Shown one piece after another: positions 1 to 64,000 of a stretch of DNA of 64,000 bases. Source of the DNA: Phycisphaerae bacterium (GTDB lineage: Bacteria > Planctomycetota > Phycisphaerae > UBA1845 > UTPLA1); NCBI GenBank assembly GCA_019636475.1, contig JAHBXN010000004.1, positions 62,001 through 126,000 on the forward strand. Reading direction: 5' to 3'. The position numbers were made by a program, and so were the translations under genes. Under the pieces are notes generated by a model. The model saw only the letters and a list, made by a program, of their open reading frames with translations, was not told where the DNA came from and made no database searches. The number at the start of each line of letters is the position of its first letter. The stretch's first letter is position 1.

Positions 1-963
1 GTCCGGCTTCAGCCCGTCATCCGGCGTGGTGACCGGTTCGAGCACGTCGTATTTGATCTCGATCAGGTCCGCCGCGCGGCGCGCCGTTCGCTCGTCCGAC
101 GCAAGTACTGCCGCGAGGATGTCACCGACGCAGCGGGTTTCCTCGCCCTCGGCGATGAAAATCGGCCAGTCCGGAATGATCAGACCGACGAACCGGTTCG
201 ATGGAACGTCCCGAGCCGTGGCGATCCGAATCACGCCTTCCACCGCCGCCGCGGCGGAAACGTCGATTTGCTTCACAACCGCCCGTGGATGGTCGCTGAA
301 TCGCATCGCGGCGAATGCCATTCCGGGGATCGTGATGTCGTCAATAAAGCGCCGGTCTCCCAGCACCGCTTCAGCGCCGGTGAAACGATCGAGTCGGTCC
401 CCGACTGCGTCGGTAGCGGTTTTGTTGTGGGTGGGTTGTCCATTTCGAACGTTGCGGGAAATGCCCGCTCGCCCACTTCGCTTCGCCGCGAGGTCTTCGA
501 TCGCATCGAGGATTTTCGTGTATCCGGTGCATCGGCACAGATGGGCCCGAAGGTCAGCGGCGATGACTTCGCGCGTGGGATGGGGGTCTCGTTCGCAAAG
601 CGCGTGCGCGCGAATTGCAATGCCGGGAATACAGAACCCGCATTGCACGCCGCCGCACGATACGAAACTCTCCGCGATCTCGCGACGAGACTCATCCGGC
701 AGGCCCTCCAGTGTGGTGACCTGCTTGCCGGCGACGCTTGCGGCCTTGATGGTGCAGGAAAGACGCGGTTTGCCGTCGATCAGGACGGTGCAGCATCCGC
801 ATTGGCCCAGCGGTTGGCAGCCGTCCTTCGGCGAAATGATGTCGAGGTGGTCCCGCAATGCATCGAGCAGCGACAGCCCTGAGACAGCTTCGATCCGGGC
901 GGGCTGGCCGTTGACCATCAGTGTTAGCGATTCGCGGGCAGGCTCGACGGCCATCGGCACCAT
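1..963 (-). CDS. Molybdenum hydroxylase (xanthine dehydrogenase/aldehyde oxidoreductase family), 2Fe-2S domain fused to Mo subunit, 3' end cut by window
   Basis: The reading frame stays open for 321 codons up to the window edge. An N-terminal plant-type 2Fe-2S domain (C49, then C55-G-C-C58) is followed by the second 2Fe-2S domain of this family, with GGVQCGFCIPG and HLCRCTGY motifs. The last ~120 residues match the start of the molybdopterin-binding subunit (RFIDDITIPGM, then a FIAEGEETRCVGDILA stretch). Fusion of the iron-sulfur and Mo domains without an FAD domain recalls Desulfovibrio aldehyde oxidoreductase. Such enzymes hydroxylate purines or oxidise aldehydes; the substrate cannot be told from this fragment. 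ATG codons at 963 and 954 are both possible starts. The gene to its right is on the same strand about 110 bases upstream, so co-transcription is possible. Confidence 0.85.
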   Translation of the reverse strand, partial: MVPMAVEPARESLTLMVNGQPARIEAVSGLSLLDALRDHLDIISPKDGCQPLGQCGCCTVLIDGKPRLSCTIKAASVAGKQVTTLEGLPDESRREIAESFVSCGGVQCGFCIPGIAIRAHALCERDPHPTREVIAADLRAHLCRCTGYTKILDAIEDLAAKRSGRAGISRNVRNGQPTHNKTATDAVGDRLDRFTGAEAVLGDRRFIDDITIPGMAFAAMRFSDHPRAVVKQIDVSAAAAVEGVIRIATARDVPSNRFVGLIIPDWPIFIAEGEETRCVGDILAAVLASDERTARRAADLIEIKYDVLEPVTTPDDGLKPD

Positions 964-1074
964 CCTGTCTTGTCGGGTTCGTCGGCGGGTCGCCACCAAC
1001 TTGCGGTCGATTTCATTATTATTGTGAATCGCACGCTCGATTGCACGCGTCGCGGACCGACGGCCGAGAATCGA

Positions 1075-2280
1075 TCAGTCTTCGGACGATCGGGACGTGC
1101 GGGCGGCGGAATCCACCTTGACCGTGATCCGATCATGCGATTGCTCGATGATTTCGTACGACGCGCCATCGACCTTGAGTTGTTCTATTCGGGTCGCAAG
1201 ACTTTCAAGATCGTATTCCCAATCCACCTCCACTTGGCAGATCCGATTGACGAGTTCACGCATTCGGACGGCCTGCACGCCGCGCTCGTTCATCATCGCC
1301 GATTCAAAGGCTTTGAAGTCCTTGCGAGAGCAGTTTTCGATCGTCACCTGGATGGTTCGGCGCACGTTCTGCCGCTTTCGCCAGGCGTCGCCGATTTCCT
1401 GCAAAATTCGCCCGGCGTTTTTTTCCGCGCATGCGCGGATCGCTTCATCACCGCCCTGGTTCTCATTGATGGTCGGTTTCATCTCCGAATAGGTGCCTGA
1501 CATGAGCAATTGCGCGCTGTCGGTGTGATAAGCTCGAATCGAAAGGGTCGCATTCCACTTGTGAAGTGTTCTGCCGCTCAGCTCCGTGGTGCCGACCATG
1601 CGGGCCTCAATGACACCTCGAATCAGCACATCCGCCTTGAAGGATGCCGCCATGGCCGCCATTTTCTTGACGTCATCGTTCATTGCGGCGAGGTTCATGT
1701 CACGATCCCGCGAGTCCGCAGACGCCGATTGATCCATCAATTGCACGCCTTTGTCGATGAAAAACCGTTCGATGATGCTCTGGGCGACAGCGTCGGTTTT
1801 CGGCGGAATCTCGTCATCCGCGTTGTTGTCCTCAACGATGACGACGACGCAGCGCGGATTGCCCTCCGCATCAATCGTGTGCAAAAGTTGCGCCCACTTG
1901 GCTTCAAAACTGGCTGTCGAGACCTTGGCGCGCACCTTGCAGTAGCTGATTTCTCCCTCCGTGCGCCGTTCGAGTACCTTAGATTCGGTGATGAAACCCG
2001 CCGCCAGCGACATGATTTTGTCATGAACAACCGCGTAGTTTTTTACCTTTGTCTGGCCGGTGACGAATGATCCACAAGCCTGTTCGACGGCCTTTCGGAG
2101 CGCATCCTGCCTGGCTTGCTCCATGGCGTTGAGGTCCGTACCGGCGGCCTCCCCCGTGACCACCACGGTCTTCTCCGTGCCGGGCTTCACTTGGGCGGCG
2201 GCAGCGGTCATATCCAACAGGCTGAGCGCGGTGATGAAGATCAACGCCAGGATTCCAACGCGTCTGGATGAATCGGTCAT
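1075..2280 (-). CDS. Secreted protein with FlgT/LPP20-like N-terminal domain, function unknown
   Basis: About 401 residues if translation starts at the ATG at 2280; an in-frame ATG at 2298 would add six residues. The N-terminus is a signal peptide (positive segment, then a hydrophobic stretch ending near AAAAQ). The next ~110 residues resemble the FlgT N-terminal/LPP20 domain: a conserved VVTGEA segment, a run of Ala/Gln-rich helix (AMEQARQDALRKAVEQACG), and a conserved KVLERR..G.ISYCKVRAKV strand. The C-terminal part has alternating strands and helices without a recognised motif. In other bacteria such domains occur in flagellar or outer-membrane-associated proteins. No flagellar gene lies next to it, so a motility role is only a possibility. 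Confidence 0.6.
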   Translation of the reverse strand: MTDSSRRVGILALIFITALSLLDMTAAAAQVKPGTEKTVVVTGEAAGTDLNAMEQARQDALRKAVEQACGSFVTGQTKVKNYAVVHDKIMSLAAGFITESKVLERRTEGEISYCKVRAKVSTASFEAKWAQLLHTIDAEGNPRCVVVIVEDNNADDEIPPKTDAVAQSIIERFFIDKGVQLMDQSASADSRDRDMNLAAMNDDVKKMAAMAASFKADVLIRGVIEARMVGTTELSGRTLHKWNATLSIRAYHTDSAQLLMSGTYSEMKPTINENQGGDEAIRACAEKNAGRILQEIGDAWRKRQNVRRTIQVTIENCSRKDFKAFESAMMNERGVQAVRMRELVNRICQVEVDWEYDLESLATRIEQLKVDGASYEIIEQSHDRITVKVDSAARTSRSSED

Positions 2281-2973
2281 GTTTTCGACTCCGGCCAAGC
2301 TGAGTTCTGGACTCGGTTAATACGAATGTCGTGGATCGTTTTGGCTGCCCGCGAGTGGCCCCACGAGGGATTGCCCCCTTGCGCGCAGTCGGGCGGCCTG
2401 GGTTTCATATTAGTTTGTGATCGCCAGATGGGAAAGCCGACATGCCCGGCCAGGTAACTCCGAGATGGTGTGTTTTCTAACATATGAATTGATAAATTGT
2501 TATGAATCGGCGATTCATTTCGGGCCGTGAGAGTCAATCGACGGAATCGGAACCGGAGATTCCCCGACGGCGAGCCGGCGACTGAACTGCCGATGGGGTC
2601 GATCTTTACGTCAGCCGTGCTTGATCGATTCGGGATGACGCCGGTATAGTGTGCGGCCCTGAGGATTGGGCGGCGCACGACTGAACCGAAATGGCGCGGT
2701 CAATGGTTGGGTGATCGTCCATTTGTCGGTTGTTCCTGTCGGGCTTCCGACGGTCAGGCCGGGTGAATCCCGGGAATCACGAAACGAGTGTTGAATTGTC
2801 GGCGGTCGAGTTTCGCACGACGGTCGGCTCATGCAGGCGCATCCGGGGATGATTGCCCGGCGAAAGCGGCTGCCCTCATTCGTTCGAGGTTCGTGAAATT
2901 TGTCACAAACAGGTAAGCCGTCGGCCGTGCGGCCGGCGGTGAAATTCGGCGTGGATCGCTTCGGCATTGAATC
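2281..2973. other. Intergenic region between divergent genes; probable 5' leader of hppA
   Basis: About 690 bases separate the FlgT-like gene (leftward) from hppA (rightward). Short open frames here overlap one another and lack recognisable products or ribosome-binding sites. The right half has several short inverted repeats (for example ccggg..cccgg near 2759-2773). A promoter-like pair at 2621-2650 would give hppA a leader of roughly 320 bases. I do not recognise a known riboswitch class in it. Confidence 0.5.
2621..2650 (+). promoter_or_regulatory. Candidate sigma70-type promoter for hppA
   Basis: TTGATC at 2621-2626 and TATAGT at 2645-2650 are separated by 18 bases. The -10 box matches the consensus at five of six positions and the -35 box at four. 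It faces hppA. This is a pattern match only. Confidence 0.35.
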
Positions 2974-5871
2974 GTGAACGCCGACAGAATCGACAAAATG
3001 TGTTGTGAAATTGCGTGCGGGACGGACTACGCAGGAGACCGGGTTGTGAATCGATTGAAACGTTCTGTGGGTTGGATGGGTGTTGCGCGAATGTTGTTGC
3101 TTGCCTTCGGCGTGATGTCGTTGGCGGCTGCAAAGGCGTTCGCCGACGACGGCGCGGCGGCGGAACATACTTTGGGAAATATTCCGGCGCTCTGGTGGCT
3201 GGGATTGGTGGGCTCGGGGGTCGGCCTGTTCTTCGCCTTCAAGTTTTATAAAGAGATCATGAGCAAGAACGAGGGCGATGACAGCATGAAGCTGATCGCC
3301 GGCTTCGTTCGCGACGGCGCGTATGCCTACCTATGGCGGCAATACAAGGTTGTCGCAATGGTGTTCGTCGGTTTGTGCGCATTGCTGAGTTGGATGGCGT
3401 TCGGTCTTGGCGTGCAGCACGGACTTGTTCCGTTCGCGTTCCTGACCGGTGGGTTCTTCTCAGGTCTGTGCGGGTTCATCGGCATGAAGACCGCGACCAA
3501 CGCGGCACACCGAACGACCGCCGGCGCACGCGAGAGCCTCAACCAGGGCCTGGTCGTTGCCTTCAGAGCCGGATCGGTCATGGGACTTGTCGTCGTTGGT
3601 TTCGCGATGCTGGACATAACAGTCTGGTTTCTCGCGCTTTACCTTCTTGGCGGAGGCATGTCGCTTACGAGCATTACGGTCATCATGCTGACCTTCGGCA
3701 TGGGCGCTTCGACGCAGGCGCTCTTCGCTCGTGTCGGCGGCGGTATTTACACGAAGGCCGCGGACGTCGGAGCGGACCTTGTCGGCAAGGTCGAAGCTGG
3801 AATTCCTGAAGACGACTCCCGCAATCCGGCCACCATCGCGGATAACGTGGGAGACAACGTCGGCGATGTCGCCGGCATGGGTGCGGACCTCTATGAATCG
3901 TACGCCGGATCAATTCTCGCGACGGCCGCACTTGGCGTGGCCGCAGCGGTTTCGATGTTCGGCGACGATACATCGATTTCCGGCTTCACCGCGGCGATGC
4001 GGCTTTTGTCGCTTCCGATGGTGCTCGCCGGCGTGGGAATCCTGTTGTCCATCGCGGGTATTTATCTCGTCAAGACGCACGAGGGCGCGAATCTGGGGCA
4101 ACTCATGGCGGCGCTCAATCGCGGCATCTGGGGCAGCAGTGCCTTCATCGTGATTGCGGCTTTGATCCTGTGCTATCTGCTGATCGGTCAGGGCTTTCCG
4201 ACTCCAGATAGCGGAACCGCTCCAAGCTGGCTTGGAATCTGGGGCAGCATCGTGGCGGGCCTCGTCGCAGGCGTAATCATCGGCAAGGCCACCGAAATTT
4301 ACACCAGCTACGATTTTGCTCCGACGCGCGAGCTGAGCCAGCAGGCCGTCACGGGCCCCGCGACGATCATCATCGGCGGCATCGCTGAGGGCATGAAGAG
4401 CACGTGGGCCAGCTTGTTCGTTGTAATCGTTGCGATTCTCGTTGCATTCGTGTCCGCGGGCGGCGCGAGCGAGTACATGCTCGGCCTGTATGGCGTCGGT
4501 ATCGCAGCGGTCGGCATGCTCGCCACGCTCGGCATCACGCTTGCGACGGACGCCTACGGTCCCATCGCGGACAACGCCGGCGGAAATGCGGAAATGACGC
4601 ACCAGAAGCCCGAAGTTCGGCAGCGGACCGATGCGCTTGACTCGCTTGGCAACACGACCGCCGCAACCGGGAAGGGCTTCGCGATCGGTTCGGCGGCGCT
4701 GACTGCGCTGGCGCTGCTTGCGGCATACATCGACGAAGTGCGTCTGGGCATGCTGCATGAGTCCGAGACGGTTGTGCGCCAGGTGGTGACCGGCGCTGAA
4801 CTGGATGGGGCGGTTGGTCCGATCTACATCGGTTACGGTAAATTTGCAATGAAGGATGCCGGCGATTCGAAGAAGGTTCAGAATTACAAGGCGCTGATTT
4901 GCCTGGGCGCCAAGGAATTGAGCAAGCTCGAGTCCGATGGCAAGATCAAGAAGGGCCAGCGATTTGCCGAATCGGATTTTAAGCCGGGTTCCCGACAGGA
5001 AGAGTATGTCGGTTCCCTGAAGATCGCGGGCGAGCAGGTTGCGGTTGTTCCCGCGCGGCGCGCATCGATGGAACAGTTCATGCAGTTTTACAACGTGTCG
5101 CTGATGAACCCGCGGGTATTGTGCGGGCTGTTTGCAGGCGCGCTACTGACGTTCCTTTTCTGCGCTTTGACAATGAAGGCGGTGGGTCGCGCGGCCAACC
5201 AGATGATGCTCGAGTGCCGACGGCAGTTCGCCCAGATGCGTGCCTATTTGAAGTCACAAGGTCACAACGACGCTTATATTCGTAATCCGGATAATTGGCC
5301 AAGAACGCCGGTCGCCTATGAAGGCGGCATGATTCCCGACTACGCCAACTGCGTCGCGATTTCGACGGCAGGCGCTCAGAAGGAAATGATCTTCCCGTCG
5401 CTCCTTGCGATCGCAGCGCCGATTATTGTCGGCCTGGTCTTCGGCGTGGCGGGTGTGATGGGACTGCTCGCCGGCGGCCTGGTGACGGGTTTCGCGGTGG
5501 CGGTCTTCATGGCCAACTCGGGCGGCGCCTGGGACAATGCCAAGAAGTACATTGAGACTTTCGGCAAGATCACGGCGAAGGCGTTCAAGTCAGATGCGGC
5601 GGTCCGCCAGCAGGTTCCTGAGTCCATTCGGAACGCGATTGCGTCTCGTGCCGAGCAGGCCGAGTCCGACGACGAGATCGTTTACGGAAAAGGCTCACTT
5701 GATCACAAGGCGGGCGTGGTTGGCGACACGGTCGGCGATCCGTTCAAGGACACGTCGGGACCGTCGCTGAACATTCTTATCAAGCTGATGAGCATGGTGA
5801 GCGTCGTGTTCGCCGGCCTTGTCGTGGCCTACGGTCCGAAGATCGGCTCGCTGCTCGGTCTGGGCAACTGA
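2974..5871 (+). CDS. hppA: Membrane-bound ion-pumping pyrophosphatase, K+-dependent type
   Basis: The enzyme hydrolyses pyrophosphate and pumps H+ and/or Na+ across a membrane. Hallmark motifs are present: [11 protein letters not shown] near residue 264, followed by the acidic [12 protein letters not shown] segment; DNAGGNAEM near residue 533; and [10 protein letters not shown] near residue 559. In this family Ala at the fourth residue after GN, instead of Lys, marks the K+-dependent class. There are many hydrophobic segments. At 965 residues it is far longer than the usual ~700. There is an N-terminal extension with a signal-like hydrophobic segment (about residues 35-57). A poorly hydrophobic insertion of roughly 95-100 residues lies between about residues 590 and 705, in a loop before the conserved [15 protein letters not shown] helix. 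The true start could be the GTG at 3046 or ATG at 3076 rather than 2974. Whether it moves H+ or Na+ is not decided here. Confidence 0.95.
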
Positions 5872-6046
5872 CGCTCTTCGAAATTTGTCCGCTGCGCCCG
5901 GAGGCGTCTGTCGGACTGCGTCGTTTCGATTAGAATTCGACCGGCCTGTGGCGCGTACCCGCTGCGGGCCGGTCGTGTTTTCAGATGTGCCGTCGGAACA
6001 AGCGGAGGATTTCATCGTTGGCTTCGGCCGGCGACGAATGACGATT

Positions 6047-6493
6047 ATGGCAGGGAAAGAAGAGATCTTGCGAAGCATCACACGAACGCGAACGACGGCG
6101 CAGGCGTCCGACACCTCGGAGCGACAGCGCGCCAAGCCCGCGCGCGGCGCAGAGGCCGCGTGCCGATTCGCGATCGACGTGGCTCGATTGATGCGTGATG
6201 ACAAGTGTGAGGAGATCGTCGTTCTTGATCTTCGCGGCGTCAGCCCGATCTGCGATTATTTCGTGATCGGCAATGGAACGAGCGATCGTCAGATGCAGTC
6301 GGTGGCGGACCACATCAAGGCGCTTGGCAAGGAACGGGGCGAGAAGCCCTACGGCACGAGCGGCTATGACGAAAGCACCTGGATTGTGGTGGACTTCGTG
6401 GATGTCGTGGTGCATCTCTTCGACGGTGAACATCGAGCGTATTACGATCTCGATTCGCTCTGGGGCGACAGCGAGCGCGTGGATTGGGAATGA
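6047..6493 (+). CDS. rsfS: Ribosomal silencing factor RsfS (Iojap family)
   Basis: About 148 residues from the ATG at 6047; an ATG three codons earlier (6038) is equally in frame. The C-terminal ~110 residues are the Oligomerisation/RsfS domain: the family signature VVLDLRGVSPICDYFVIGNG, then SVADHIKALGKE, and the acidic WIVVDFVDVVVHLFD block. RsfS binds ribosomal protein uL14 on the 50S subunit and blocks subunit joining when nutrients are scarce. The N-terminal ~40 residues are charged and not part of the domain. It lies between hppA and argS on the same strand, with gaps of about 175 and 163 bases. In many bacteria it neighbours nadD, which is absent here. Confidence 0.93.
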   Translation: MAGKEEILRSITRTRTTAQASDTSERQRAKPARGAEAACRFAIDVARLMRDDKCEEIVVLDLRGVSPICDYFVIGNGTSDRQMQSVADHIKALGKERGEKPYGTSGYDESTWIVVDFVDVVVHLFDGEHRAYYDLDSLWGDSERVDWE

Positions 6494-6656
6494 TCGGTCC
6501 TTTCGGTCCGGTGAGCATCCGGCATTCCATTTCGCGACCCCACGTTCCGGGAGAGCGAACCACTGGCGCCTTGTTGTTTGATCGCGCTTGCCCGGGGTTG
6601 ATGTCCTGGCTGTCGCCTTCGCGCCCTGGTGACGGCATTGTTCGAGCTTGGCCAGT

Positions 6657-8849
6657 ATGAATTCCTTGTTGAAAAAGATTCGAGAGTGCGTCTGCTCCGC
6701 GATGGTCGCCGCGTTCGGCGAATCGGTGCGCGGGGAGGATCCGCTCGTGAAGTTGTCGGCGGACGCCCGATTCGGGGATTATCAATCGAATGCCGCGATG
6801 GGGCTTGGCAAGAAGCTGGGGCTGAGCCCGCGCGAGGTCGCTAGTCGGATAGTCGAATCGCTTCGCCCGATTGCCGGTGATTTTCTGGACCTGGCGGATG
6901 ATTGCGTGGCGGGTCCGGGTTTCATCAATCTCCGAATCGCGGATTCGTTCCTCGTGTATACGCTGAACGCGATTCCTCCGCAGCCTGCCAGTGACACGAC
7001 GGTGACAACGGCCGGCGCGGTTCTTGCGGATCGGCTGGGCATTGAGCAGGTTCCGGCGTCGTCGCGGCAGACCGTGGTGATTGACTACTCTTCGCCAAAC
7101 GTGGCAAAGGAGATGCATGTCGGTCATCTGCGCGGGACGATCATCGGCGATACGATCGCCCGCTCGCTTGCGTTTCAGGGGCATGAGGTCATTCGTCAGA
7201 ATCATCTTGGCGACTGGGGAACGCAATTTGGCAAGGTCATTTTGGCGCTATGGCATTTGTGCATGGCGCAGTCGGCCGGCGAGACAGCGGAGGATTTTGA
7301 CCGGATTGCGACCGAACTGACAGTCGCGGAGAAGGAGAATCCCGCACTGAAGGCGGAGATTCTGCGGCAGCGCGCGGCCATTCATCAGCGCCATCTCGAT
7401 CATGATCCGGATGGCTCGCTGTTTATGGAGTTCATTCGGACGCTCGATCCCAGCTTTGAGCTCCTTCTGCCCGCTTATCGCTATGTCAACGCGATTGAGG
7501 CGGCCGCCGCCGGATCGGGGATTGTGATCCGCTCGTCGGATGGCGCCACGACTCCGCTGGCGGAGCTTTCGCGTTATGTCGCGGCGATGCTGCAGGGGAA
7601 GGCCGGCGGGGACAACGCGCAGGAGCTTGAAGCATGGCGTCGCGCGAAGGAAGCGACGCTTCGCGAGTGCAACGCAATCTATCGGAGGCTCGGCGTTCTG
7701 CTGCAGGACTCTGATGTCTGCGGTGAGAGCTTTTACGAGCCGCTTTTGCCGTATGTCGTGGAAGAGGTTCGCGCCTCGCTTCGGTCCGCTGAAGGTCAGT
7801 CCGGCGAATACCGCGTAGTCTGCCGGGATGACAAGGGGGCGGTCTGCGTGTTCATCGATAAGACTGACGGGTCGCCTGCGTTCAAGGGTCCGGGCGGCGA
7901 TCCGCTGCCGATGATCATTCGCAAGTCTGACGGCGCGTCGCTCTATGCGACGACGGATCTGGCCGCGGCGCTTTATCGATGCGCTCACCGGCAGCGTCAT
8001 CCTGTTTCATTGAAGACGGCGGCACTTGCGACCGAACTCGCGAAGCTTGGCGGCGGACTTGGCGCTGATCGCGTGATCTACCACGTTGGCGCGCCGCAGA
8101 AGCTCCATTTCGAAATGCTGTTTCCGACGGTGCACGCCCTCGGCTGGTCGCGCAAAGCGGATGGGACGCGAACACTCCTGGAGCACGTCAGTTTCGGGTC
8201 CGTCCTCGGGTCGGATCGCAAGATGCTGCGCACGCGTTCCGGGGAGTCTGTGAAACTAAGAGACCTGCTTGAGGAGGCAGTGGAACGCGCCGAAGCGCTG
8301 TTGCGAGAATCGGAGGCTGACTCCGACAAACGTCGCGGCTTTGATGATTCGGAGATTCGGAACATCGCCGAAGTGGTCGGCATTTCCGCCGTGAAGTATG
8401 CGGATCTCTGCCAGAATCGAAACACGGATTATGTCTTCTCATGGGAAAAGATGATGGCCATGCAGGGTAATACGGCGCCTTACCTGCTGTACGCCTATGC
8501 GCGCATTCGATCGATCTATCGGAAAGGCGCGGAGGAGGCCGGGGTGGCGGAGGTTTCGTGCGCTTCGCCGATTGAATTGACGTTGCCGGCGGAGCGTGGC
8601 CTGGCGCTGGCCATTGCCCGCTTTCCGGATGTGGTCGATAGCGTGGCTGAGATTTTGATGCCCAACTACCTATGCGAGTATTTATTTGATTTGTCGGGCC
8701 GATTCATGACGTTTTATGAGAATTGTCCGGTTCTTAAGGCGGAGGATGCCGCGACGAGGGCATCGCGTTTGCGATTGTGCGATCTGACGGCCCGGGCGTT
8801 AAGACTGGGCCTGAGCCTGTTGGGGATTCGCACGCTCGAGCGAATGTAG
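6657..8849 (+). CDS. argS: Arginyl-tRNA synthetase, enlarged
   Basis: Class I synthetase that charges tRNA-Arg. The N-terminal additional domain (about residues 1-110) is followed by SSPNVAKEMHVGHLRGT with the HIGH-type signature HVGH near residue 154, then RQNHLGDWGTQFG, IRKSDGASLYATTDLAAA and the TRSGESVKLRDLLEEA segment. The C-terminal DALR anticodon domain includes LLYAYARIRSI. KMSK is not evident, as is usual in this enzyme. The length, 730 residues, exceeds the typical 550-600. Extra sequence of roughly 60 residues lies between the catalytic halves (around residues 245-310) and a shorter one near residues 440-465. The ATG at 6657 is preferred to a TTG at 6648. Confidence 0.95.
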   Translation: MNSLLKKIRECVCSAMVAAFGESVRGEDPLVKLSADARFGDYQSNAAMGLGKKLGLSPREVASRIVESLRPIAGDFLDLADDCVAGPGFINLRIADSFLVYTLNAIPPQPASDTTVTTAGAVLADRLGIEQVPASSRQTVVIDYSSPNVAKEMHVGHLRGTIIGDTIARSLAFQGHEVIRQNHLGDWGTQFGKVILALWHLCMAQSAGETAEDFDRIATELTVAEKENPALKAEILRQRAAIHQRHLDHDPDGSLFMEFIRTLDPSFELLLPAYRYVNAIEAAAAGSGIVIRSSDGATTPLAELSRYVAAMLQGKAGGDNAQELEAWRRAKEATLRECNAIYRRLGVLLQDSDVCGESFYEPLLPYVVEEVRASLRSAEGQSGEYRVVCRDDKGAVCVFIDKTDGSPAFKGPGGDPLPMIIRKSDGASLYATTDLAAALYRCAHRQRHPVSLKTAALATELAKLGGGLGADRVIYHVGAPQKLHFEMLFPTVHALGWSRKADGTRTLLEHVSFGSVLGSDRKMLRTRSGESVKLRDLLEEAVERAEALLRESEADSDKRRGFDDSEIRNIAEVVGISAVKYADLCQNRNTDYVFSWEKMMAMQGNTAPYLLYAYARIRSIYRKGAEEAGVAEVSCASPIELTLPAERGLALAIARFPDVVDSVAEILMPNYLCEYLFDLSGRFMTFYENCPVLKAEDAATRASRLRLCDLTARALRLGLSLLGIRTLERM

Positions 8850-8866
8850 CCCCGGCGTCTCTCGGC

Positions 8867-9571
8867 TCACCTGGCCATGGCGGGTTCTTTTGTCAGGATC
8901 GGATCGGGAATTCCGGCGTCGACGAAGCCTCGCGCGCGGGTAGCGCAGCCGATGCATGCTCCGCAGGGGGCATCGTTGGAGGCGAGGCAAGACCAGGTCA
9001 GGTTGAATGGGGCGCCAAGTCGGTGGCCCAGGCTGATGATCTCCGCACGGCGCAGGTCAATAAGCGGCATCTCGACGGCGATTGTCTTCTGCATGGACGC
9101 GGCGGTGATCGCATGTCGGCACATTTCGAGATGCTCACGGGAGTAGTCGGGGTAAATGCTCGCGGTTCGGGGCGCGGGCGGGCCGAGATCTTCGCTGACG
9201 CCAATCATGATTTTGCCTGCGCCGATGACGTTCGCCCATGTGAAAGCCGCGCTTAACAGTCCGCTGATGAGGCCCGGCACGTGGCAGGTGGAACGGCCTT
9301 CGCCAATTGCGCGGGCATCCTCCATATTGTACTTCCGGCTGACACGGGCATTTCCGCCGATGGTCACGTAGTGGGGCATTTCAATGGTGAGATGCTGCTG
9401 GGGTTCGAGGAACTCAACCTGCTTTTCGAAGAGCGCGGCCTCTTTTTCGTCGCTTCGATGTTTGAACCGGGCGTGCAAGAGCGCGATGATGTGTTCCTGT
9501 CGCGCCATCATGGATAAAACGGCACTGTTCAATCCGCCCGAACAGAGTACGACCGCCTTCGGCTTGGCCAT
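8867..9571 (-). CDS. QueC-like PP-loop ATPase (7-cyano-7-deazaguanine synthase family) with altered P-loop
   Basis: 234 residues, the usual QueC size. QueC converts 7-carboxy-7-deazaguanine to preQ0 using ATP and ammonia, on the way to queuosine. The protein has the N-terminal PP-loop, but it reads SGGLNS (residues 11-16) where the family normally has SGGxDS, so Asp is replaced by Asn. The C-terminal zinc site is intact (WSC, then CGACIGC). The neighbouring ADH, pgeF and argS are unrelated to queuosine, and no queD, queE or queF is nearby. It could be an active QueC with a tolerated change or a paralogue with another substrate. The family call is firm; the exact reaction is not. Confidence 0.8.
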   Translation of the reverse strand: MAKPKAVVLCSGGLNSAVLSMMARQEHIIALLHARFKHRSDEKEAALFEKQVEFLEPQQHLTIEMPHYVTIGGNARVSRKYNMEDARAIGEGRSTCHVPGLISGLLSAAFTWANVIGAGKIMIGVSEDLGPPAPRTASIYPDYSREHLEMCRHAITAASMQKTIAVEMPLIDLRRAEIISLGHRLGAPFNLTWSCLASNDAPCGACIGCATRARGFVDAGIPDPILTKEPAMAR

Positions 9572-9671
9572 GAGTCTGAACCTCCGACACTCTTATCGGC
9601 GCATGAGCGGAGGTTGATTCGCTGCGCGTGCGGTGGTCTGATAATCCGGAGCTGAGGCGATCGCAGAAACG

Positions 9672-10478
9672 TCAGCTTGATCGAAAACCGGCGACGAGGG
9701 CGAATCGACCGGATTTCTCGCCCTCGCAGCGGAATGAATAGAATCGGTCATCGGTCATCGTGCAGATTGAGGCGAGGGCGATATTCGATGAATCAACTCC
9801 CGATCGGGCCAACTGATCGACATTTGCAGCCCGCATATCGAAACGCCATCTTTCACCGACTTTCGGGAAGTATTGCTCGGCGTCCGGCAATCTGGCAAGC
9901 GCGATACGGCGGACATCGTCTCCGACTTCGTACTCCAGCGGCCCGGCGCAGGGACAGATTCCGCCGATCAATTGTTCCGGATTCACGCCGAATTCGCGCC
10001 GAAGCTGCCTCACCAATTCAACGCATATTTCCGCGACCGTTCCGCGCCAGCTCGCGTGGCACATTCCGATGATTCGTCGGTGCGGCTCCACGAGAAGGAT
10101 GAGCGGACAATCGGCTGAGAACTGCATGAGCGGAACATCAGGGAGATCGCATACGAGACCATCGACGAATCTCAGCGCGGTGTGTCGACCGTCGCGCCCG
10201 GCACCGCAATCCGATGGATTGACACGAATGACGTGTGGACTGTGAATCTGGTCGGCGGCGGTGAGATGATTGAAGGGCAGGCCGATGAAGTCGCACACCT
10301 TTCGACGGCGCTCGACAGCGCGGTCGGCGTCCGGGCCGCAGTGTGTCGCCATGTTCCAAGGGCGCGATGTGACAGCATGGGAGAATCCGTCGAGGCGGGC
10401 CAGAGCCGGGAATAGGAAGATCGTCGTGTCTTCCAACGCGGTTTCTATCAAATTGACGGTGGGGGCGGCCTGCATCAT
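9672..10478 (-). CDS. pgeF: Peptidoglycan editing factor / multicopper polyphenol oxidase-like protein (PgeF/YfiH)
   Basis: About 268 residues from the ATG at 10478. The family's metal-binding signature is present: the QIHSPHV histidines, FSADCPLILL, GMCHASWRGTV and ICPCAGPLEYEVG. Such proteins hydrolyse a misincorporated L-Ser-containing UDP-MurNAc peptide and some have laccase activity in vitro. The start overlaps the stop of the upstream dehydrogenase gene by four bases (ATGA), which implies translational coupling. A longer open frame reaching 10634 is rejected because its extra residues are low-complexity and lie inside the dehydrogenase gene. Confidence 0.88.
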   Translation of the reverse strand: MMQAAPTVNLIETALEDTTIFLFPALARLDGFSHAVTSRPWNMATHCGPDADRAVERRRKVCDFIGLPFNHLTAADQIHSPHVIRVNPSDCGAGRDGRHTALRFVDGLVCDLPDVPLMQFSADCPLILLVEPHRRIIGMCHASWRGTVAEICVELVRQLRREFGVNPEQLIGGICPCAGPLEYEVGDDVRRIALARLPDAEQYFPKVGERWRFDMRAANVDQLARSGVDSSNIALASICTMTDDRFYSFRCEGEKSGRFALVAGFRSS

Positions 10479-11431
10479 GCCGACACCTTGAGCAATACTT
10501 TGATCTGATCCGGTTCGCTCGCGAGGCGCAGGGCGTCGACGCCCCCCGTCAGCGGCATCCGGCGAGTGATCAGTTCGGTCACATCGATGCTTCGCCGTGC
10601 CAATGTGTTGAGCGCGTCTGCGAACGGGCCGCAACGGCTGCCGACGACGGAGATTTCGTTAACGACCAGAGGCGTCAAATCGATGCCGTGGTCTGCGCGA
10701 CAGGTCGTTTTCATGACGATCGTGCCTCGCGGCCGGACGAGATTCATCGCAATGGACAGACCTTCCGGATTGCCAGTGCAGTCCACGACGACATCGTAAT
10801 CCTGCATGCGCTGAACCTCGGAGAGCTTCAATGCGCGGATTCCGCGACGGTCGAGCAGTCCCAGAGTCTGTTCGTTGCGACCGATGGCGACGAGTCTGCA
10901 TCCGGTGGATGCGAGGATGTGAGCGACCAGGATGCCAAGTCGGCCTGTCCCGACAACGGCTGCATTTGTTCGCTTCTCAATCCTGGTATGACGGAGCACC
11001 TGAATCGCAGCGGCCAATGGTTCTGCAAATACGGCCTCGTCGTCTGTCACGGTATCGGGTACGTGGAGGCAGTTCTTCTCCGGGAGCGAGATAAACTCAG
11101 CGAAGCAGCCCGGGCGGCCTTGAATGCCCAGTACGGTTCGTCTGCGGCAATGAGACGACAGTCCGCTTGCGCACATGTCGCAGCGGCCGCAGACGCAGTT
11201 GATCTCGCCGACGACGCGTTTGCCAGCAAGTTTCGATGAGTCGGACACGACTCTGCCGACAAATTCATGCCCAATGACTCCTTCGAAGCCGGCATAGCCC
11301 TGGATGATCTCGAGATCGGTCGAGCAGATGCCGGCCAGCAGAATCTGGATGAGAACTTCGCCGTCGGGCGGGACTGGCGCGGCGAGCTCCTGGAGCGAGG
11401 CTCTCTGATTCCGAACAGTAATTGCTTGCAT
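10475..11431 (-). CDS. Zinc-containing medium-chain alcohol/threonine-type dehydrogenase
   Basis: 318 residues, slightly short for the family (usually 340-370). The catalytic zinc ligands appear as GICSTDLE (Cys) and GHEFVGRV (His-Glu). The structural zinc lobe has the spacing CVCGRCDMCASGLSSHC. The Rossmann motif is AVVGTGRLGILVA, followed by a basic residue pattern that could favour NADP (not resolved). These enzymes oxidise alcohols or sugar alcohols with NAD(P). The substrate cannot be inferred. The stop codon overlaps the pgeF start. About 160 bases upstream lies a strong leftward terminator at 11588-11624, so transcription reaching this gene may be attenuated or start between the two. 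Confidence 0.88.
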   Translation of the reverse strand: MQAITVRNQRASLQELAAPVPPDGEVLIQILLAGICSTDLEIIQGYAGFEGVIGHEFVGRVVSDSSKLAGKRVVGEINCVCGRCDMCASGLSSHCRRRTVLGIQGRPGCFAEFISLPEKNCLHVPDTVTDDEAVFAEPLAAAIQVLRHTRIEKRTNAAVVGTGRLGILVAHILASTGCRLVAIGRNEQTLGLLDRRGIRALKLSEVQRMQDYDVVVDCTGNPEGLSIAMNLVRPRGTIVMKTTCRADHGIDLTPLVVNEISVVGSRCGPFADALNTLARRSIDVTELITRRMPLTGGVDALRLASEPDQIKVLLKVSA

Positions 11432-11587
11432 GAATCGGCTCTCAGGCGCGCGCCAAAGTCAGCGGTCGACCGCAGGTCGGCGACGGGTTGAGTATTCAAG
11501 ACACGCAGTTTGCATTGTCTTGCCGGCATGCCTTCCGTCAAGAATGGACGGCGTGCGACCGCCGGGCGAGACTCCAGGAATCCAGTT

Positions 11588-11624
11588 AAAAAAAACGAGA
11601 CCGCACGAAGTGCGTGCGGCCTCG
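11588..11624 (-). terminator. Strong rho-independent terminator on the minus strand with no gene in front of it
   Basis: Read leftward, a 12-bp stem (CGAGGCCGCACG pairing with CGTGCGGTCTCG, with one G-U pair) encloses a 5-base loop and is followed by eight T residues. On the plus strand there is no T-run, so it acts leftward only. It lies upstream of the dehydrogenase start (11431) and downstream of no recognised leftward gene. Confidence 0.75.
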
Positions 11625-12069
11625 AGCTGGAGGAGATTGATTGCAGAAATTCTGGCCGCCAGCCGATCGGTCATCCAATAGCAGGGCCGGGATCGAAATC
11701 GGTCCTGTCCAGAATCGTGGGTCCGCCGTGACCCGCGAGGCTGCTCAACATCGGAGAGCGATCGGCTTGCAGATCCGTCTGCCTACACGGCCGAATGTCA
11801 GATTTATCGGCGATTTATCATTATGGGATGAGTGGTTTCCGGAATAATCCGGCTCGATTTGCGAGGGAGCGCGACCCAAAGCCGGGTCGGCGCCGGTCCG
11901 ACTTGATTTCGGGACCATTGACGCGGAGGGTTCAGGCCTTCCGGGGCGCCGCCGGACTGTGCGAGAATCCACGGGAACCTGACGCCTGCGATCCGAATTC
12001 TCTATCCATGGTCCATGAGAATTTTGGAGGCATTGTGGCTAGACTCTCGCCCATGTCGACGAGGGTTCC
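11625..12069. other. Intergenic region upstream of the antiporter; possible small leftward transcript
   Basis: No convincing gene is seen on either strand. The open frames here are short, arginine/proline-rich and lack ribosome-binding sites. Because the leftward terminator at 11588-11624 needs a transcript, part of this stretch may encode a small RNA or a regulatory leader. I could not identify a clear promoter or a known RNA family in it. Confidence 0.4.
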
Positions 12070-13734
12070 ATGAGCGTCTGGACGACGGTATTTGATGTGC
12101 TGGTCCTGCTGTCCGCGGCGATGGTGCTCGGCGCCATCTGTGAGCGGTTTCGGCAGAGCGCGCTCCTCGGATACCTGCTGGCCGGAACGCTGCTCGGCCC
12201 GAATGCGTTCGGCGTTCTGAAGGTGCAGGCGGTGGTGTCATCCATCGCCGAAATCGGCGTCGCACTATTGCTGTTCACGATCGGTCTGGACTTTTCATTT
12301 CGTCGCGTTCGGTCACTCGGAATCGTCGTGTTGGGCGGCGGTTCGATTCAGACCGTGGCGACATTCCTGACAACCACCCTGGTATGCCTGCTCTTTCAGC
12401 GCACGCCCGGTGCCGCAGTCGCGATCGGGGCAATGCTAACGATGAGCAGTACGGCGCTGATCGTTCGGCTGCTGGTGCGCCGTGCGGAGATCGACGCGAA
12501 TTTCGGCCGGACTGCACTGGGCGTGACGCTGTTGCATGACATGGCGGTGATCCCGCTCGTGCTTCTTGTCGAGTTCTTCGGCGGCCGTGGGACCGAATCG
12601 GAGATGGTATGGCAACTGGGCAAGACAATCCTGTACGGCTCACTGCTTGCGGCCGGGCTTTACTTTGTTTTGAATCGACTGGCTCCGATCGTGATGGTGC
12701 GGGCCGGAACGATGCCCAATCGAGACGTGCCGATTCTGCTGGCCGTCGTGATGGCGCTCGGTGCCGCGTGGTCCGCGAGCAGCGTGGGGCTTTCATCGGC
12801 ATTGGGGGCGTTCGTTGCGGGAATGATCCTTGCCGAAACCCCGTTTTCCGATCAGATTCGAGGCGATATTGCTTCATTGCGCACGTTGTTCGTGACGCTG
12901 TTTTTCAGTTCCATAGGAACCCAGGCTGATCCAGTCTGGATTTATGACAACTGGCTCAATGTCTTCGGCGTCATCGCCTTGATTGTGGGCGGAAAATCCC
13001 TGATCTCGGGCGTGACCAATTTTCTCTTCGGCATGCCGCTGGGACATGCCCTCGCGGCGGCATTTTATCTGGCCCAGGTTGGAGAATTCGCGTTTGTGCT
13101 CTCGACGATTGCAGTGCACAACGGCACGCTGGATGAGAACATTTTTCGGCTCATCGTGTCCGCCACCATTGGCACCCTGTTTCTATCGCCGTTTCTTGTC
13201 GCACTCGGACCGCATGTCATTCGTCTGGCAGGGCGCCTTTCTCGCAAGACGCTTGGGCCCGCGCCAGAATTAGAGATTTCGCAGAAGCAACCGAAGTTCG
13301 AGGGCGAGCGGATTCTGATCATCGGCTTTGGTCCCGCCGGCCAACGTGTCGCGGAGGGGTTGATCAGTACCCACAAGGAACGCATTCTCGTGGTGGAATT
13401 GAACAGCCGGACCGCTGAACTCGCTCGCGGCTATGGACTGCGCACGACAATTGGCGATGCATGCAAGCCCGAATTTCTGGACTCGATCCGCGCGCACGAA
13501 TTTAATTTCATCGTGGTGACCGTGCCTGATCCGCGAACGACGCGCGGGATTATTGCGCAGCTTCGTGCGACATGTCCGGACGCCACGCTGGTCGTTCGCG
13601 CCAGGTATCACATCTTTCGATGGGAATTGGCTCTGGCCGGCGCGCAGGTCGTGGTGGATGAAGAAGACCAGGTCGGCCGGCGGCTGGCGATCGAGGTGCG
13701 CGAGCGGCTAATCCCCGCGACGGACGTGTCGTAG
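12070..13734 (+). CDS. CPA2-family cation:proton antiporter with C-terminal RCK/TrkA-N domain (KefB/YbaL type)
   Basis: 554 residues. The first ~380 contain about a dozen hydrophobic segments with the Na+/H+-exchanger family pattern, including GYLLAGTLLGPN, VALLLFTIGLDFSF and a core segment with TLLHDMAVIPLV. A Rossmann-type RCK_N domain follows (ILIIGFGPAGQRVAEGL, then GDACKPEFLDS and VVTVPDP), which senses NAD(H) or another nucleotide. There is no obvious RCK_C domain. Proteins of this type exchange K+ or Na+ for H+ and protect against cytoplasmic pH or electrophile stress. It starts at ATG 12070 and has no close neighbour on the same strand. Confidence 0.92.
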   Translation: MSVWTTVFDVLVLLSAAMVLGAICERFRQSALLGYLLAGTLLGPNAFGVLKVQAVVSSIAEIGVALLLFTIGLDFSFRRVRSLGIVVLGGGSIQTVATFLTTTLVCLLFQRTPGAAVAIGAMLTMSSTALIVRLLVRRAEIDANFGRTALGVTLLHDMAVIPLVLLVEFFGGRGTESEMVWQLGKTILYGSLLAAGLYFVLNRLAPIVMVRAGTMPNRDVPILLAVVMALGAAWSASSVGLSSALGAFVAGMILAETPFSDQIRGDIASLRTLFVTLFFSSIGTQADPVWIYDNWLNVFGVIALIVGGKSLISGVTNFLFGMPLGHALAAAFYLAQVGEFAFVLSTIAVHNGTLDENIFRLIVSATIGTLFLSPFLVALGPHVIRLAGRLSRKTLGPAPELEISQKQPKFEGERILIIGFGPAGQRVAEGLISTHKERILVVELNSRTAELARGYGLRTTIGDACKPEFLDSIRAHEFNFIVVTVPDPRTTRGIIAQLRATCPDATLVVRARYHIFRWELALAGAQVVVDEEDQVGRRLAIEVRERLIPATDVS

Positions 13735-13954
13735 GTTCGTCTTCGCCATACGCTATCTGATCTTTGGGCAGGAACCGCATCGCTGATCGAGCGCGGTTTG
13801 GAAGTCCAAGACCATTAATCACTGGTCGAGACTGATTCCATCGCAAGGCGCCGCAGTGTTTGGGAGCGATGCTGGTCTGAGGGTCCGTTGTGGCATTTAC
13901 GGTGCGGACGTAGAATGGCGCCGCCCTCATTGGCGGGGCTTTGAGGAGCCTGTC

Positions 13955-15091
13955 ATGTCCGAGCCCAGGGACGACGGTCCGGAGAATTTGCTCACTGATG
14001 TGAAGGATTCCGGGTCGCCCGCACGAACCGACGGCAAACGAAAGCGTCGTATTCGCCTGCGGTATGTCGCGCTCGGGATGTTCCTGCTGCTGATCGGCGG
14101 CGAAATCGGTGCGCGGGTGCTTGCCGACCGCAACAGCCGCTTCAACATGGGTATCGGTGGATCGTTCGAGTGGGACCCCCATCGGCGGGTTCGTTGGCAG
14201 AAGAACTATCGAAGCCCCACGTTTCATACCAACGCGCGCGGTTTTCCCGGCGACGATTTCGATGCAAAGAAGCCGCCGAATACCTATCGCATCTTTTGTC
14301 TGGGTGATTCCTGCACTGTTGCGCCGTCGTCGTACAACTACCCGGTGGCTTTACAGAAAGCGCTGAATGCGGCGATGCCCGATCGTCACATCGAAGTCAT
14401 CAACGCGGGCTGTCCGGGGTATGACTCTTTCCAGGTCAGAACATGGTACGTCGAGGAGATCGACGGATACGAACACGACATGGTCGTGATCTATGTCGGT
14501 TGGAACGACATGGGGCAGTACAATCCGGACGGCCTTGTATACAAGCGTGACGCGAGTGGATACCTCAAGAATCCCACGCTCATCGAACGGGCGCTGCTCA
14601 GCAGCTATCTTTTGCGTTCTGTATATTTCGTGACCGGTCTGCTCGAGAGCCGCGGCGACGTGTTGATGGATCCGCCGACCGGCGAGGATGCAAAGAAGTA
14701 CGACGAGTTCCACCCGACGCACTTCGAGAAAAACCTTACCGAGGTCATCACGCTCGCCAAATCGCGCGGTCGCAGGGTGTACGTTTGCAGTTATGCCGGG
14801 ATCGTCGTGCCCGATCCGACGCCGGATGAAAAGGCCCGGATTCACTTTCCACGCGGCATGGGCAAGAGCCTGCCGAAGTATCTGAAGCTCCTGGAATCAT
14901 ACAAGGCGGCGCTGCGCAATGTGGCGGCGGCGACCGATACGCCGATCATTGATCTGGCTGATGGCTTCAAGGATGCGGAGTCACGGAAGTGCTTCACGGA
15001 TTCATGCCATTTCAATCCTGAGGGTTCCGACCGTATCGCAGCGCAGATCGCTCCTGTGATATCGAAGGATATTGCAGTGTTCTTTCGTTGA
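13955..15091 (+). CDS. Membrane-anchored SGNH/GDSL hydrolase
   Basis: About 378 residues from the ATG at 13955, chosen because GAGGAG lies about eight bases upstream; an in-frame extension to 13856 has no such support. One hydrophobic segment near residues 30-47 anchors a periplasmic or exported domain. The catalytic SGNH blocks are present: CLGDSCTVAPSS with the nucleophile Ser, INAGCPGYDS with Gly, YVGWNDMGQ with Asn, and DSCHFNPEG with the Asp-His pair. Family members are lipases, esterases or polysaccharide O-acetyl-esterases and transferases. The substrate is unknown. A similar catalytic core occurs in the SGNH-TPR gene at 34838-37297. Confidence 0.85.
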   Translation: MSEPRDDGPENLLTDVKDSGSPARTDGKRKRRIRLRYVALGMFLLLIGGEIGARVLADRNSRFNMGIGGSFEWDPHRRVRWQKNYRSPTFHTNARGFPGDDFDAKKPPNTYRIFCLGDSCTVAPSSYNYPVALQKALNAAMPDRHIEVINAGCPGYDSFQVRTWYVEEIDGYEHDMVVIYVGWNDMGQYNPDGLVYKRDASGYLKNPTLIERALLSSYLLRSVYFVTGLLESRGDVLMDPPTGEDAKKYDEFHPTHFEKNLTEVITLAKSRGRRVYVCSYAGIVVPDPTPDEKARIHFPRGMGKSLPKYLKLLESYKAALRNVAAATDTPIIDLADGFKDAESRKCFTDSCHFNPEGSDRIAAQIAPVISKDIAVFFR

Positions 15092-15183
15092 ATCGCATTG
15101 TGCGGTCCGCGCGCCGGTTCACACTTCCCTGGTGTGCCGCGCCCTGCTGATTCGGCCAGTCCGTCTAATTCGAGGAGGCGATC

Positions 15184-15705
15184 ATGTCGGCCGATCGTGC
15201 GACCATCTTGACGGCATTGCCTGATGGCGGTGACGCGGTTCTGATCAAGGCGATCGGCCCGTGTCGGATGGGCGTGTGCCCGGCACTGCACACATTCATC
15301 CAATGCCACAAGAAGCCCGACCGATCGCATCTTTATTTTGATCTGTCCGAGGCCGAATCGATCGACAGCACGTTCGCAGGTTTACTGCTCTCATTGGCGA
15401 TGCGGAAGTCCGACCCATCGCTCCCCGAGTTGTTCATCGTCTCGCCAAATGAGCGCGTGCTCGCTTCGATCAACGGCATGCATCTGACCCGATTCTTCAA
15501 AATCTGCGATGCGATGCCGGTCGCCCGACCGAACTGGAACCCGCTCAAGTCGCCGACCGGGAATGAGCCCACTTTGGCCGACACGGTCCTGGAGGCTCAT
15601 GAAAAGCTGATCGAAGGCGATTCTCGAAACCAGGCGGCATTCGGGCGCGTGGTGGAAGGGCTCCGGGAAGAGCGCAAGTCGCGCGGACCTTCCACCTCGG
15701 CGTGA
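15184..15705 (+). CDS. STAS-domain protein (anti-sigma-factor-antagonist-like)
   Basis: 173 residues. Residues ~15-115 look like a STAS domain: LYFDLSEAESIDSTFAGLLLSL carries the conserved Asp-Ser region, where the Ser is the phosphorylation site in SpoIIAA-like proteins. The later helix VLASINGMHLTRFFKI is also typical. A longer, charged C-terminal tail (residues 115-173) is not part of the fold. A good ribosome-binding site, GAGGAGG, precedes the ATG. Such proteins are switched by partner kinases and PP2C phosphatases. No kinase is adjacent, but a PP2C-type phosphatase lies far away at 58686. Confidence 0.72.
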   Translation: MSADRATILTALPDGGDAVLIKAIGPCRMGVCPALHTFIQCHKKPDRSHLYFDLSEAESIDSTFAGLLLSLAMRKSDPSLPELFIVSPNERVLASINGMHLTRFFKICDAMPVARPNWNPLKSPTGNEPTLADTVLEAHEKLIEGDSRNQAAFGRVVEGLREERKSRGPSTSA

Positions 15706-15784
15706 ACTTGCCGGAAAATGCAGCCGTTCGCTTTCGTCCCTATAATGCTGAATGAAGTGCACTGCGTTCGCCGTTAATGGGAGT

Positions 15785-17557
15785 ATGGCAGCCATGATTT
15801 CCCAACGGACTTTCCAGGTACTCATCGCGGGGGCAGCGTTCTTTGTTTCCGGCGCAGCCAGGCTGCACGCCCAGATCGATTATCGAATTCAGCGAAGCAA
15901 TGAGCAGACGGCCGGTCGAGCGCTTGACGCCAATCAACAAGTGGGTTCTGGGGGTTTTAATCAGCCGGTTTCCGGTCAATATCGATTTGACTACGGGCTT
16001 CGCGCGAACGAGATCATCACCGGCAACGTGTCCGGGCTTGGCGCGTTTCAGGGTTTTTCGCCGATTGGCGCGAACAACGCATTTCGCATCGGATTGCCGT
16101 CAGCCGAACTGGCCCGATTTCGTTCGACGACGGTCGGACTGCCCGAAATTCAAAGCGGCCGACTCGATTTCGGCCCGGGCTCATACTATGACCCACAGCA
16201 AATCATCTCGGACGCAGGCGTGATCAGCCGCGGGATGAACTCAGTAGGTGGCTCCAATCTCAGTTCTCCTTATCGTCGACCGCCGCTGCCGTTCGAGCAG
16301 AACATGTCTCAGCAGTTCGTGTTGCCTGATTCGACCGATCGGAGGCTTCAGAACAACACCACATTCACGCCGTCCATCCGTCAGCGACCGATCGCGCCGG
16401 AAACGAATACCGATACGACGATTCCGCCGATTTCACTGCCGCGTTATGACCTGGCGGCCCAATCGTCTTTATTCGGCATACCACCGATTGGCGGCGATCG
16501 AAATCGTCCATCGCCGACGCTGCCTTTCAATCCACTGTCGGGACAGCCGAATTCACTGCTGTCGGCTCGGATGCGGGGCGGTCCGAATGATCAGCGGATT
16601 GCATCAGATGAACCGCTTGGAGGGACGGGGATTCCCCGCCCTCCGCTGGGGCCCGGCGAAATTCCAAAGCCGCAGGATCTTCAATTCGGCTCCACGCCGG
16701 CGAGTGGAGATCTTCCACGAGGTCCGGTCGGTCCGAATGGAGAACCGCTCGCGCCCGGTAGTTCGAACTCGGGACCGGTGGGGGGCGATCAATATTCGCA
16801 GATGCTGGCGGCCGTGACGGCTGCGCAACAGTCGGGCATTCGTCACATCGGGCTCTTTGCGCGGACGACTGAATCAAATGTCACGAACGCCTCAGATCGC
16901 AGTGCCACGGGTATGGCGCAGTCGCCGAATGAAACGGATGGTGCGGCGACGCAACCGCCGTCGCCGCCGACGCCATCGGATTCGCGAAGGGCCATTGCTG
17001 AACTGGCATCGGCCGCCAGATGGTCGCGTGCAGAACTGGATCAGCCGATCAGGACATTCACGAGCGCGTTTCGCGGGCAGTTTAACGAGTATATGGCGGC
17101 GGCGGAGTCCGCGCTGAAGCTGGGGAAGTATTACGACGCAGCGCGCTACTACGAACTGGCAAATGCGATTGACGGTGACAATCCCCTCCCATTGCTGGGG
17201 CGCGGTCACGCGCTCGCCGCGGCGGGCGACTATATTTCGGCCGTCGGCTCAATCGAGCGGGGCATCGAGCGGTTCCCGCAAATCGCAGCATTTCGCATCG
17301 ATTTGCCCTCTATCACCGGGCGTCCCGATGCATATGACATTCGCCGGGCCGATCTGGAGAAACGCCTGGAAGGCGCGGATGACTATCGATTCCGGTTCCT
17401 CCTCGGCTATCTCGAACTGTACTCTGGACTTGATGAGCGCGGACTGCGCGATATCGAGCGGGCTGCCCGGATGGCGCCAAATGGTTCCGCTATTCCGACT
17501 TTTTACAATCTACTGACCGGCAAGGAGTCCACGCCGGAAATTCCCGCATCGAGGTGA
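15785..17557 (+). CDS. Secreted TPR-containing protein of unknown function
   Basis: About 590 residues. The N-terminus is a signal peptide ending near ARLHAQ. Residues ~30-380 are low-complexity and rich in Pro, Gly, Ser and Asn, suggesting a flexible periplasmic or extracellular region. The C-terminal ~190 residues hold TPR-like helices (AAESALKLGKYYDAARYYELA, then GRGHALAAAGDYISAVGSIE). I chose the ATG at 15785; ATG at 15752 and 15794 are also in frame. Conserved proteins of this build are common in planctomycetes. The gene lies downstream of the STAS protein. Function is not inferred. Confidence 0.65.
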   Translation: MAAMISQRTFQVLIAGAAFFVSGAARLHAQIDYRIQRSNEQTAGRALDANQQVGSGGFNQPVSGQYRFDYGLRANEIITGNVSGLGAFQGFSPIGANNAFRIGLPSAELARFRSTTVGLPEIQSGRLDFGPGSYYDPQQIISDAGVISRGMNSVGGSNLSSPYRRPPLPFEQNMSQQFVLPDSTDRRLQNNTTFTPSIRQRPIAPETNTDTTIPPISLPRYDLAAQSSLFGIPPIGGDRNRPSPTLPFNPLSGQPNSLLSARMRGGPNDQRIASDEPLGGTGIPRPPLGPGEIPKPQDLQFGSTPASGDLPRGPVGPNGEPLAPGSSNSGPVGGDQYSQMLAAVTAAQQSGIRHIGLFARTTESNVTNASDRSATGMAQSPNETDGAATQPPSPPTPSDSRRAIAELASAARWSRAELDQPIRTFTSAFRGQFNEYMAAAESALKLGKYYDAARYYELANAIDGDNPLPLLGRGHALAAAGDYISAVGSIERGIERFPQIAAFRIDLPSITGRPDAYDIRRADLEKRLEGADDYRFRFLLGYLELYSGLDERGLRDIERAARMAPNGSAIPTFYNLLTGKESTPEIPASR

Positions 17558-17632
17558 CATGTCGTGACGGGTGCGGGCTCGCGCGGCGTGCTGCATATTG
17601 CGCAGCTCGCGGCCCCCGGGTTCTGGTGCGCA

Positions 17633-17679
17633 ATAAAAAAGAAAGCACCGAGCGCCACAAGGGCTATCCCGGTGCTTTC
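17633..17679 (-). terminator. Rho-independent terminator on the minus strand with no gene in front of it
   Basis: Read leftward, GAAAGCACCG pairs with CGGTGCTTTC (10 bp, 19-base loop) and the stem is followed by six T residues and then ATT. There is no leftward gene between this site and 18426, so the transcript it ends is unassigned. Confidence 0.7.
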
Positions 17680-18030
17680 CGGAGGGGAAAGAAGCCGAAT
17701 CTAAGTATGTGTGACAGCGAAGTTAACCCCGCGCTCCTCCGTAATGATTGCATCCGTTCTTTCGCCGATATTGTAGGCGCTGAAATTCACTCAATCCACT
17801 TAGATCGTCCAAATTATCTAGTCCGCATAACCGGGACAATCTACCCATTCCGCCATTCGCTGCAGCCGATGAGCCGGGTCGAATCGGCCCAATAATAGTA
17901 GGCGGCGCTCATAGATTACTTCGTCGAAAATTCGCGGAGCATTGCAGTCGCACGGTTTGTTATTGGACCCAGCGGTTCTCGGAGCATCCGACTCCACGGA
18001 AGATCCCCCGTAATGGGAGACGGATCGGCG
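17680..18030. other. Non-coding stretch between the secreted TPR gene and tRNA-Arg; possible small leftward RNA
   Basis: No open frame here has a ribosome-binding site or a recognisable product. The leftward terminator at 17633-17679 implies that something may be transcribed leftward here. RNase P RNA, SRP RNA, tmRNA and 6S signatures were looked for by eye and not found. Confidence 0.35.
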
Positions 18031-18058
18031 TTGACAGTGGCCACCAAAGCCTTACACT
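18031..18058 (+). promoter_or_regulatory. Probable sigma70 promoter for tRNA-Arg
   Basis: A perfect -35 hexamer TTGACA (18031-18036) is followed after 16 bases by TACACT (18053-18058), which matches TATAAT at four positions. It faces the tRNA gene about 160 bases downstream. Confidence 0.5.
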
Positions 18059-18221
18059 GCAAACAGTTATTGGTCGCAGGGTCTTGCTTGTGCCTCCCGG
18101 CAGCGTGGTGAAGGTGTGATAAGGCCCTGTGCCCCCGGCGGATGAGGCGACGGGGGCGGAATTTGCCGGCCGGACCTCGACTCCGCGAGCGCTCGGCTTG
18201 ACCGCCGCAGCCAAAGTTCAT

Positions 18222-18295
18222 GACCCCGTAGCTCAGCTGGACAGAGCGCGGCCCTGCGAAGGCCGAGGTCGGACGTTCGAATCGTCTCGGGGTCG
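18222..18295 (+). tRNA. tRNA-Arg, anticodon GCG
   Basis: A complete 74-base cloverleaf: a perfect 7-bp acceptor stem (GACCCCG with CGGGGTC), D-arm with GG in the loop, anticodon stem CGGCC/GGCCG with loop CTGCGAA, and T-arm with loop TTCGAAT. The anticodon at positions 34-36 is GCG, which reads CGC (and CGU). The discriminator base is G and the CCA end is not encoded. Most bacteria read these codons with an ACG anticodon deaminated to ICG, so GCG is notable. Confidence 0.92.
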
Positions 18296-18426
18296 TTTCT
18301 CCATTGCACCGGTATTTCTGAGCCGGCAGCACCCAGGGGTGGGGGCGTCGATCCAGCTGGTTTCAATTCTTCTGAACGCGATGTGCCGTCCGCCCAGTCG
18401 TTCGGATCGGCTATGATCTCGCGACG

Positions 18427-19722
18427 ATGCTGACCACTATTTCAAACACGAGATTAACGGCGATTGCCCGCAAAGTGGAGTCGGGCGAGCGGCTATCGTT
18501 GGACGACGGCTTGGCACTCTATCGTTCCCGCGAGATTCACGAGATTGGGAGATTGGCCGACCTGGTGCGCAATCGCCTCCACGGGGACTTCGCCTACTTC
18601 AACATCAACCGGCACATCAACTACACCAACTACTGCGTTCTGCGATGCAAGTTCTGTTCGTTCTATCGGCCTTATGGTAGCAACGGCTCCGCGGAAGCGT
18701 CGCCGAAATCGGACCTTGTCGATGCCGATGTCGCGGCGCGAGGGCCGCTCCGGCTTTCGCTCTTGAATGGCGCGGGCGAGCGGCCGGACGCATACGAACT
18801 GGGCGTCGATGACATTGTGGCTGCGGCCGTGGAAGCGGATCGACGCGGTGCGACGGAAGTGCACATCGTCGGCGGCCTGCACCCGAGACTGCCGTTCTCC
18901 TATTACATCGAACTTTGTCGGTCCATTCGTGCGTCATGCCCGAGGATTCACATCAAGGCGTTCACGGCGATTGAGATCATTCATTTTACGCGTATATCCA
19001 AGCCGCGATTGTCGATCCGGGAAGTGCTGGAACAGCTTCGGGATGCGGGGCTGGGCAGCCTGCCGGGTGGGGGAGCGGAGATCTTTGACGATCGTGTGCA
19101 CGGCGAAGCCTACCGAAACAAAGTGGGGGAAGCCGGATGGTTTGACGTGCATCGAACGGCCCACGAGATCGGCATGTTCAGCAATGCCACAATGCTCTAC
19201 GGTCACGTCGAGACGGTTGAAGAGCGCATTCGCCACATGATCAAGTTGCGGGATCATCAGGACCGGTCGCTGCGGACCGGGCGCGCTGCATTCAACTGCT
19301 TCATTCCGCTATCATTTATCCCGGATGACAGCGAGATGGCACACCTTCCGGGACCGACCGGCCTGGACGATCTGAAGACGCTTGCAATCAGCCGATTGAT
19401 GCTGGACAACTTTCCGCATATCAAGGCATTCTGGATCATGCAGAGTGCAAAGCTTGCTCAGGTTTCGTTGAACTGGGGTGTGGATGACATCGACGGAACG
19501 GTGGTTCAGTACGACATCACCAAGCGCGAAGCCGGCTACGGCAACCGGCACCAGGAATTGACGCTTGATCAACTGCAGCGGCTGATTCGCGAGGCCGGGC
19601 GAATTCCAGTCGAGCGAGACACCCTCTATCGGCGGGTGATTCGCGATGGTGATCGATGGGAGATCGCCGGTCCGTTGTCCGCTGCGGGTATGATTCCGGG
19701 TAGTTTCAGCATCACCGATTGA
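18427..19722 (+). CDS. mqnE: Aminofutalosine synthase (radical SAM), menaquinone futalosine pathway
   Basis: 431 residues. MqnE joins SAM and the enolpyruvyl product of MqnA to form aminofutalosine. The radical SAM cluster motif is C70-X3-C74-X2-C77 within NYTNYCVLRCKFCSF. The diagnostic MqnE segments are VGGLHPRLPFSYYIEL, HIKAFTAIEIIHF, LPGGGAEIFDDRV, HRTAHEIGMFSNATMLYGH and FIPLSFIPDDSEM. It is longer than usual (about 370-390) because roughly 40 extra residues lie just after the cluster motif, between FCSFYRPYG and YELGVDDI. No other mqn gene is in the window. The presence of MqnE means menaquinone is probably made by the futalosine route. Confidence 0.92.
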   Translation: MLTTISNTRLTAIARKVESGERLSLDDGLALYRSREIHEIGRLADLVRNRLHGDFAYFNINRHINYTNYCVLRCKFCSFYRPYGSNGSAEASPKSDLVDADVAARGPLRLSLLNGAGERPDAYELGVDDIVAAAVEADRRGATEVHIVGGLHPRLPFSYYIELCRSIRASCPRIHIKAFTAIEIIHFTRISKPRLSIREVLEQLRDAGLGSLPGGGAEIFDDRVHGEAYRNKVGEAGWFDVHRTAHEIGMFSNATMLYGHVETVEERIRHMIKLRDHQDRSLRTGRAAFNCFIPLSFIPDDSEMAHLPGPTGLDDLKTLAISRLMLDNFPHIKAFWIMQSAKLAQVSLNWGVDDIDGTVVQYDITKREAGYGNRHQELTLDQLQRLIREAGRIPVERDTLYRRVIRDGDRWEIAGPLSAAGMIPGSFSITD

Positions 19723-19783
19723 ATATGATGATTAAGAGAACGCTGCCGGCGAGGCGGCGCTTGCCCGTGCGCCTTGAAGGCCG

Positions 19784-21133
19784 ATGCCCGGAGGCGACAT
19801 GCTCTTAGGCCGCCATTCTGAGCCTCACTCCGATCGCTTCCCGATACCCCGGCAATGGGCGCGGCGCGCCATTCTGGCCGCTTTGCTTTGGCTCGGGGGG
19901 GCGGCCTCGGCCTCAACTGCGCCGGGCGGCGCATTTCCAGCCGATGAGACACATTCGCCGGCTGCACTGCGACTTGTGACGAGCGCCCCGCCGATGGCGG
20001 GTGACGAGGCCGGCAAGGACTCAGAGGGCAGGGTGAAGCGCTCCACGAGGTCCACGACTCAACCTGCAAAACCCGGAAAGGCCGGGGCGACGTCACGACC
20101 GGCGGCGAAGTCACGAGCGTTGAGACGTTCGGACGACAACAGCGCCGGGCTTCCCTGGCGGCCTGGTCAGAAACCCGTCCAGTTATGGCCTCTGCCTGAG
20201 AAGCGCGCAGTGGGCGCGGATTCGGCAAGAGGCGGCCTCGTGATCGGTCAATGGAGCTATCGGTCAGAGCGATCGGCGAACCCCCGAGATGGGGTGCCCT
20301 GGCGCTTGATCGTGACACCGGCCGGCGCCGAGGCCATGAAATGGCAGGTGGGCGGCGCACATCAGCCGATTGTCGCGCTGCAGGCCGCTCGGGTCGGCGC
20401 AGGAGAGATTCGCAATGAGAAGGATATCCCCGTCATTGAGATGCCACAAACCGTGTGGCGGCAAAGAATGGGCGCGGACCTCCAGGACGTCGTCGGGGTG
20501 CATTTCCATGAGTATGTTTCAAACGACGTCGCGCGGATACTCTTTACGATTCATAAAGTGCCTCCCGACAGCCCCGACGGAAGCTCTGCTGATACAGACC
20601 ATGACGGCAAATCCGGAACGCGCATAGAGGCCACGTTATTGGCACCCGTGATCTGGCATCTGGATCAGTCGATTGTTGTGCGAGTGGATAACGAAACGAC
20701 GCCCCAAAAGGACGAGCGAGAGCGGCAGACCGCCTTTCGCGTCGGGCATGAGCTGGGGCACGCTGGTGTTTCGCAGGAGGTGCTGCCAACTGTCATTGCG
20801 GGGCCGCAGACGTGGAATCCGGCATACTGCGAGGGTCGGCGATCCGAAGTGGTCTATTACTGGAAACGGGAGCTGATCGGTCGGTCCTGGGACGGCTATC
20901 GTTCGGGCAATGGTGGACAGATCGCGACCCTTCGAACCTCCATTGCGGTGGTTCCGCCGACGCGGTGGTCACTGCTGCTTCCGATTCCACCGCAGCGGGT
21001 TACGCGCAAGCATCTCGAGCAGTTCAACGACCAGATCGTGCGGCTGGGGCCGCTATTGAATGCGGCGGACAAAGTGTCCCAGGACAAGTTCCACGCGCAT
21101 TACGGTGAATACGACGCACCGAGTGGACCCTAG
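19784..21133 (+). CDS. Secreted protein with HELGH zinc-peptidase-like motif
   Basis: 449 residues. A hydrophobic segment near residues 28-45 ending in Ala-Ser looks like a signal peptide. Residues ~45-115 are low-complexity and rich in Ser, Thr, Pro and Lys. The C-terminal half contains [11 protein letters not shown] at about residues 319-329, giving H322-E323-X2-H326, the zincin HExxH signature. Downstream acidic and tyrosine residues ([13 protein letters not shown]) might provide a third ligand. The layout recalls DUF922-type predicted zinc proteases, but I cannot confirm that family. It lies between mqnE and the cold-shock gene. Activity is unproven. Confidence 0.6.
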
Positions 21134-21195
21134 GACTGACTTGCTCAGCCCTCTCCCAGTCGGAGCGGAAAAGTGGAACATTTTTCAGTTATTTA

Positions 21196-21224
21196 TTGAC
21201 TCTGTGGCCCGCGCGGTGCATATT
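21196..21224 (+). promoter_or_regulatory. Probable sigma70 promoter for the cold-shock gene
   Basis: TTGACT (21196-21201) and CATATT (21219-21224) are 17 bases apart, with an A/T-rich stretch just upstream (21179-21195). The inferred leader is about 100 bases, as often seen for cspA-type genes, whose leaders act as thermosensors in Escherichia coli. Confidence 0.5.
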
Positions 21225-21330
21225 GCAGTCGTCAATGCCGAGTGATTGTGGGCTTCGCGGCATACGCACATCTAGAAACAACGGTTGTTTCCTCGGGTCT
21301 CACGCGCGCGGCGACATGAGGTTCCCTTCC

Positions 21331-21534
21331 ATGCAAACGGGCAAGGTCAAGTGGTTCGATGATAAGAAGGGATTCGGATTCATCTCGTCGGCGGAAGGCC
21401 GCGATGTATTCGTCCATTACAGCGAAATCGTCGCGGAGGGCCACAAGACGCTCACGGAAGGGCAGGATGTCGAATTCGAGATTGTTCAGGATGCGAAAGG
21501 GCCGAAGGCCACCCAAGTCAAACCCGTATCGTAA
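21331..21534 (+). CDS. Cold-shock domain protein (CspA family)
   Basis: 67 residues, the usual length. The OB-fold carries both RNA-binding motifs, KGFGFIS (RNP1) and DVFVHY (RNP2), after the typical start [11 protein letters not shown]. It binds single-stranded RNA or DNA and melts structured mRNA. The start at 21331 is preferred because the fold begins there and GAGG lies about ten bases upstream. It ends 48 bases before the convergent CRTAC1 gene, and I see no clear terminator between them. Confidence 0.95.
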
Positions 21535-21582
21535 CTCGACGGACACGACGATCGCCGTTGATGATGGATGCGCCCGCGAGCG

Positions 21583-23388
21583 TCAGTTCAGCGATGGCGC
21601 GTGTGATCCGTGCGCGGAAATCGCATGATCGGATTGTCGAATCATGTGCTGCCGTCCTGCTGAAAAAGGACCGTGCGTGCTTTTCGAGCCGTCGGGCCAG
21701 CTTATCTCGACGCGGTCCACTCTTTCGGCTTCGCCCAGACCGACATGCACGCGGAGATCGTTCGCCGCTGCGAAACTGTAGCCTGACTGCACCTGCCTTC
21801 GCCGCACCACCCCGGCGGCCTCAACCGCGAGTGTCGCACCGACGGCATCCCTTCCGTACTTTTCGAGAATCCGGAACATAACCCAGTTGCCCCGTTCGCC
21901 GGCGACGTTCAACAGCAGGCGCGGCGATCGATCTGACTCCAAGATCAGGATGTCGATGTCGCCGTCGTTGTCGACATCACCAAACGCGACAGCGCGACTG
22001 GAACCCAGCAGCGGGGAACTGGTTCCGCCGGGCGGAGATGCCAGCTCGAACCGGCCGCCTCCGATACCGCGGTAGAGTGATTTCGGCTCGGCATACATAT
22101 CCTGCTCGTCGTCGCATTGCTCGGGGCGCGTGACGGCGCCGTTTCCGATGAAGAGATCCAGCTGACCATCGTGATCGAAGTCGTGAAACCCGACTCCCCA
22201 TCCGGTGTATTTCAGACTTGATGCGCCAAGCCCGCTCGCGGAAGTCCAATCCTCGAAAATGCCGCCGACATTGAGATAGAGCCGGTTTGTCTCGCCGCGA
22301 AGGTGAGTCAGGAAGATGTCGAGATCCCCGTTATCGTCAATGTCGACGGCTTGAACGCCCATGCCGGCCTCGGCGGATCCGCGCGAGTCGAGCGCGCAAC
22401 CGGCCAGCAGCGCCTGGTCTTCAAAGCGACCGTCGCCGAGATTGATCCATAGCTGATTCGGCATTCCATCGTTCGCGACATAGAAATCGGGTCTGCCGTC
22501 CCGATTGAAATCTCCGTGACAGACGCCGAGCCCGTTTCCGAATGCAAGCATGATTCCCGAGTGTTGCGTGACGTCCTCAAAGCGTCCGCCGCCCAGATTA
22601 TGGTAAAGCGCGTCCACGGCCGGGGCGTTGTAGTTGGACGGATTGCAGTATTCCCGACGCCCCGCAGAGTCCCGACAATGCAGTTCATTGCGGGGTGACC
22701 ACGAAACATAGTTGACGACATAGAGGTCGAGCAGTCCGTCGCCATCGTAATCGGCGAAGACGGCGCTGGTGCTCCAGCGACCGCATCGCACGCCCGCGCG
22801 CTCGGTAATATCCTCAAATGTGCCGTCTCCCCGGTTTTGGTAGAGAGTATTGCCGCCGATCGCGGTGACGTAGAGATCAAGATCGCCATCGTTGTCGATG
22901 TCCCCGATGGCGCATCCCATCCCATAATTCAAGTGTCGAATACCGGCCGCTTCGGTCACGTTCATGAATTTTCCATCGCCTAGATTTCGGTAGAGTGTTG
23001 ATCGACTCGAGTCGGGTAGATTGGGGTCAAGCTCTCCGCCTTGCACGAAGAACGCATCGAGCCGGCCGTCGTTGTCGTAGTCGAACAGTCCGCATCCCCC
23101 GGCGATGATTTCCGGAAACCAGAATCGCTGATTTTCGCCGCGAACATGTCTGAACCGGATTCCCGCATCGGCCGTGCCGTCGATGAACCACGGAGCGCCG
23201 ACGGACACGCGGCCGCTGGGATTCGCATCGCCTGACCTGCGGGCGAGCATGTGCGGCCTGGTCATGTAGACCCAGGTGAATCCGGCGCTCAGTGCCACAG
23301 TTATGACTGCGAGCGAGGATATGAATGGCGTACTTCGGGTGCGTGACTGGCGGGGACTGGGTTGCGCAGCATCTCCGGAGCTTGACAT
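21583..23388 (-). CDS. CRTAC1-type protein: FG-GAP repeats with ASPIC/UnbV C-terminal domain
   Basis: About 602 residues from the ATG at 23388, ten bases after the stop of the upstream TPR gene, so the two form an operon. One N-terminal transmembrane segment (near residues 20-40) anchors an exported domain. Repeated FG-GAP/VCBS blades follow, with many calcium-loop-like DxDxDGxxD motifs (for example DYDNDGRLD, DIDNDGDLD, DFNRDGRPD). The C-terminus has the ASPIC/UnbV fingerprint (VGATLAVEAAGVVRRRQVQ, then VGLGEAERVDRVEISWPDG). Such beta-propellers bind calcium and mediate extracellular protein or glycan contacts. The role of the bacterial CRTAC1 group is poorly understood. Confidence 0.85.
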   Translation of the reverse strand: MSSSGDAAQPSPRQSRTRSTPFISSLAVITVALSAGFTWVYMTRPHMLARRSGDANPSGRVSVGAPWFIDGTADAGIRFRHVRGENQRFWFPEIIAGGCGLFDYDNDGRLDAFFVQGGELDPNLPDSSRSTLYRNLGDGKFMNVTEAAGIRHLNYGMGCAIGDIDNDGDLDLYVTAIGGNTLYQNRGDGTFEDITERAGVRCGRWSTSAVFADYDGDGLLDLYVVNYVSWSPRNELHCRDSAGRREYCNPSNYNAPAVDALYHNLGGGRFEDVTQHSGIMLAFGNGLGVCHGDFNRDGRPDFYVANDGMPNQLWINLGDGRFEDQALLAGCALDSRGSAEAGMGVQAVDIDDNGDLDIFLTHLRGETNRLYLNVGGIFEDWTSASGLGASSLKYTGWGVGFHDFDHDGQLDLFIGNGAVTRPEQCDDEQDMYAEPKSLYRGIGGGRFELASPPGGTSSPLLGSSRAVAFGDVDNDGDIDILILESDRSPRLLLNVAGERGNWVMFRILEKYGRDAVGATLAVEAAGVVRRRQVQSGYSFAAANDLRVHVGLGEAERVDRVEISWPDGSKSTHGPFSAGRQHMIRQSDHAISAHGSHAPSLN

Positions 23389-23398
23389 CGCTCGATTC

Positions 23399-24883
23399 TC
23401 ACGGTGATTCGTTCGTTTGCGCGACCTGCTCACGCAGGCGCTTTACTTTTTCATTTTCGGGGTCAATACGCTCCGCCGCTGCAAGAAAGCTTCGTGCCTC
23501 CATCATGTCACCTGCCTTCAGTGCGCAGACGCCGCCGTTCAGATGCGCGACGAGATTCTGCGGAGCAATTTGAGCGGCGAGCGCATACATCCGCCTTGCT
23601 TCATTCCATCGTTGGGTTTTCAGGTAGATATCGCCCTGCTTCATAAGCACATCCGGATTGCGGGCGTCGAGTTTCGCCGCCTGACTCAGTGAATCGAGGG
23701 CCTCGTCGAAGCGATGAAGCAGCGTAAGTACATCGGCCTTGATCATGTGAGCCGCGCCGATTGATGGACCATGAGCCGTGGCGAGTTTGGCGTTGCGAAG
23801 CGCGGAATCGAGATTGTTTGATCGGATATCGAGTGTTGCGAGATTGATATAGATGCTGAAATTCGCCGGATCGTTGCGCTTCGCCAGATCGAGCAGGCGA
23901 CCGGCTTCCGCCATCCGGCTCGTATCGATGTAGATGGCCGCGAGATTGTTGATGATCGAGATGTCGTCGGAGTGCGATTGATACGCCCGTTCCAGTGTCT
24001 GCGCAGCCAAATCGAGTCGACCCGCGCGGCGAAATTCCATGGCTCGCGCGACGACGGCCGTTACGCCAACGCGGAACTCGGCCTCGATCCGGTTCATCCG
24101 ATCAGGGAGGAATCGGGGCTTGGCGGAGGATCCCGTTGCAAGTTCGGGCTTGGCGCGGTCGCGATCTCCGAGTCCGCGGTAGGACAAGCCCAGCAAGTAG
24201 TTTGCGACGGTGTTTCGCGGCTCGATTGCTATCGCTTTCGCGGCAAGATCACGAGCTTCGGCGTAACGCCTCTGGCGAACGCGCACATCCGCCAAGCCGA
24301 TGTATCCCAGTTCACTCATCGGCAGCAGCTCAATGGTTCGACGGAAAGCCGTCTCGGCGGACTCGAGGTCGTCGAGCAGGATTGCGGCATGCCCCAAGCG
24401 GTGCTGGCCCGGCGCAAAACTCCGGTGGCGTTGAGCGATCAGTTTCAGTAACTCAAATGACCGGACATTGTCACCCAACTCCATTTGACAAACCGCCTGG
24501 CGATACAGCCAGACCGACTCGGAGGGGTTCAGCGCCGCTGCATTTGCAAAACATTGTTCAGCCTCGCGGATCATGGCATTGGACTGAAATGCGACGCCCA
24601 GCCGACCATGGGCTTCCGCCGAATTGCGGTCGGCTTTGGCCCGCTCTATTTCGCGTTCGATCAGCCGCAACACGACGGGGTCGATGTCCTTGCGATTGGC
24701 GATGGTAACGACGTCCGGGACTGAGGGTGATGAGCGGTAGAAGTGAAGAATGACAATGCCACCGGCAGCGACCAGCACCAGCGAGACAGCGATCAGCCCA
24801 ATCGGCCGTTGGTTATGTGGTTTGCCGGGCGCGCGCGCACTGCGCGCGGGCCTGCCTGCCTGTCTGGCCCGCTGATTTGACAT
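23399..24883 (-). CDS. Membrane-anchored TPR protein, partner of the downstream CRTAC1 gene
   Basis: 494 residues. A basic N-terminus is followed by one transmembrane helix (about residues 28-48) and then a long array of TPR motifs to the C-terminus (for example AEAHGRLGVAFQSNAMIREA, NNLAAIYIDTSRMAEAGRLL, VLMKQGDIYLKTQRWNEARR). TPR arrays bind other proteins. The gene is immediately upstream of the CRTAC1 gene with a ten-base gap. The neighbouring 1216-residue lipoprotein carries both modules in one chain. Confidence 0.82.
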   Translation of the reverse strand: MSNQRARQAGRPARSARAPGKPHNQRPIGLIAVSLVLVAAGGIVILHFYRSSPSVPDVVTIANRKDIDPVVLRLIEREIERAKADRNSAEAHGRLGVAFQSNAMIREAEQCFANAAALNPSESVWLYRQAVCQMELGDNVRSFELLKLIAQRHRSFAPGQHRLGHAAILLDDLESAETAFRRTIELLPMSELGYIGLADVRVRQRRYAEARDLAAKAIAIEPRNTVANYLLGLSYRGLGDRDRAKPELATGSSAKPRFLPDRMNRIEAEFRVGVTAVVARAMEFRRAGRLDLAAQTLERAYQSHSDDISIINNLAAIYIDTSRMAEAGRLLDLAKRNDPANFSIYINLATLDIRSNNLDSALRNAKLATAHGPSIGAAHMIKADVLTLLHRFDEALDSLSQAAKLDARNPDVLMKQGDIYLKTQRWNEARRMYALAAQIAPQNLVAHLNGGVCALKAGDMMEARSFLAAAERIDPENEKVKRLREQVAQTNESP

Positions 24884-25185
24884 GGCTCGCCTGCCTCTGG
24901 TGATCGCCGGGTCGGGGCGGAATCACCTGAAGTCACCGGTTCAGTTTCGTCCGGCGCGCAAGCGAGCGAGCGGATCGTACTGAACCATGACGCACATCAA
25001 TCGGCCGAGTTGACACTCAGCGCTTCTCCGTACAAGGCTAACGCTGGGTTTTCGTGCGGATCGGTCGCTGCAAGATCACTCTCAAGAATCTTGATAGCCC
25101 GAGAAATCCCATCGCCGGACGAACGTGACGGTGTGAACGGGATTTCTCACGAACGGATTCAGCTTAGCCATTTCCGAATTGCAGT
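24884..25185. other. Intergenic gap without recognised features
   Basis: About 300 bases between two leftward genes. No coding frame with a ribosome-binding site, hairpin with T-run or repeat was recognised. Confidence 0.5.
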
Positions 25186-28100
25186 TCAAGGATTTTCGAG
25201 CGCGGCGCCGGCGGGGGCGTTCGGATCGGGCCGTTCACAGTCCAACATCCGAATTCGGTTTCGAAAAACGGATTGATCACGCCATCGTCGCGCTTGCGGA
25301 GTCGTCGCCCCGTTCGATCCATGCGTGTCTCCGGCTGCGCCTTTGATTGATCGCGGCGGAAACTCGGTCATGGACCGAAACGGCAGCGGCTCGACGGTCT
25401 TGCCGGTTGCCGAGTTCAGATCGCCGTCTTTGAGCCAGCCATCGGTGTGAATGACGAAGCTCCGCGTCCAGCCGGTCGGCAGTGGCGGGGTGGATCCGGC
25501 ATCGAACTGGATTGTGATTTCGTCGCCTGCGCCGACGACGACGTATTGATCGTCGATGGCCTTCAATAGGCCGGTGACATCTCCGAATGGCGTGTACTCA
25601 CCGATCAGGTCCCGCCAGATTCGGTCATGGTCAAGGGCGTCGTAATCCGGAATCATCGGTCCGCCCGGCACGCGGGGGTATTCGATCGAAAATCCCCGAT
25701 CGTGAAGATGACCCGACGAGATCGGCAATTCGGTGACACGGAGTTCCACATCCTGCGGACCGCGCGTCAGGAAGGCATGATCCCAGTAGATAGCGAAATT
25801 TGTTGAAATGCGGAGTTGGTGATCGTTCGTGGGAAACTTCCCCGTCAGATCGTAGACAAGGGTCTTGTTTTTTCCGGAAGGGAATCCGACCGTGATGTCA
25901 AGCGTCTGCCAGTTTCCTTGCGAGTCTTGAACGCTGAAGACCGGCGGCCGCACCGGAATCGTCGGATTCTGCGACACGGCAACATTGGTGCTGGCGTCAG
26001 TCGGCCGGATCCACCCGCGCAGGAAGAGTCGAACCTGCTCGTCCGAAGCGAACTCGCCACAATCCAGAATGAGGTCGTGCTCCTCCATGATGCCTTGATA
26101 TCGCGTCGGCCCAAACTCATCCACAAATCTGCCGTCGGGTTCGCTGAGCAGATCGGTCACATCGGTGCCGTGGCCGGTGATTGCGCGAAGGATCGGCTGG
26201 CTCTGGCGAACTTTGAATAGCTCAAAGGGTGGATAGGGCGGCGTCAGGCACTTCTCGTCAACAAAAAAATTCGTACCGATTGGATGATCGACAACAAACA
26301 GCCGGCAGTAGTCGAAGTAGGCGGTTTCCCAGAGTTCCTCGGTGAATTGCAGAACAAATCGGCCGTTCAGTTCGACAAGTTGATTCCCGTCGATCTTGAA
26401 ATAGTCGTCGGCCGAACCGATGTGACCATACACGCCGGACATGATGGACATGCCCAGCGCGCTGCGCCAGAGGACATCGGTGACGAACTCGAATCGGCTG
26501 CCGTTCCACGCATACAAATAAGGACACGATCCCTTCAAGGTCTGCTCCTCGATTACGACCTGATTCGCGCTGAGTCGTAACCGATCGGACGGGCGATGTT
26601 CGAGATTCTGATAGCTTCCATTGGGCCAGACGACGCGCATGACGTCCGCGTGGTTGTAGGGACCCAGCCCAAAGTGCGTGATCGGCCCCGTTACGGTCTG
26701 CTTCTGATAGTGCAATCCGGCGCGAATCTCGATCGTCGAGTAGAGGCCGAATGAGTTAAATCGCGAGTCGCCGGCGATGAGTGCGTGTAATCCGACGGCG
26801 AGCCAATTTCCGCTGCCGCTTGTGCGGTTGAAAAACACGCGGCCGCCATTTGACAACAGGTCGGGCAGACCGTCGCGATTCAGATCGACGGCGGTGAGTC
26901 GATCTCCCGTGGCCGTGGTCACGTCATTGCGATCGGTGCCGCCGTCGGCCTGCATCCTCAGGAGCTCGATTGATCCGTTGCAATCGAAGTCGGCGGCGAC
27001 CGCTGCAACCGAGCGACGCCCGGGCAACTCCGCGATGTCACGAAGCCGCCGCGTCGTCACGGCGAAATTGTCGCCAATCTCGTATGCATTACAGGCTGCG
27101 GGATCAACGATCTCCATGCGACCGTTGTTGTCGATGTCGGTGATAAGCGGTTCGGCGTCGAGATGTTTGGGGATGCCTGTCAGTTCGGGAGTCACATCCT
27201 TGAAAGTGGCAAGCCGTTCATTGGAAATGACCCGCCAGCCAAACGGTCCATCTCCAAGTGTGATAAACAGGTCTACGTCACCGTCGTCGTCGAGGTCGAT
27301 CGGCTGAACAGAGCGAACGCCAGCCAGGTCCGCCGGCCAGCCCGGCGGCGTCGCGATCGCCGAGAGTGTCCCTTCGCCATCGTTGCGGAGGATCCGAAGC
27401 TGGGAGGCATTCCACTGGATGAGGTCAAGATCGCCGTCGTTGTCGAAGTCGTATACGGCCACGCCAGCCGAACCGCCATCCGCATCGGAAAGGCCGCTCT
27501 CGACTGCTGCGTCCACAAATCGGCCGTCGTCACCAAGACGGAAAATGCGGTCCGCGCTTTTGGTGCAGAGAATCAGGTCCATCCGACGGTCGTTGTTCAA
27601 GTCTGCAAAAAGAGCGAATCGGCAGGGAGGCGCGTCGGCTAAGCCGAAGGTGGCCGTGACATTGACGGGTTTCTCACCCTGGAAAACCACGAGCGAGCCG
27701 GGACCGTCTTCGGAGTAGAAATACACTGCCGGGGAGCGATCGTCGGTCACGGTGCCGAGTGCAAGGCACGTTCGCCGACCCGAAGCAGGATCTCCAATGA
27801 GCGTTTGGAGCGACGAATCCGCCGTGAATTGGATGTCGGCACGGACGGCGGCTGGAGGCTTGCCGGTCAGGACGCCGACCGGATGCCGAATGTACGCCGG
27901 GGCGGCCGTGGCGGATGGACCGAGCGCCAGGATATCAGCTCGATAGCGGTCGCTCTGTCGCATCAGATTGCGAACAATCGAAATGGCACGTTTCACGCCG
28001 GCCTGATCGCGCTTCGATACAGCTTGTCGCAATGTATCGCGCTGCTCGGTCAGCGTGGGAGTGAGTGCCGAGCAGATCGCGAATACACGATCCATATAGT

Positions 28101-28836
28101 TACGCGCCAAGTCGAGGCGCTCGCTGTCGGCCGCAGCCTGGGCAGCGGAGAGCAGCGCGGCAAGGTTTCGTGGCACGGCCTTGACGAGGTTCTCATGGAG
28201 TCTGTGTCGGGTCTTCGCGTCGGAGTCCGATTGGTTGCCGACAAGCGCGATCATCATCCAGAGTGCGGGTACGTGGTCGGGTTGTGCTTCCAGCACGCCT
28301 TCAAGGATTTGACGTGCTTCGGAGTCGCGCCCAGTCGCGGCGAGGATGCCTGAGCGGATCAATCGAATGCCAGTGTTCTCGGGAGCGCCGGCTTCGGCCT
28401 GACGGGACCACTCCTCGGCTTCGGGCAGATTCTGTTGATGGAGGCGGGCCAACGCCAGATTGGCGAGAACGGCTGGGTCGCGGATTCCGTGTGCGATCAG
28501 CTCGACGTAGATCGCTGCCGCCTGTTCGTTGCGATCCATTTCGAGGTCGGCGTTCGCTTGATAGAACGACCCGAGACGCTCGATCGGGAACTCAATCGGA
28601 GGTCCCGATTGGGGCGGTTGCCGTTCGCTGGACGGTTGGCCTGCTGCGGTTGTGGGCTGCGAGGCGGGCGGAGCAGGCTTTCGATCGCAGGAAACGATCA
28701 GAAGAAGTCCGAACAGAACGGACGCTGACCGCAGTCGGACGTGACGGCAAGGTCGCGCGGTATCGGATGGACGCGATGTCCGGCTGTACTGTCGCATGCG
28801 ATGTTCCATGGCCAGTGGATTCCCAGCGGACATCAT
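25186..28836 (-). CDS. Large lipoprotein fusing TPR repeats with FG-GAP and ASPIC/UnbV domains
   Basis: 1216 residues from 28836, with other ATG codons shortly after. A signal peptide ends in a lipobox (LLLIVSC, Cys near residue 51), so the protein is probably lipid-anchored. Next come a Pro/Ser/Gln-rich linker and helical TPR-like repeats (about residues 85-290). FG-GAP blades with calcium-loop motifs follow (DFDNDGDLD, DLDDDGDVD, DIDNNGRME), then an ASPIC/UnbV domain (STIEIRAGLHYQKQ, FGLGPYNHADVMRVVWPNG). The last ~400 residues are a further beta-rich region starting near CPYLYAWNGSRFEFV. It combines the modules of the two genes to its left. Function is unknown; a surface-binding or assembly role is an inference. 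Confidence 0.82.
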   Translation of the reverse strand: MMSAGNPLAMEHRMRQYSRTSRPSDTARPCRHVRLRSASVLFGLLLIVSCDRKPAPPASQPTTAAGQPSSERQPPQSGPPIEFPIERLGSFYQANADLEMDRNEQAAAIYVELIAHGIRDPAVLANLALARLHQQNLPEAEEWSRQAEAGAPENTGIRLIRSGILAATGRDSEARQILEGVLEAQPDHVPALWMMIALVGNQSDSDAKTRHRLHENLVKAVPRNLAALLSAAQAAADSERLDLARNYMDRVFAICSALTPTLTEQRDTLRQAVSKRDQAGVKRAISIVRNLMRQSDRYRADILALGPSATAAPAYIRHPVGVLTGKPPAAVRADIQFTADSSLQTLIGDPASGRRTCLALGTVTDDRSPAVYFYSEDGPGSLVVFQGEKPVNVTATFGLADAPPCRFALFADLNNDRRMDLILCTKSADRIFRLGDDGRFVDAAVESGLSDADGGSAGVAVYDFDNDGDLDLIQWNASQLRILRNDGEGTLSAIATPPGWPADLAGVRSVQPIDLDDDGDVDLFITLGDGPFGWRVISNERLATFKDVTPELTGIPKHLDAEPLITDIDNNGRMEIVDPAACNAYEIGDNFAVTTRRLRDIAELPGRRSVAAVAADFDCNGSIELLRMQADGGTDRNDVTTATGDRLTAVDLNRDGLPDLLSNGGRVFFNRTSGSGNWLAVGLHALIAGDSRFNSFGLYSTIEIRAGLHYQKQTVTGPITHFGLGPYNHADVMRVVWPNGSYQNLEHRPSDRLRLSANQVVIEEQTLKGSCPYLYAWNGSRFEFVTDVLWRSALGMSIMSGVYGHIGSADDYFKIDGNQLVELNGRFVLQFTEELWETAYFDYCRLFVVDHPIGTNFFVDEKCLTPPYPPFELFKVRQSQPILRAITGHGTDVTDLLSEPDGRFVDEFGPTRYQGIMEEHDLILDCGEFASDEQVRLFLRGWIRPTDASTNVAVSQNPTIPVRPPVFSVQDSQGNWQTLDITVGFPSGKNKTLVYDLTGKFPTNDHQLRISTNFAIYWDHAFLTRGPQDVELRVTELPISSGHLHDRGFSIEYPRVPGGPMIPDYDALDHDRIWRDLIGEYTPFGDVTGLLKAIDDQYVVVGAGDEITIQFDAGSTPPLPTGWTRSFVIHTDGWLKDGDLNSATGKTVEPLPFRSMTEFPPRSIKGAAGDTHGSNGATTPQARRWRDQSVFRNRIRMLDCERPDPNAPAGAALENP

Positions 28837-29010
28837 AACCGGCGAATCACCCGACGATCGACCGTTCGTTGGAGCGAGGCGAAAGTCCGCGCGGTCCGGG
28901 TCGGATTCTCCGCGGAGCGGAATCTATCCGGCCGCGGTCGCGGATGATAGGATGTGGGGATTGAGAAACGAGCATTCGGCGAGCGGCCCCAGAGCGCGGA
29001 GCGGCAAACC

Positions 29011-30996
29011 ATGAAAAAACAAACCCGAAAGAGAATCGTGAAGACCTGCATCGCGGCCGCGCCGGTCCTCGGAATGCAGGCGGGATGCGACCGCACGGCG
29101 ACGACGCCGACAAGTGCTCCGAAAGACAATGCGCCGGCACGCGCGACCGACGCCGAATCACCCCCAATCGACGCATCGTCGCCCGGTTCCATTTCAGCCG
29201 GCTCCTCCGAGGATTCGCGCCCACCGGCATCGTCTCGCTCGATCCCCCCGGGAGACTCCCGGCCGACAGCCGCCGATTCATCCGCCGGCCGAGTGAGCGA
29301 GCCGGCGCAGTCGATGTCGTCCACCGAGGGCTTCGTGCCTCCGGAGGTGGACCTGTCAAGATTCTCCGCGGATGAGCGTCAACTGGTGCTCCGCTCGCGG
29401 GAGCGCGCGATCGATGCGCCGACCAGCGCCGATCGAATCGCCGATTTCGGTCTGCACCTTTGCGTGCGGGGCTTCTATGAGCAGGCGGCGGTCTGCTTCG
29501 AGCGTGCGTCTTCGCTGCTGCCGAAGGTCATGCGATACCGGTACCTCGCCGCGATCGCCTATGAGTCCGCGGGACAGACATCGAAGGCGATCGACTCGTT
29601 TCGACGGTCCATCGAGCTCGAGGGCAAATATCCGGCCGCGTTCAGCAATCTCGGGAATCTCATCATCGACAGCGACCCGATCGAAGCCCATTCCGCCTTT
29701 GAAAAGGCCGTGGAACTGGATCCGACGGATGTGATCGCCGTGTATGGCCTGGCCCGCTGCGAGCGCCGGTCGGGCAACGTGGAACGGGCAATCACCTGGT
29801 TGAAGCGGGCGATCGAGTTGCAGCCGACCTACCGGGACGCGCTGCTGGAGCTGGCTGAGCTTGAGCGATCCCAGGGAAACAACGACGCTGCGGCGCTCCA
29901 CACGTCCCAGGCGGAGCGGGACGGTCGCAAGGGGCTGGTCAGAAACGATCCGATTCGCTTTGAGCTCGCGGCCTACTCGCGCACCGAGGCCGACATCGCG
30001 AAGGAGGCCCTGGACACCGCGAAGAGCGGCCGAGTCGACGAGGCCATCAAGTTTCTTCGAGCCACGACGCGGCGGGGCATTCGCAGCGTCGAGATTCTTC
30101 AGGCGTTTGGCGAGGTGCTCGCAATGGCGGGCCGCCACGATGAAGCCATCCTGAAATATCAGGACGCGCTGAAGATTCAGCCCGATTCCAGCGCCTTGCG
30201 CCTGCTGATCGCCGATTCGCTCATCCAGCTGCGGGAATACGATCAGGCCGAGACCTACCTGCATGAGGCGGCGGCGCACGAGAAGACGGAGGATGCCATC
30301 ACCATCAATCGGCTCGGCGTCATCGACATGATCCGGGGCCGGTCGAAGGAGGCTGAGGAAAAGTTCCGCAAGGCCGCCGCGCTGAGCCCCGGCGACGCCA
30401 TTCATTATTTCTCGCTCGCGCAGTGCCTGGCCGCGCAGGGCCGGCTGGACGAGTCGATGTCGGAGATCGAGAAGGCGGCCCGGCTGGATGCCGCCAATGC
30501 GGACATCCTGCTGTTCCGCGGGCGATTGCTGGCGCAGCTTGGCAGGCCGGAGGAGGCCCTCGCCGACTATCGAAAGGTTATTGAGCTTCGCCCGGCATCG
30601 GCGGACGCCTACGTTCTTGCGGCCGAGACGGCGCGGGGCCAGGGGAATGAGGCGGCATCCGTCGGCTTTCTGGAGGCGGGCTTCAAGGCGGCGCCGGAGT
30701 CGGCGGTGATTGCGAATGACCTGTCCTATTCGCTGGCGACCTGCGCGGACAAGTCGCTTCGGAATCCGGAGCGTGCGATCGAGCTGGGCCGTCGCGCGTG
30801 TGCGTCGACGTTGAACGGCAACGCCAACTATCTCGATACCCTCGCGTCGGCCTACGCGGCCGCGGGTGATTTCGTGAATGCGGCATCGACGCTCGGGAAG
30901 GCGATTGATCGGGCGCGGGAATCCGGGGCGACCGAGGCGGAGCTGGACGGGATGCGGGCGCGGTTGAAGACCTACGAGGCCGGATCGGGCCGTTAG
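29011..30996 (+). CDS. TPR-repeat lipoprotein
   Basis: About 661 residues from the ATG at 29011; in-frame sequence upstream to 28954 is not signal-like. The start is Met-Lys-Lys-Gln-Thr-Arg-Lys, followed by a short hydrophobic segment and a Cys in GMQAGC, a plausible lipobox. Residues ~30-110 are Ser/Pro/Ala-rich, and the rest is a long run of TPR motifs (AAVCFERASSLLPKVMRYRY, AITWLKRAIELQPTYRDALL, AINRL-type helices to the end). It is divergent from the 1216-residue lipoprotein, with about 175 bases between the starts. It probably acts as a scaffold at the membrane. Confidence 0.8.
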   Translation: MKKQTRKRIVKTCIAAAPVLGMQAGCDRTATTPTSAPKDNAPARATDAESPPIDASSPGSISAGSSEDSRPPASSRSIPPGDSRPTAADSSAGRVSEPAQSMSSTEGFVPPEVDLSRFSADERQLVLRSRERAIDAPTSADRIADFGLHLCVRGFYEQAAVCFERASSLLPKVMRYRYLAAIAYESAGQTSKAIDSFRRSIELEGKYPAAFSNLGNLIIDSDPIEAHSAFEKAVELDPTDVIAVYGLARCERRSGNVERAITWLKRAIELQPTYRDALLELAELERSQGNNDAAALHTSQAERDGRKGLVRNDPIRFELAAYSRTEADIAKEALDTAKSGRVDEAIKFLRATTRRGIRSVEILQAFGEVLAMAGRHDEAILKYQDALKIQPDSSALRLLIADSLIQLREYDQAETYLHEAAAHEKTEDAITINRLGVIDMIRGRSKEAEEKFRKAAALSPGDAIHYFSLAQCLAAQGRLDESMSEIEKAARLDAANADILLFRGRLLAQLGRPEEALADYRKVIELRPASADAYVLAAETARGQGNEAASVGFLEAGFKAAPESAVIANDLSYSLATCADKSLRNPERAIELGRRACASTLNGNANYLDTLASAYAAAGDFVNAASTLGKAIDRARESGATEAELDGMRARLKTYEAGSGR

Positions 30997-31039
30997 GCCG
31001 GCGGCGGATCGCCGCCCCGAATCGCGGTCCGGCGGCCGC

Positions 31040-31240
31040 GAAACCCCGTCCCGCAGCGCCCAGACGCCGTTCCAAAGGCCCGAAACGCCCCCGCGCGTCC
31101 ATCCCAATCCCTCCCGCATCCCTCAAATGCCGCTTCACGGCCATAAAATGGCCCCGCGCATCCATCAAATTCCGGATTTCATGGATCAAACCCCCGGTCT
31201 GCTCCACAAGAATCCGGAACTTATGGATGTAAACCCATGT
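31040..31240. repeat. Degenerate 63-nt repeat units, locus A
   Basis: At least two units of about 63 bases begin with CCGCGCATCCAT or CCGCGCGTCCAT (near 31090 and 31153). The second unit contains the near-palindrome ATCCATCAAATT...ATTTCATGGAT followed by CAAAC.CCCGGT. A matching unit occurs at 44656-44820. On the minus strand the units read as 21-residue periods starting MDAR, but no gene is evident. Confidence 0.6.
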
Positions 31241-31332
31241 TGCGACCGTGGTTTACGACGATTCCATGCCGGATCGCCACCCGCCGGGGCCGCAACCGGC
31301 AGGTCGCATCCGCAGCGGATCGGCCAGGGGCC

Positions 31333-31373
31333 AAAAGAAAAGGGGCGGCCAGCCCATCGGCTGACCGCCCCTT
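31333..31373 (-). terminator. Rho-independent terminator of the PEP-CTERM gene
   Basis: Read leftward, AAGGGGCGGTCAGCC pairs with GGCTGGCCGCCCCTT (15 bp, one G-U) around the loop GATG, and is followed by the T-rich TTTCTTTT. It lies about 70 bases after the stop codon of the PEP-CTERM gene. Confidence 0.85.
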
Positions 31374-31439
31374 GCTCAATTCATTGCAGTCGGCACCGCC
31401 CGCCGCGCTGTCGCACGACGGCACATAGCCGAAGGCTGC

Positions 31440-32441
31440 TTAGCGTCGTCGGCGGATGAAGCCGATGGCGCCGAGGGCCAGCAACGTGAGGGTCGCCGGC
31501 TCGGGAACGTAGTTCAGGCTCAGGCTGTAGTTGCCCTGAGTGGTGCCACCCGTGATGTCGTTGAGCGTCGCACCGAAAACGGTGTTCCAGCCACCAACAA
31601 CCACCGTGTAGGTGCCGGCCGGAAGGGCCAGACCGTGGAAACCAGGAGCGACCTGGTTCACGCCGCCGGCCCAGGGGTCCGCCGCGCCGAAGGACAGCAT
31701 GCTGTGTCCGGGAGGGAAGCCGCCGTTGCCGTCGTCATCATCGGCGATGTAGTTGCCGCCGCCGTCATAGAGACCGAGCTCGGTGTCCATGCCGGTCGTG
31801 CGGATGTTGAGGTAGTCAGCGAGGTTCGACACGCCGTACGGCAGGGTGAAGGTGTAGCGATCGGTGATGCCGTTGGAAAGAAGGTCGCCGTTGACCTTCA
31901 GCGTGCTGCCGTCATTGTTCAGGGCGCCGAGATTGATGTTCTCGCCGACGTCCGGCGGAGTCGCGTCGTTGATGGTGATGGTCAGGTCGTTCCAGAGGGA
32001 GTCCGGATTTCCGGGATCGTTGTAGCTCTCGAAGAACTCGAAGGTCCAGACGCCGACCGAGGTGCCGGTCAACAGGCCGTTGCTGTTGATGTTGGCATTG
32101 ATGTTGAGCGACGTGAAAGTGGTGCCGGCTGTTCCCGGGAGGGCGCCGGTGAAGACGCACACGCTGGGATTGCAGATTTCAACGCGGGCCTCGTTCGACC
32201 AGGTGCCGGGGTCGACCGACACGAGCGTGCCGGTGATGTTGACGATGCCCGGGACAAAATCCGGACCGGCATGGTTGTAAGTGAAGCTGCCGTTACCCGT
32301 GCCGACGACACCCGCGCCCACGCCGCGCGCCGAATTCGACGGAACGCCGTTCTGGACGGGCGTCGTGAAGCCGGCGATGGCGCTGCCGGCGCTGATGGCG
32401 ACCAGCGCGGCGGTCATCGTCATTCCTCTTACCAATCTCAT
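31440..32441 (-). CDS. Secreted protein with PEP-CTERM sorting signal
   Basis: 333 residues from the ATG at 32441, selected because GAGGAGG lies about eight bases upstream; the open frame continues to 32561 without support. A signal peptide ends at SAIAG. The middle is beta-rich with two repeats that look like pre-peptidase C-terminal or jelly-roll segments (DRYTFTLPYGVS, LGLYDGGGNYIADDDDGNGG). The C-terminus is the PEP-CTERM signal: VPEP, a hydrophobic helix (ATLTLLALGAIGF) and IRRRR. Such proteins are cleaved and exported by exosortase with the exopolysaccharide system. No exosortase is in this window. A terminator follows. Confidence 0.88.
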   Translation of the reverse strand: MRLVRGMTMTAALVAISAGSAIAGFTTPVQNGVPSNSARGVGAGVVGTGNGSFTYNHAGPDFVPGIVNITGTLVSVDPGTWSNEARVEICNPSVCVFTGALPGTAGTTFTSLNINANINSNGLLTGTSVGVWTFEFFESYNDPGNPDSLWNDLTITINDATPPDVGENINLGALNNDGSTLKVNGDLLSNGITDRYTFTLPYGVSNLADYLNIRTTGMDTELGLYDGGGNYIADDDDGNGGFPPGHSMLSFGAADPWAGGVNQVAPGFHGLALPAGTYTVVVGGWNTVFGATLNDITGGTTQGNYSLSLNYVPEPATLTLLALGAIGFIRRRR

Positions 32442-32907
32442 GTTCGTTTCCTCCTCTTTCTTCTTCCCCGAGGATGTTTGAAGAGGCCCCCGGGACACCC
32501 TGAAACTGCTGTCTGGGCGGGCGGGCACACGCCGCTTCACCCACTCGATTGCAGGATTCAAATTATCCAGCGATTAGAGATAAGCTCAGGATCCGAAGAG
32601 AAGCCGAACGCGAACGCGCCGACGCTTCCCTCACCTCCGAATCTTTACCTCTCCAAAGTGCGAGTTTAACCGAGCGTGAACAGCCGAATCAAGTGTTTTT
32701 GAAATCCGCCGAAGTTTTTTTGTTGCTGCGCGGAGCACTCGTTTCGATGGGCTTGATTGGCCGGCGACCGGGATTTGTGCCGTAACCTGATTCAGGGAAA
32801 GATGTTATGGATTTCAGCCTGCCCGGGTCGGGTCTGTGGGGGATGCCATCGTCCCGGCTCCCTGCGGAGGGCCTGCCCCTTCGGATGTGAGGCTGGACGC
32901 AGGTGCG
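32442..32907. other. Intergenic region; leader of the PEP-CTERM gene
   Basis: No gene is seen. On the minus strand TTGATT (32687-32692) and TAAACT (32663-32668), 18 bases apart, form a weak promoter candidate. It would give the PEP-CTERM mRNA a leader of about 215 bases. The remainder holds only a T-rich patch (32697-32724). Confidence 0.35.
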
Positions 32908-34830
32908 TTATTGCCCCGCAAGCTTCTTCGCGCGTTCCAGTTTCGCGCGCTCTTTCGATCCGATCCGATGCGGATCGATCTCAATCGCCCGCTCATACTC
33001 TCGAACAGCGTCAGAATACCTGCCGACCTGCATGTAGGTGTCGCCGCGAAGCAACGGTATCGAACCGCGCTTCGGTTCCATGACCTCCGCCGCCCTGAGC
33101 GCGCGCTCGAACTCGTCCCAGCGGTTCAAAACCGCAAGATTCTTCGCAAGATGCAGAAACAGATTGGTGCTCGGATGGCGTTTTACATACTCGTCGAGCA
33201 GTGCAACCGCCTCGGCATGTCGTCCGAGGCCCTCGTAGATGTGGGCGACGGTGTGCACCGGTGTTTCGAATCCGTCGGTCTGCCGCATCAGTTCCTCAGC
33301 CATGGCCAGTCCTTCGTCGACGCGGCCACTCTTGACCAGTTCGATCGCTTTCTCATTTTTTTCGAACAGCGCGATGCGGTGCTTGGCATCGGGCAGGACC
33401 GCCTCGTCGGATACAGTGACGCCGCCGGCATAGCCGAGCGACTCGAGCTGCGCGATTTCGGCGCTGGTCATGGATCGCACACCACCGCGACCGCTCCTGA
33501 TCTGCGGAAACGCCGCGTACAACTCGCGGAGTTCGCGTTCGCAGGGAACCATTTCGACGGGTGCGTTGACGTAGAGGTTTGTGAGCTCGTTTCGGTCTGC
33601 AACGAGATCGTAGAATTCGGGTTCCGGTGCGTCGATGAATTTTGCCTTGAGCGAACGCACGCCGAAATAAGGCGCGCAGCCGCGGCCCTCCTTCGGGTAC
33701 ATCGATTCGATGAACACCATGCGATCCGCGGGGATTCGCTGATGGTTCAGTGCGATTCCGTCCATATCGGGCAGCGCCGGCAATCCGAGCAGGCTCAGCA
33801 GCGTCGGGGCAATATCGGTGGTGGCCGCAAGATGATTCTCGATCCGCAACTCGGATTCGAAGAGACTCGGTGACGAAAAAACCAGTGCGGCGCGCATCGT
33901 TGCTTCGTAGATGAAGATGCCGTGGCCTGATTCTCCGTGTTCGTTCAGGGATTCACCATGATCGGTGGTGAAGACGATCAACGTGCTGTCTCGCAGCCCC
34001 TGACGATCCAACTGTGAAAGAAGCCGACCCAGTTCCGCATCCGCATATGCAATTTCGGCATCGTACGGGCGATCAGCGAACTCAGGCTGATTCGCAAGTG
34101 GAGAAACGTATGGATTGTGCGGATCGTAATAATGAACCCATAGAAAGAAGGGCGGCGCACCATCGACTTTGCGGTCCTTGCTCAGCCAGTTGAGTGCGGC
34201 ATCCGTGACGGCCGCGGCATCACGTTGATTCAGAATCGATTCCGGGCCGGCACGGCCCTTTGATGTGACGGCGAAATCGTAGGTGTCAAATCCCTGGCTC
34301 AGGCCGAATCGCTCATCCAGCACAAAACAGCTGACGAAAGCGGCGGTCGAATAGCCCGCCTGCTTGAAACGTTCGGCGAGCGTCTCCGCCGACTGTGGCA
34401 GCTCATATCCGGTGTTGGTGCGGACACCGTGCCGATAGGGATATTGTCCGGTCAAGATGGTTGTATGGGATGGGAGCGTAAGAGGGACGGTTGTCGTGGC
34501 ATTCAGGAAGGTGATGCCGCGTTTGCCGAGGCCGTCGATGGAAGGGGTCCGGGCATGCGAATAGCCGTACAGACCCAGGTGGTCCGGCCGAGTCGTATCA
34601 AAGGTGACCAGAAGCACGTTTTGTCCGCGCGCCGCGCCGGGCGGCGGCATCCCAAGTTCATTCGGGCCGGCGCTTGCGTACAACCACGCCGCAATCCCGG
34701 CGCCGGCGGCCGCGATCAATATGATTGAAGAGATCCACGCCGTTCGAGTCAGTGCCGCGGCGCGGCAATGGGTCGAGCGGGGCCTTCCTGCCGAAGCGGG
34801 TACAACGCGGGTCTGAATCGGTCGAGTCAC
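32908..34830 (-). CDS. Sulfatase-fold (alkaline phosphatase superfamily) protein with C-terminal TPR, non-canonical active site
   Basis: 640 residues. One transmembrane helix near residues 30-52 precedes a sulfatase fold (about 70-470). Metal-binding residues are present: D78 in FDTTRPDHLG and D290-H291 in FTTDHGES. Where true sulfatases have C/S-X-P-X-R, this protein has T118-L-P-S-H122, so formylglycine cannot form in the usual way. Thr is the nucleophile in related phosphoethanolamine transferases, so phosphate or phosphonate chemistry is possible. The last ~150 residues are TPR repeats (AEAVALLDEYVKRHPSTNLF, YSDAVREYERAIEIDPHRIG). It follows the SGNH-TPR gene after a 7-base gap, so the pair is an operon. 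Confidence 0.85.
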   Translation of the reverse strand: MTRPIQTRVVPASAGRPRSTHCRAAALTRTAWISSIILIAAAGAGIAAWLYASAGPNELGMPPPGAARGQNVLLVTFDTTRPDHLGLYGYSHARTPSIDGLGKRGITFLNATTTVPLTLPSHTTILTGQYPYRHGVRTNTGYELPQSAETLAERFKQAGYSTAAFVSCFVLDERFGLSQGFDTYDFAVTSKGRAGPESILNQRDAAAVTDAALNWLSKDRKVDGAPPFFLWVHYYDPHNPYVSPLANQPEFADRPYDAEIAYADAELGRLLSQLDRQGLRDSTLIVFTTDHGESLNEHGESGHGIFIYEATMRAALVFSSPSLFESELRIENHLAATTDIAPTLLSLLGLPALPDMDGIALNHQRIPADRMVFIESMYPKEGRGCAPYFGVRSLKAKFIDAPEPEFYDLVADRNELTNLYVNAPVEMVPCERELRELYAAFPQIRSGRGGVRSMTSAEIAQLESLGYAGGVTVSDEAVLPDAKHRIALFEKNEKAIELVKSGRVDEGLAMAEELMRQTDGFETPVHTVAHIYEGLGRHAEAVALLDEYVKRHPSTNLFLHLAKNLAVLNRWDEFERALRAAEVMEPKRGSIPLLRGDTYMQVGRYSDAVREYERAIEIDPHRIGSKERAKLERAKKLAGQ

Positions 34831-34837
34831 TTTCGTC

Positions 34838-37297
34838 TCATCCTGATTGTTTTTCGAGAGTTTCCAGCATGGCCTGGGCCCGCTGATGGCCGGGACTTAG
34901 TCGAAGGGCTTCGCCAAGCTGATCGATTGCCTCCTGCCGACGGCCCAACTTCTGCATTACCAGCGCTGCCTTGTATCGAATCTCCGCGGAGTCGGGCAAC
35001 TTTGCGATCGCGAGTTCCGCATGTATCCGAGCCTGCTCGTTCTTGTCGGTCCGGAGCAGATAATCGATCAACGCCGCATTGACATTGACGTCGGTCGGGA
35101 AGTCTCGCGACGCCTGCGTCAGCGCGGCGATCGCGTCGTCGGTTCGCAGCAGGTACGCCAGCGCACTGGCAAGATTCAGCCGATAGGTCGGGTTCCGCGG
35201 CTCGCGCGCAGCCGCCGCCGTGAATTCGCGGATGGCTGCATCGGAATCGCCCTGGCTGAGGAGAATCTGTCCGAGATTCGTACGAACATCGGAGCGGGCC
35301 GGGCGAAACTTCAGCGCGGAAAGGTAGAGTGCACGAGCCTCGTCAAGCCGCCCGGACTGATGGGCGAGAATTCCGAGATTAAAAAGCGTGTTGGCCTGGC
35401 ACGCATCGTCACAGTAATCGAGGCCGGCCGCGGCCCTCAGCAGGGATTCGGCATCCGCGTTGCGTCCTTGCCGGGCAACAGCTCGACCGAGATTCGCGGC
35501 GATCGCTGCGTCGAATGGGAAAGCCTTCAATGCTTCGCGAAGGTTCTGTTCCGCTTCCGCGAAGCGGTCGCCGGCCATCAGCAGCTCGGCATAATTGGCG
35601 CGAACGAGCGGATCATTCGGATCGATTGCGAGGGCCCGATCAAAGGTGTCGCAATAAGTCTTGAAACTCTCAGGTGTCTGGAGCGATGCCAATTCGTTAA
35701 GCCGGCGCTCGACACGTTCGCGGTGCTCCTCGACATCCATGGCGGCTGAGAAGGGCGGCTTATTCAGCAATCCTGAAATGGCTTTCAGGCTCGTCTCTTC
35801 CGCGTAGGGCGTAAACGCGAGTCGTTCCATCACGCGATCGATGGAGCAGGGTTTGGCTTCGCCCGTGGACAGTTTCCGGATGGATTCAGGAAGTCCCGGC
35901 AGCAACGCATCGAAGAGAAGCCGGGCTATCTCGTAGTTGCCGAGGAATGTCATGTGGCAATGTTCGTGGAACAGCTCTTTTCCCGGAGCACCGAGACCGG
36001 CCGGATCGTTCAGAGCCATGTATCGTTCGACATCGACGAGCCGAACGCCACCGTCCTGCGACGACACAACCCGGCGTATCGTCTCATTTTCGTTTTGATC
36101 CGTGCGGAATCGGAGAACATCCAGGTTACGAGCAATGGCATAGTGCTGGTTGGCAGGTTGCCGCAGGTTCAACGCCGATTGGCAGCGGGCAATGCGGTAG
36201 TGCAACTCCGCGTGCTGGTCATCGATTTTTGCCGCGGCCTGATAGCGGTCGATCGCGGCGGCGAAATCGCCACGTTCGGCGAGCCGGACTCCATCGGCGT
36301 ATGTTGCATTCCATTCGGCAAGATCATCCGGCGTGAGGTCTTCGCGATGTTGCGAAGCGAATGGAGCGCAGTCACGCAGATTCACGCCGACAGTGCACAG
36401 AAGCACCCGCGCGCCGGCGTCGCGCCCGGTGCGGCAGATATCCTTCAGATTGCGCTCGAAATGGTGGTACACGGCATCGAGCCGTGAATCGGTGGCGGCA
36501 ACGGGACGATCGAGGAAGAATTCCATTCCCTTCCATTCCATTCCTGTTTCGTCCGAAGCCCGGAGAAGGCTCATTCCGTGTCCCGCGACCTGAACAAGCC
36601 GCAGCCGCGCCAATGCGAGATTCGTGCGAATCGCCCAAAGGCGATCCGAAAAGTCGCGAAAGACTGTGCCGGGACCGAAGGGGCCGACGACCTCATTATT
36701 GCCCTCATAAATAATGAACGTGTCCGGCTCAAACTCGGCGCAGTCTCGCGCTATTTGGAGCACAACATGTGAATTCACTGCGACCATCGCCGTATTGATC
36801 ACTTCGAACCGGGCGGTTGGAAAGGCATCACAAAGCATCGCGTCCAAAATTCTCGCGAAGCTGAATGTCGAATCCGGAAAACCCTGGGCGGCCGACGACC
36901 CGAGTACAAAAATGCGATACGCGCCGCGCTGTTTTCTCGCATCCATGACGAAAGGCGTCGGCAGCCGAGCGACAGACCTCGGGAAGTAACGCCAGCCGAC
37001 ACGCGGGTTTCCATAGACCGATTTACCGCCACCCAGCGGAACAAAGAACGACGGATCATAGCCTGCGCCGCCTAATCGAAGTCCGACTTCAATTGATCCG
37101 AACAGCATGGCCGGAATGAGCAGCATCGCCGCAAGGCGGAAGGCCCAGATTCGCCAGCGCGATGCCGTGCGTCGCGGTCGCCCGAGATCAGTCATTGCCT
37201 CGGATCCGTTCGTCGACGCTGTGGGTTGAGAGGCACCGGAGACTTTCGCAGGTCTGGACATTCGGAGTTCGGTATCGGGTCTGGTTCGGTGCGACAT
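34838..37297 (-). CDS. Membrane-anchored SGNH-hydrolase-like protein with long C-terminal TPR array
   Basis: About 819 residues from the ATG at 37297; ATG at 37261 or 37195 and GTG at 37324 are other candidates, none with a strong ribosome-binding site. A transmembrane helix (SRWRIWAFRLAAMLLIPAML) precedes an SGNH-like domain: VLGSSAAQGFPDSTFSF, VINTAMVAVNSH, YEGNNEVVGP and the C-terminal His block EHCHMTFLGNYEIA. The Asp usually found before the catalytic His is not evident. The rest contains a TPR pair inside the hydrolase region and about ten TPR-like repeats to the end. It is co-transcribed with the sulfatase-fold TPR protein. A role in modifying a surface polymer is an inference from both partners. 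Confidence 0.8.
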   Translation of the reverse strand: MSHRTRPDTELRMSRPAKVSGASQPTASTNGSEAMTDLGRPRRTASRWRIWAFRLAAMLLIPAMLFGSIEVGLRLGGAGYDPSFFVPLGGGKSVYGNPRVGWRYFPRSVARLPTPFVMDARKQRGAYRIFVLGSSAAQGFPDSTFSFARILDAMLCDAFPTARFEVINTAMVAVNSHVVLQIARDCAEFEPDTFIIYEGNNEVVGPFGPGTVFRDFSDRLWAIRTNLALARLRLVQVAGHGMSLLRASDETGMEWKGMEFFLDRPVAATDSRLDAVYHHFERNLKDICRTGRDAGARVLLCTVGVNLRDCAPFASQHREDLTPDDLAEWNATYADGVRLAERGDFAAAIDRYQAAAKIDDQHAELHYRIARCQSALNLRQPANQHYAIARNLDVLRFRTDQNENETIRRVVSSQDGGVRLVDVERYMALNDPAGLGAPGKELFHEHCHMTFLGNYEIARLLFDALLPGLPESIRKLSTGEAKPCSIDRVMERLAFTPYAEETSLKAISGLLNKPPFSAAMDVEEHRERVERRLNELASLQTPESFKTYCDTFDRALAIDPNDPLVRANYAELLMAGDRFAEAEQNLREALKAFPFDAAIAANLGRAVARQGRNADAESLLRAAAGLDYCDDACQANTLFNLGILAHQSGRLDEARALYLSALKFRPARSDVRTNLGQILLSQGDSDAAIREFTAAAAREPRNPTYRLNLASALAYLLRTDDAIAALTQASRDFPTDVNVNAALIDYLLRTDKNEQARIHAELAIAKLPDSAEIRYKAALVMQKLGRRQEAIDQLGEALRLSPGHQRAQAMLETLEKQSG

Positions 37298-37416
37298 GCG
37301 ACCGATTGATCGCGATTGCGCCACGCAACGCCGGATCGCGTATCATGAGAGAGTATATTCTGTGAATCTCAGTCGAGCGAATGTTGAACTGAACAGAATC
37401 TCCCCGGTGAATTGCG

Positions 37417-39396
<1,980 letters not shown>

Positions 39397-39499
39397 GAGA
39401 GACCTTCGTTCGACGGAGACTCGATCCGGACGAAAATCTGACCGCGCTTTGCTCTGTTTGGTCTAGCCGTTCCAACTTGAGTTCTCGATCGGCTCTAAC

Positions 39500-39799
39500 T
39501 CAAACTAGACGCACCGAAAGTTGGTAAGGGATGTCTGCAATCACAGGCACCCCGATCGGAGTTCGAACCCGTATCTCGTGATTACCTGATGGAACAACTC
39601 GTGGAGTTTTTGCCGAATTAATATTCCAAGTGTTGTCGTCTGGACTGATCTGCCATTCGATCAGGAAGGTCGAATGGAGTTTGATTTGAGCCTGGGTTCC
39701 GTTCGGAATTCGAATCGGATGCCGGGAAATTCCGCTGGCAGCGCTGACCGTGCCATGGAGTTCGATTCCTTCATGAGTAATTTCGATTGGCGGTGTCAT
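39500..39799 (-). CDS. Small hypothetical protein of the A/T-richer island
   Basis: 99 residues with no recognised motif. It seems beta-rich (HEIRVRTPIGVPVIADIPY) and has no signal peptide. It has a good ribosome-binding site (AAAGGA about nine bases before the ATG). It lies 67 bases downstream of the 900-residue lipoprotein gene on the same strand, so the two may be one transcript. It could be a cytoplasmic or, less likely, secreted companion of that lipoprotein. Confidence 0.55.
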   Translation of the reverse strand: MTPPIEITHEGIELHGTVSAASGISRHPIRIPNGTQAQIKLHSTFLIEWQISPDDNTWNINSAKTPRVVPSGNHEIRVRTPIGVPVIADIPYQLSVRLV

Positions 39800-39866
39800 G
39801 CGATCGTCCTTTCATTGATTGATCCCGACAGCGACTTGTCACGTTGATGGCGCATTGAATGTGAGT

Positions 39867-42569
39867 TTATTGTCCGGACTTGACTCTTACTTCGAAATTG
39901 CCACAAGGGTCTTGAGTAGGATGATGCCCGCTATTTTGAATGAACGTATTTGTGATAGAGGGATCAACGGACTTCGGAATTGTTACAATATCGCTGACGG
40001 CGGGTTGGGTGGTTGTGGAAAAGGTCCGGCGCAGTGTTATGACATCTTCACTTGCGGCTGTTTGCGACCTGGGCTCCTGGTTTGGAAATGGCTTCAATTG
40101 GAGCAAGGGCGTCAGGATGAAAGCATCTTGCTTTTGGGCATCCTTGTAGTTGAATTGGAACTGAACCGAGTGTGTGTTTTGATTACCAGTATTCCCGGAG
40201 AGTGCTACAAGTATGGCATGTTCGGTTTTTAGTTTGATATTCACTGTCAGGCTTGTTCCGCCAATAGGTTTTTTCGCTACCGATTCGATTTGATCGAGGT
40301 GTCGGCCGGTGATCGCGATGTGCGTCTCTGACAATGTGCCTTTTCCGTTTTCAACTTTGAAAAATACCTCTGAGGGTGTAATAGCTTCCACAACCGGTGA
40401 GGGGCTTGGTTTACTGGCCTCTTTCGGAAGAAAGGCATCAATCGGAACCGCCTGAAAATGGAATGCTTCCACGACGTGAGAGCGGAGTATGGCGATTCGA
40501 TTGCGAACGTAGTCTTCAAACGCGAGGTCGGCCGAAGTCATGGAGTTCTGGGAACCTTGCAAGTTGTTCGACCTGCTTGGGTATGGTCCATTCCAACTGT
40601 CATTCTCACTGGGATTTTCCCGCTCGATTATATTGGCTGCCAGGCGAAGATGGTTGGCCGCATGCAGGCGATCCTTTTCAGTTAGGCGCGGTCGGGCGTC
40701 AAACAAGGCGGGGTCATCGGTCTTCTTGATTGGAATCCATCGTGTGGTTTGGCGAAATTGGAGCCGCGGTTCCACAATCTGCCATTTGGGGTTTGAATTC
40801 GGGTCGTAACTCAACCGGATTCTCAGGTCGTTCCGATCGATGCCGACAAAAACAAGAACCGGAAAACTCTGGCGCTGTAGCACTTTCTCGGCACCCGCCG
40901 ATCTCCTATTATTAAATACGCCCGTGTTTCGAACCCCAAAAAGACTGGGGCCGATTTGATAACCGAATACCCCCCCGGAGTTACTGTAGCCGGCAACAGT
41001 ATTGAGCGTGGAACGCGTCGCGACATCCTGCTGAAATTGCTGAATATCCTGAATCAATCCAGCGGCCTGAGCCTCAGCCCCAAACCCCGATACCACCAGT
41101 GCGATCTTCAGTGCCAACGCCTGCTGATCTCGAATGCTGCTTGACAGATCGAGTGTTTGCATGTCGGTCATCGGAGTGACTGCGGCAACGAGTGGAGCCG
41201 AAGAGACCTGAACTGACGAAACAAGTTCGCCTGCCGGTGTCAGTTCCATCAGTCCTGGCCTGTAACTACCGGCCTCATATCCTGCATAGTAGGTCCGTGT
41301 GGTGTCGATTTTTCGTCGATCCTTGGCAACATTAGCCGCTTCCGCAGCTTTTTTTACTAGGTGCTCGTGAATTTGCGTTTCCAACTCCTTTTTCTTTTCC
41401 TCCGGCCAATCGAGCCCTTGGGAACTTGGACTCGGATTACTTAGTTGGTTCTGGAGGTTGACGAGTGTTTCGTCACGATTCAATCTGGCATAGGTAGATA
41501 GAGTGGCATTGACGTAATTCAGATCATCTGATTCCCCTAGCGAGTCAAGAGGACTTTTGCCACGGGCTGCTAGTTTCGCCAGCAGGTCAAACCTCACAGG
41601 CTGATAGTCGTAACTCACTGATACCGATACATCAGCCATGTATCCCTTCTCGGTCTGCGTTCCTGGCGTGACCGACACCATCGACACGCCCACGAGCACA
41701 ATCTTGTCTTTGAACTGACTCGCCAGTTCGGGCTTGCCAAGAAAATTGAACACGTTCTGAAAGGTCTTTGTTCCGGCGGCATTATTTATCGCGGAGCTAT
41801 TTGGGATGACCACTTCCCCCGTCGGTCTACTCAGCTTCAACAACGCCTGAAATTTGTGAAACTTCTCTTCCGAGAGCAGGGCGCGGACCTTGTCTGCATT
41901 TGGCAGGACGCTCTCGTCAAAACTCGGCGGGTTGTGCTGAAACTCCGGCGGCGCGGGTCGCGTCGTTGGCCCGGAAAGGCCGGTCGAAGATACGGTCATG
42001 GCGGTGACCAATGCCCGCAGTCGATTGATTCGCTCCTCCTCCGGCGACAAATTCGCAGGCTGTGTCGTAGCTGCCGCTTCGGCCTTCGCCGCTTCGTTCA
42101 ACGCGAGGGATGGATCGAGAATCGGGATGAGCAGGCCCAGCATTGAAGCGGAATCGAGTAGTGCGGTCTTGCGTTTGTATGCATCGAGGTCTGCCTGGTA
42201 GCCATCATAGAGCATGCGGTTCGTTAGCAGGTCCTGCAAATTGACCGTGCCGCGGAAACCGATGTCTGTTTCGTTAATGTGTTCATACATGGACGCGACG
42301 GCACCATGAATGTCCTTACGCGCTTCGTCGTAGTACTGTTGGGCTGTTCGTTGGAGATCGAATGCGAATTGCCCGTTCTCGACCAATTTCCGATCGGCAA
42401 ACAGTGGACTGGACACTGAAACGCTGCCATAATCGTCGAGTATTTTTCCCGCCGTTTCGAGATACACTCCGACGCGATCACCTTGGGTGCAGCCGATTAG
42501 GATCATGATGACGACAATTGAGCAGATGCGACGAACGTAGTTGCGATTGAACGTGTCATTCCAGTCCAT
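39867..42569 (-). CDS. Large lipoprotein of unknown function in an A/T-richer island
   Basis: 900 residues. A signal peptide with lipobox MILIGC (Cys near residue 28) indicates a lipoprotein. No catalytic motif is recognised. Residues ~300-330 and ~575-600 contain beta-strand patterns, and coiled-coil-prone segments surround residues 370-410. The C-terminal ~130 residues resemble an IPT/TIG-like immunoglobulin fold (ITPSEVFFKVENGKG, HIAITGRHLDQIE). The ribosome-binding site GAGGAG precedes the start. The surrounding 39.4-42.8 kb stretch is visibly richer in A and T than its neighbours, which suggests recent acquisition, though no mobility gene is present. Confidence 0.7.
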   Translation of the reverse strand: MDWNDTFNRNYVRRICSIVVIMILIGCTQGDRVGVYLETAGKILDDYGSVSVSSPLFADRKLVENGQFAFDLQRTAQQYYDEARKDIHGAVASMYEHINETDIGFRGTVNLQDLLTNRMLYDGYQADLDAYKRKTALLDSASMLGLLIPILDPSLALNEAAKAEAAATTQPANLSPEEERINRLRALVTAMTVSSTGLSGPTTRPAPPEFQHNPPSFDESVLPNADKVRALLSEEKFHKFQALLKLSRPTGEVVIPNSSAINNAAGTKTFQNVFNFLGKPELASQFKDKIVLVGVSMVSVTPGTQTEKGYMADVSVSVSYDYQPVRFDLLAKLAARGKSPLDSLGESDDLNYVNATLSTYARLNRDETLVNLQNQLSNPSPSSQGLDWPEEKKKELETQIHEHLVKKAAEAANVAKDRRKIDTTRTYYAGYEAGSYRPGLMELTPAGELVSSVQVSSAPLVAAVTPMTDMQTLDLSSSIRDQQALALKIALVVSGFGAEAQAAGLIQDIQQFQQDVATRSTLNTVAGYSNSGGVFGYQIGPSLFGVRNTGVFNNRRSAGAEKVLQRQSFPVLVFVGIDRNDLRIRLSYDPNSNPKWQIVEPRLQFRQTTRWIPIKKTDDPALFDARPRLTEKDRLHAANHLRLAANIIERENPSENDSWNGPYPSRSNNLQGSQNSMTSADLAFEDYVRNRIAILRSHVVEAFHFQAVPIDAFLPKEASKPSPSPVVEAITPSEVFFKVENGKGTLSETHIAITGRHLDQIESVAKKPIGGTSLTVNIKLKTEHAILVALSGNTGNQNTHSVQFQFNYKDAQKQDAFILTPLLQLKPFPNQEPRSQTAASEDVITLRRTFSTTTQPAVSDIVTIPKSVDPSITNTFIQNSGHHPTQDPCGNFEVRVKSGQ

Positions 42570-42918
42570 GGTCCATCTCCTCTTTGATCTGATCCGCGCT
42601 CGCTTTCAGTGCCTCGATGACCGCATGCTTCAGTGAGTGGAACAGCCCCTTTTGATTTTACGAATGATGCAGCACCGCACCGCCGATGCGGAAATACTGT
42701 CACTAACATACAAGCCGAAATCTTGGTGATCGCGTGCGCGATCGAATCGAAGATTTGCTGAAAAAACCGACGCGCTACCAAGTCGACATTGGCGAAGCCT
42801 TCGATATCCTATGTTCGATTTGGATGTGCCCGGATTCGTGCTTCACAGCCTGGGAGGCACAAGCTCGGTCGAATGTGCGTGTCCGCCCGGCGCGCTCCAT
42901 CAAGAGGCAGGGGTTCGT
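42570..42918. other. Intergenic region between the lipoprotein and asnS
   Basis: Divergent starts at 42569 and 42919 leave about 350 bases. A short inverted repeat (CCGCA...TGCGG, near 42675-42692) is visible but has no T-run on either side. An open frame upstream of asnS (42811-42918) is not supported. Nothing else is recognised. Confidence 0.45.
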
Positions 42919-44421
42919 ATGTTTACCACTATCAAGAGCTTACATCTCCATGTCGGCGAAACCGTCACCCTCCAGGGCTGGATCTACAACAGCCGGGACT
43001 CCGGGAAGATCGCCTTTCTCGTCTTGCGAGATGGAACCGGTCTATGCCAGTGCGTCGTCGCCAAGTCGCCGGCCACAGAGGCCTTCTTCGACATCGCTCG
43101 CAAGCTTACCCAGGAGGCGGCCGTCCGAATCACTGGTCTCGTCAAGGCCAACGAAAAGCAGATCGGCGGCCACGAACTGGAGGTGACCGGACTCGAACTG
43201 GTCGGCGAATCAGTTGATTTCCCGATCACGCCGAAGCCCCACGGTATCGACTTTCTCTTCAAGAACCGCCATCTGCATTTTCGCTCGCGGCGACAGTGGC
43301 ACATCCTTCGCGTGCGGCATGCCGTCATCGACGAGATCCGATCTTATTTCAACCGAAACGGATTCACGCTGATTGATACGCCCATTTTCGCTCCGGCCGC
43401 GGGTGAAGGTGCGCAAACGCTCTTTCAGGTCGACTATTTCGGCGAACCGGTCTACATGGCCCAGACCGGCCAGCTCTATGTCGAGGCGGCTTGCATGGCG
43501 TTCGGCAAAGTCTACTGCTTCGGCCCGACATTCCGCGCGGAAAAGAGCAAGACCCGTCGCCACCTGACCGAGTTCTGGATGGTCGAGCCGGAGATTGCGT
43601 TTGCCGAGTTGGATGATGTCATTGCCCTGGCGGAGGACTTCATCTGTGCGATTGTCGCACGCGTGCTGAAGGACCACCGCAGCGACCTGGAGTTCCTCGG
43701 CCGAAACATCGCGTCACTGGAGAAAATCACCAAGCCGTTCAACCGCATGACCCACAAGGAGGCGGCCGACATCCTGCGCGGCCCTCGGGCGAAGGAGCTG
43801 CTGGAGCGGGATCTTGCGACCAAGACCGCTCGCATCGAGGAAATCAGGAAACTGCTCGCGGAGAAAGAAGCGAAAGCCGCCGGTCAGGGTGTCAAGCAAT
43901 GGGAAAAGGACAAACTGGTCGGAGAGATCGCGGACCTCAAGGACGAGCTGGGCGATCTCGAGGTGGAGGTGCAGAACATCCCGCAGCACATCCGGCTCGC
44001 GGCCGAGTTTGATCCCGGCGGCGACCTCGGCGGCAGCGACGAGACGATCATCAGCCGCCTGTCGGAGAAACCGACGTTTGTGACTCACTATCCGAAGGCG
44101 TGCAAGGCCTTTTACATGAAGCAGAATGCGGCGGATCCGTCGCGTGTGAACAATGTGGACCTGCTGGCGCCCGAGGGCTTCGGCGAAATCATCGGCGGCA
44201 GCCAGCGCGAAGACGGTTATGACGCACTGCTCCACCGCATTCATGAGGAAGGCCTGAATCCGGACGACTACGCCTGGTATCTCGACCTGCGAAAATACGG
44301 GACGGTTCCTCACGGGGGCTTCGGCCTGGGCGTCGAGCGAACCGTGGCGTGGCTCTGCGGTCTGAAGCACATCCGCGAGACGATCCCGTTCCCGCGGATG
44401 ATGGGGCGGTTCTATCCGTAG
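42919..44421 (+). CDS. asnS: Asparaginyl-tRNA synthetase with extra coiled-coil segment
   Basis: 500 residues from the ATG at 42919, with GAGG just upstream. Class II synthetase charging tRNA-Asn. The N-terminal OB fold (residues ~1-105) has VTLQGWIYNSRDSGKIAFL. Catalytic motif 1 (TLIDTPIFAPAAGEGAQTLF), motif 2 (FGPTFRAEKSKTRRHLTEFW) and motif 3 (GGFGLGVERTVAWLCGL) are present. Compared with the usual ~430-466 residues, an extra segment of about 70-80 residues follows MTHKEAADILR. It is a charged, heptad-rich helix pair (LERDLATKTARIEEIRKLLA, then EIADLKDELGDLEVEVQNI). The substrate call relies on the AsnRS signature in motif 3 and overall similarity; AspRS is less likely. Confidence 0.93.
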   Translation: MFTTIKSLHLHVGETVTLQGWIYNSRDSGKIAFLVLRDGTGLCQCVVAKSPATEAFFDIARKLTQEAAVRITGLVKANEKQIGGHELEVTGLELVGESVDFPITPKPHGIDFLFKNRHLHFRSRRQWHILRVRHAVIDEIRSYFNRNGFTLIDTPIFAPAAGEGAQTLFQVDYFGEPVYMAQTGQLYVEAACMAFGKVYCFGPTFRAEKSKTRRHLTEFWMVEPEIAFAELDDVIALAEDFICAIVARVLKDHRSDLEFLGRNIASLEKITKPFNRMTHKEAADILRGPRAKELLERDLATKTARIEEIRKLLAEKEAKAAGQGVKQWEKDKLVGEIADLKDELGDLEVEVQNIPQHIRLAAEFDPGGDLGGSDETIISRLSEKPTFVTHYPKACKAFYMKQNAADPSRVNNVDLLAPEGFGEIIGGSQREDGYDALLHRIHEEGLNPDDYAWYLDLRKYGTVPHGGFGLGVERTVAWLCGLKHIRETIPFPRMMGRFYP

Positions 44422-44449
44422 GGCGTGCCGGGCGGATGGCATCATCCGG

Positions 44450-44642
44450 CATCGCCGCGCGGCGAGGCGAGCGGGTCACGTGGCGAGGCGAGCGGGTCAC
44501 GCGGCGGGGCGAGCGGGTCACGTGGCGAGGCGAGCGGGTCACGCGGCGGGGCGAGCGGGTCACGTGGCGGGGCGAGCGGGTCACGCGGCGGGGCGAGCGG
44601 GTCACGTGGCGGGGCGAGCGGGTCACGCGGCGGGGCGGCGCG
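44450..44642. repeat. 21-bp tandem repeat array (8 copies) with 42-bp higher-order period
   Basis: Eight copies of GAGCGGGTCACG lie 21 bases apart with GGCGRGGC between them. The base after each copy alternates T, C, T, C, T, C, T, C, giving a 42-bp unit repeated four times. It starts shortly after the asnS stop codon. Open frames through it encode only 7-residue repeats and are not genes. Confidence 0.95.
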
Positions 44643-44655
44643 AGGACCCCATGCG

Positions 44656-44820
44656 TCGCCGCATCCGTGTGATTCCAGGTCGCGTGGCTCAGATTCCCGG
44701 TTTCGTTCATGAATCCGCGCCGCGCATCCATGGAAATCCGATTGGATTGGATCAAATCGCCGGTTTCGTCCCGGAATCTCCGCCGCGCATCCATGAAATT
44801 CCGAATTTCGTGGATGCAAT
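44656..44820. repeat. Degenerate 63-nt repeat units, locus B
   Basis: Two to three units with a period near 63 bases start with CCGCATCCGTG or CCGCGCATCCAT (near 44656, 44719 and 44782). The last has the near-perfect palindrome ATCCATGAAATTC..AATTTCGTGGAT. The shared core CCGCGCATCCAT...TGGATCAAA..CGCCGGT matches a unit at 31153-31217. The array immediately follows the 21-bp repeats; 63 is three times 21. Confidence 0.7.
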
Positions 44821-44918
44821 TCGCGGCGGCGTCCCCGCGCCGACGCGCAAGAGTTGCGCTGGCTTGCCGGCCGTGGGCCCGATTGAACCGTCCCGGCCCC
44901 CGGGGGCCGGCGGCGGAA

Positions 44919-45494
44919 TCAGGACAAAGCCCCGCGCAGGTGCCACAGAATCTCCCGGTTGCCGCCGTGGCCGAGAATCGGGCTGACGGCCTCGCCGAGG
45001 ATCATCAGCCCGCAATCCGCCACATCGCGGCGCACGGCGTCGAGCACGATCGGCAGATGTTCCGCCATCAGAACACCCCGATCAAGCATTTCCGGGGCCG
45101 CTTCATAATGCGGTTTCACGAGCGAAATGACTGCTCCACCGGGCTTAAGCAGCCGCACGGCCGCGGGAAGAATCCGCGCCTGCCGCGTCCAGCCGGCGTC
45201 GATGGTCACGAGATCAACCGGTTCGGGCAGGCGCGCGTGCAGGGCGTCGGTCCGCTCCATCACGACGACACGTGGATCGGTGCGAATGCGATAATCGACG
45301 ATGCCGTAGCCTCGCTCGATTGCGTAGACTCTCGCGGCTCCGGCCTGCAGAAGACAATCGACAAAGCCTCCGGCGTTGCTGCCGAGATCGGCGCAGACGA
45401 GTGCCGATACCGTGACACGAAACTCGCCGAGCGCGTGGGCCAGTTTCAGCCCGGCCCGGGAGACGTATTCACGGCGTGTGGAATCCGTCGTCAT
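44919..45494 (-). CDS. TlyA/FtsJ-like SAM-dependent rRNA methyltransferase, without S4 domain
   Basis: 191 residues from the ATG at 45494; an upstream in-frame region to 45635 is low-complexity and rejected. The first residues include YVSRAGLKLAHAL, the usual link between S4 and methyltransferase in TlyA. The SAM motif is DLGSNAGGFVDCLLQ, followed by RVYAIERGYGIVDYR, the motif DALHARLPEPVDLVTIDAGW, and LKPGGAVISLVKPHYE. The S4 RNA-binding domain of TlyA is missing. TlyA proteins 2'-O-methylate 16S/23S rRNA; the target here is unknown. It is a short distance from rpsT on the same strand. Confidence 0.8.
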   Translation of the reverse strand: MTTDSTRREYVSRAGLKLAHALGEFRVTVSALVCADLGSNAGGFVDCLLQAGAARVYAIERGYGIVDYRIRTDPRVVVMERTDALHARLPEPVDLVTIDAGWTRQARILPAAVRLLKPGGAVISLVKPHYEAAPEMLDRGVLMAEHLPIVLDAVRRDVADCGLMILGEAVSPILGHGGNREILWHLRGALS

Positions 45495-45560
45495 GCAATT
45501 CCCGATGCCGCCATATCGACACCCGGCCGCCGGGGCGGCGGCGACGGCTCGCGCGACAAT

Positions 45561-45594
45561 GAAAGAAGCCCCGGCGCCGGGGCGACGAGGCTTC
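45561..45594 (-). terminator. Probable terminator of rpsT
   Basis: Read leftward, GAAGCC pairs with GGCTTC around an inner GC-rich palindrome (CCCCGGCGCCGGGG), followed by TTTC. The T-run is short, so confidence is moderate. It sits about 60 bases after the rpsT stop. Confidence 0.45.
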
Positions 45595-45655
45595 CTGAAA
45601 CGCGGGTTCCTGCGCGCTGCGCGGTCGATGGGCACGCGCGCGTCGCCGTGCGAAG

Positions 45656-45928
45656 TTACTTGGCGGCCTTCAGGAGGTTGACCTGTGACGCGAGCCGACT
45701 CTTATAGCGGGCAGCCGTCTTCGGGTGAATCGTCCGTCGATTGCCGCTCCGATCCAGGATCGCGGTTGCCGATTGGAGCGCCTTCTCGGCTGCGCCCGAA
45801 TCCTTTGCGACGATGGCGTCACGCACCTTCTTAATTGCATTCTTGACGACTGTCTTTCGAGCCTTGTTTCGATCCGCTCGTCGCTTGTTCTGTCGAAGTC
45901 TCTTCTGGGATGAGAGTGAACGTGCCAC
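45656..45928 (-). CDS. rpsT: 30S ribosomal protein S20
   Basis: 90 residues from a GTG start. The protein binds 16S rRNA near the decoding-region base. It is rich in Lys/Arg and matches S20: SLSSQKRLRQNKRRADRN, VVKNAIKKVRDAI, and GNRRTIHPKTAARYKSRL. The GTG at 45928 is chosen because the ribosome-binding site AAAGGAG is seven bases upstream. A TTG at 45934 would leave almost no spacing. Confidence 0.95.
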   Translation of the reverse strand: MARSLSSQKRLRQNKRRADRNKARKTVVKNAIKKVRDAIVAKDSGAAEKALQSATAILDRSGNRRTIHPKTAARYKSRLASQVNLLKAAK

Positions 45929-46029
45929 CAACAACTCCTTTGGTCATGTCAATCGCGCCGTGCGCGCATCACGCATTGTCCTTGCCGTCCGGGGCTGTTC
46001 GACCGAACGGCGAAAGACCGGCTATTAGA

Positions 46030-47529
46030 CTATGTTTTAGTCTCGCCGACAAGCTTCTCTAGACGGACCCTCGCGTCACGGTAGTTGTAGTCCTGCTGGA
46101 TGAGTGTGCCAAAAACCTTTTTTGCGGCTTCGGCCTGGCCGGACGCCTCTAAGGCCCGTCCCAGCCAGTAGTTAAGATCGTTCGCAATTGCACCGGAGCG
46201 GATCTCCATCTCGTCGACGGCTCGCTGGAGCACCTCGACCGCCTGATCGTAGAACTGTTTGCCGAAGAAACAACGGCCAATGTAGAGGCGACTTTGAGAG
46301 CGGAGTTTCGCATCGTTTCGCGATTGCTGGAAGATTGGAATCGCCTCGTCGTATCGCTTGGCCTGAAAATATCGCAGGCCGAGTTCGAATTTCACTTTCA
46401 GGTCGGTCGGATAGTGGTGAACACGGTCCTCGAAGATCTCCGTCTCGATTTGGGACTGGCGAACCATGTGCTCGTGATACGCTTGTCGGTGGTCCTGATT
46501 GGCCGGGTCGGCCTTGATACGATTCAGAATCTCGGCCAGGTGCCGATGAAACTGCTTCATCCGGATTTCATCCGCCTTGTGCTTGAAAATGTAGTTGCCG
46601 GATGATTTGTGCTCGTCTGTCAGTAGCTTGATGGCTTCATTCTCCGCGTCGTCGGTTTCCTCGCGCGTCATGAGATTAATGAGGTTCAGCAACTTGTTGG
46701 GGACATGGCGATTCGCCTCCCATTCAAGTCGCGACGCTTCCACCAACTGCCGATGCCGATCGATCGTGTGGACTTTTTTCTCTCGATCCTGAAGGTCCTG
46801 CTGGGCTTCACCGTCCTTCAGAGAATCGGAGAATCCATCGCCCTTGGCGAATTTTCCCTTGACGATCGTCAGCTTGCTGGCCGCATCGCTCATTGCCTTG
46901 GCCGGCTCAGATGAGTCCGGGTACTGCTGAGCCCAGAGTTGAGCGATCGCTGAGCAGGAACGGAGGATTTCCATCGCGCCGGCATCATTGTCATATTCAA
47001 TGGCAAGATCGGCGCAGAATTGCATGGCTTCGCAGGCGGTTTGATAATGCGAGGCTGCCATCTTCTTGCCGGTCTTGTAGGTGGCTGCGAGGATCGGGGC
47101 GATCCATTGTGCGACGACGTCGCAATGCGCTTTGGCGGCGAGTTGGAGCAGTTGCTCCATGTAAGAGACATCGTTTGGATTCAACCCGAACAGGTGAAGC
47201 GCGTTGTTGAGCGCCTTGGGGTGGTCCTTGCCGCCTGTCGGGTATTTTCGCGAGGTGAGAAAGCCGGGAGGTTTGCCACCCATCCGAACGCGATTGGTGG
47301 CAACAAGCCAGAGCTTCTTCAGGCCCTCCTCAAGGGCATCCGGCCAATATGAAAGGCCTTGAACGTAAAGCTCGATCGCGTAGTCATAGTTCCTCGCGGT
47401 CTCGGCCTTCAGCGCGTGCGCAAAGAGTTTTCGTGCGGTCGCCTGCCCCTCTCGAAAGCCGACCAGACGGTCGACGGGTCGAGCATCGCCCGCGGTCGGC
47501 GTCGTCTTGCCATCTGACTTATCGTCCAT
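46030..47529 (-). CDS. TPR-containing protein of unknown function
   Basis: About 499 residues from the ATG at 47529; the open frame continues to 47736 but the extra sequence lies in the promoter region of def. There is no signal peptide, so it is probably cytoplasmic. Residues ~20-130 contain one TPR-like region (ATARKLFAHALKAETARNYD), the middle is helical, and the C-terminal ~130 residues have clear TPR motifs (VKFELGLRYFQAKRYDEAIP, YWLGRALEASGQAEAAKKVF). It is divergent from def. Similar helical-repeat proteins are common in planctomycetes. No specific function can be assigned. Confidence 0.7.
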   Translation of the reverse strand: MDDKSDGKTTPTAGDARPVDRLVGFREGQATARKLFAHALKAETARNYDYAIELYVQGLSYWPDALEEGLKKLWLVATNRVRMGGKPPGFLTSRKYPTGGKDHPKALNNALHLFGLNPNDVSYMEQLLQLAAKAHCDVVAQWIAPILAATYKTGKKMAASHYQTACEAMQFCADLAIEYDNDAGAMEILRSCSAIAQLWAQQYPDSSEPAKAMSDAASKLTIVKGKFAKGDGFSDSLKDGEAQQDLQDREKKVHTIDRHRQLVEASRLEWEANRHVPNKLLNLINLMTREETDDAENEAIKLLTDEHKSSGNYIFKHKADEIRMKQFHRHLAEILNRIKADPANQDHRQAYHEHMVRQSQIETEIFEDRVHHYPTDLKVKFELGLRYFQAKRYDEAIPIFQQSRNDAKLRSQSRLYIGRCFFGKQFYDQAVEVLQRAVDEMEIRSGAIANDLNYWLGRALEASGQAEAAKKVFGTLIQQDYNYRDARVRLEKLVGETKT

Positions 47530-47711
47530 TGCTGGATGACTCTTCTCGGCCGCGGTTGACTGGAAAAAGCTGCGCGACCGCTGCCCGGTGTCGCCACTGC
47601 TGTCCCGCGTTGATTTCGGCCCACACCGTCCAAACCTGGCGAGGTGTTCAGAACCGACCGAGGCAGCTAAAATCATTCTAGCAGAGACGAATTGTTCATG
47701 GGAGTCCGATT

Positions 47712-48236
47712 TTGCACGGTATCCGAATCTCATCACTTCAGATCATCAAGCATCCGGACCCACGACTGAGGAAACGCAGCGCGCCGGTCGAAAAATTCGG
47801 CGATGAACTGACGCGGTTGGCGCATCGCATGTTTCAGCTCATGCACGAAAACAAGGGTGTCGGCCTGGCCGCGCCGCAAGTCGGCTTGAACTTGCGCCTC
47901 TTCGTGTTCAATGTGACGGGTGAACCAGGCGATGACACGGCAGTGGTCAACCCGCGGTTAACGGACCTCGAAGGCGAATCCGCGGCGGAGGAAGGCTGCC
48001 TCTCAATACCGGACGTCACCGTGACGATGTCTCGCGCCGAGCGATGCACGCTGACGGGTCATGATCTCGAGGGCAAGCCGATACGCCTGAACGGCGTCGA
48101 TCTCGCGGCGCGATGCTGGCAGCACGAGTGCGATCATCTCGACGGGAAGCTCATCATCGATCACATGTCCGAGGCGGACAAAATCGCCAATCGCAAGGCC
48201 ATTCGGAAGCTTGAGGAGGCTGACCGGAAGCGCTAG
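47712..48236 (+). CDS. def: Peptide deformylase
   Basis: 174 residues starting with TTG at 47712, since no ATG precedes LQIIKHPDPRLR and GGGAG lies about seven bases upstream. The enzyme removes the N-formyl group from new proteins. The three conserved motifs are present: GVGLAAPQVG, EEGCLSIP and QHECDHLDG. They supply the metal-binding Cys and the HExxH (here HECDH) histidines. fmt, which adds the formyl group, lies about 140 bases downstream on the same strand. Confidence 0.95.
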   Translation: MHGIRISSLQIIKHPDPRLRKRSAPVEKFGDELTRLAHRMFQLMHENKGVGLAAPQVGLNLRLFVFNVTGEPGDDTAVVNPRLTDLEGESAAEEGCLSIPDVTVTMSRAERCTLTGHDLEGKPIRLNGVDLAARCWQHECDHLDGKLIIDHMSEADKIANRKAIRKLEEADRKR

Positions 48237-48376
48237 TTCGGCAAGTCGCTGAAACAGACAATTTGGCGGTGCGCGGTCGTTCGTCGGGCGAGTCTAGATC
48301 ATGCAGTGCTTTCGCGGCAAGGATCGGACAATCCCAGGGCGTACGGCGCTGCCGTGATGAAAGGACCCACCGGATT

Positions 48377-49348
48377 ATGCGAATTGTGTTCTTCGGTTCC
48401 GGCGAATTTGCCATCCCCACGTTTGACTCGATCCGATTTGACGGACACGAAATCGTGACTGTCGTGTCCCAGCCGGATCGCGCCCGCGGTCGCGGGAAGG
48501 AACCGAAGCCGACGCCGCTGAAGGAGGTGGCGACGTCAGAGGGCCTGCCGGTGATTTGCCCCGAGGATGTTAACACACCGGAGATTGTTCATGAAATCAA
48601 GTCGCATAAGGCGGATCTGGCCTATGTCGCGGCCTTCGGTCAGAAGATCGGTCCGGAACTCCTGACCGCCTTTCCGGTTGGCATCGTCAATCTTCATGGA
48701 TCGCTGCTGCCGGCGTATCGAGGGGCCGCGCCCGTACAATGGGCTGTAATTCATGGCGACGAATTCACCGGTGTAACCGTTTTCCGTCTGGTCGAGAAAA
48801 TGGATGCCGGTCCGATTCTGATGCAGCGGCGGACGGGCATCGGCCCGGACGAAACGGCTGACGAACTCCATGACCGCCTCGCGCGAATCGGATGCGATGC
48901 GGTTCGGGAAACGCTCAAGCTGCTTGAATCCAATCCCGCGCATCGCGGCGAGGAGCAGGATGCGGCCAGGGCAACCATCGCGCGCAAGCTGCGCAAGAGC
49001 GATGGCTTCATCCGCTTCGACACGCCGACGATCAAGCTTTCTCATGCGATCTGCGGGCTTTGGTCGTGGCCGGGAGCCCAGTGCCGATTCGTGTCCGCAG
49101 ATGGTAAGCGTGATGAGCTTGTGACCTTGGCTCGGGCGGTGCCGTACGAGGGCCGGACTTCGCCGGCCGCCGCTCCGTCGGATTGCGGCGTCATCACTTC
49201 GATGATGAGCGTTCAGACGATCGATGGGGAGCTGGCCGTACTGGAGATCAAGCCTGCTGGCGGCAAGCTCATGTCGTGGCAGGACTATGTCAACGGTCGC
49301 CACGTTCAACCGGGAGATCGCCTTGTCCCGGTGGACGTCGGCTGCTGA
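48377..49348 (+). CDS. fmt: Methionyl-tRNA formyltransferase
   Basis: 323 residues from the ATG at 48377; sequence upstream to 48263 is not family-like. The enzyme formylates initiator Met-tRNA using 10-formyl-THF. N-terminal FFGSGEFAIPTF leads into the formyltransferase core, with catalytic Asn and His in VNLHGSLLPAYRG and Asp in EKMDAGPIL. The C-terminal OB-like domain begins near residue 210 (KSDGFIRFDTPTIKL) and binds tRNA. It is preceded by def and followed 17 bases later by the Memo gene. Confidence 0.95.
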   Translation: MRIVFFGSGEFAIPTFDSIRFDGHEIVTVVSQPDRARGRGKEPKPTPLKEVATSEGLPVICPEDVNTPEIVHEIKSHKADLAYVAAFGQKIGPELLTAFPVGIVNLHGSLLPAYRGAAPVQWAVIHGDEFTGVTVFRLVEKMDAGPILMQRRTGIGPDETADELHDRLARIGCDAVRETLKLLESNPAHRGEEQDAARATIARKLRKSDGFIRFDTPTIKLSHAICGLWSWPGAQCRFVSADGKRDELVTLARAVPYEGRTSPAAAPSDCGVITSMMSVQTIDGELAVLEIKPAGGKLMSWQDYVNGRHVQPGDRLVPVDVGC

Positions 49349-49364
49349 TCGGGAGGGCGACCTC

Positions 49365-50255
49365 ATGATGATTCGTGAGGCTGCATTCGCCGGTCGTTTC
49401 TACGACGACCGGCCTGATGCGTGTCTGGCTTCAATCAACGCATGCCTCGATCGCGGAAATGCGATGCCTGCATCCGATGCCACGGACGACTTGGATCGAA
49501 TTGTCGGGGGAGTTGTGCCGCACGCCGGCTGGATATACAGCGGACCGGTCACGGCAAAAGTGATACAGGAACTGGCCCGCAGGCCCCATCCGCAGGCCGT
49601 GGTGATTTTCGGCGCGATTCACGTGCTGCACGGGCACATCGCTTCGATCTTCCCCTCCGGAGCCTGGGAAACGCCTCTGGGTCTGGCGGGGGTGGACGAG
49701 CGATTGTCGGATCGTCTTCTGGGTCAGACCGGCCTGCTGGAAAGCAGTCCGCACTCACATGAGTTCGAGCACAGCATCGAAGTCGAGGTTCCATTCCTGC
49801 AGCATCTGCTCCCTGCCGCTCTTGTGGTGCCGATCATGGTGCCGGTGAATGACAAAGCCGTGGCACTTGGTCGCGCGGTCGGCAGGGCCTGCCGGACCTA
49901 CGGCGTCAGGGCGGCGTTTCTGTGCTCAACGGACCTGACGCATTACGGGCCCGGCTTTTCGTTCACGCCTCAGGGCAGCGGCCCGGCGGCATTGCAATGG
50001 TCTAAGGACGTGAGCGATCGGCGAATGATCGACTTGATTCTCGAAATGCGATCGGAGGATGCCGTCGAAGAGTCCGTGATCCATCGAAACGCATGCGGTG
50101 GGGGTGCCATTGGCGCGACTCTGGCCGCCTGTCAGGCCTACGGAGCGACATCCGCCCGGCTCCTGGCCCACACCGCGAGTCACGAGGTCAGCCGGGACTT
50201 ATCACTCGCATCGGTCCGCGACACCGTCGGTTACGCCGGAATCGTCTTCGGTTGA
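49365..50255 (+). CDS. amrB: AmmeMemoRadiSam system protein B (Memo family)
   Basis: 296 residues from the first of two adjacent ATGs; GGGAGG lies about eight bases upstream. Memo-family hallmarks are GGVVPHAGWIYSG, HSIEVEVPFLQHLLP, STDLTHYGPGFSF and HRNACGGGAIGA. In homologues these conserved His and Cys residues form a metal or nucleophile site. In bacteria Memo often occurs beside an AMMECR1 protein and a radical SAM protein, neither of which is adjacent here; a radical SAM gene lies at 57896. The enzyme's reaction is not settled, though copper redox and dioxygenase roles have been proposed. Confidence 0.85.
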   Translation: MMIREAAFAGRFYDDRPDACLASINACLDRGNAMPASDATDDLDRIVGGVVPHAGWIYSGPVTAKVIQELARRPHPQAVVIFGAIHVLHGHIASIFPSGAWETPLGLAGVDERLSDRLLGQTGLLESSPHSHEFEHSIEVEVPFLQHLLPAALVVPIMVPVNDKAVALGRAVGRACRTYGVRAAFLCSTDLTHYGPGFSFTPQGSGPAALQWSKDVSDRRMIDLILEMRSEDAVEESVIHRNACGGGAIGATLAACQAYGATSARLLAHTASHEVSRDLSLASVRDTVGYAGIVFG

Positions 50256-50272
50256 CGGACCTCGGACGCCTC

Positions 50273-52822
50273 CTAGGGCATCGGTACGCACACACCCTCA
50301 AGCAGATAGTTGACGAACTCCTGTACGTCGGAATCGTCCATCGCCCCGCCGAACGGCATGGCGGTATCGGCGCAGTCCGTCAACGGCATCTGCTCCAGGT
50401 ACATCGCGACGAACATCTCAATATCGCGCGCGTCCAGCTCGTTATTCGCATCGACATCGCCGAGGCAGTCACAGGATGGCGCGGCCGGCGCCTGCGGAAC
50501 CAGCGTCATGCCCGAAACTTCGGTCGGAACACCGGGCTTGAAGAGGCCGATCGTCAACGTGCCGGTTGTGGGCGGGGCAGCCGCGTCAAATCGATAGTTG
50601 TAAAGATTGGCCCAGCGCAGCGCGTTGGACAACTGGCTCGTCGCGAAGGTCGTCGTTTCCCATCGGACATAGTTCGTTCCGACCGTCGATGTCCAGTCCG
50701 TGCTCTGAATGGAACCGGCGATGGTCCCGATGCCGTCGCCGCTGTGGTGATCGACATCGTGGAATCCGACATTGGTGATGGCAACGCCCTCGGGCACACC
50801 CACGGTCACGGATTGGCCCGAACGGTCAGAATTATAGTTGTAGAGCGCGTACTCATAATTCCAGATGCCGCCGCCCAGGTCGGTCGACTTTGCCGCCAGG
50901 ATGAATCGACCCTCGTTGGGCACGTCAATCATCGTTTCGACCACATCAGGGTCCTGGAGCTTCCACAGGCTGATTGATGGAATGGTTCGGTAATCCGGCC
51001 CGGTCATCGTGAGGTTGAAGACGGATCCGGAAGGATTCGCGACGGTCACTTCACGGGATGATGCGTTGTTTAGCCCGTTGCTGTGTGTCGCATCGTCCGA
51101 GGTGATGTAGTGTCCTTCGATGAAGTACTTCGCACCGACATTCTGAGCGGGAATCAGGTCGGCGTCCTTCACCTGCAATCTGCGACCGATCGTCGCCTGC
51201 GCGCCCGGAGGCGGGAACTGGACCGCGGTCGTGAACGGATAGGGAAACGATCCGGTGAAGGCGTTGATGTGACCGCGCGGTCCAAGTCGCGATGTCGTTC
51301 CGTTGAGATCATAATTATACGGATCGGAACAGCCGACGCCGAGTGTCTCGCCCGTGAAGGGATCGGGCGGGATGCAACCGAGATTGCAGAAATTCTCAGT
51401 CAAAGCCAGGAAGCCGTGTTTGACCCATGACATGCCGATCTGTTCGAATCGACCGTCCTTCAGGCGGTAAAGCTGTTGTCCAATGACGGGGTGCTTGTTG
51501 TTCAATGCATTCCACTGCACTTCGACGTCGCCGGGATTGCAGGAGATGGTGCCGACACTGTAAGCCGAGATGCCCAGGCTCGCATTTCGGCCCCAGAGAC
51601 GCAGCTTGTTCCAGTCCGGGTGAGCGGGGCTGCCTCCGGTGCCGAAGAGTCCGCCGACGATCACGTCGGGGCCGACCGGGCACGGGCAAATCAACTCAAG
51701 CGTCACACTGCCGCGTGAAGGATTGTTCGTGATGTCGCAATAAGCCGTCGAATGGGCGAACGACGGTTCTTCGCAGGACGCCACCTGAATGTAGTAGGTT
51801 CGTTCGGGAACAAGACTGCCGATGCAGATGGATGCCTGTGCACCGCACTCATCTTCGCCGCAGCCCAACTCCTCCACCGCGGTCGGACAGCCATTTTCTC
51901 CATCGTACAACGCGACAAGTGTATTTTGGGCGCCCGTGCTGCTGCAGGTTCGGATCTGAATCGAACCATGGGGCGAGACAAACTTGAACCACATGGTCCC
52001 GTAGCCTTGTTTTCCGCCGTTGTAGAAGCACGGGAAGATCGGGTCTTCGGCTGATGTGGTCGCGAAGGAGTTGTCAAAAGTGATGATATCATCGCAGGGA
52101 AGTTCGATGGCGTTAATGCAGGTGTCGTTTTCCGGGGCTTCACCGCTCGTGATGACCATCGTGCCGCTGCCTTGGGCCCCGTTGTATCCGCCGATTCGAA
52201 TGTAATAGTACTCGCCGACTGTCATATCGAACGCGACACGGGATGCCAGGGCGACGCCGCAATAGTCGTCGTCGCAGGCAATTGCCGCTTCGGTTTCGGA
52301 CGGGCATTCCAGCCGGGCATAGATCGCCATCTTCGTGTCGTAATTCGCCCCGCAAAGGCTGATTGTGACTCGACCGTTGTAAGGCGCCTGGTAGAGGAAC
52401 CAGATGTCCGCCTGAACAGTTCCGCCGTCGGCAAATCCGAAGTTACAGAAGGTATCACTGAGGCCCGGCGTTGAAGTCGCGCCGACCGTACTGAAGGGAT
52501 GGCTGCCTTCCGCGACTAGAATCGCATTGGCGCACAAATCGTTCGCCGGTCCGCCGCGCGGGGCGCCGTCCGTTTCGGCTGGATCCGGTGGATTCGCCGC
52601 TCCGGAGAGTTTCAACTGCAACTCTTCCGCCGTGTAAAATCGGCCGCCTTTCCACTCGCCACTCGGCGCCGCATCGTGAGTTCGCAGGACGGCCGGACCT
52701 TGTGTTTCAGCGGCGACTTCAATGGAGACGCGCGGGTCCTCAGCTTCTTGCGCCGCCGCCCAGTTGCCGATGCCGATCCATGACGACAGTCCGATGAAAA
52801 ATGAAACGCCAAGCCGCATCAT
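50273..52822 (-). CDS. Large secreted multidomain protein with C-terminal dockerin-like repeat
   Basis: 849 residues. A signal peptide ends near NWAAAQ. The N-terminal ~350 residues include PPC-like beta domains with paired Cys and FWFxYxxP-type segments (DIWFLYQAPYNGRVTISLCG, MWFKFVSPHGSIQIRTCSST). A central beta domain starts near DWNKLRLWGRNASLG. The final ~60 residues look like a dockerin: GDVDANNELDARDIEMF and then DDSDVQEFVNYLLEG, two calcium-loop-like segments. Dockerins anchor to cohesin-bearing scaffolds; in planctomycetes the partner is often unclear. There is no catalytic motif. It converges with the Memo gene, ending 17 bases after it. Confidence 0.78.
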   Translation of the reverse strand: MMRLGVSFFIGLSSWIGIGNWAAAQEAEDPRVSIEVAAETQGPAVLRTHDAAPSGEWKGGRFYTAEELQLKLSGAANPPDPAETDGAPRGGPANDLCANAILVAEGSHPFSTVGATSTPGLSDTFCNFGFADGGTVQADIWFLYQAPYNGRVTISLCGANYDTKMAIYARLECPSETEAAIACDDDYCGVALASRVAFDMTVGEYYYIRIGGYNGAQGSGTMVITSGEAPENDTCINAIELPCDDIITFDNSFATTSAEDPIFPCFYNGGKQGYGTMWFKFVSPHGSIQIRTCSSTGAQNTLVALYDGENGCPTAVEELGCGEDECGAQASICIGSLVPERTYYIQVASCEEPSFAHSTAYCDITNNPSRGSVTLELICPCPVGPDVIVGGLFGTGGSPAHPDWNKLRLWGRNASLGISAYSVGTISCNPGDVEVQWNALNNKHPVIGQQLYRLKDGRFEQIGMSWVKHGFLALTENFCNLGCIPPDPFTGETLGVGCSDPYNYDLNGTTSRLGPRGHINAFTGSFPYPFTTAVQFPPPGAQATIGRRLQVKDADLIPAQNVGAKYFIEGHYITSDDATHSNGLNNASSREVTVANPSGSVFNLTMTGPDYRTIPSISLWKLQDPDVVETMIDVPNEGRFILAAKSTDLGGGIWNYEYALYNYNSDRSGQSVTVGVPEGVAITNVGFHDVDHHSGDGIGTIAGSIQSTDWTSTVGTNYVRWETTTFATSQLSNALRWANLYNYRFDAAAPPTTGTLTIGLFKPGVPTEVSGMTLVPQAPAAPSCDCLGDVDANNELDARDIEMFVAMYLEQMPLTDCADTAMPFGGAMDDSDVQEFVNYLLEGVCVPMP

Positions 52823-53371
52823 GTAGACTCCTCACCCCGTACCCTGCAATCGGCAGCGATTTTTGCTGCTCCGGACTTCCTGAGCCGCAATGCCCTGGTG
52901 TCATTGGCGAAGCACTTCGGCTCCGGAACGGCCACGGCGGCACGCTGAAGTAAGCGGCTCAAAGCCCACCTGTGAAGCGCCCGGTCAAGAAGCGGGTTGC
53001 CAATGCGATCTTCTGACCTTGGTATTTTCGGCTGATAATCGACCGATACACCGCCGAAATGCTCCCAAACATCTCGAAGCGCGGCGATATCGGGTCAACG
53101 CCAGAGGCGGTCCATTGGCCAATCGACGGTCGGCCGGCCACGCCGGGCAAAGCTACAAGAGTTTTCAATCAGCGCTTCCGACAATCATATCGCGCCGACG
53201 TCCCCTAAATCAACGAATGGATGTTCTAGCGTAACATCTTCACGATTTCGCGATTCAGGGTCCGAAATTCACGGTCTGTGCGTATACGCTCGCAAGAAAG
53301 TACACTCGGCGATTCGTGCCGGGATTACACTTGACGGTTCAACTCGACTTTTCGCAGGTAACATACATGCC
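52823..53371. other. Intergenic region between the secreted protein and the glycosylase
   Basis: About 550 bases, divergent genes on either side. Short frames on both strands overlap and have no ribosome-binding site. No repeat, hairpin with T-run or known RNA is recognised, so promoters for both flanking genes are assumed to lie here. Confidence 0.45.
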
Positions 53372-54286
53372 ATGCCGGAATTGCCCGACATCGAAGCTTA
53401 CCTCGCGGCGATCGGTCGTCGAATCGTGGGCCAAACCCTGAAGCGGGCTCGAATCGCCCAGCCTTTCTTTCTGCGCACTGCGGAGCCGCCGATAGAGGCC
53501 GTCTGCGACCGAGAGGTGGCGCGGGTTTGTCGCATTGGAAAGCGGGTGGTGATTTCGTTGAATGGCGATCACCACCTCGTGATTCATCTCATGATTGCCG
53601 GACGCTTTCGGTGGGGCGGTGCGGGCTCGGTGTTGATTCCGCGGGTCGGCCTCGCCGCGTTCGATTTCCCGACAGGCACGCTTCATGTGACCGAGGCCGG
53701 CAGCAAACATCGCGCGTCGCTTTATGTTGTCGTTGGTGAGGCTGCACTGCGGCAGCATGATCCTGGCGGCATCGAGCCGATGTCCGCCACTCTGGATCAA
53801 TTCATGGCGGCCGTTCGTCGAGAGCACCATACCCTGAAACGGACTCTCACCGATCCAAGGATTTTCGCGGGAATCGGAAATGCCTATTCTGATGAGATAA
53901 TTCATGCGGCGAGGCTTTCGCCCTTGAGGCTCACGGGGGCGATGAGCGACGACGAGATAATCCGCCTGTTCAATGCCACCCGGGATACGCTCGCGCATTG
54001 GACGAACGCTCTCACAGCCTCATTCATCGCGAAATTCCCCGGCGCGGGTGACGTGACGGCATTCCGCGATGGCTTCGCCGTGCATGGGAGGTTTAATCAA
54101 CCCTGCCGGGTCTGCGAAACAGCCATTCAGCGGATTCGATATGCCGACAACGAAACGAATTACTGTCCTGCCTGCCAGACTCAGGGCCGCATCCTCGCCG
54201 ATCGATCTCTCTCCCGACTGCTGCGGAAGGACTGGCCTAGGACAGTTGAGGAATTGGAGCGCGGCGGCGAGCGGTCCGGAGCTTGA
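53372..54286 (+). CDS. Fpg/Nei-family DNA glycosylase
   Basis: 304 residues. It removes oxidised bases and cleaves the abasic site. The N-terminus is PELPDIEAYL with the catalytic Pro and Glu, and GKRVV holds a conserved Lys. The helix-two-turn-helix region includes FAGIGNAYSDEI. The zinc finger has CRVCETAIQRI and NYCPACQTQGR. The PELPDIE start is more Nei-like than the PELPEVE of Fpg. It ends about 85 bases before tRNA-Phe on the opposite strand. Confidence 0.9.
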   Translation: MPELPDIEAYLAAIGRRIVGQTLKRARIAQPFFLRTAEPPIEAVCDREVARVCRIGKRVVISLNGDHHLVIHLMIAGRFRWGGAGSVLIPRVGLAAFDFPTGTLHVTEAGSKHRASLYVVVGEAALRQHDPGGIEPMSATLDQFMAAVRREHHTLKRTLTDPRIFAGIGNAYSDEIIHAARLSPLRLTGAMSDDEIIRLFNATRDTLAHWTNALTASFIAKFPGAGDVTAFRDGFAVHGRFNQPCRVCETAIQRIRYADNETNYCPACQTQGRILADRSLSRLLRKDWPRTVEELERGGERSGA

Positions 54287-54370
54287 AGGCCCATGATGGC
54301 GAGACGAAACTCGCCGTCTGCCACACCTGCTGGGACGAAACTCACGGCGATCTTCACGGAGAGATGGGAA

Positions 54371-54443
<73 letters not shown>

Positions 54444-54468
54444 GCCGTATTTCGACGGCTGGTCCGCC

Positions 54469-54502
54469 CACGGCTGATCGTTCCTTTGGCGGATCAGCCG
54501 TG
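54469..54502. repeat. 11-bp perfect inverted repeat upstream of tRNA-Phe
   Basis: CACGGCTGATC and GATCAGCCGTG flank a 12-base spacer. No T-run follows on either strand, so it is not a typical terminator. It may be a protein-binding or cruciform site. Confidence 0.6.
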
Positions 54503-54624
54503 CTACGGAAGCTCCGTATTCTTACAGGCTTTTTCCCGGTCTGCAAGTGGAAGCCGCCGCTGTTGATTCCGCGGGGAAACGCGAATGAGACGCTGCCCGA
54601 ATGGCCGCGCGATCTCGATACCGG

Positions 54625-56022
54625 TCATTCGTTCATATCAGTTCGCCTCAGCAATGCGGCGAAGCCTCCGTCGAAATCCGCCGAGGGCAGCGTGAACAGT
54701 GTTTCGGCAGCGGTCCACTCGGGGTGCCCGGCGAGGAAGCGCGTGACCTGGTCCTCGTTCTCCTCGCGTTCCAGCGAGCAGGTTGAATAGACAATCCGTG
54801 TGTTTGGGCCGGCCAGTTCGCCGGCGCGATCCAGAATTCCGGCTTGAATCTCGGCAACCTCATCGAGCGATCGCCTTCCGGCGCGGTATCGAGCCTCTGG
54901 ACGGCGAGCCAGGACGCCCGTATTCGAACACGGGGCATCGACCACGATCACATCGGGGCGTTTTCCCAGATTAGCGATCGCCGAGTCCAATTCGTCGAGC
55001 GGCGATGTCCCGATGATTGAAATACCCAATCGATCCGCCGCTGATTCGATCGATTTCAGCTTCGCGGTGTTGATGTCGGTCGCAAGAACGACCCCCGAGT
55101 TGTCCATTCTTTCGGCCGCTTGTGTACTCTTTGTGCCGACTCCCGCACAGAGGTCCAGCACAAACTCGCCGGGTTTTGGATTTGCAAGTCGTATCGCCAC
55201 TCGCGCAGTGGCGTCCTGCGGTTGGCACAGTCCGGCCCGCATCGCTTCAAGTTTTGATGCGGCTGCGGCTTCTCGAATCAGGACACCCTCGCCGTCGGAT
55301 GCGATTTCAGCGCGTATTCCCGCCCCATTGAGCGCCTCGCTCAGCGCCTTCGGATTCGTCCGAAGCCGGTTGGCACGTAGCGCGAGAACCGGGCGTCGCT
55401 GGCCGGCGGCAAGTATCGCGCGGCAAAGTGCGGGCTTGAATCGCCGGTGCCATCGCTCGACCAGCCAGGGCGGATGGGCATATACCGCGATCAGATGATC
55501 CAGCGGTCGCCTGGATGGATCCGGAAAAACATCATCGGTGAACAGGCGTCCATGATCGACGTCGAGCGGCAGGAAACGCCGAGCGGACAGTTCGTCTGCT
55601 CGAGGGATCACGGCACCGCGAACTTCCGCCACGTGCCGAAGCACCGCATTCGCGACAGCCGCGGCCCCCTTGCCATAGCGCCGGGACATCTTCACGCTTT
55701 CATCAACGGCCGCATACTCCGGAATTCGGTCGAGCCAGCAGATTTGATAAATTCCGACCGCCACGATCATCCGCAACCCGACGGGAAGGCCGATCCATCG
55801 CCCGCGATAGTACTTCGCCGCGAGGTGTTCACACGTGATTCGATTGCGCGAGACCCCGATCGCGAGCTCGGCCGCGAGTGCCGCGTCCGCATCGGAAAGT
55901 GGCATCTGAGCTTGAAGCTCAGCGAGCAGATCGTGGCACATTTCGTCGCCGTCGTAGGAATCGATGAGCACGCGAACTGCTCGGCCGCGCGCCGTGCTTT
56001 CAAGGGGTTTGGTTTGACTCAT
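54625..56022 (-). CDS. rsmB: 16S rRNA (cytosine-5) methyltransferase RsmB/Sun family
   Basis: About 465 residues from the ATG at 56022. The N-terminal ~130 residues form a NusB-like RNA-binding domain, and the C-terminal half is a SAM-dependent methyltransferase. Motif I is DLCAGVGTKSTQAA; motif IV is DAPCSNTGVLARRPEARYR with the catalytic Cys in PC; motif VI has STCSLEREENED with the second Cys. RsmB methylates C967 of 16S rRNA. In many genomes it follows fmt and def; here fmt and def are about 6 kb away. Confidence 0.93.
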   Translation of the reverse strand: MSQTKPLESTARGRAVRVLIDSYDGDEMCHDLLAELQAQMPLSDADAALAAELAIGVSRNRITCEHLAAKYYRGRWIGLPVGLRMIVAVGIYQICWLDRIPEYAAVDESVKMSRRYGKGAAAVANAVLRHVAEVRGAVIPRADELSARRFLPLDVDHGRLFTDDVFPDPSRRPLDHLIAVYAHPPWLVERWHRRFKPALCRAILAAGQRRPVLALRANRLRTNPKALSEALNGAGIRAEIASDGEGVLIREAAAASKLEAMRAGLCQPQDATARVAIRLANPKPGEFVLDLCAGVGTKSTQAAERMDNSGVVLATDINTAKLKSIESAADRLGISIIGTSPLDELDSAIANLGKRPDVIVVDAPCSNTGVLARRPEARYRAGRRSLDEVAEIQAGILDRAGELAGPNTRIVYSTCSLEREENEDQVTRFLAGHPEWTAAETLFTLPSADFDGGFAALLRRTDMNE

Positions 56023-56187
56023 CGCGGCGGTTTTAGCATGACGGGGGAGGAATACGCAACCATGGGACATCGGCTTCCGGAATCGTCCGGCACGCAGTGG
56101 AGTCGTCAGATGCGAGCAGGCGATCCGCTGCGCATCCATCGAAGGCCGAGGGCACAGAAGGAATTGCAACGATTCTCGTGAAAAGAA

Positions 56188-56409
56188 TCAGGCGTAAGTG
56201 TCGAGCGTGGAGTCGATCGCTGCGGAGACTTGCGCGATCTTTGCGTCGAAATTCCGGGAGGCCGCTTCAATCAGTTTCAACGCGGTGTCGCCGACCGCCT
56301 GCTCACTCCGAAGCAATTTCGCTGCGACGGCATACTGAATCGATGCGGTGGTCTCCGCAAGGTTCATTGCGACAATGGATGAGGTGAGTGCGTCCATACC
56401 GAAAGACAT
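56188..56409 (-). CDS. YjfB-like putative motility protein
   Basis: About 73 residues. It is a short helical protein matching the YjfB motility pattern, with SSIVAMNLAETTASIQYAVA and LLRSEQAVGDTALKLI. No ribosome-binding site decides between the starts at 56409 and 56397. Both lie just downstream of a leftward terminator and a 16-bp palindrome (56416-56431). Family members are small, cytoplasmic and associated with flagellar genes. The only other motility hint in the window is the FlgT-like protein at 1075. Confidence 0.6.
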   Translation of the reverse strand: MSFGMDALTSSIVAMNLAETTASIQYAVAAKLLRSEQAVGDTALKLIEAASRNFDAKIAQVSAAIDSTLDTYA

Positions 56410-56415
56410 CGGATC

Positions 56416-56431
56416 GATCGGTCGACCGATC
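56416..56431. promoter_or_regulatory. 16-bp perfect palindrome in front of the YjfB-like gene
   Basis: GATCGGTCGACCGATC is a perfect palindrome lying seven bases upstream of the ATG at 56409 and just after the terminator at 56433. Such a site could bind a dimeric regulator. Confidence 0.5.
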
Positions 56432-56432
56432 A

Positions 56433-56453
56433 ATAAAAAACCAGCCCCGCTGG
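56433..56453 (-). terminator. Probable terminator of the small TPR gene
   Basis: Read leftward, CCAGC and GCTGG form a 5-bp stem with the loop GGG, followed by TTTTTTATTG. The stem is short but the T-run is good. It lies between the small TPR gene and the YjfB-like gene. Confidence 0.55.
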
Positions 56454-56619
56454 CCGGCACGAAGCCGACGCGCGGAGCCGATATTCCCCCTTGTCAAACT
56501 TACGATTCATTCCAAGGTGTGCGGATCAGTTCGATCGGATTATCGCTCCTTCTCTGTACATCAGCTTGAAACGCGTGGCCGGCGGCCTGCCCGGCAATAG
56601 CATGCGTCAAGGGCGAAAC

Positions 56620-57075
56620 TTAGAGCGATTGTCGGGGTGCTTCGGAGTATCGGGCTCCGTCGCCCGGGGGTCGGCCGCCGCCGGCTGCGTGTTGCCGTGC
56701 GAGCTTGAGGTTTTCTTCGCAGGCAGTGCGATAATCCCCCGTGAGTGCGTCGTTGGCCAGGAGTTGCTCGATAATCGGAATGGCGTCCTTCGAACGTCCC
56801 TGCCGGATCAACGTGACCGCCTTCGACTGTTCGACGAACAGGTAGACCTGGAGCGCGTTGCGCCGGGCATTGTCAAAGGCAGCCATCGTGTCGTCAAAAC
56901 GGTTCATGGCCGCGTAGATGGTGGCGAGGTTGACGAACATCAAGGCTCGATCTGACTGACCCAGTTCTGGTCTGGCACATATATCCTCGAAAATCGCTGC
57001 CGCGGCCGCGGGATCATTCTGGTCGAACAACGCGGCGGCGCGATGGCACTCCTGCCTCCAGTCTGTTTGCGTCAC
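56620..57075 (-). CDS. Small TPR protein
   Basis: 151 residues, no signal peptide. Three TPR-like helix pairs are visible: AAALFDQNDPAAAAAIFEDI, FVNLATIYAAMNRFDDTMAA and AVTLIRQGRSKDAIPIIEQL. The C-terminal ~25 residues are Gly/Pro-rich. It may bind a partner protein. A terminator follows about 165 bases downstream, before the YjfB-like gene. Confidence 0.7.
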   Translation of the reverse strand: MTQTDWRQECHRAAALFDQNDPAAAAAIFEDICARPELGQSDRALMFVNLATIYAAMNRFDDTMAAFDNARRNALQVYLFVEQSKAVTLIRQGRSKDAIPIIEQLLANDALTGDYRTACEENLKLARQHAAGGGRPPGDGARYSEAPRQSL

Positions 57076-57167
57076 GCAAGCTCCTTTTCGATCGCGGTAA
57101 CGTTATGGACTTCGTCCTTTGACCAGGTTGAGGATCATATCGATCCCGCCATTGGCCTCCAATCCCC

Positions 57168-57839
57168 TCACCAAATGCCCGGAATGAGGCGGAAACGCAC
57201 CCGCGCGGCATACTCGCGATATCCTTCGAGACTCTCAAACAGGAATCGATCTTCCAGCACGACCCTGCGAAACACCAGCAGCACCAACGGCGACAACGCG
57301 GCCAGCGACCACCAAGACCCGAGCGCGAACGACAGGCTGGGCCACGCGAGCAGGGTTCCGCAGTATCCCGGATGGCGAATGATTGCGTACGGGCCGGTCG
57401 CGATGAGATGGTGGCCGCGCTCGGATTGGATGCGCACCACCGGCGAGAAAAATCGGTTGACGAGCATCGCCCATGCTGCAAAACCCAGTCCCCCCACGAA
57501 GCCGGCCGCACCCGCGAATTGGAGTGCCGGATGCATGGCAGGCGACCAGTGATAACGACCCACATCGAGGGCCGCAACGACCAGTTGCCCAAGGAAAAAA
57601 GGCGTGCCCAGGGTGCGCAGGTGCCGGTCGATGCCGCCGGCAGCCGGCCGCAGGCGTTCGTGCAGCAGTTCCGGATCAACGCGCGGCCCGATGAAAAAAG
57701 ACAGCGGCGTCGGCGCCAGCACGGCGATCCAGAAGAAGGGCAGGTCGATACGGCCTGCAATGGGAAATAGAATCGCCGCCATGACCATGGGAATCGTGAA
57801 TCCGATCAGACGTTGTCGCAGACGCGAGAGAATATTCAT
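57168..57839 (-). CDS. Isoprenylcysteine carboxylmethyltransferase-like (ICMT/PEMT) membrane protein
   Basis: 223 residues with about five hydrophobic segments. The signature of the family is at the C-terminus: GPYAIIRHPGYCG, a conserved RVVLEDRFLFESL, and GYREYAARVRFRLIPGIW. These enzymes methylate lipids or small acceptors, and the bacterial substrate is mostly unknown. The gene lies 92 bases upstream of the small TPR gene and 56 bases after the radical SAM stop, so the three may be co-transcribed. Confidence 0.85.
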   Translation of the reverse strand: MNILSRLRQRLIGFTIPMVMAAILFPIAGRIDLPFFWIAVLAPTPLSFFIGPRVDPELLHERLRPAAGGIDRHLRTLGTPFFLGQLVVAALDVGRYHWSPAMHPALQFAGAAGFVGGLGFAAWAMLVNRFFSPVVRIQSERGHHLIATGPYAIIRHPGYCGTLLAWPSLSFALGSWWSLAALSPLVLLVFRRVVLEDRFLFESLEGYREYAARVRFRLIPGIW

Positions 57840-57895
57840 GGATCACGTTTCGCACGGCCGGAAACGCAGGCGCCGGCCTTCCGCCGGATTCGGGG

Positions 57896-58591
57896 CTAAC
57901 CCACGCCGAAATCAGTGTTTGACCACAACACATTCAAATGGGGCTCGCGGTCGAGCCAGGCAAACTCGTCCTTGAACCACGCCTTGATCTCCTCATCGAT
58001 CAACCCGTCGCTAACCCGATTGTGCGTGAAGAGGTTCACAATGCAGTACTTGAACCGGGTTAGTGCCAAATCGATGTCGCGGCGTATAATTTCTCGTGTC
58101 TGCCCTTTGAAGCCGATCAGCAGGCAGATCGAGTCGGTCGCGGCGGCAACCTCGTCAGGCGAGGCCCAGTGCATCGACTTGTTCAGCACACCGTTTCGCA
58201 GCCCGTCGTCGAAGGTTTCGACCCCGAGAAAAAGGTGCGTTTCCACGCCAAAGAAACGGCGTGTCGCTTCATAATCCTTGCGATATGCCCAGTAGGATTC
58301 AGTCCAGAACTCGGTGATGCCTCGCTGCGGGAGCAGATCGCGGATGCGTTCGCGCACAGACAGCGGCAGTTCCTGAACAGAACCGCTGTTAATCACCATC
58401 AGTCGGCCGAATTCGCCGGTCACCTTCGCGAGGTTCTCGGAGGCGACACGCTCGATCAGGTGTTCGTCCGTCGTGTTGTCATCAATGTAATCACAGAACG
58501 TGCAGCGACTCCAGATGCACGGAAGCCCCCGGAGCAGCAGCACCTCGCGAGGCAGCTTGCCGCGATACTTCGAATAGCGAACCAGGTCCAT
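57896..58591 (-). CDS. Radical SAM protein with CX4CX2C motif
   Basis: 231 residues. The cluster motif is C25-I-W-S-R-C30-T-F-C33, that is CX4CX2C instead of the standard CX3CX2C. Later features include VINSGSVQELP and FLGVETFDDGLR, which fit the SAM-binding half of the barrel, and IGFKGQTREII. The reaction is not recognised. The context (an ICMT-like methyltransferase, a small TPR protein) does not settle it. Confidence 0.78.
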   Translation of the reverse strand: MDLVRYSKYRGKLPREVLLLRGLPCIWSRCTFCDYIDDNTTDEHLIERVASENLAKVTGEFGRLMVINSGSVQELPLSVRERIRDLLPQRGITEFWTESYWAYRKDYEATRRFFGVETHLFLGVETFDDGLRNGVLNKSMHWASPDEVAAATDSICLLIGFKGQTREIIRRDIDLALTRFKYCIVNLFTHNRVSDGLIDEEIKAWFKDEFAWLDREPHLNVLWSNTDFGVG

Positions 58592-58685
58592 CGCCAGTAT
58601 ACTAGCAGAATCGACGTGTAGTGTCGGGCAAGGCTTGCGACGGAATCGCCGTCCCCTGAGGTCCTGCCCGTCGCTGTCCAGCTGA

Positions 58686-60560
58686 ATGGATCTGCATCGA
58701 GGCCATTCGCGTCAAACGCGCGTCTCGCCTGCGGAATCGGCTGCGTCGAAGAACACCGCGGCGCTCCACAGAATGCTTCAGACCACTGCCACCGAGTTCA
58801 TTCTCACGGACTTCATCGATGCACAGAGCCTTCAGGCGCTGCAGGATGGTTTCGCGCGACTCACCGGCATCTCGACGAGCTTTCGCGACGCATCCGGGGC
58901 CTCGATTACCGAGCCGTCGGAAAAACCCGCCTTCTGCCGGCTGATGCGATCATCCGCATCCGGAGATGCCGCCTGTCGCTCAAGCCATGTCGCCGCGTCC
59001 GATGCCGCAAAAGCCGCGGATCGCCCCTGCCAGACTAGCTGCCACGCGGGACTGTCGCAGTACTCCGCGCCGATTCTGCTTCAAGGCCGCCACATCGGCA
59101 CCATCATCGTCGGCGATCGACCGCGAATTCCCCTCGCCCGCGAAGCCCTGACACACCTGGCCGCGCTGCATGGCCTGCCTGCGTCCGAATTGTCCCGAGC
59201 CGCTTCGGAACTCCCGATCTGGGCCGACGAGGCGATGGCGTCGGCCATGGAATTCGTCAGCCACCTCGCGGGGCTGATCGCTCGTCTGGCCTACAACGCA
59301 TACCAGCTCCGTTGCCGCGTTGATGATCTGAAGGCGGTTCATGAAATCGCATCGAAGCTCGCTGGACGCGTCGCCCTGCAGGAAATTCTCGACACGGCCA
59401 CCAAGACACTCGTCGAAACGATGATCCTGAGGGCGGCAGGAATTCGACTATTGAGCGAAGAGACCGGGGTGCTGCAGATCGCATCCTCCTGCAACCTTTC
59501 CGAGGATTATCTCGACAAGAAGTCCATTCTGGCGGACGAAAGCGAGATCGACCGCGAAGTGTTGAGCGGAAAGACCGTGTACATTCGCGATCTTCGCACC
59601 GATCCGAGAAATCAGTTCCCCGAAAAGGCTCGCAACGAGGGCCTCGCCAGCGTGTTGGTCGCGCCACTCAAGTCGGGCGGAAAGCCGATTGGCGTGATTC
59701 GGGCATACATGGACTATGTATACGAGTTTTCGTCGTTCGATGTCGCGCTCATGGAAGCCATTGCGTCACAGGTGGCGTCCGCAATCGTCAACCACCGTCT
59801 GCGCGAAGAGGCGGAAGAGGCCGAGCGCCTTGATCGGCAGGTGAAGTTGGCGGCCGATATTCAGCGGCGCATGTTTCCGAAGCATAATCCGGATCACCCG
59901 CACTATGAATTCGCATGTATCTATCAGCCGAACTTCGACCTGGGCGGCGACTTCTACGATTTCATCGAATTTCCGCATGGAGAGGTCGGCGTGGTCATCG
60001 CCGATGTGGTCGGAAAGGGCGTACCCGCCTCGCTGATGATGGCCAGCGCGCGGGCGACGCTTCGCAGTGCTGCCAAGCGTGTTGCAACTCCCAGTGAGGC
60101 GGTGCGAGAGGTCAATCTCCGACTGTGGGAGGATTCGGTGCTCAGCGAGTTTGTCACGGCATTCTTCGGATTGCTCAGTGCGGATGGCCGTAGCATTCGC
60201 TATTGCAACGCAGGTCATGAGCCGTTGCTGCTTTTGCGACATGGTGATGTCATCCCGCTTGAGAAAGGTGGACTTGTACTCGGACTTGATCCTGACGCGG
60301 AGTACGAATTTGCCGAGGAATCACTGCTTCCTGAAGACTTGCTCGTGCTGGTGACCGACGGCCTCGTCGAGGCCATGAGCTACGACGGTGAGGCCTACGG
60401 CCGGGAACGGCTGTTTTCCTCGATTCGCCTGCATGGCAGCATGGCGCCCGATATGCCGCTGGAACTTGTCGCCAAGCAACTGCTCTGGGATGTGCGCCGT
60501 TACGTCGGTCTCGCCAAACTGACGGACGACATCACGCTTGTTGTGATTCGGGTTCGTTAG
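58686..60560 (+). CDS. PocR-GAF-PP2C (SpoIIE-type) signalling phosphatase
   Basis: 624 residues. Residues ~35-190 form a PocR sensory domain with Cys-rich FCRLMRSS...GDAACRSSH and RPCQTSCHAGLSQYSAPI. A GAF domain follows (about 225-395). The C-terminal ~220 residues are a SpoIIE/RsbU-like PP2C phosphatase, with DIQRRMFP, FDLGGDFYDF, VIADVVGKGVPASL, CNAGHEPLLLL, TDGLVEAMS and DDITLVVIRV as metal-binding and core motifs. Such proteins usually act on STAS-domain proteins; one is present at 15184, but they are far apart. A ligand or redox signal sensed by PocR and GAF may control the phosphatase. Confidence 0.9.
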   Translation: MDLHRGHSRQTRVSPAESAASKNTAALHRMLQTTATEFILTDFIDAQSLQALQDGFARLTGISTSFRDASGASITEPSEKPAFCRLMRSSASGDAACRSSHVAASDAAKAADRPCQTSCHAGLSQYSAPILLQGRHIGTIIVGDRPRIPLAREALTHLAALHGLPASELSRAASELPIWADEAMASAMEFVSHLAGLIARLAYNAYQLRCRVDDLKAVHEIASKLAGRVALQEILDTATKTLVETMILRAAGIRLLSEETGVLQIASSCNLSEDYLDKKSILADESEIDREVLSGKTVYIRDLRTDPRNQFPEKARNEGLASVLVAPLKSGGKPIGVIRAYMDYVYEFSSFDVALMEAIASQVASAIVNHRLREEAEEAERLDRQVKLAADIQRRMFPKHNPDHPHYEFACIYQPNFDLGGDFYDFIEFPHGEVGVVIADVVGKGVPASLMMASARATLRSAAKRVATPSEAVREVNLRLWEDSVLSEFVTAFFGLLSADGRSIRYCNAGHEPLLLLRHGDVIPLEKGGLVLGLDPDAEYEFAEESLLPEDLLVLVTDGLVEAMSYDGEAYGRERLFSSIRLHGSMAPDMPLELVAKQLLWDVRRYVGLAKLTDDITLVVIRVR

Positions 60561-60643
60561 CGCAGGCGGCCGGCTGGCCCGGCATCCCGGACTCGGAAGC
60601 GATTTCGGGTGAAATCTCGATCGATCTGCGTACAATCGCCGCG

Positions 60644-62152
60644 ATGAAACTCAAACTTCATCATCAAATACTGATCGCAATGATTCTTGGCGCGGGTGTC
60701 GGTCTGCCACTCAATATCTGGGCCGGGCCGACGACACTCCTGAAACTCCCGGCTGACGCGTCCCCAGCTCTCGAGACCGGCCCTGCAACTGTCCAGATTC
60801 GTGCGCTCTTTGCTCGCCCCGAACTGGCGAAGGCTCATTTGACGGATAACGCAACAGTGGTCGAGGAGCGTGCCGGCCGACGTTGGCGAATCGATGGAGC
60901 CGATCGCGCTTATGTCCTTCGGCGTCTGGGCGATCAGTTTCTCGTCCAATCGGGCGGAGAATGGCCGCGCACGGTTGCTCATTACGGTAAGCGGGTCGGC
61001 GATGTTTTCCTTCGCCTTCTTTCGATGATCGTCGCGCCACTCATCCTCTGTTCTCTCGTGTCCGGCGTCACGAGCAGCGGCAGCCTGCAGGGACTCGGAC
61101 GCATGGGTGGACGAACGCTTGGCTTCTATTTTTTGACCAGCGGGCTGGCCGTCATGACGGGAATTCTGCTGTTCAATCTTTTTAACCCCGGTCGGCATGC
61201 CCGACTGGATCTGATCGAGGAGGCGGCGGAGGCGCCAGCCAGTTTCATCGCCCAGGGGCAGGGTCTGGGAGAGATTATCTGGAACCAGTTGTTCAATCTG
61301 ATTCCGTCCAACCCCTTCGCCGCGCTCTCCGATCCGGCTAACACGTCGATTCTCGGAGTCATCTTTTTCGCGCTCCTGCTCGGCATTTTCATCACGGTCG
61401 TCGGCGGAGAACACGGCAGAACTCTTACAAATATCTTCAACGCGGGATTCGAAGTCATGATGAGCATGACAATGTTCATCATTCGCCTCGCCCCGGTTGG
61501 CGTGCTCGGCTTCATGCTCTACGCAGCGGCCGGCAAGGGACTCGATGTCTTTCTTTCGCTCGGATGGTATGTCGTGACCGTGGCAACAGGACTCTCAATC
61601 CATAGCCTCGTCACCATGCCGATCCTCCTCTTTTTCCTCGCGCGACGGTCTCCGTATCGTTATGCCCAGCAGATGTCCCCGGCGCTTCTGACCGCCTTCT
61701 CGACGGCCAGCAGCAACGGAACGCTGCCCCTCACGATGACATGTGTCGAGCAGCGCGCGGGCATAAGCAACCGAATCAGCTCATTCGTGCTGCCGCTCGG
61801 CGCGACGATCAACATGGACGGAACGGCGCTCTACGAAGCGGCCGCGGTACTCTTCATTGGACAGGTGACTGGACACGAATTGACCCTGGCCCAGCAGGCC
61901 ATCGTCGCGTTCACGGCACTCCTCGCAAGCGTTGGAGCGGCAGGCATTCCTCACGCCGGAACGGTGATGATGGTTGTGGTGCTTTCGGCGGTGAATCTGC
62001 CCTTGGAGGGCGTGGGTCTGATCCTCGCGGTCGATCGACCGTTGGACATGCTTCGGACCTCGGTGAATGTCTGGGGTGATATGTCGGCGTGTGCGGTGAT
62101 CTCGCGATTCGAAGGTGAAGTGGATGCCGCGCCTACGGCATCAGCGGATTGA
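60644..62152 (+). CDS. Dicarboxylate/amino-acid:cation symporter (DAACS family)
   Basis: 502 residues, longer than the typical ~420. The signature in the re-entrant loop is SSNGTLPLTMTC, and the second is GATINMDGTALYEAAAVLF. HP2 and C-terminal segments are present (VGAAGIPHAGTVMM, VDRPLDMLRTSVNVWGD). The family imports glutamate, aspartate or C4 dicarboxylates with Na+ or H+. About 70 extra residues (roughly 31-105) lie between TM1 and TM2, on the outside. The exact substrate cannot be inferred. It follows the phosphatase by 83 bases on the same strand. Confidence 0.92.
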   Translation: MKLKLHHQILIAMILGAGVGLPLNIWAGPTTLLKLPADASPALETGPATVQIRALFARPELAKAHLTDNATVVEERAGRRWRIDGADRAYVLRRLGDQFLVQSGGEWPRTVAHYGKRVGDVFLRLLSMIVAPLILCSLVSGVTSSGSLQGLGRMGGRTLGFYFLTSGLAVMTGILLFNLFNPGRHARLDLIEEAAEAPASFIAQGQGLGEIIWNQLFNLIPSNPFAALSDPANTSILGVIFFALLLGIFITVVGGEHGRTLTNIFNAGFEVMMSMTMFIIRLAPVGVLGFMLYAAAGKGLDVFLSLGWYVVTVATGLSIHSLVTMPILLFFLARRSPYRYAQQMSPALLTAFSTASSNGTLPLTMTCVEQRAGISNRISSFVLPLGATINMDGTALYEAAAVLFIGQVTGHELTLAQQAIVAFTALLASVGAAGIPHAGTVMMVVVLSAVNLPLEGVGLILAVDRPLDMLRTSVNVWGDMSACAVISRFEGEVDAAPTASAD

Positions 62153-62209
62153 GCTGCGCGGCCTTCAGCGCGCTCCGCCGTACCGGCCGTGATTCGTGCA
62201 ATTCAGCCG

Positions 62210-64000
62210 CTACGGCTTCGTATCCGCGGGCCGCTCCTGATCGTCATGGGAGGGGGCTTCCGCCGGGGTTTCATCTTGTCGGTCGAAGAATCGCTTCACA
62301 CTTTGTCGGTACACACGTGGAATCCGTTCGCGCTCGACGGCGTCCGAATCCTCAATCTCCTCAGCCGAGTCGGCATCGCTGGCCGCAGCGGTCGACGGAA
62401 CAACCGATTGCCTGTCGCGAATCAATCGCTGGCCTGAAATACCACCACCGCGGCTGAAGCGGGTCTTCGCTTTTCGACTGACGGTCTCTGCATCGAGATC
62501 GGCCGTGTGGGCCGCGGAGCCGGTTCCGACGCCCGCACGCGATCCGCCGGTCCCCGAAGATCCGCTGCCTTGACTGCACCGGCCTGACCCGTGGCAACTC
62601 GGGCAGACGGCTCCGTCCTGCCGAAAGCCGGTGCCTTGGCAGGACTTGCATTCCCCGATCTGGTTCTGCTCGTCTTCCTGCTCATTGCTGATGTCGTTCT
62701 CGAGTTGTTCCAGTTCGGCCAACTGGGAATCGAGGTCGTTCAACTGCTGTTCCATCTGTTCGAGTTGACTGAGTTCGTCACCCAGTTCTTCCAGCGACTG
62801 ATCCACGCCATCAAGATCCCCGCTTTTCATCTGACTGGCGGCTTTCGACATTTTGTCGCCTAGCTTGTCGCATTGGCCCTTGGACTGTTCGCATGTCTGC
62901 ATCTGCTTCCGGAGCGCCTCGAGCTTCTTTTTCATCTGCTCCTCTGTGACGCCTTCTTTCTTCAAACGTTCGGCGAGTTCCCTGGCCAGTTTTTTTAGTT
63001 GCTCCGGGTCTTTTTTGGAGAGTTCATCGAGAACGCGCTGGGCTTCGTCGCGGGTCATGCCGGCGTTCTGTAGATCGCGGATCCGCTGTTCGGCCTGTTT
63101 TGGGGCCGCCTTTTCCCCGGACTGCTGGAGTTCCCTGGCCAAGTCGCCGAGCCGCTTCTCCATATCCCGGATTTCCTCAGGCTTTGCGCCGGCGTCGGAC
63201 TTCATCTTCGCCAGTTTCTCCCGCACCTGCTTCAGAGCTTTGCGGGACTCATCGAATCGACTTTCGGCCATGGAGGAAATCAGTTCGCTCAATTCATTGA
63301 CATCCTCGGACTTTTGCTGGAGTTGACGCAAACGCTTTTTAGTCTCCTTCAGCGCGTCAAATTTCTCGTCACCCATCTTGTCCTTGATGGCCGACTGCAT
63401 CCGGTCGAGCTTTTTGAGCGCATCACGCCGGCGAAACTCCGGATCGGCCCGCAATGGCATTTTCACGCTGCCCCGCGGCTGATTCTGAACGGCATCGAAT
63501 TCAAGATGGTTCTTCTCCGCGATCCGGTTCATCGTCGAGTCCGCACGCGCCAGCACCGCCTGCGTTCGGCTGTTCACTTCCGCTTGTGCCTGACGCTGAT
63601 CGGCGGCGGACTTGCGATTCAGCAGATCAAACTCCGGTAGCAGCAATGACAATGCCGCGACGACGAGGATCAGGCTCCCCAGCGAGAGTGATCCCGGCCA
63701 GCGAATCGGAAGGAATGCCCGCGGTGACAGCGCCGCGACGTGCTGCTCCGCGTCCCGTACAACGGCTGCTTCGAAGGGATCGAGTGAATCGTGCTTGATT
63801 GTGAGGCTTGTCGATAGACGCTCTCGAAGGCCGGCTGCTTCGTCAAGCGCTCCGGCCGCCACAAGCCTTGGATCGCGCGTCGTACACAGCCAGATGACTG
63901 AGGCGGCCACGCCCGCGCCGGCTGCTCCGAGCAGTGTCCAAAGCGGCGGAAAGGGAAAAGCGATGAACAGGCGATTCAGGATCCAACCCATGAGCCAGAT
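62210..64000 (-). CDS. Membrane protein with long coiled coil and DnaJ-like zinc module, 5' end probably beyond the window
   Basis: At least 593 residues. The frame is open to the window edge, so the true start may lie outside; an ATG at 63991 is an alternative. Two hydrophobic segments come first (near residues 15-35 and 95-115). A region of ~300 residues of highly charged heptad-rich sequence follows (KKLDRMQSAIKDKMGDEKFD, ELGDELSQLEQMEQQLNDLD). Then come two CxxCxGxG motifs typical of DnaJ zinc fingers (CKSCQGTG and CPSCHGSG) and a Ser/Gly-rich C-terminus. Planctomycetes have similar predicted proteins near MoxR/DUF58/VWA genes; none is visible here. The function is unknown. Confidence 0.75.
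   Translation of the reverse strand: MWLMGWILNRLFIAFPFPPLWTLLGAAGAGVAASVIWLCTTRDPRLVAAGALDEAAGLRERLSTSLTIKHDSLDPFEAAVVRDAEQHVAALSPRAFLPIRWPGSLSLGSLILVVAALSLLLPEFDLLNRKSAADQRQAQAEVNSRTQAVLARADSTMNRIAEKNHLEFDAVQNQPRGSVKMPLRADPEFRRRDALKKLDRMQSAIKDKMGDEKFDALKETKKRLRQLQQKSEDVNELSELISSMAESRFDESRKALKQVREKLAKMKSDAGAKPEEIRDMEKRLGDLARELQQSGEKAAPKQAEQRIRDLQNAGMTRDEAQRVLDELSKKDPEQLKKLARELAERLKKEGVTEEQMKKKLEALRKQMQTCEQSKGQCDKLGDKMSKAASQMKSGDLDGVDQSLEELGDELSQLEQMEQQLNDLDSQLAELEQLENDISNEQEDEQNQIGECKSCQGTGFRQDGAVCPSCHGSGRCSQGSGSSGTGGSRAGVGTGSAAHTADLDAETVSRKAKTRFSRGGGISGQRLIRDRQSVVPSTAAASDADSAEEIEDSDAVERERIPRVYRQSVKRFFDRQDETPAEAPSHDDQERPADTKP

Follow-up and report, generated by a model that had tools for sequence, protein, structure and literature searches.

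Recurrent pairing of TPR and CRTAC1-type genes in Planctomycetota, beside a larger protein built from the same modules

A gene for a tetratricopeptide-repeat (TPR) protein and a gene for a CRTAC1-type protein lie side by side in the window, the whole 64,000-nucleotide stretch of DNA analyzed here, next to a larger gene, FUS, that holds both modules in one chain. Do the two separate proteins work together, and is FUS their fused form? The earlier note had placed the TPR and CRTAC1 genes next to each other, and both their coordinates and their domains agree with the open reading frame (ORF) list and Pfam. The features are listed below; ORFs are mechanical calls with predicted start codons.

21583-23388, minus strand: CRTAC1-type gene, 601 aa (ORF list, Pfam)
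21652-21846, minus strand: UnbV_ASPIC domain of the split CRTAC1, residues 515-579 (Pfam, E 2.3e-15)
23399-24883, minus strand: TPR gene, 494 aa (ORF list, Pfam)
25186-28836, minus strand: FUS gene (TPR, propeller, partial ASPIC and C-terminal domain), 1216 aa (ORF list, Pfam)
25279-26556, minus strand: FUS C-terminal domain, residues 761-1186, predicted beta-rich (conserved, without Pfam match)
26581-26688, minus strand: partial ASPIC/UnbV of FUS, residues 717-752, profile positions 30-65 of 68 (Pfam)
26752-27828, minus strand: FG-GAP-type propeller of FUS, approximately residues 337-695 (structure model)
27922-28587, minus strand: TPR region of FUS, approximately residues 84-305, 13 predicted helices (structure model; TPR score 59)
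28954-30996, plus strand: divergent TPR protein, 680 aa (Pfam)
31440-32561, minus strand: PEP-CTERM protein (Pfam)

Only 10 nt separate the TPR stop codon (23401-23399) from the CRTAC1 ATG (23388), a distance read by eye; scripted gaps were measured from the last sense codon, so actual gaps are shorter by 3 nt. The FUS and TPR genes lie 302 nt apart. By consensus scan, 21300-31500 lacks any promoter-like site, and the 302-nt gap lacks a terminator-like one. Together with the 10-nt spacing, this makes it likely that the split pair shares a single transcript. Counterparts of the flanking genes occur at the L067 cluster of a same-family genome, with an ORF similar to the 680-aa TPR protein (30% identity) at its edge and, inside it, an ORF weakly similar to the PEP-CTERM protein with the same tail type. 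The window's genome also contains an exosortase match.

The split CRTAC1-type protein has an N-terminal hydrophobic segment, an FG-GAP/VCBS propeller in which the D-x-[DN]-x-DG motif occurs six times and, near the C-terminus, an ASPIC/UnbV domain. Both domains exceed their Pfam cut-offs (FG-GAP_3, E 1.8e-51, 173 bits versus 26.9; UnbV_ASPIC, E 2.3e-15, 56.7 bits versus 23.4), and the protein matches the sequence of the murine CRTAC1 structure 9etn (E 2.6e-14). By sequence, it is a member of the CRTAC1/ASPIC-UnbV family. Vertebrate CRTAC1 has a C-terminal EGF-like part. The Pfam table of the split protein holds FG-GAP and UnbV families only, with no EGF family, and 22 residues follow the UnbV domain; this difference bears on the vertebrate type and not on membership in the bacterial family.

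Its TPR neighbor carries a transmembrane-like segment at approximately residues 30-46, followed by 5 + 6 repeats in two blocks. Its 18 Pfam matches comprise TPR and related helical-repeat families only, with no SusD family among them, and neither protein of the pair contains a CxxCH motif. Over the whole protein, the concave TPR face shows no higher conservation than the remaining exposed residues (p 0.63 and 0.61). In the first repeats, concave-face conservation looked better in both clades.

The pairing recurs in relatives. Among CRTAC1-like ORFs from the same family and order, the window's included, 42 of 63 have an adjacent same-strand TPR ORF, compared with 4/221 in the control; these ORFs scored at least 150 bits with 60% query coverage and came from stretches chosen from the better-scoring matches listed. 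Thirty of the 42 neighbors are plain TPR proteins and 12 combine five CxxCH motifs with TPR, while 21 of the 63 ORFs lack an adjacent TPR. Within the window gene's own clade, the neighbor is present in 26/27 cases and in both gene orders: upstream in the window's nine-row subclade and downstream in the rest of the clade, L110 excepted. Across the phylum, we took the best listed match from each of 43 genomes (two were replaced, the original lying at a contig edge; five ORFs are short fragments of 159-257 aa) and found a TPR beside or inside the ORF in 14, versus 1/63 in the control, and neither beside nor inside in 29. TPRs were called with a position-specific matrix scored on three repeats in tandem, and this matrix told Pfam-checked TPR proteins apart from those without TPR; the Pfam scans left out L078, L079, L083 and L134. 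The earlier note had proposed conservation in relatives as a check on the pair, and the counts in the family and order and in the pair's own clade bear it out. Altogether, the TPR-CRTAC1 pairing is real and above chance.

We further investigated whether FUS is the fused form of this pair, as the earlier note had implied. FUS matches TPR_19, FG-GAP_3 and UnbV_ASPIC in Pfam, murine CRTAC1 (9etn) is the top solved-structure match of its whole model, and PVL lectin entries are among the matches. A predicted lipoprotein signal (IVSC, Cys50) fits its earlier description as a lipoprotein. The reported combination of TPR, FG-GAP and ASPIC/UnbV also stands, with the ASPIC match partial, but that account overlooked the C-terminal domain, which makes up approximately 35% of the protein. 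Because residues 761-1186 form this separate conserved domain, FUS is not simply TPR plus CRTAC1. Fold searches of the domain did not yield a clear family: the best Foldseek E is 2.3e-3, and galactose-binding-like sandwiches align to its middle part with modest Z scores (7.2-9.9 as listed), CBM and discoidin-type entries being frequent among the matches to model residues ~113-270.

The FUS family is widespread but patchy (67/199 phylum genomes), and its C-terminal domain recurs in the order sample as well as phylum-wide. In the propeller tree, all 30 CRTAC1 rows fall together (support 99), apart from all 14 FUS propellers used; the CRTAC1 rows were hand-picked, and FUS propellers were cut by alignment columns, with 4 of 18 left out. 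A first tree left out 21/119 sequences for low profile coverage or length, including the window's FUS, and both trees were quick searches. By these sequence comparisons, FUS is a separate family, an older relative with the same two modules and a third domain in one chain. With its propeller a distinct lineage and an extra domain attached, the Rosetta-stone link from FUS to the split pair fails.

Placement of FUS beside a CRTAC1-family gene is recurrent, not general: it was found for 9/18 FUS genes in the order sample, one of which (L083) is a 135-aa contig-end fragment, and a CRTAC1-family ORF lies within 500 nt in 7/41 cases of the phylum sample, after two of nine (L295 and L304) were discounted as overlapping-ORF artefacts. 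In the phylum sample, 31/41 FUS proteins have their own TPR and 0/41 have an adjacent same-strand TPR gene, a pattern of own TPR instead of neighbor that is weakened by at least three order-sample cases (the window, L071 and L067) in which a TPR gene directly follows FUS. A contig scan caught by a generic propeller motif returned mostly Flavobacteriia, and L137 is the one full-length FUS relative among its listed matches.

Other single-chain proteins join the modules in several ways. TPR, FG-GAP and UnbV occur in one chain in L238 (by Pfam) and in L242, where TPR was called by the TPR score; UnbV, redoxin and TPR are joined in L231 and L243, and FG-GAP, UnbV and TPR in L086, whose TPR repeat is just above the cut-off. 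In L068, a member of the same group as L086, Pfam finds no TPR. The CRTAC1 halves of L238 and L242 group with the split genes of TPR-to-CRTAC1 order at support 94 in both trees, not a strong value, and L238 is a long branch in the propeller tree. Their TPR halves match the split TPRs only at E 6e-4 to 8, most weaker than 6e-4. Chains of this type would be better Rosetta-stone candidates than FUS. For 26 TPR/CRTAC1 pairs, the two distance matrices have a correlation of r 0.81 (maximum of 5000 permutations, 0.30), a value to be read knowing that linked genes co-diverge anyway, and only 10/26 pairs have the same nearest neighbor in both matrices.

TPR and CRTAC1 genes recur as neighbors, whichever comes first, and some are fused; their products therefore probably cooperate outside the cytoplasm. 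On balance we lean toward a two-gene, probably two-protein module there. The TPR protein would be anchored by its N-terminal membrane segment and act as the scaffold on which the exported CRTAC1-type propeller docks. The Ca-motif propeller and the ASPIC face of the CRTAC1-type protein may then be offered to a ligand or to some larger partner. The pairing is probably an old unit put to repeated use: it outlasted a change of gene order, TPR and UnbV are joined in one chain in several ways, and in other lineages a five-CxxCH protein carries the TPR. Physical contact, the location, the ligand and a single transcript are all inferred.

Operon pairing indicates functional linkage, not contact. The two proteins could instead be functional neighbors that never touch, merely co-expressed within a shared pathway such as surface assembly or uptake; operon structure by itself accounts for adjacency and co-divergence, and the concave face is not clearly conserved. 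Several fusions in differing arrangements and retention through the gene-order change fit contact better, and we consider this alternative possible but rather unlikely. A place for the pair in an electron-transfer or redox system is improbable: proteins with five CxxCH plus TPR, four CxxCH or ten CxxCH adjoin CRTAC1 in other clades, UnbV-redoxin-TPR fusions exist, and passages of PMC12758564 put a CRTAC1 gene near hydrazine-synthase homologues, but the window pair is free of CxxCH and Pfam finds no redox family among ten window proteins scanned.

That FUS arose directly by fusion of the neighboring pair, or gave rise to it by fission, was rejected as very improbable, since the propeller tree puts FUS outside the CRTAC1 group and the C-terminal domain recurs from order to phylum; FUS does adjoin the pair with the same two modules, and L071 repeats the one-strand order FUS-TPR-CRTAC1. 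Chance adjacency has the least to recommend it: TPR genes might be too common in these genomes for adjacency to matter, and Pfam finds several within the 64-kb window alone, but both controls reject it, and we give it almost no credence.

The docking module preferred here could also be general: a propeller receptor on a TPR scaffold that recurs throughout Planctomycetota with effectors that can be exchanged (plain TPR, five-CxxCH plus TPR, redoxin plus TPR, or everything in a single chain whose third domain is sugar-binding-like), CRTAC1 next to SusD being its counterpart in Bacteroidota; this extension is speculative. UnbV matches occur in 84/119 Planctomycetota genomes, and in the literature searched we found no bacterial function for UnbV-bearing proteins. 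A conserved partner makes this unexplained propeller a testable complex. The swap to heme-motif or redoxin-bearing TPR partners gives a prediction of where these complexes work and may be relevant to the CRTAC1 gene that passages of PMC12758564 describe beside hydrazine-synthase-like genes. A TPR-CRTAC1 operon was not found in the open-access literature searched; the Poribacteria (PMC3909097) and Solibacter (PMC3174227) passages only list the domain.

Among known systems, PrsT, the XrtA/PEP-CTERM TPR protein (TIGR02917), resembles the locus in being the top NCBIfam match of both the split and the divergent TPR protein, with a PEP-CTERM gene close by; membership was rejected, as scores of 96.1 and 145.5 bits, respectively, fall under the cut-off of 312.2. 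SusD has a TPR fold. CRTAC1-type ORFs, by our cut-offs, are present in 66 of the 80 mostly Bacteroidota loci of the contig scan and often adjoin SusD (29/66), as part of SusC/SusD uptake cassettes; the window's TPR protein differs, with TPR and related repeat matches in place of a SusD family match. The hydrazine-synthase-like clusters of some Planctomycetota, in the passages of PMC12758564, likewise have a CRTAC1 family gene beside them, whereas the window pair is without CxxCH. With the CRTAC1/ASPIC-UnbV family, the window gene shares the propeller with its D-x-[DN]-x-DG motifs and the ASPIC/UnbV domain; it differs in its bacterial origin and its TPR gene partner. More broadly, in the passages of PMC8023676, the VCBS superfamily propellers (PVL lectin, tachylectin, integrins) have FG-GAP blades and the DxDxDG motif in common with the window proteins.

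The TPR gene, the CRTAC1-type gene and the 1216-amino-acid (aa) gene described in the earlier note were borne out by ORF calling and Pfam, and all three lie on the minus strand:

21583-23388, minus strand: CRTAC1-type gene, with an ASPIC/UnbV domain and FG-GAP repeats (Pfam)
23399-24883, minus strand: TPR gene, with solely TPR and related repeats (Pfam)
25186-28836, minus strand: 1216-aa predicted lipoprotein gene (its family is called FUS here), with part of ASPIC, FG-GAP and TPR (Pfam)
25279-26556, minus strand: conserved C-terminal domain of FUS, residues 761-1186

The TPR stop and the CRTAC1 start are separated by 10 nt, and the pair and the large gene by 302 nt. A scan of the region of the three genes gave no promoter-like site, and no terminator-like site was seen in the 302-nt gap. 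An N-terminal hydrophobic segment is strong in the TPR protein of the pair and weaker in the CRTAC1 protein, and both proteins lack a CxxCH motif.

Co-occurrence of the pair proved stronger than the earlier note could know. The query CRTAC1 protein matched in 49 of 61 genomes of its own, the same family and the same order. Stretches were fetched around the better-scoring hits and around large-gene hits, ORFs were called mechanically, and TPR was scored with a matrix whose calibration used shuffled ORFs. Counting the window's own, 42/63 CRTAC1-like ORFs have a same-strand TPR ORF no more than 300 nt away: in 24 it is upstream alone, in 16 downstream alone and in 2 on both sides. The remaining 21 lack one, and among control genes from the same stretches the figure is 4/221. 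By our count, 30 of the 42 have a plain TPR partner and 12 a five-CxxCH protein with TPR. In a 98-row tree, the window CRTAC1 gene falls within a 27-row clade (support 100), where 26 rows have a TPR neighbour, that of locus L089 at 321 nt; none was found in the available stretch of the other row, L110. The TPR gene is upstream in the window gene's 9-row subclade and downstream in the remaining rows, and the pairing therefore outlasted a switch in gene order. Distances of 26 TPR/CRTAC1 pairs correlate (r 0.81 versus at most 0.30 in permutations), with the same nearest neighbour for both proteins in only 10 pairs. This co-divergence shows that the pairs travel together; it does not prove that the proteins touch, because linked genes correlate anyway.

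Across the phylum, UnbV matches occurred in 84/119 genomes. We examined 43 loci, one each from 43 of the 84, those among the matches listed: TPR was in an adjacent gene at 10, inside the same ORF at 4, either at 14 and neither at 29, and the control gave 1/63. By Pfam, L238 is a TPR-FG-GAP-UnbV fusion, L231 and L243 are UnbV-redoxin (AhpC/TSA)-TPR proteins, and L229 has the same make-up with one repeat family. The window's own genome encodes an FG-GAP-UnbV-TPR protein (L086) with a repeat barely above its cut-off; Pfam found no TPR in L068, grouped with it in the tree. L238 and L242 cluster with the split TPR-then-CRTAC1 genes L220, L222 and L225 at support 94 in the 98-row tree, and a second tree with L238 alone again gave 94, L238 being a long branch. 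The TPR halves of L238 and L242 match the split TPRs weakly.

The large gene had been read as a fused form of the neighbouring pair, from which physical interaction was argued on Rosetta-stone grounds. This argument fails, as the FUS propeller is not close to split CRTAC1 in the second tree: the 30 CRTAC1 rows all fall into a single group (support 99), and all 14 FUS propellers used lie outside it. The window's FUS propeller and that of genome G016 form a pair.

The FUS family is broad yet patchy. A match extending into its C-terminal domain was found in 14/61 genomes of the order sample (our count), in 67/199 across the phylum and in 0/12 from other orders of the same class, and FUS is present in a MAG labelled Flavobacteriales (L137). 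The phylum search gave mostly one copy of this domain per genome; the window's genome holds a second (L073, G000:C3:216369-217622). In the order sample, all 17 full-length FUS ORFs were scored as containing TPR, and N-terminal TPR is clear in 31 of 41 FUS ORFs from 40 fetched phylum loci, none of the 41 having an adjacent same-strand TPR gene. A TPR gene directly follows FUS in at least three order-level cases (window, L071 and the same-family L067). At 7/18 order-level loci, FUS has a CRTAC1-family ORF no more than 500 nt away, convergent in three of them; the window and L071 have one too, with one TPR gene intervening. The phylum sample gave 7/41 within 500 nt (the script's 9 minus two overlap artefacts) and 5 further at 500-2600 nt, three of these being weak matches; in L137, the CRTAC1 ORF starts right where FUS ends. 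These counts show that both kinds of gene are repeatedly co-located, and FUS and CRTAC1 genes are thus recurrent neighbours of different descent.

The earlier note named TPR, FG-GAP and ASPIC/UnbV modules in the large protein and overlooked its last third (residues 761-1186). The FUS model (mean pLDDT 77.5, pTM 0.61) has murine CRTAC1 (9etn, E 6.5e-16) as top solved match, with PVL lectin entries further down. No Pfam match was found for residues 761-1186. Alone, this domain has a confident predicted fold (mean pLDDT 85, pTM 0.86), and Foldseek found no match at E 0.001. A second aligner matched its middle part to many CBM, discoidin and similar sandwiches (Z 7.2-9.9), a likeness that may reflect no more than a common arrangement.

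Export is likely for both proteins of the pair. The TPR protein would stay anchored by its N-terminal hydrophobic segment and tether the CRTAC1 propeller to the membrane or wall, with the propeller facing a ligand. The propeller's superfamily includes lectins and integrins, which use calcium in binding sugars or proteins (PMC8023676). FUS would do the same job within a single polypeptide that may have a third binding domain. Near the three genes lie a PEP-CTERM gene and a gene for a TPR protein; the G016 cluster has an ORF similar to each (30% identity for the TPR protein, 29% for the PEP-CTERM protein), and the window's genome has an exosortase match, which fits a surface setting and does not prove it. 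On the strand of the PEP-CTERM gene and upstream of it (window 32908-37324, minus), a sulfatase with C-terminal TPR adjoins a GDSL/SGNH-type protein with TPR, whose GDSL match is below the Pfam cut-off.

Among 80 loci, most of them from Bacteroidota, a CRTAC1-type ORF passed our cut-offs in 66, and a SusD-type ORF adjoins it in 29 of these, SusD identity being confirmed by Pfam in 3/3 scanned. SusD has a TPR fold. In L150, L151, L163, L165, L167 and others, Bacteroidota cassettes encode SusC-SusD and, after them, between one and three CRTAC1-type proteins, each about 1100 aa long.

CRTAC1 genes of other clades adjoin three kinds of CxxCH protein. Those with five motifs and C-terminal TPR (951-1045 aa) directly precede CRTAC1 in 11 order-level loci, and a 917-aa one follows it in L125; this is apparently a widespread operon. 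Others have four motifs and no TPR, or ten:

L067:8892-11831, L084:11642-14623, L109:2055-5096 and others: five-CxxCH proteins with TPR
L074:2749-5679, L136:1392-4316: ten-CxxCH proteins beside CRTAC1, with propeller matches in L074

Four-CxxCH proteins (710-826 aa) precede CRTAC1 in L117, L119, L122, L128, L129, L130 and L132, and a 638-639-aa protein of one kind comes next in L117, L128 and L129; these loci are possibly an electron-transfer cluster. The ten-CxxCH loci are reminiscent of published hydrazine-synthase-like neighbourhoods: in some Planctomycetota, as PMC12758564 describes, a CRTAC1 gene adjoins hydrazine-synthase-like genes.
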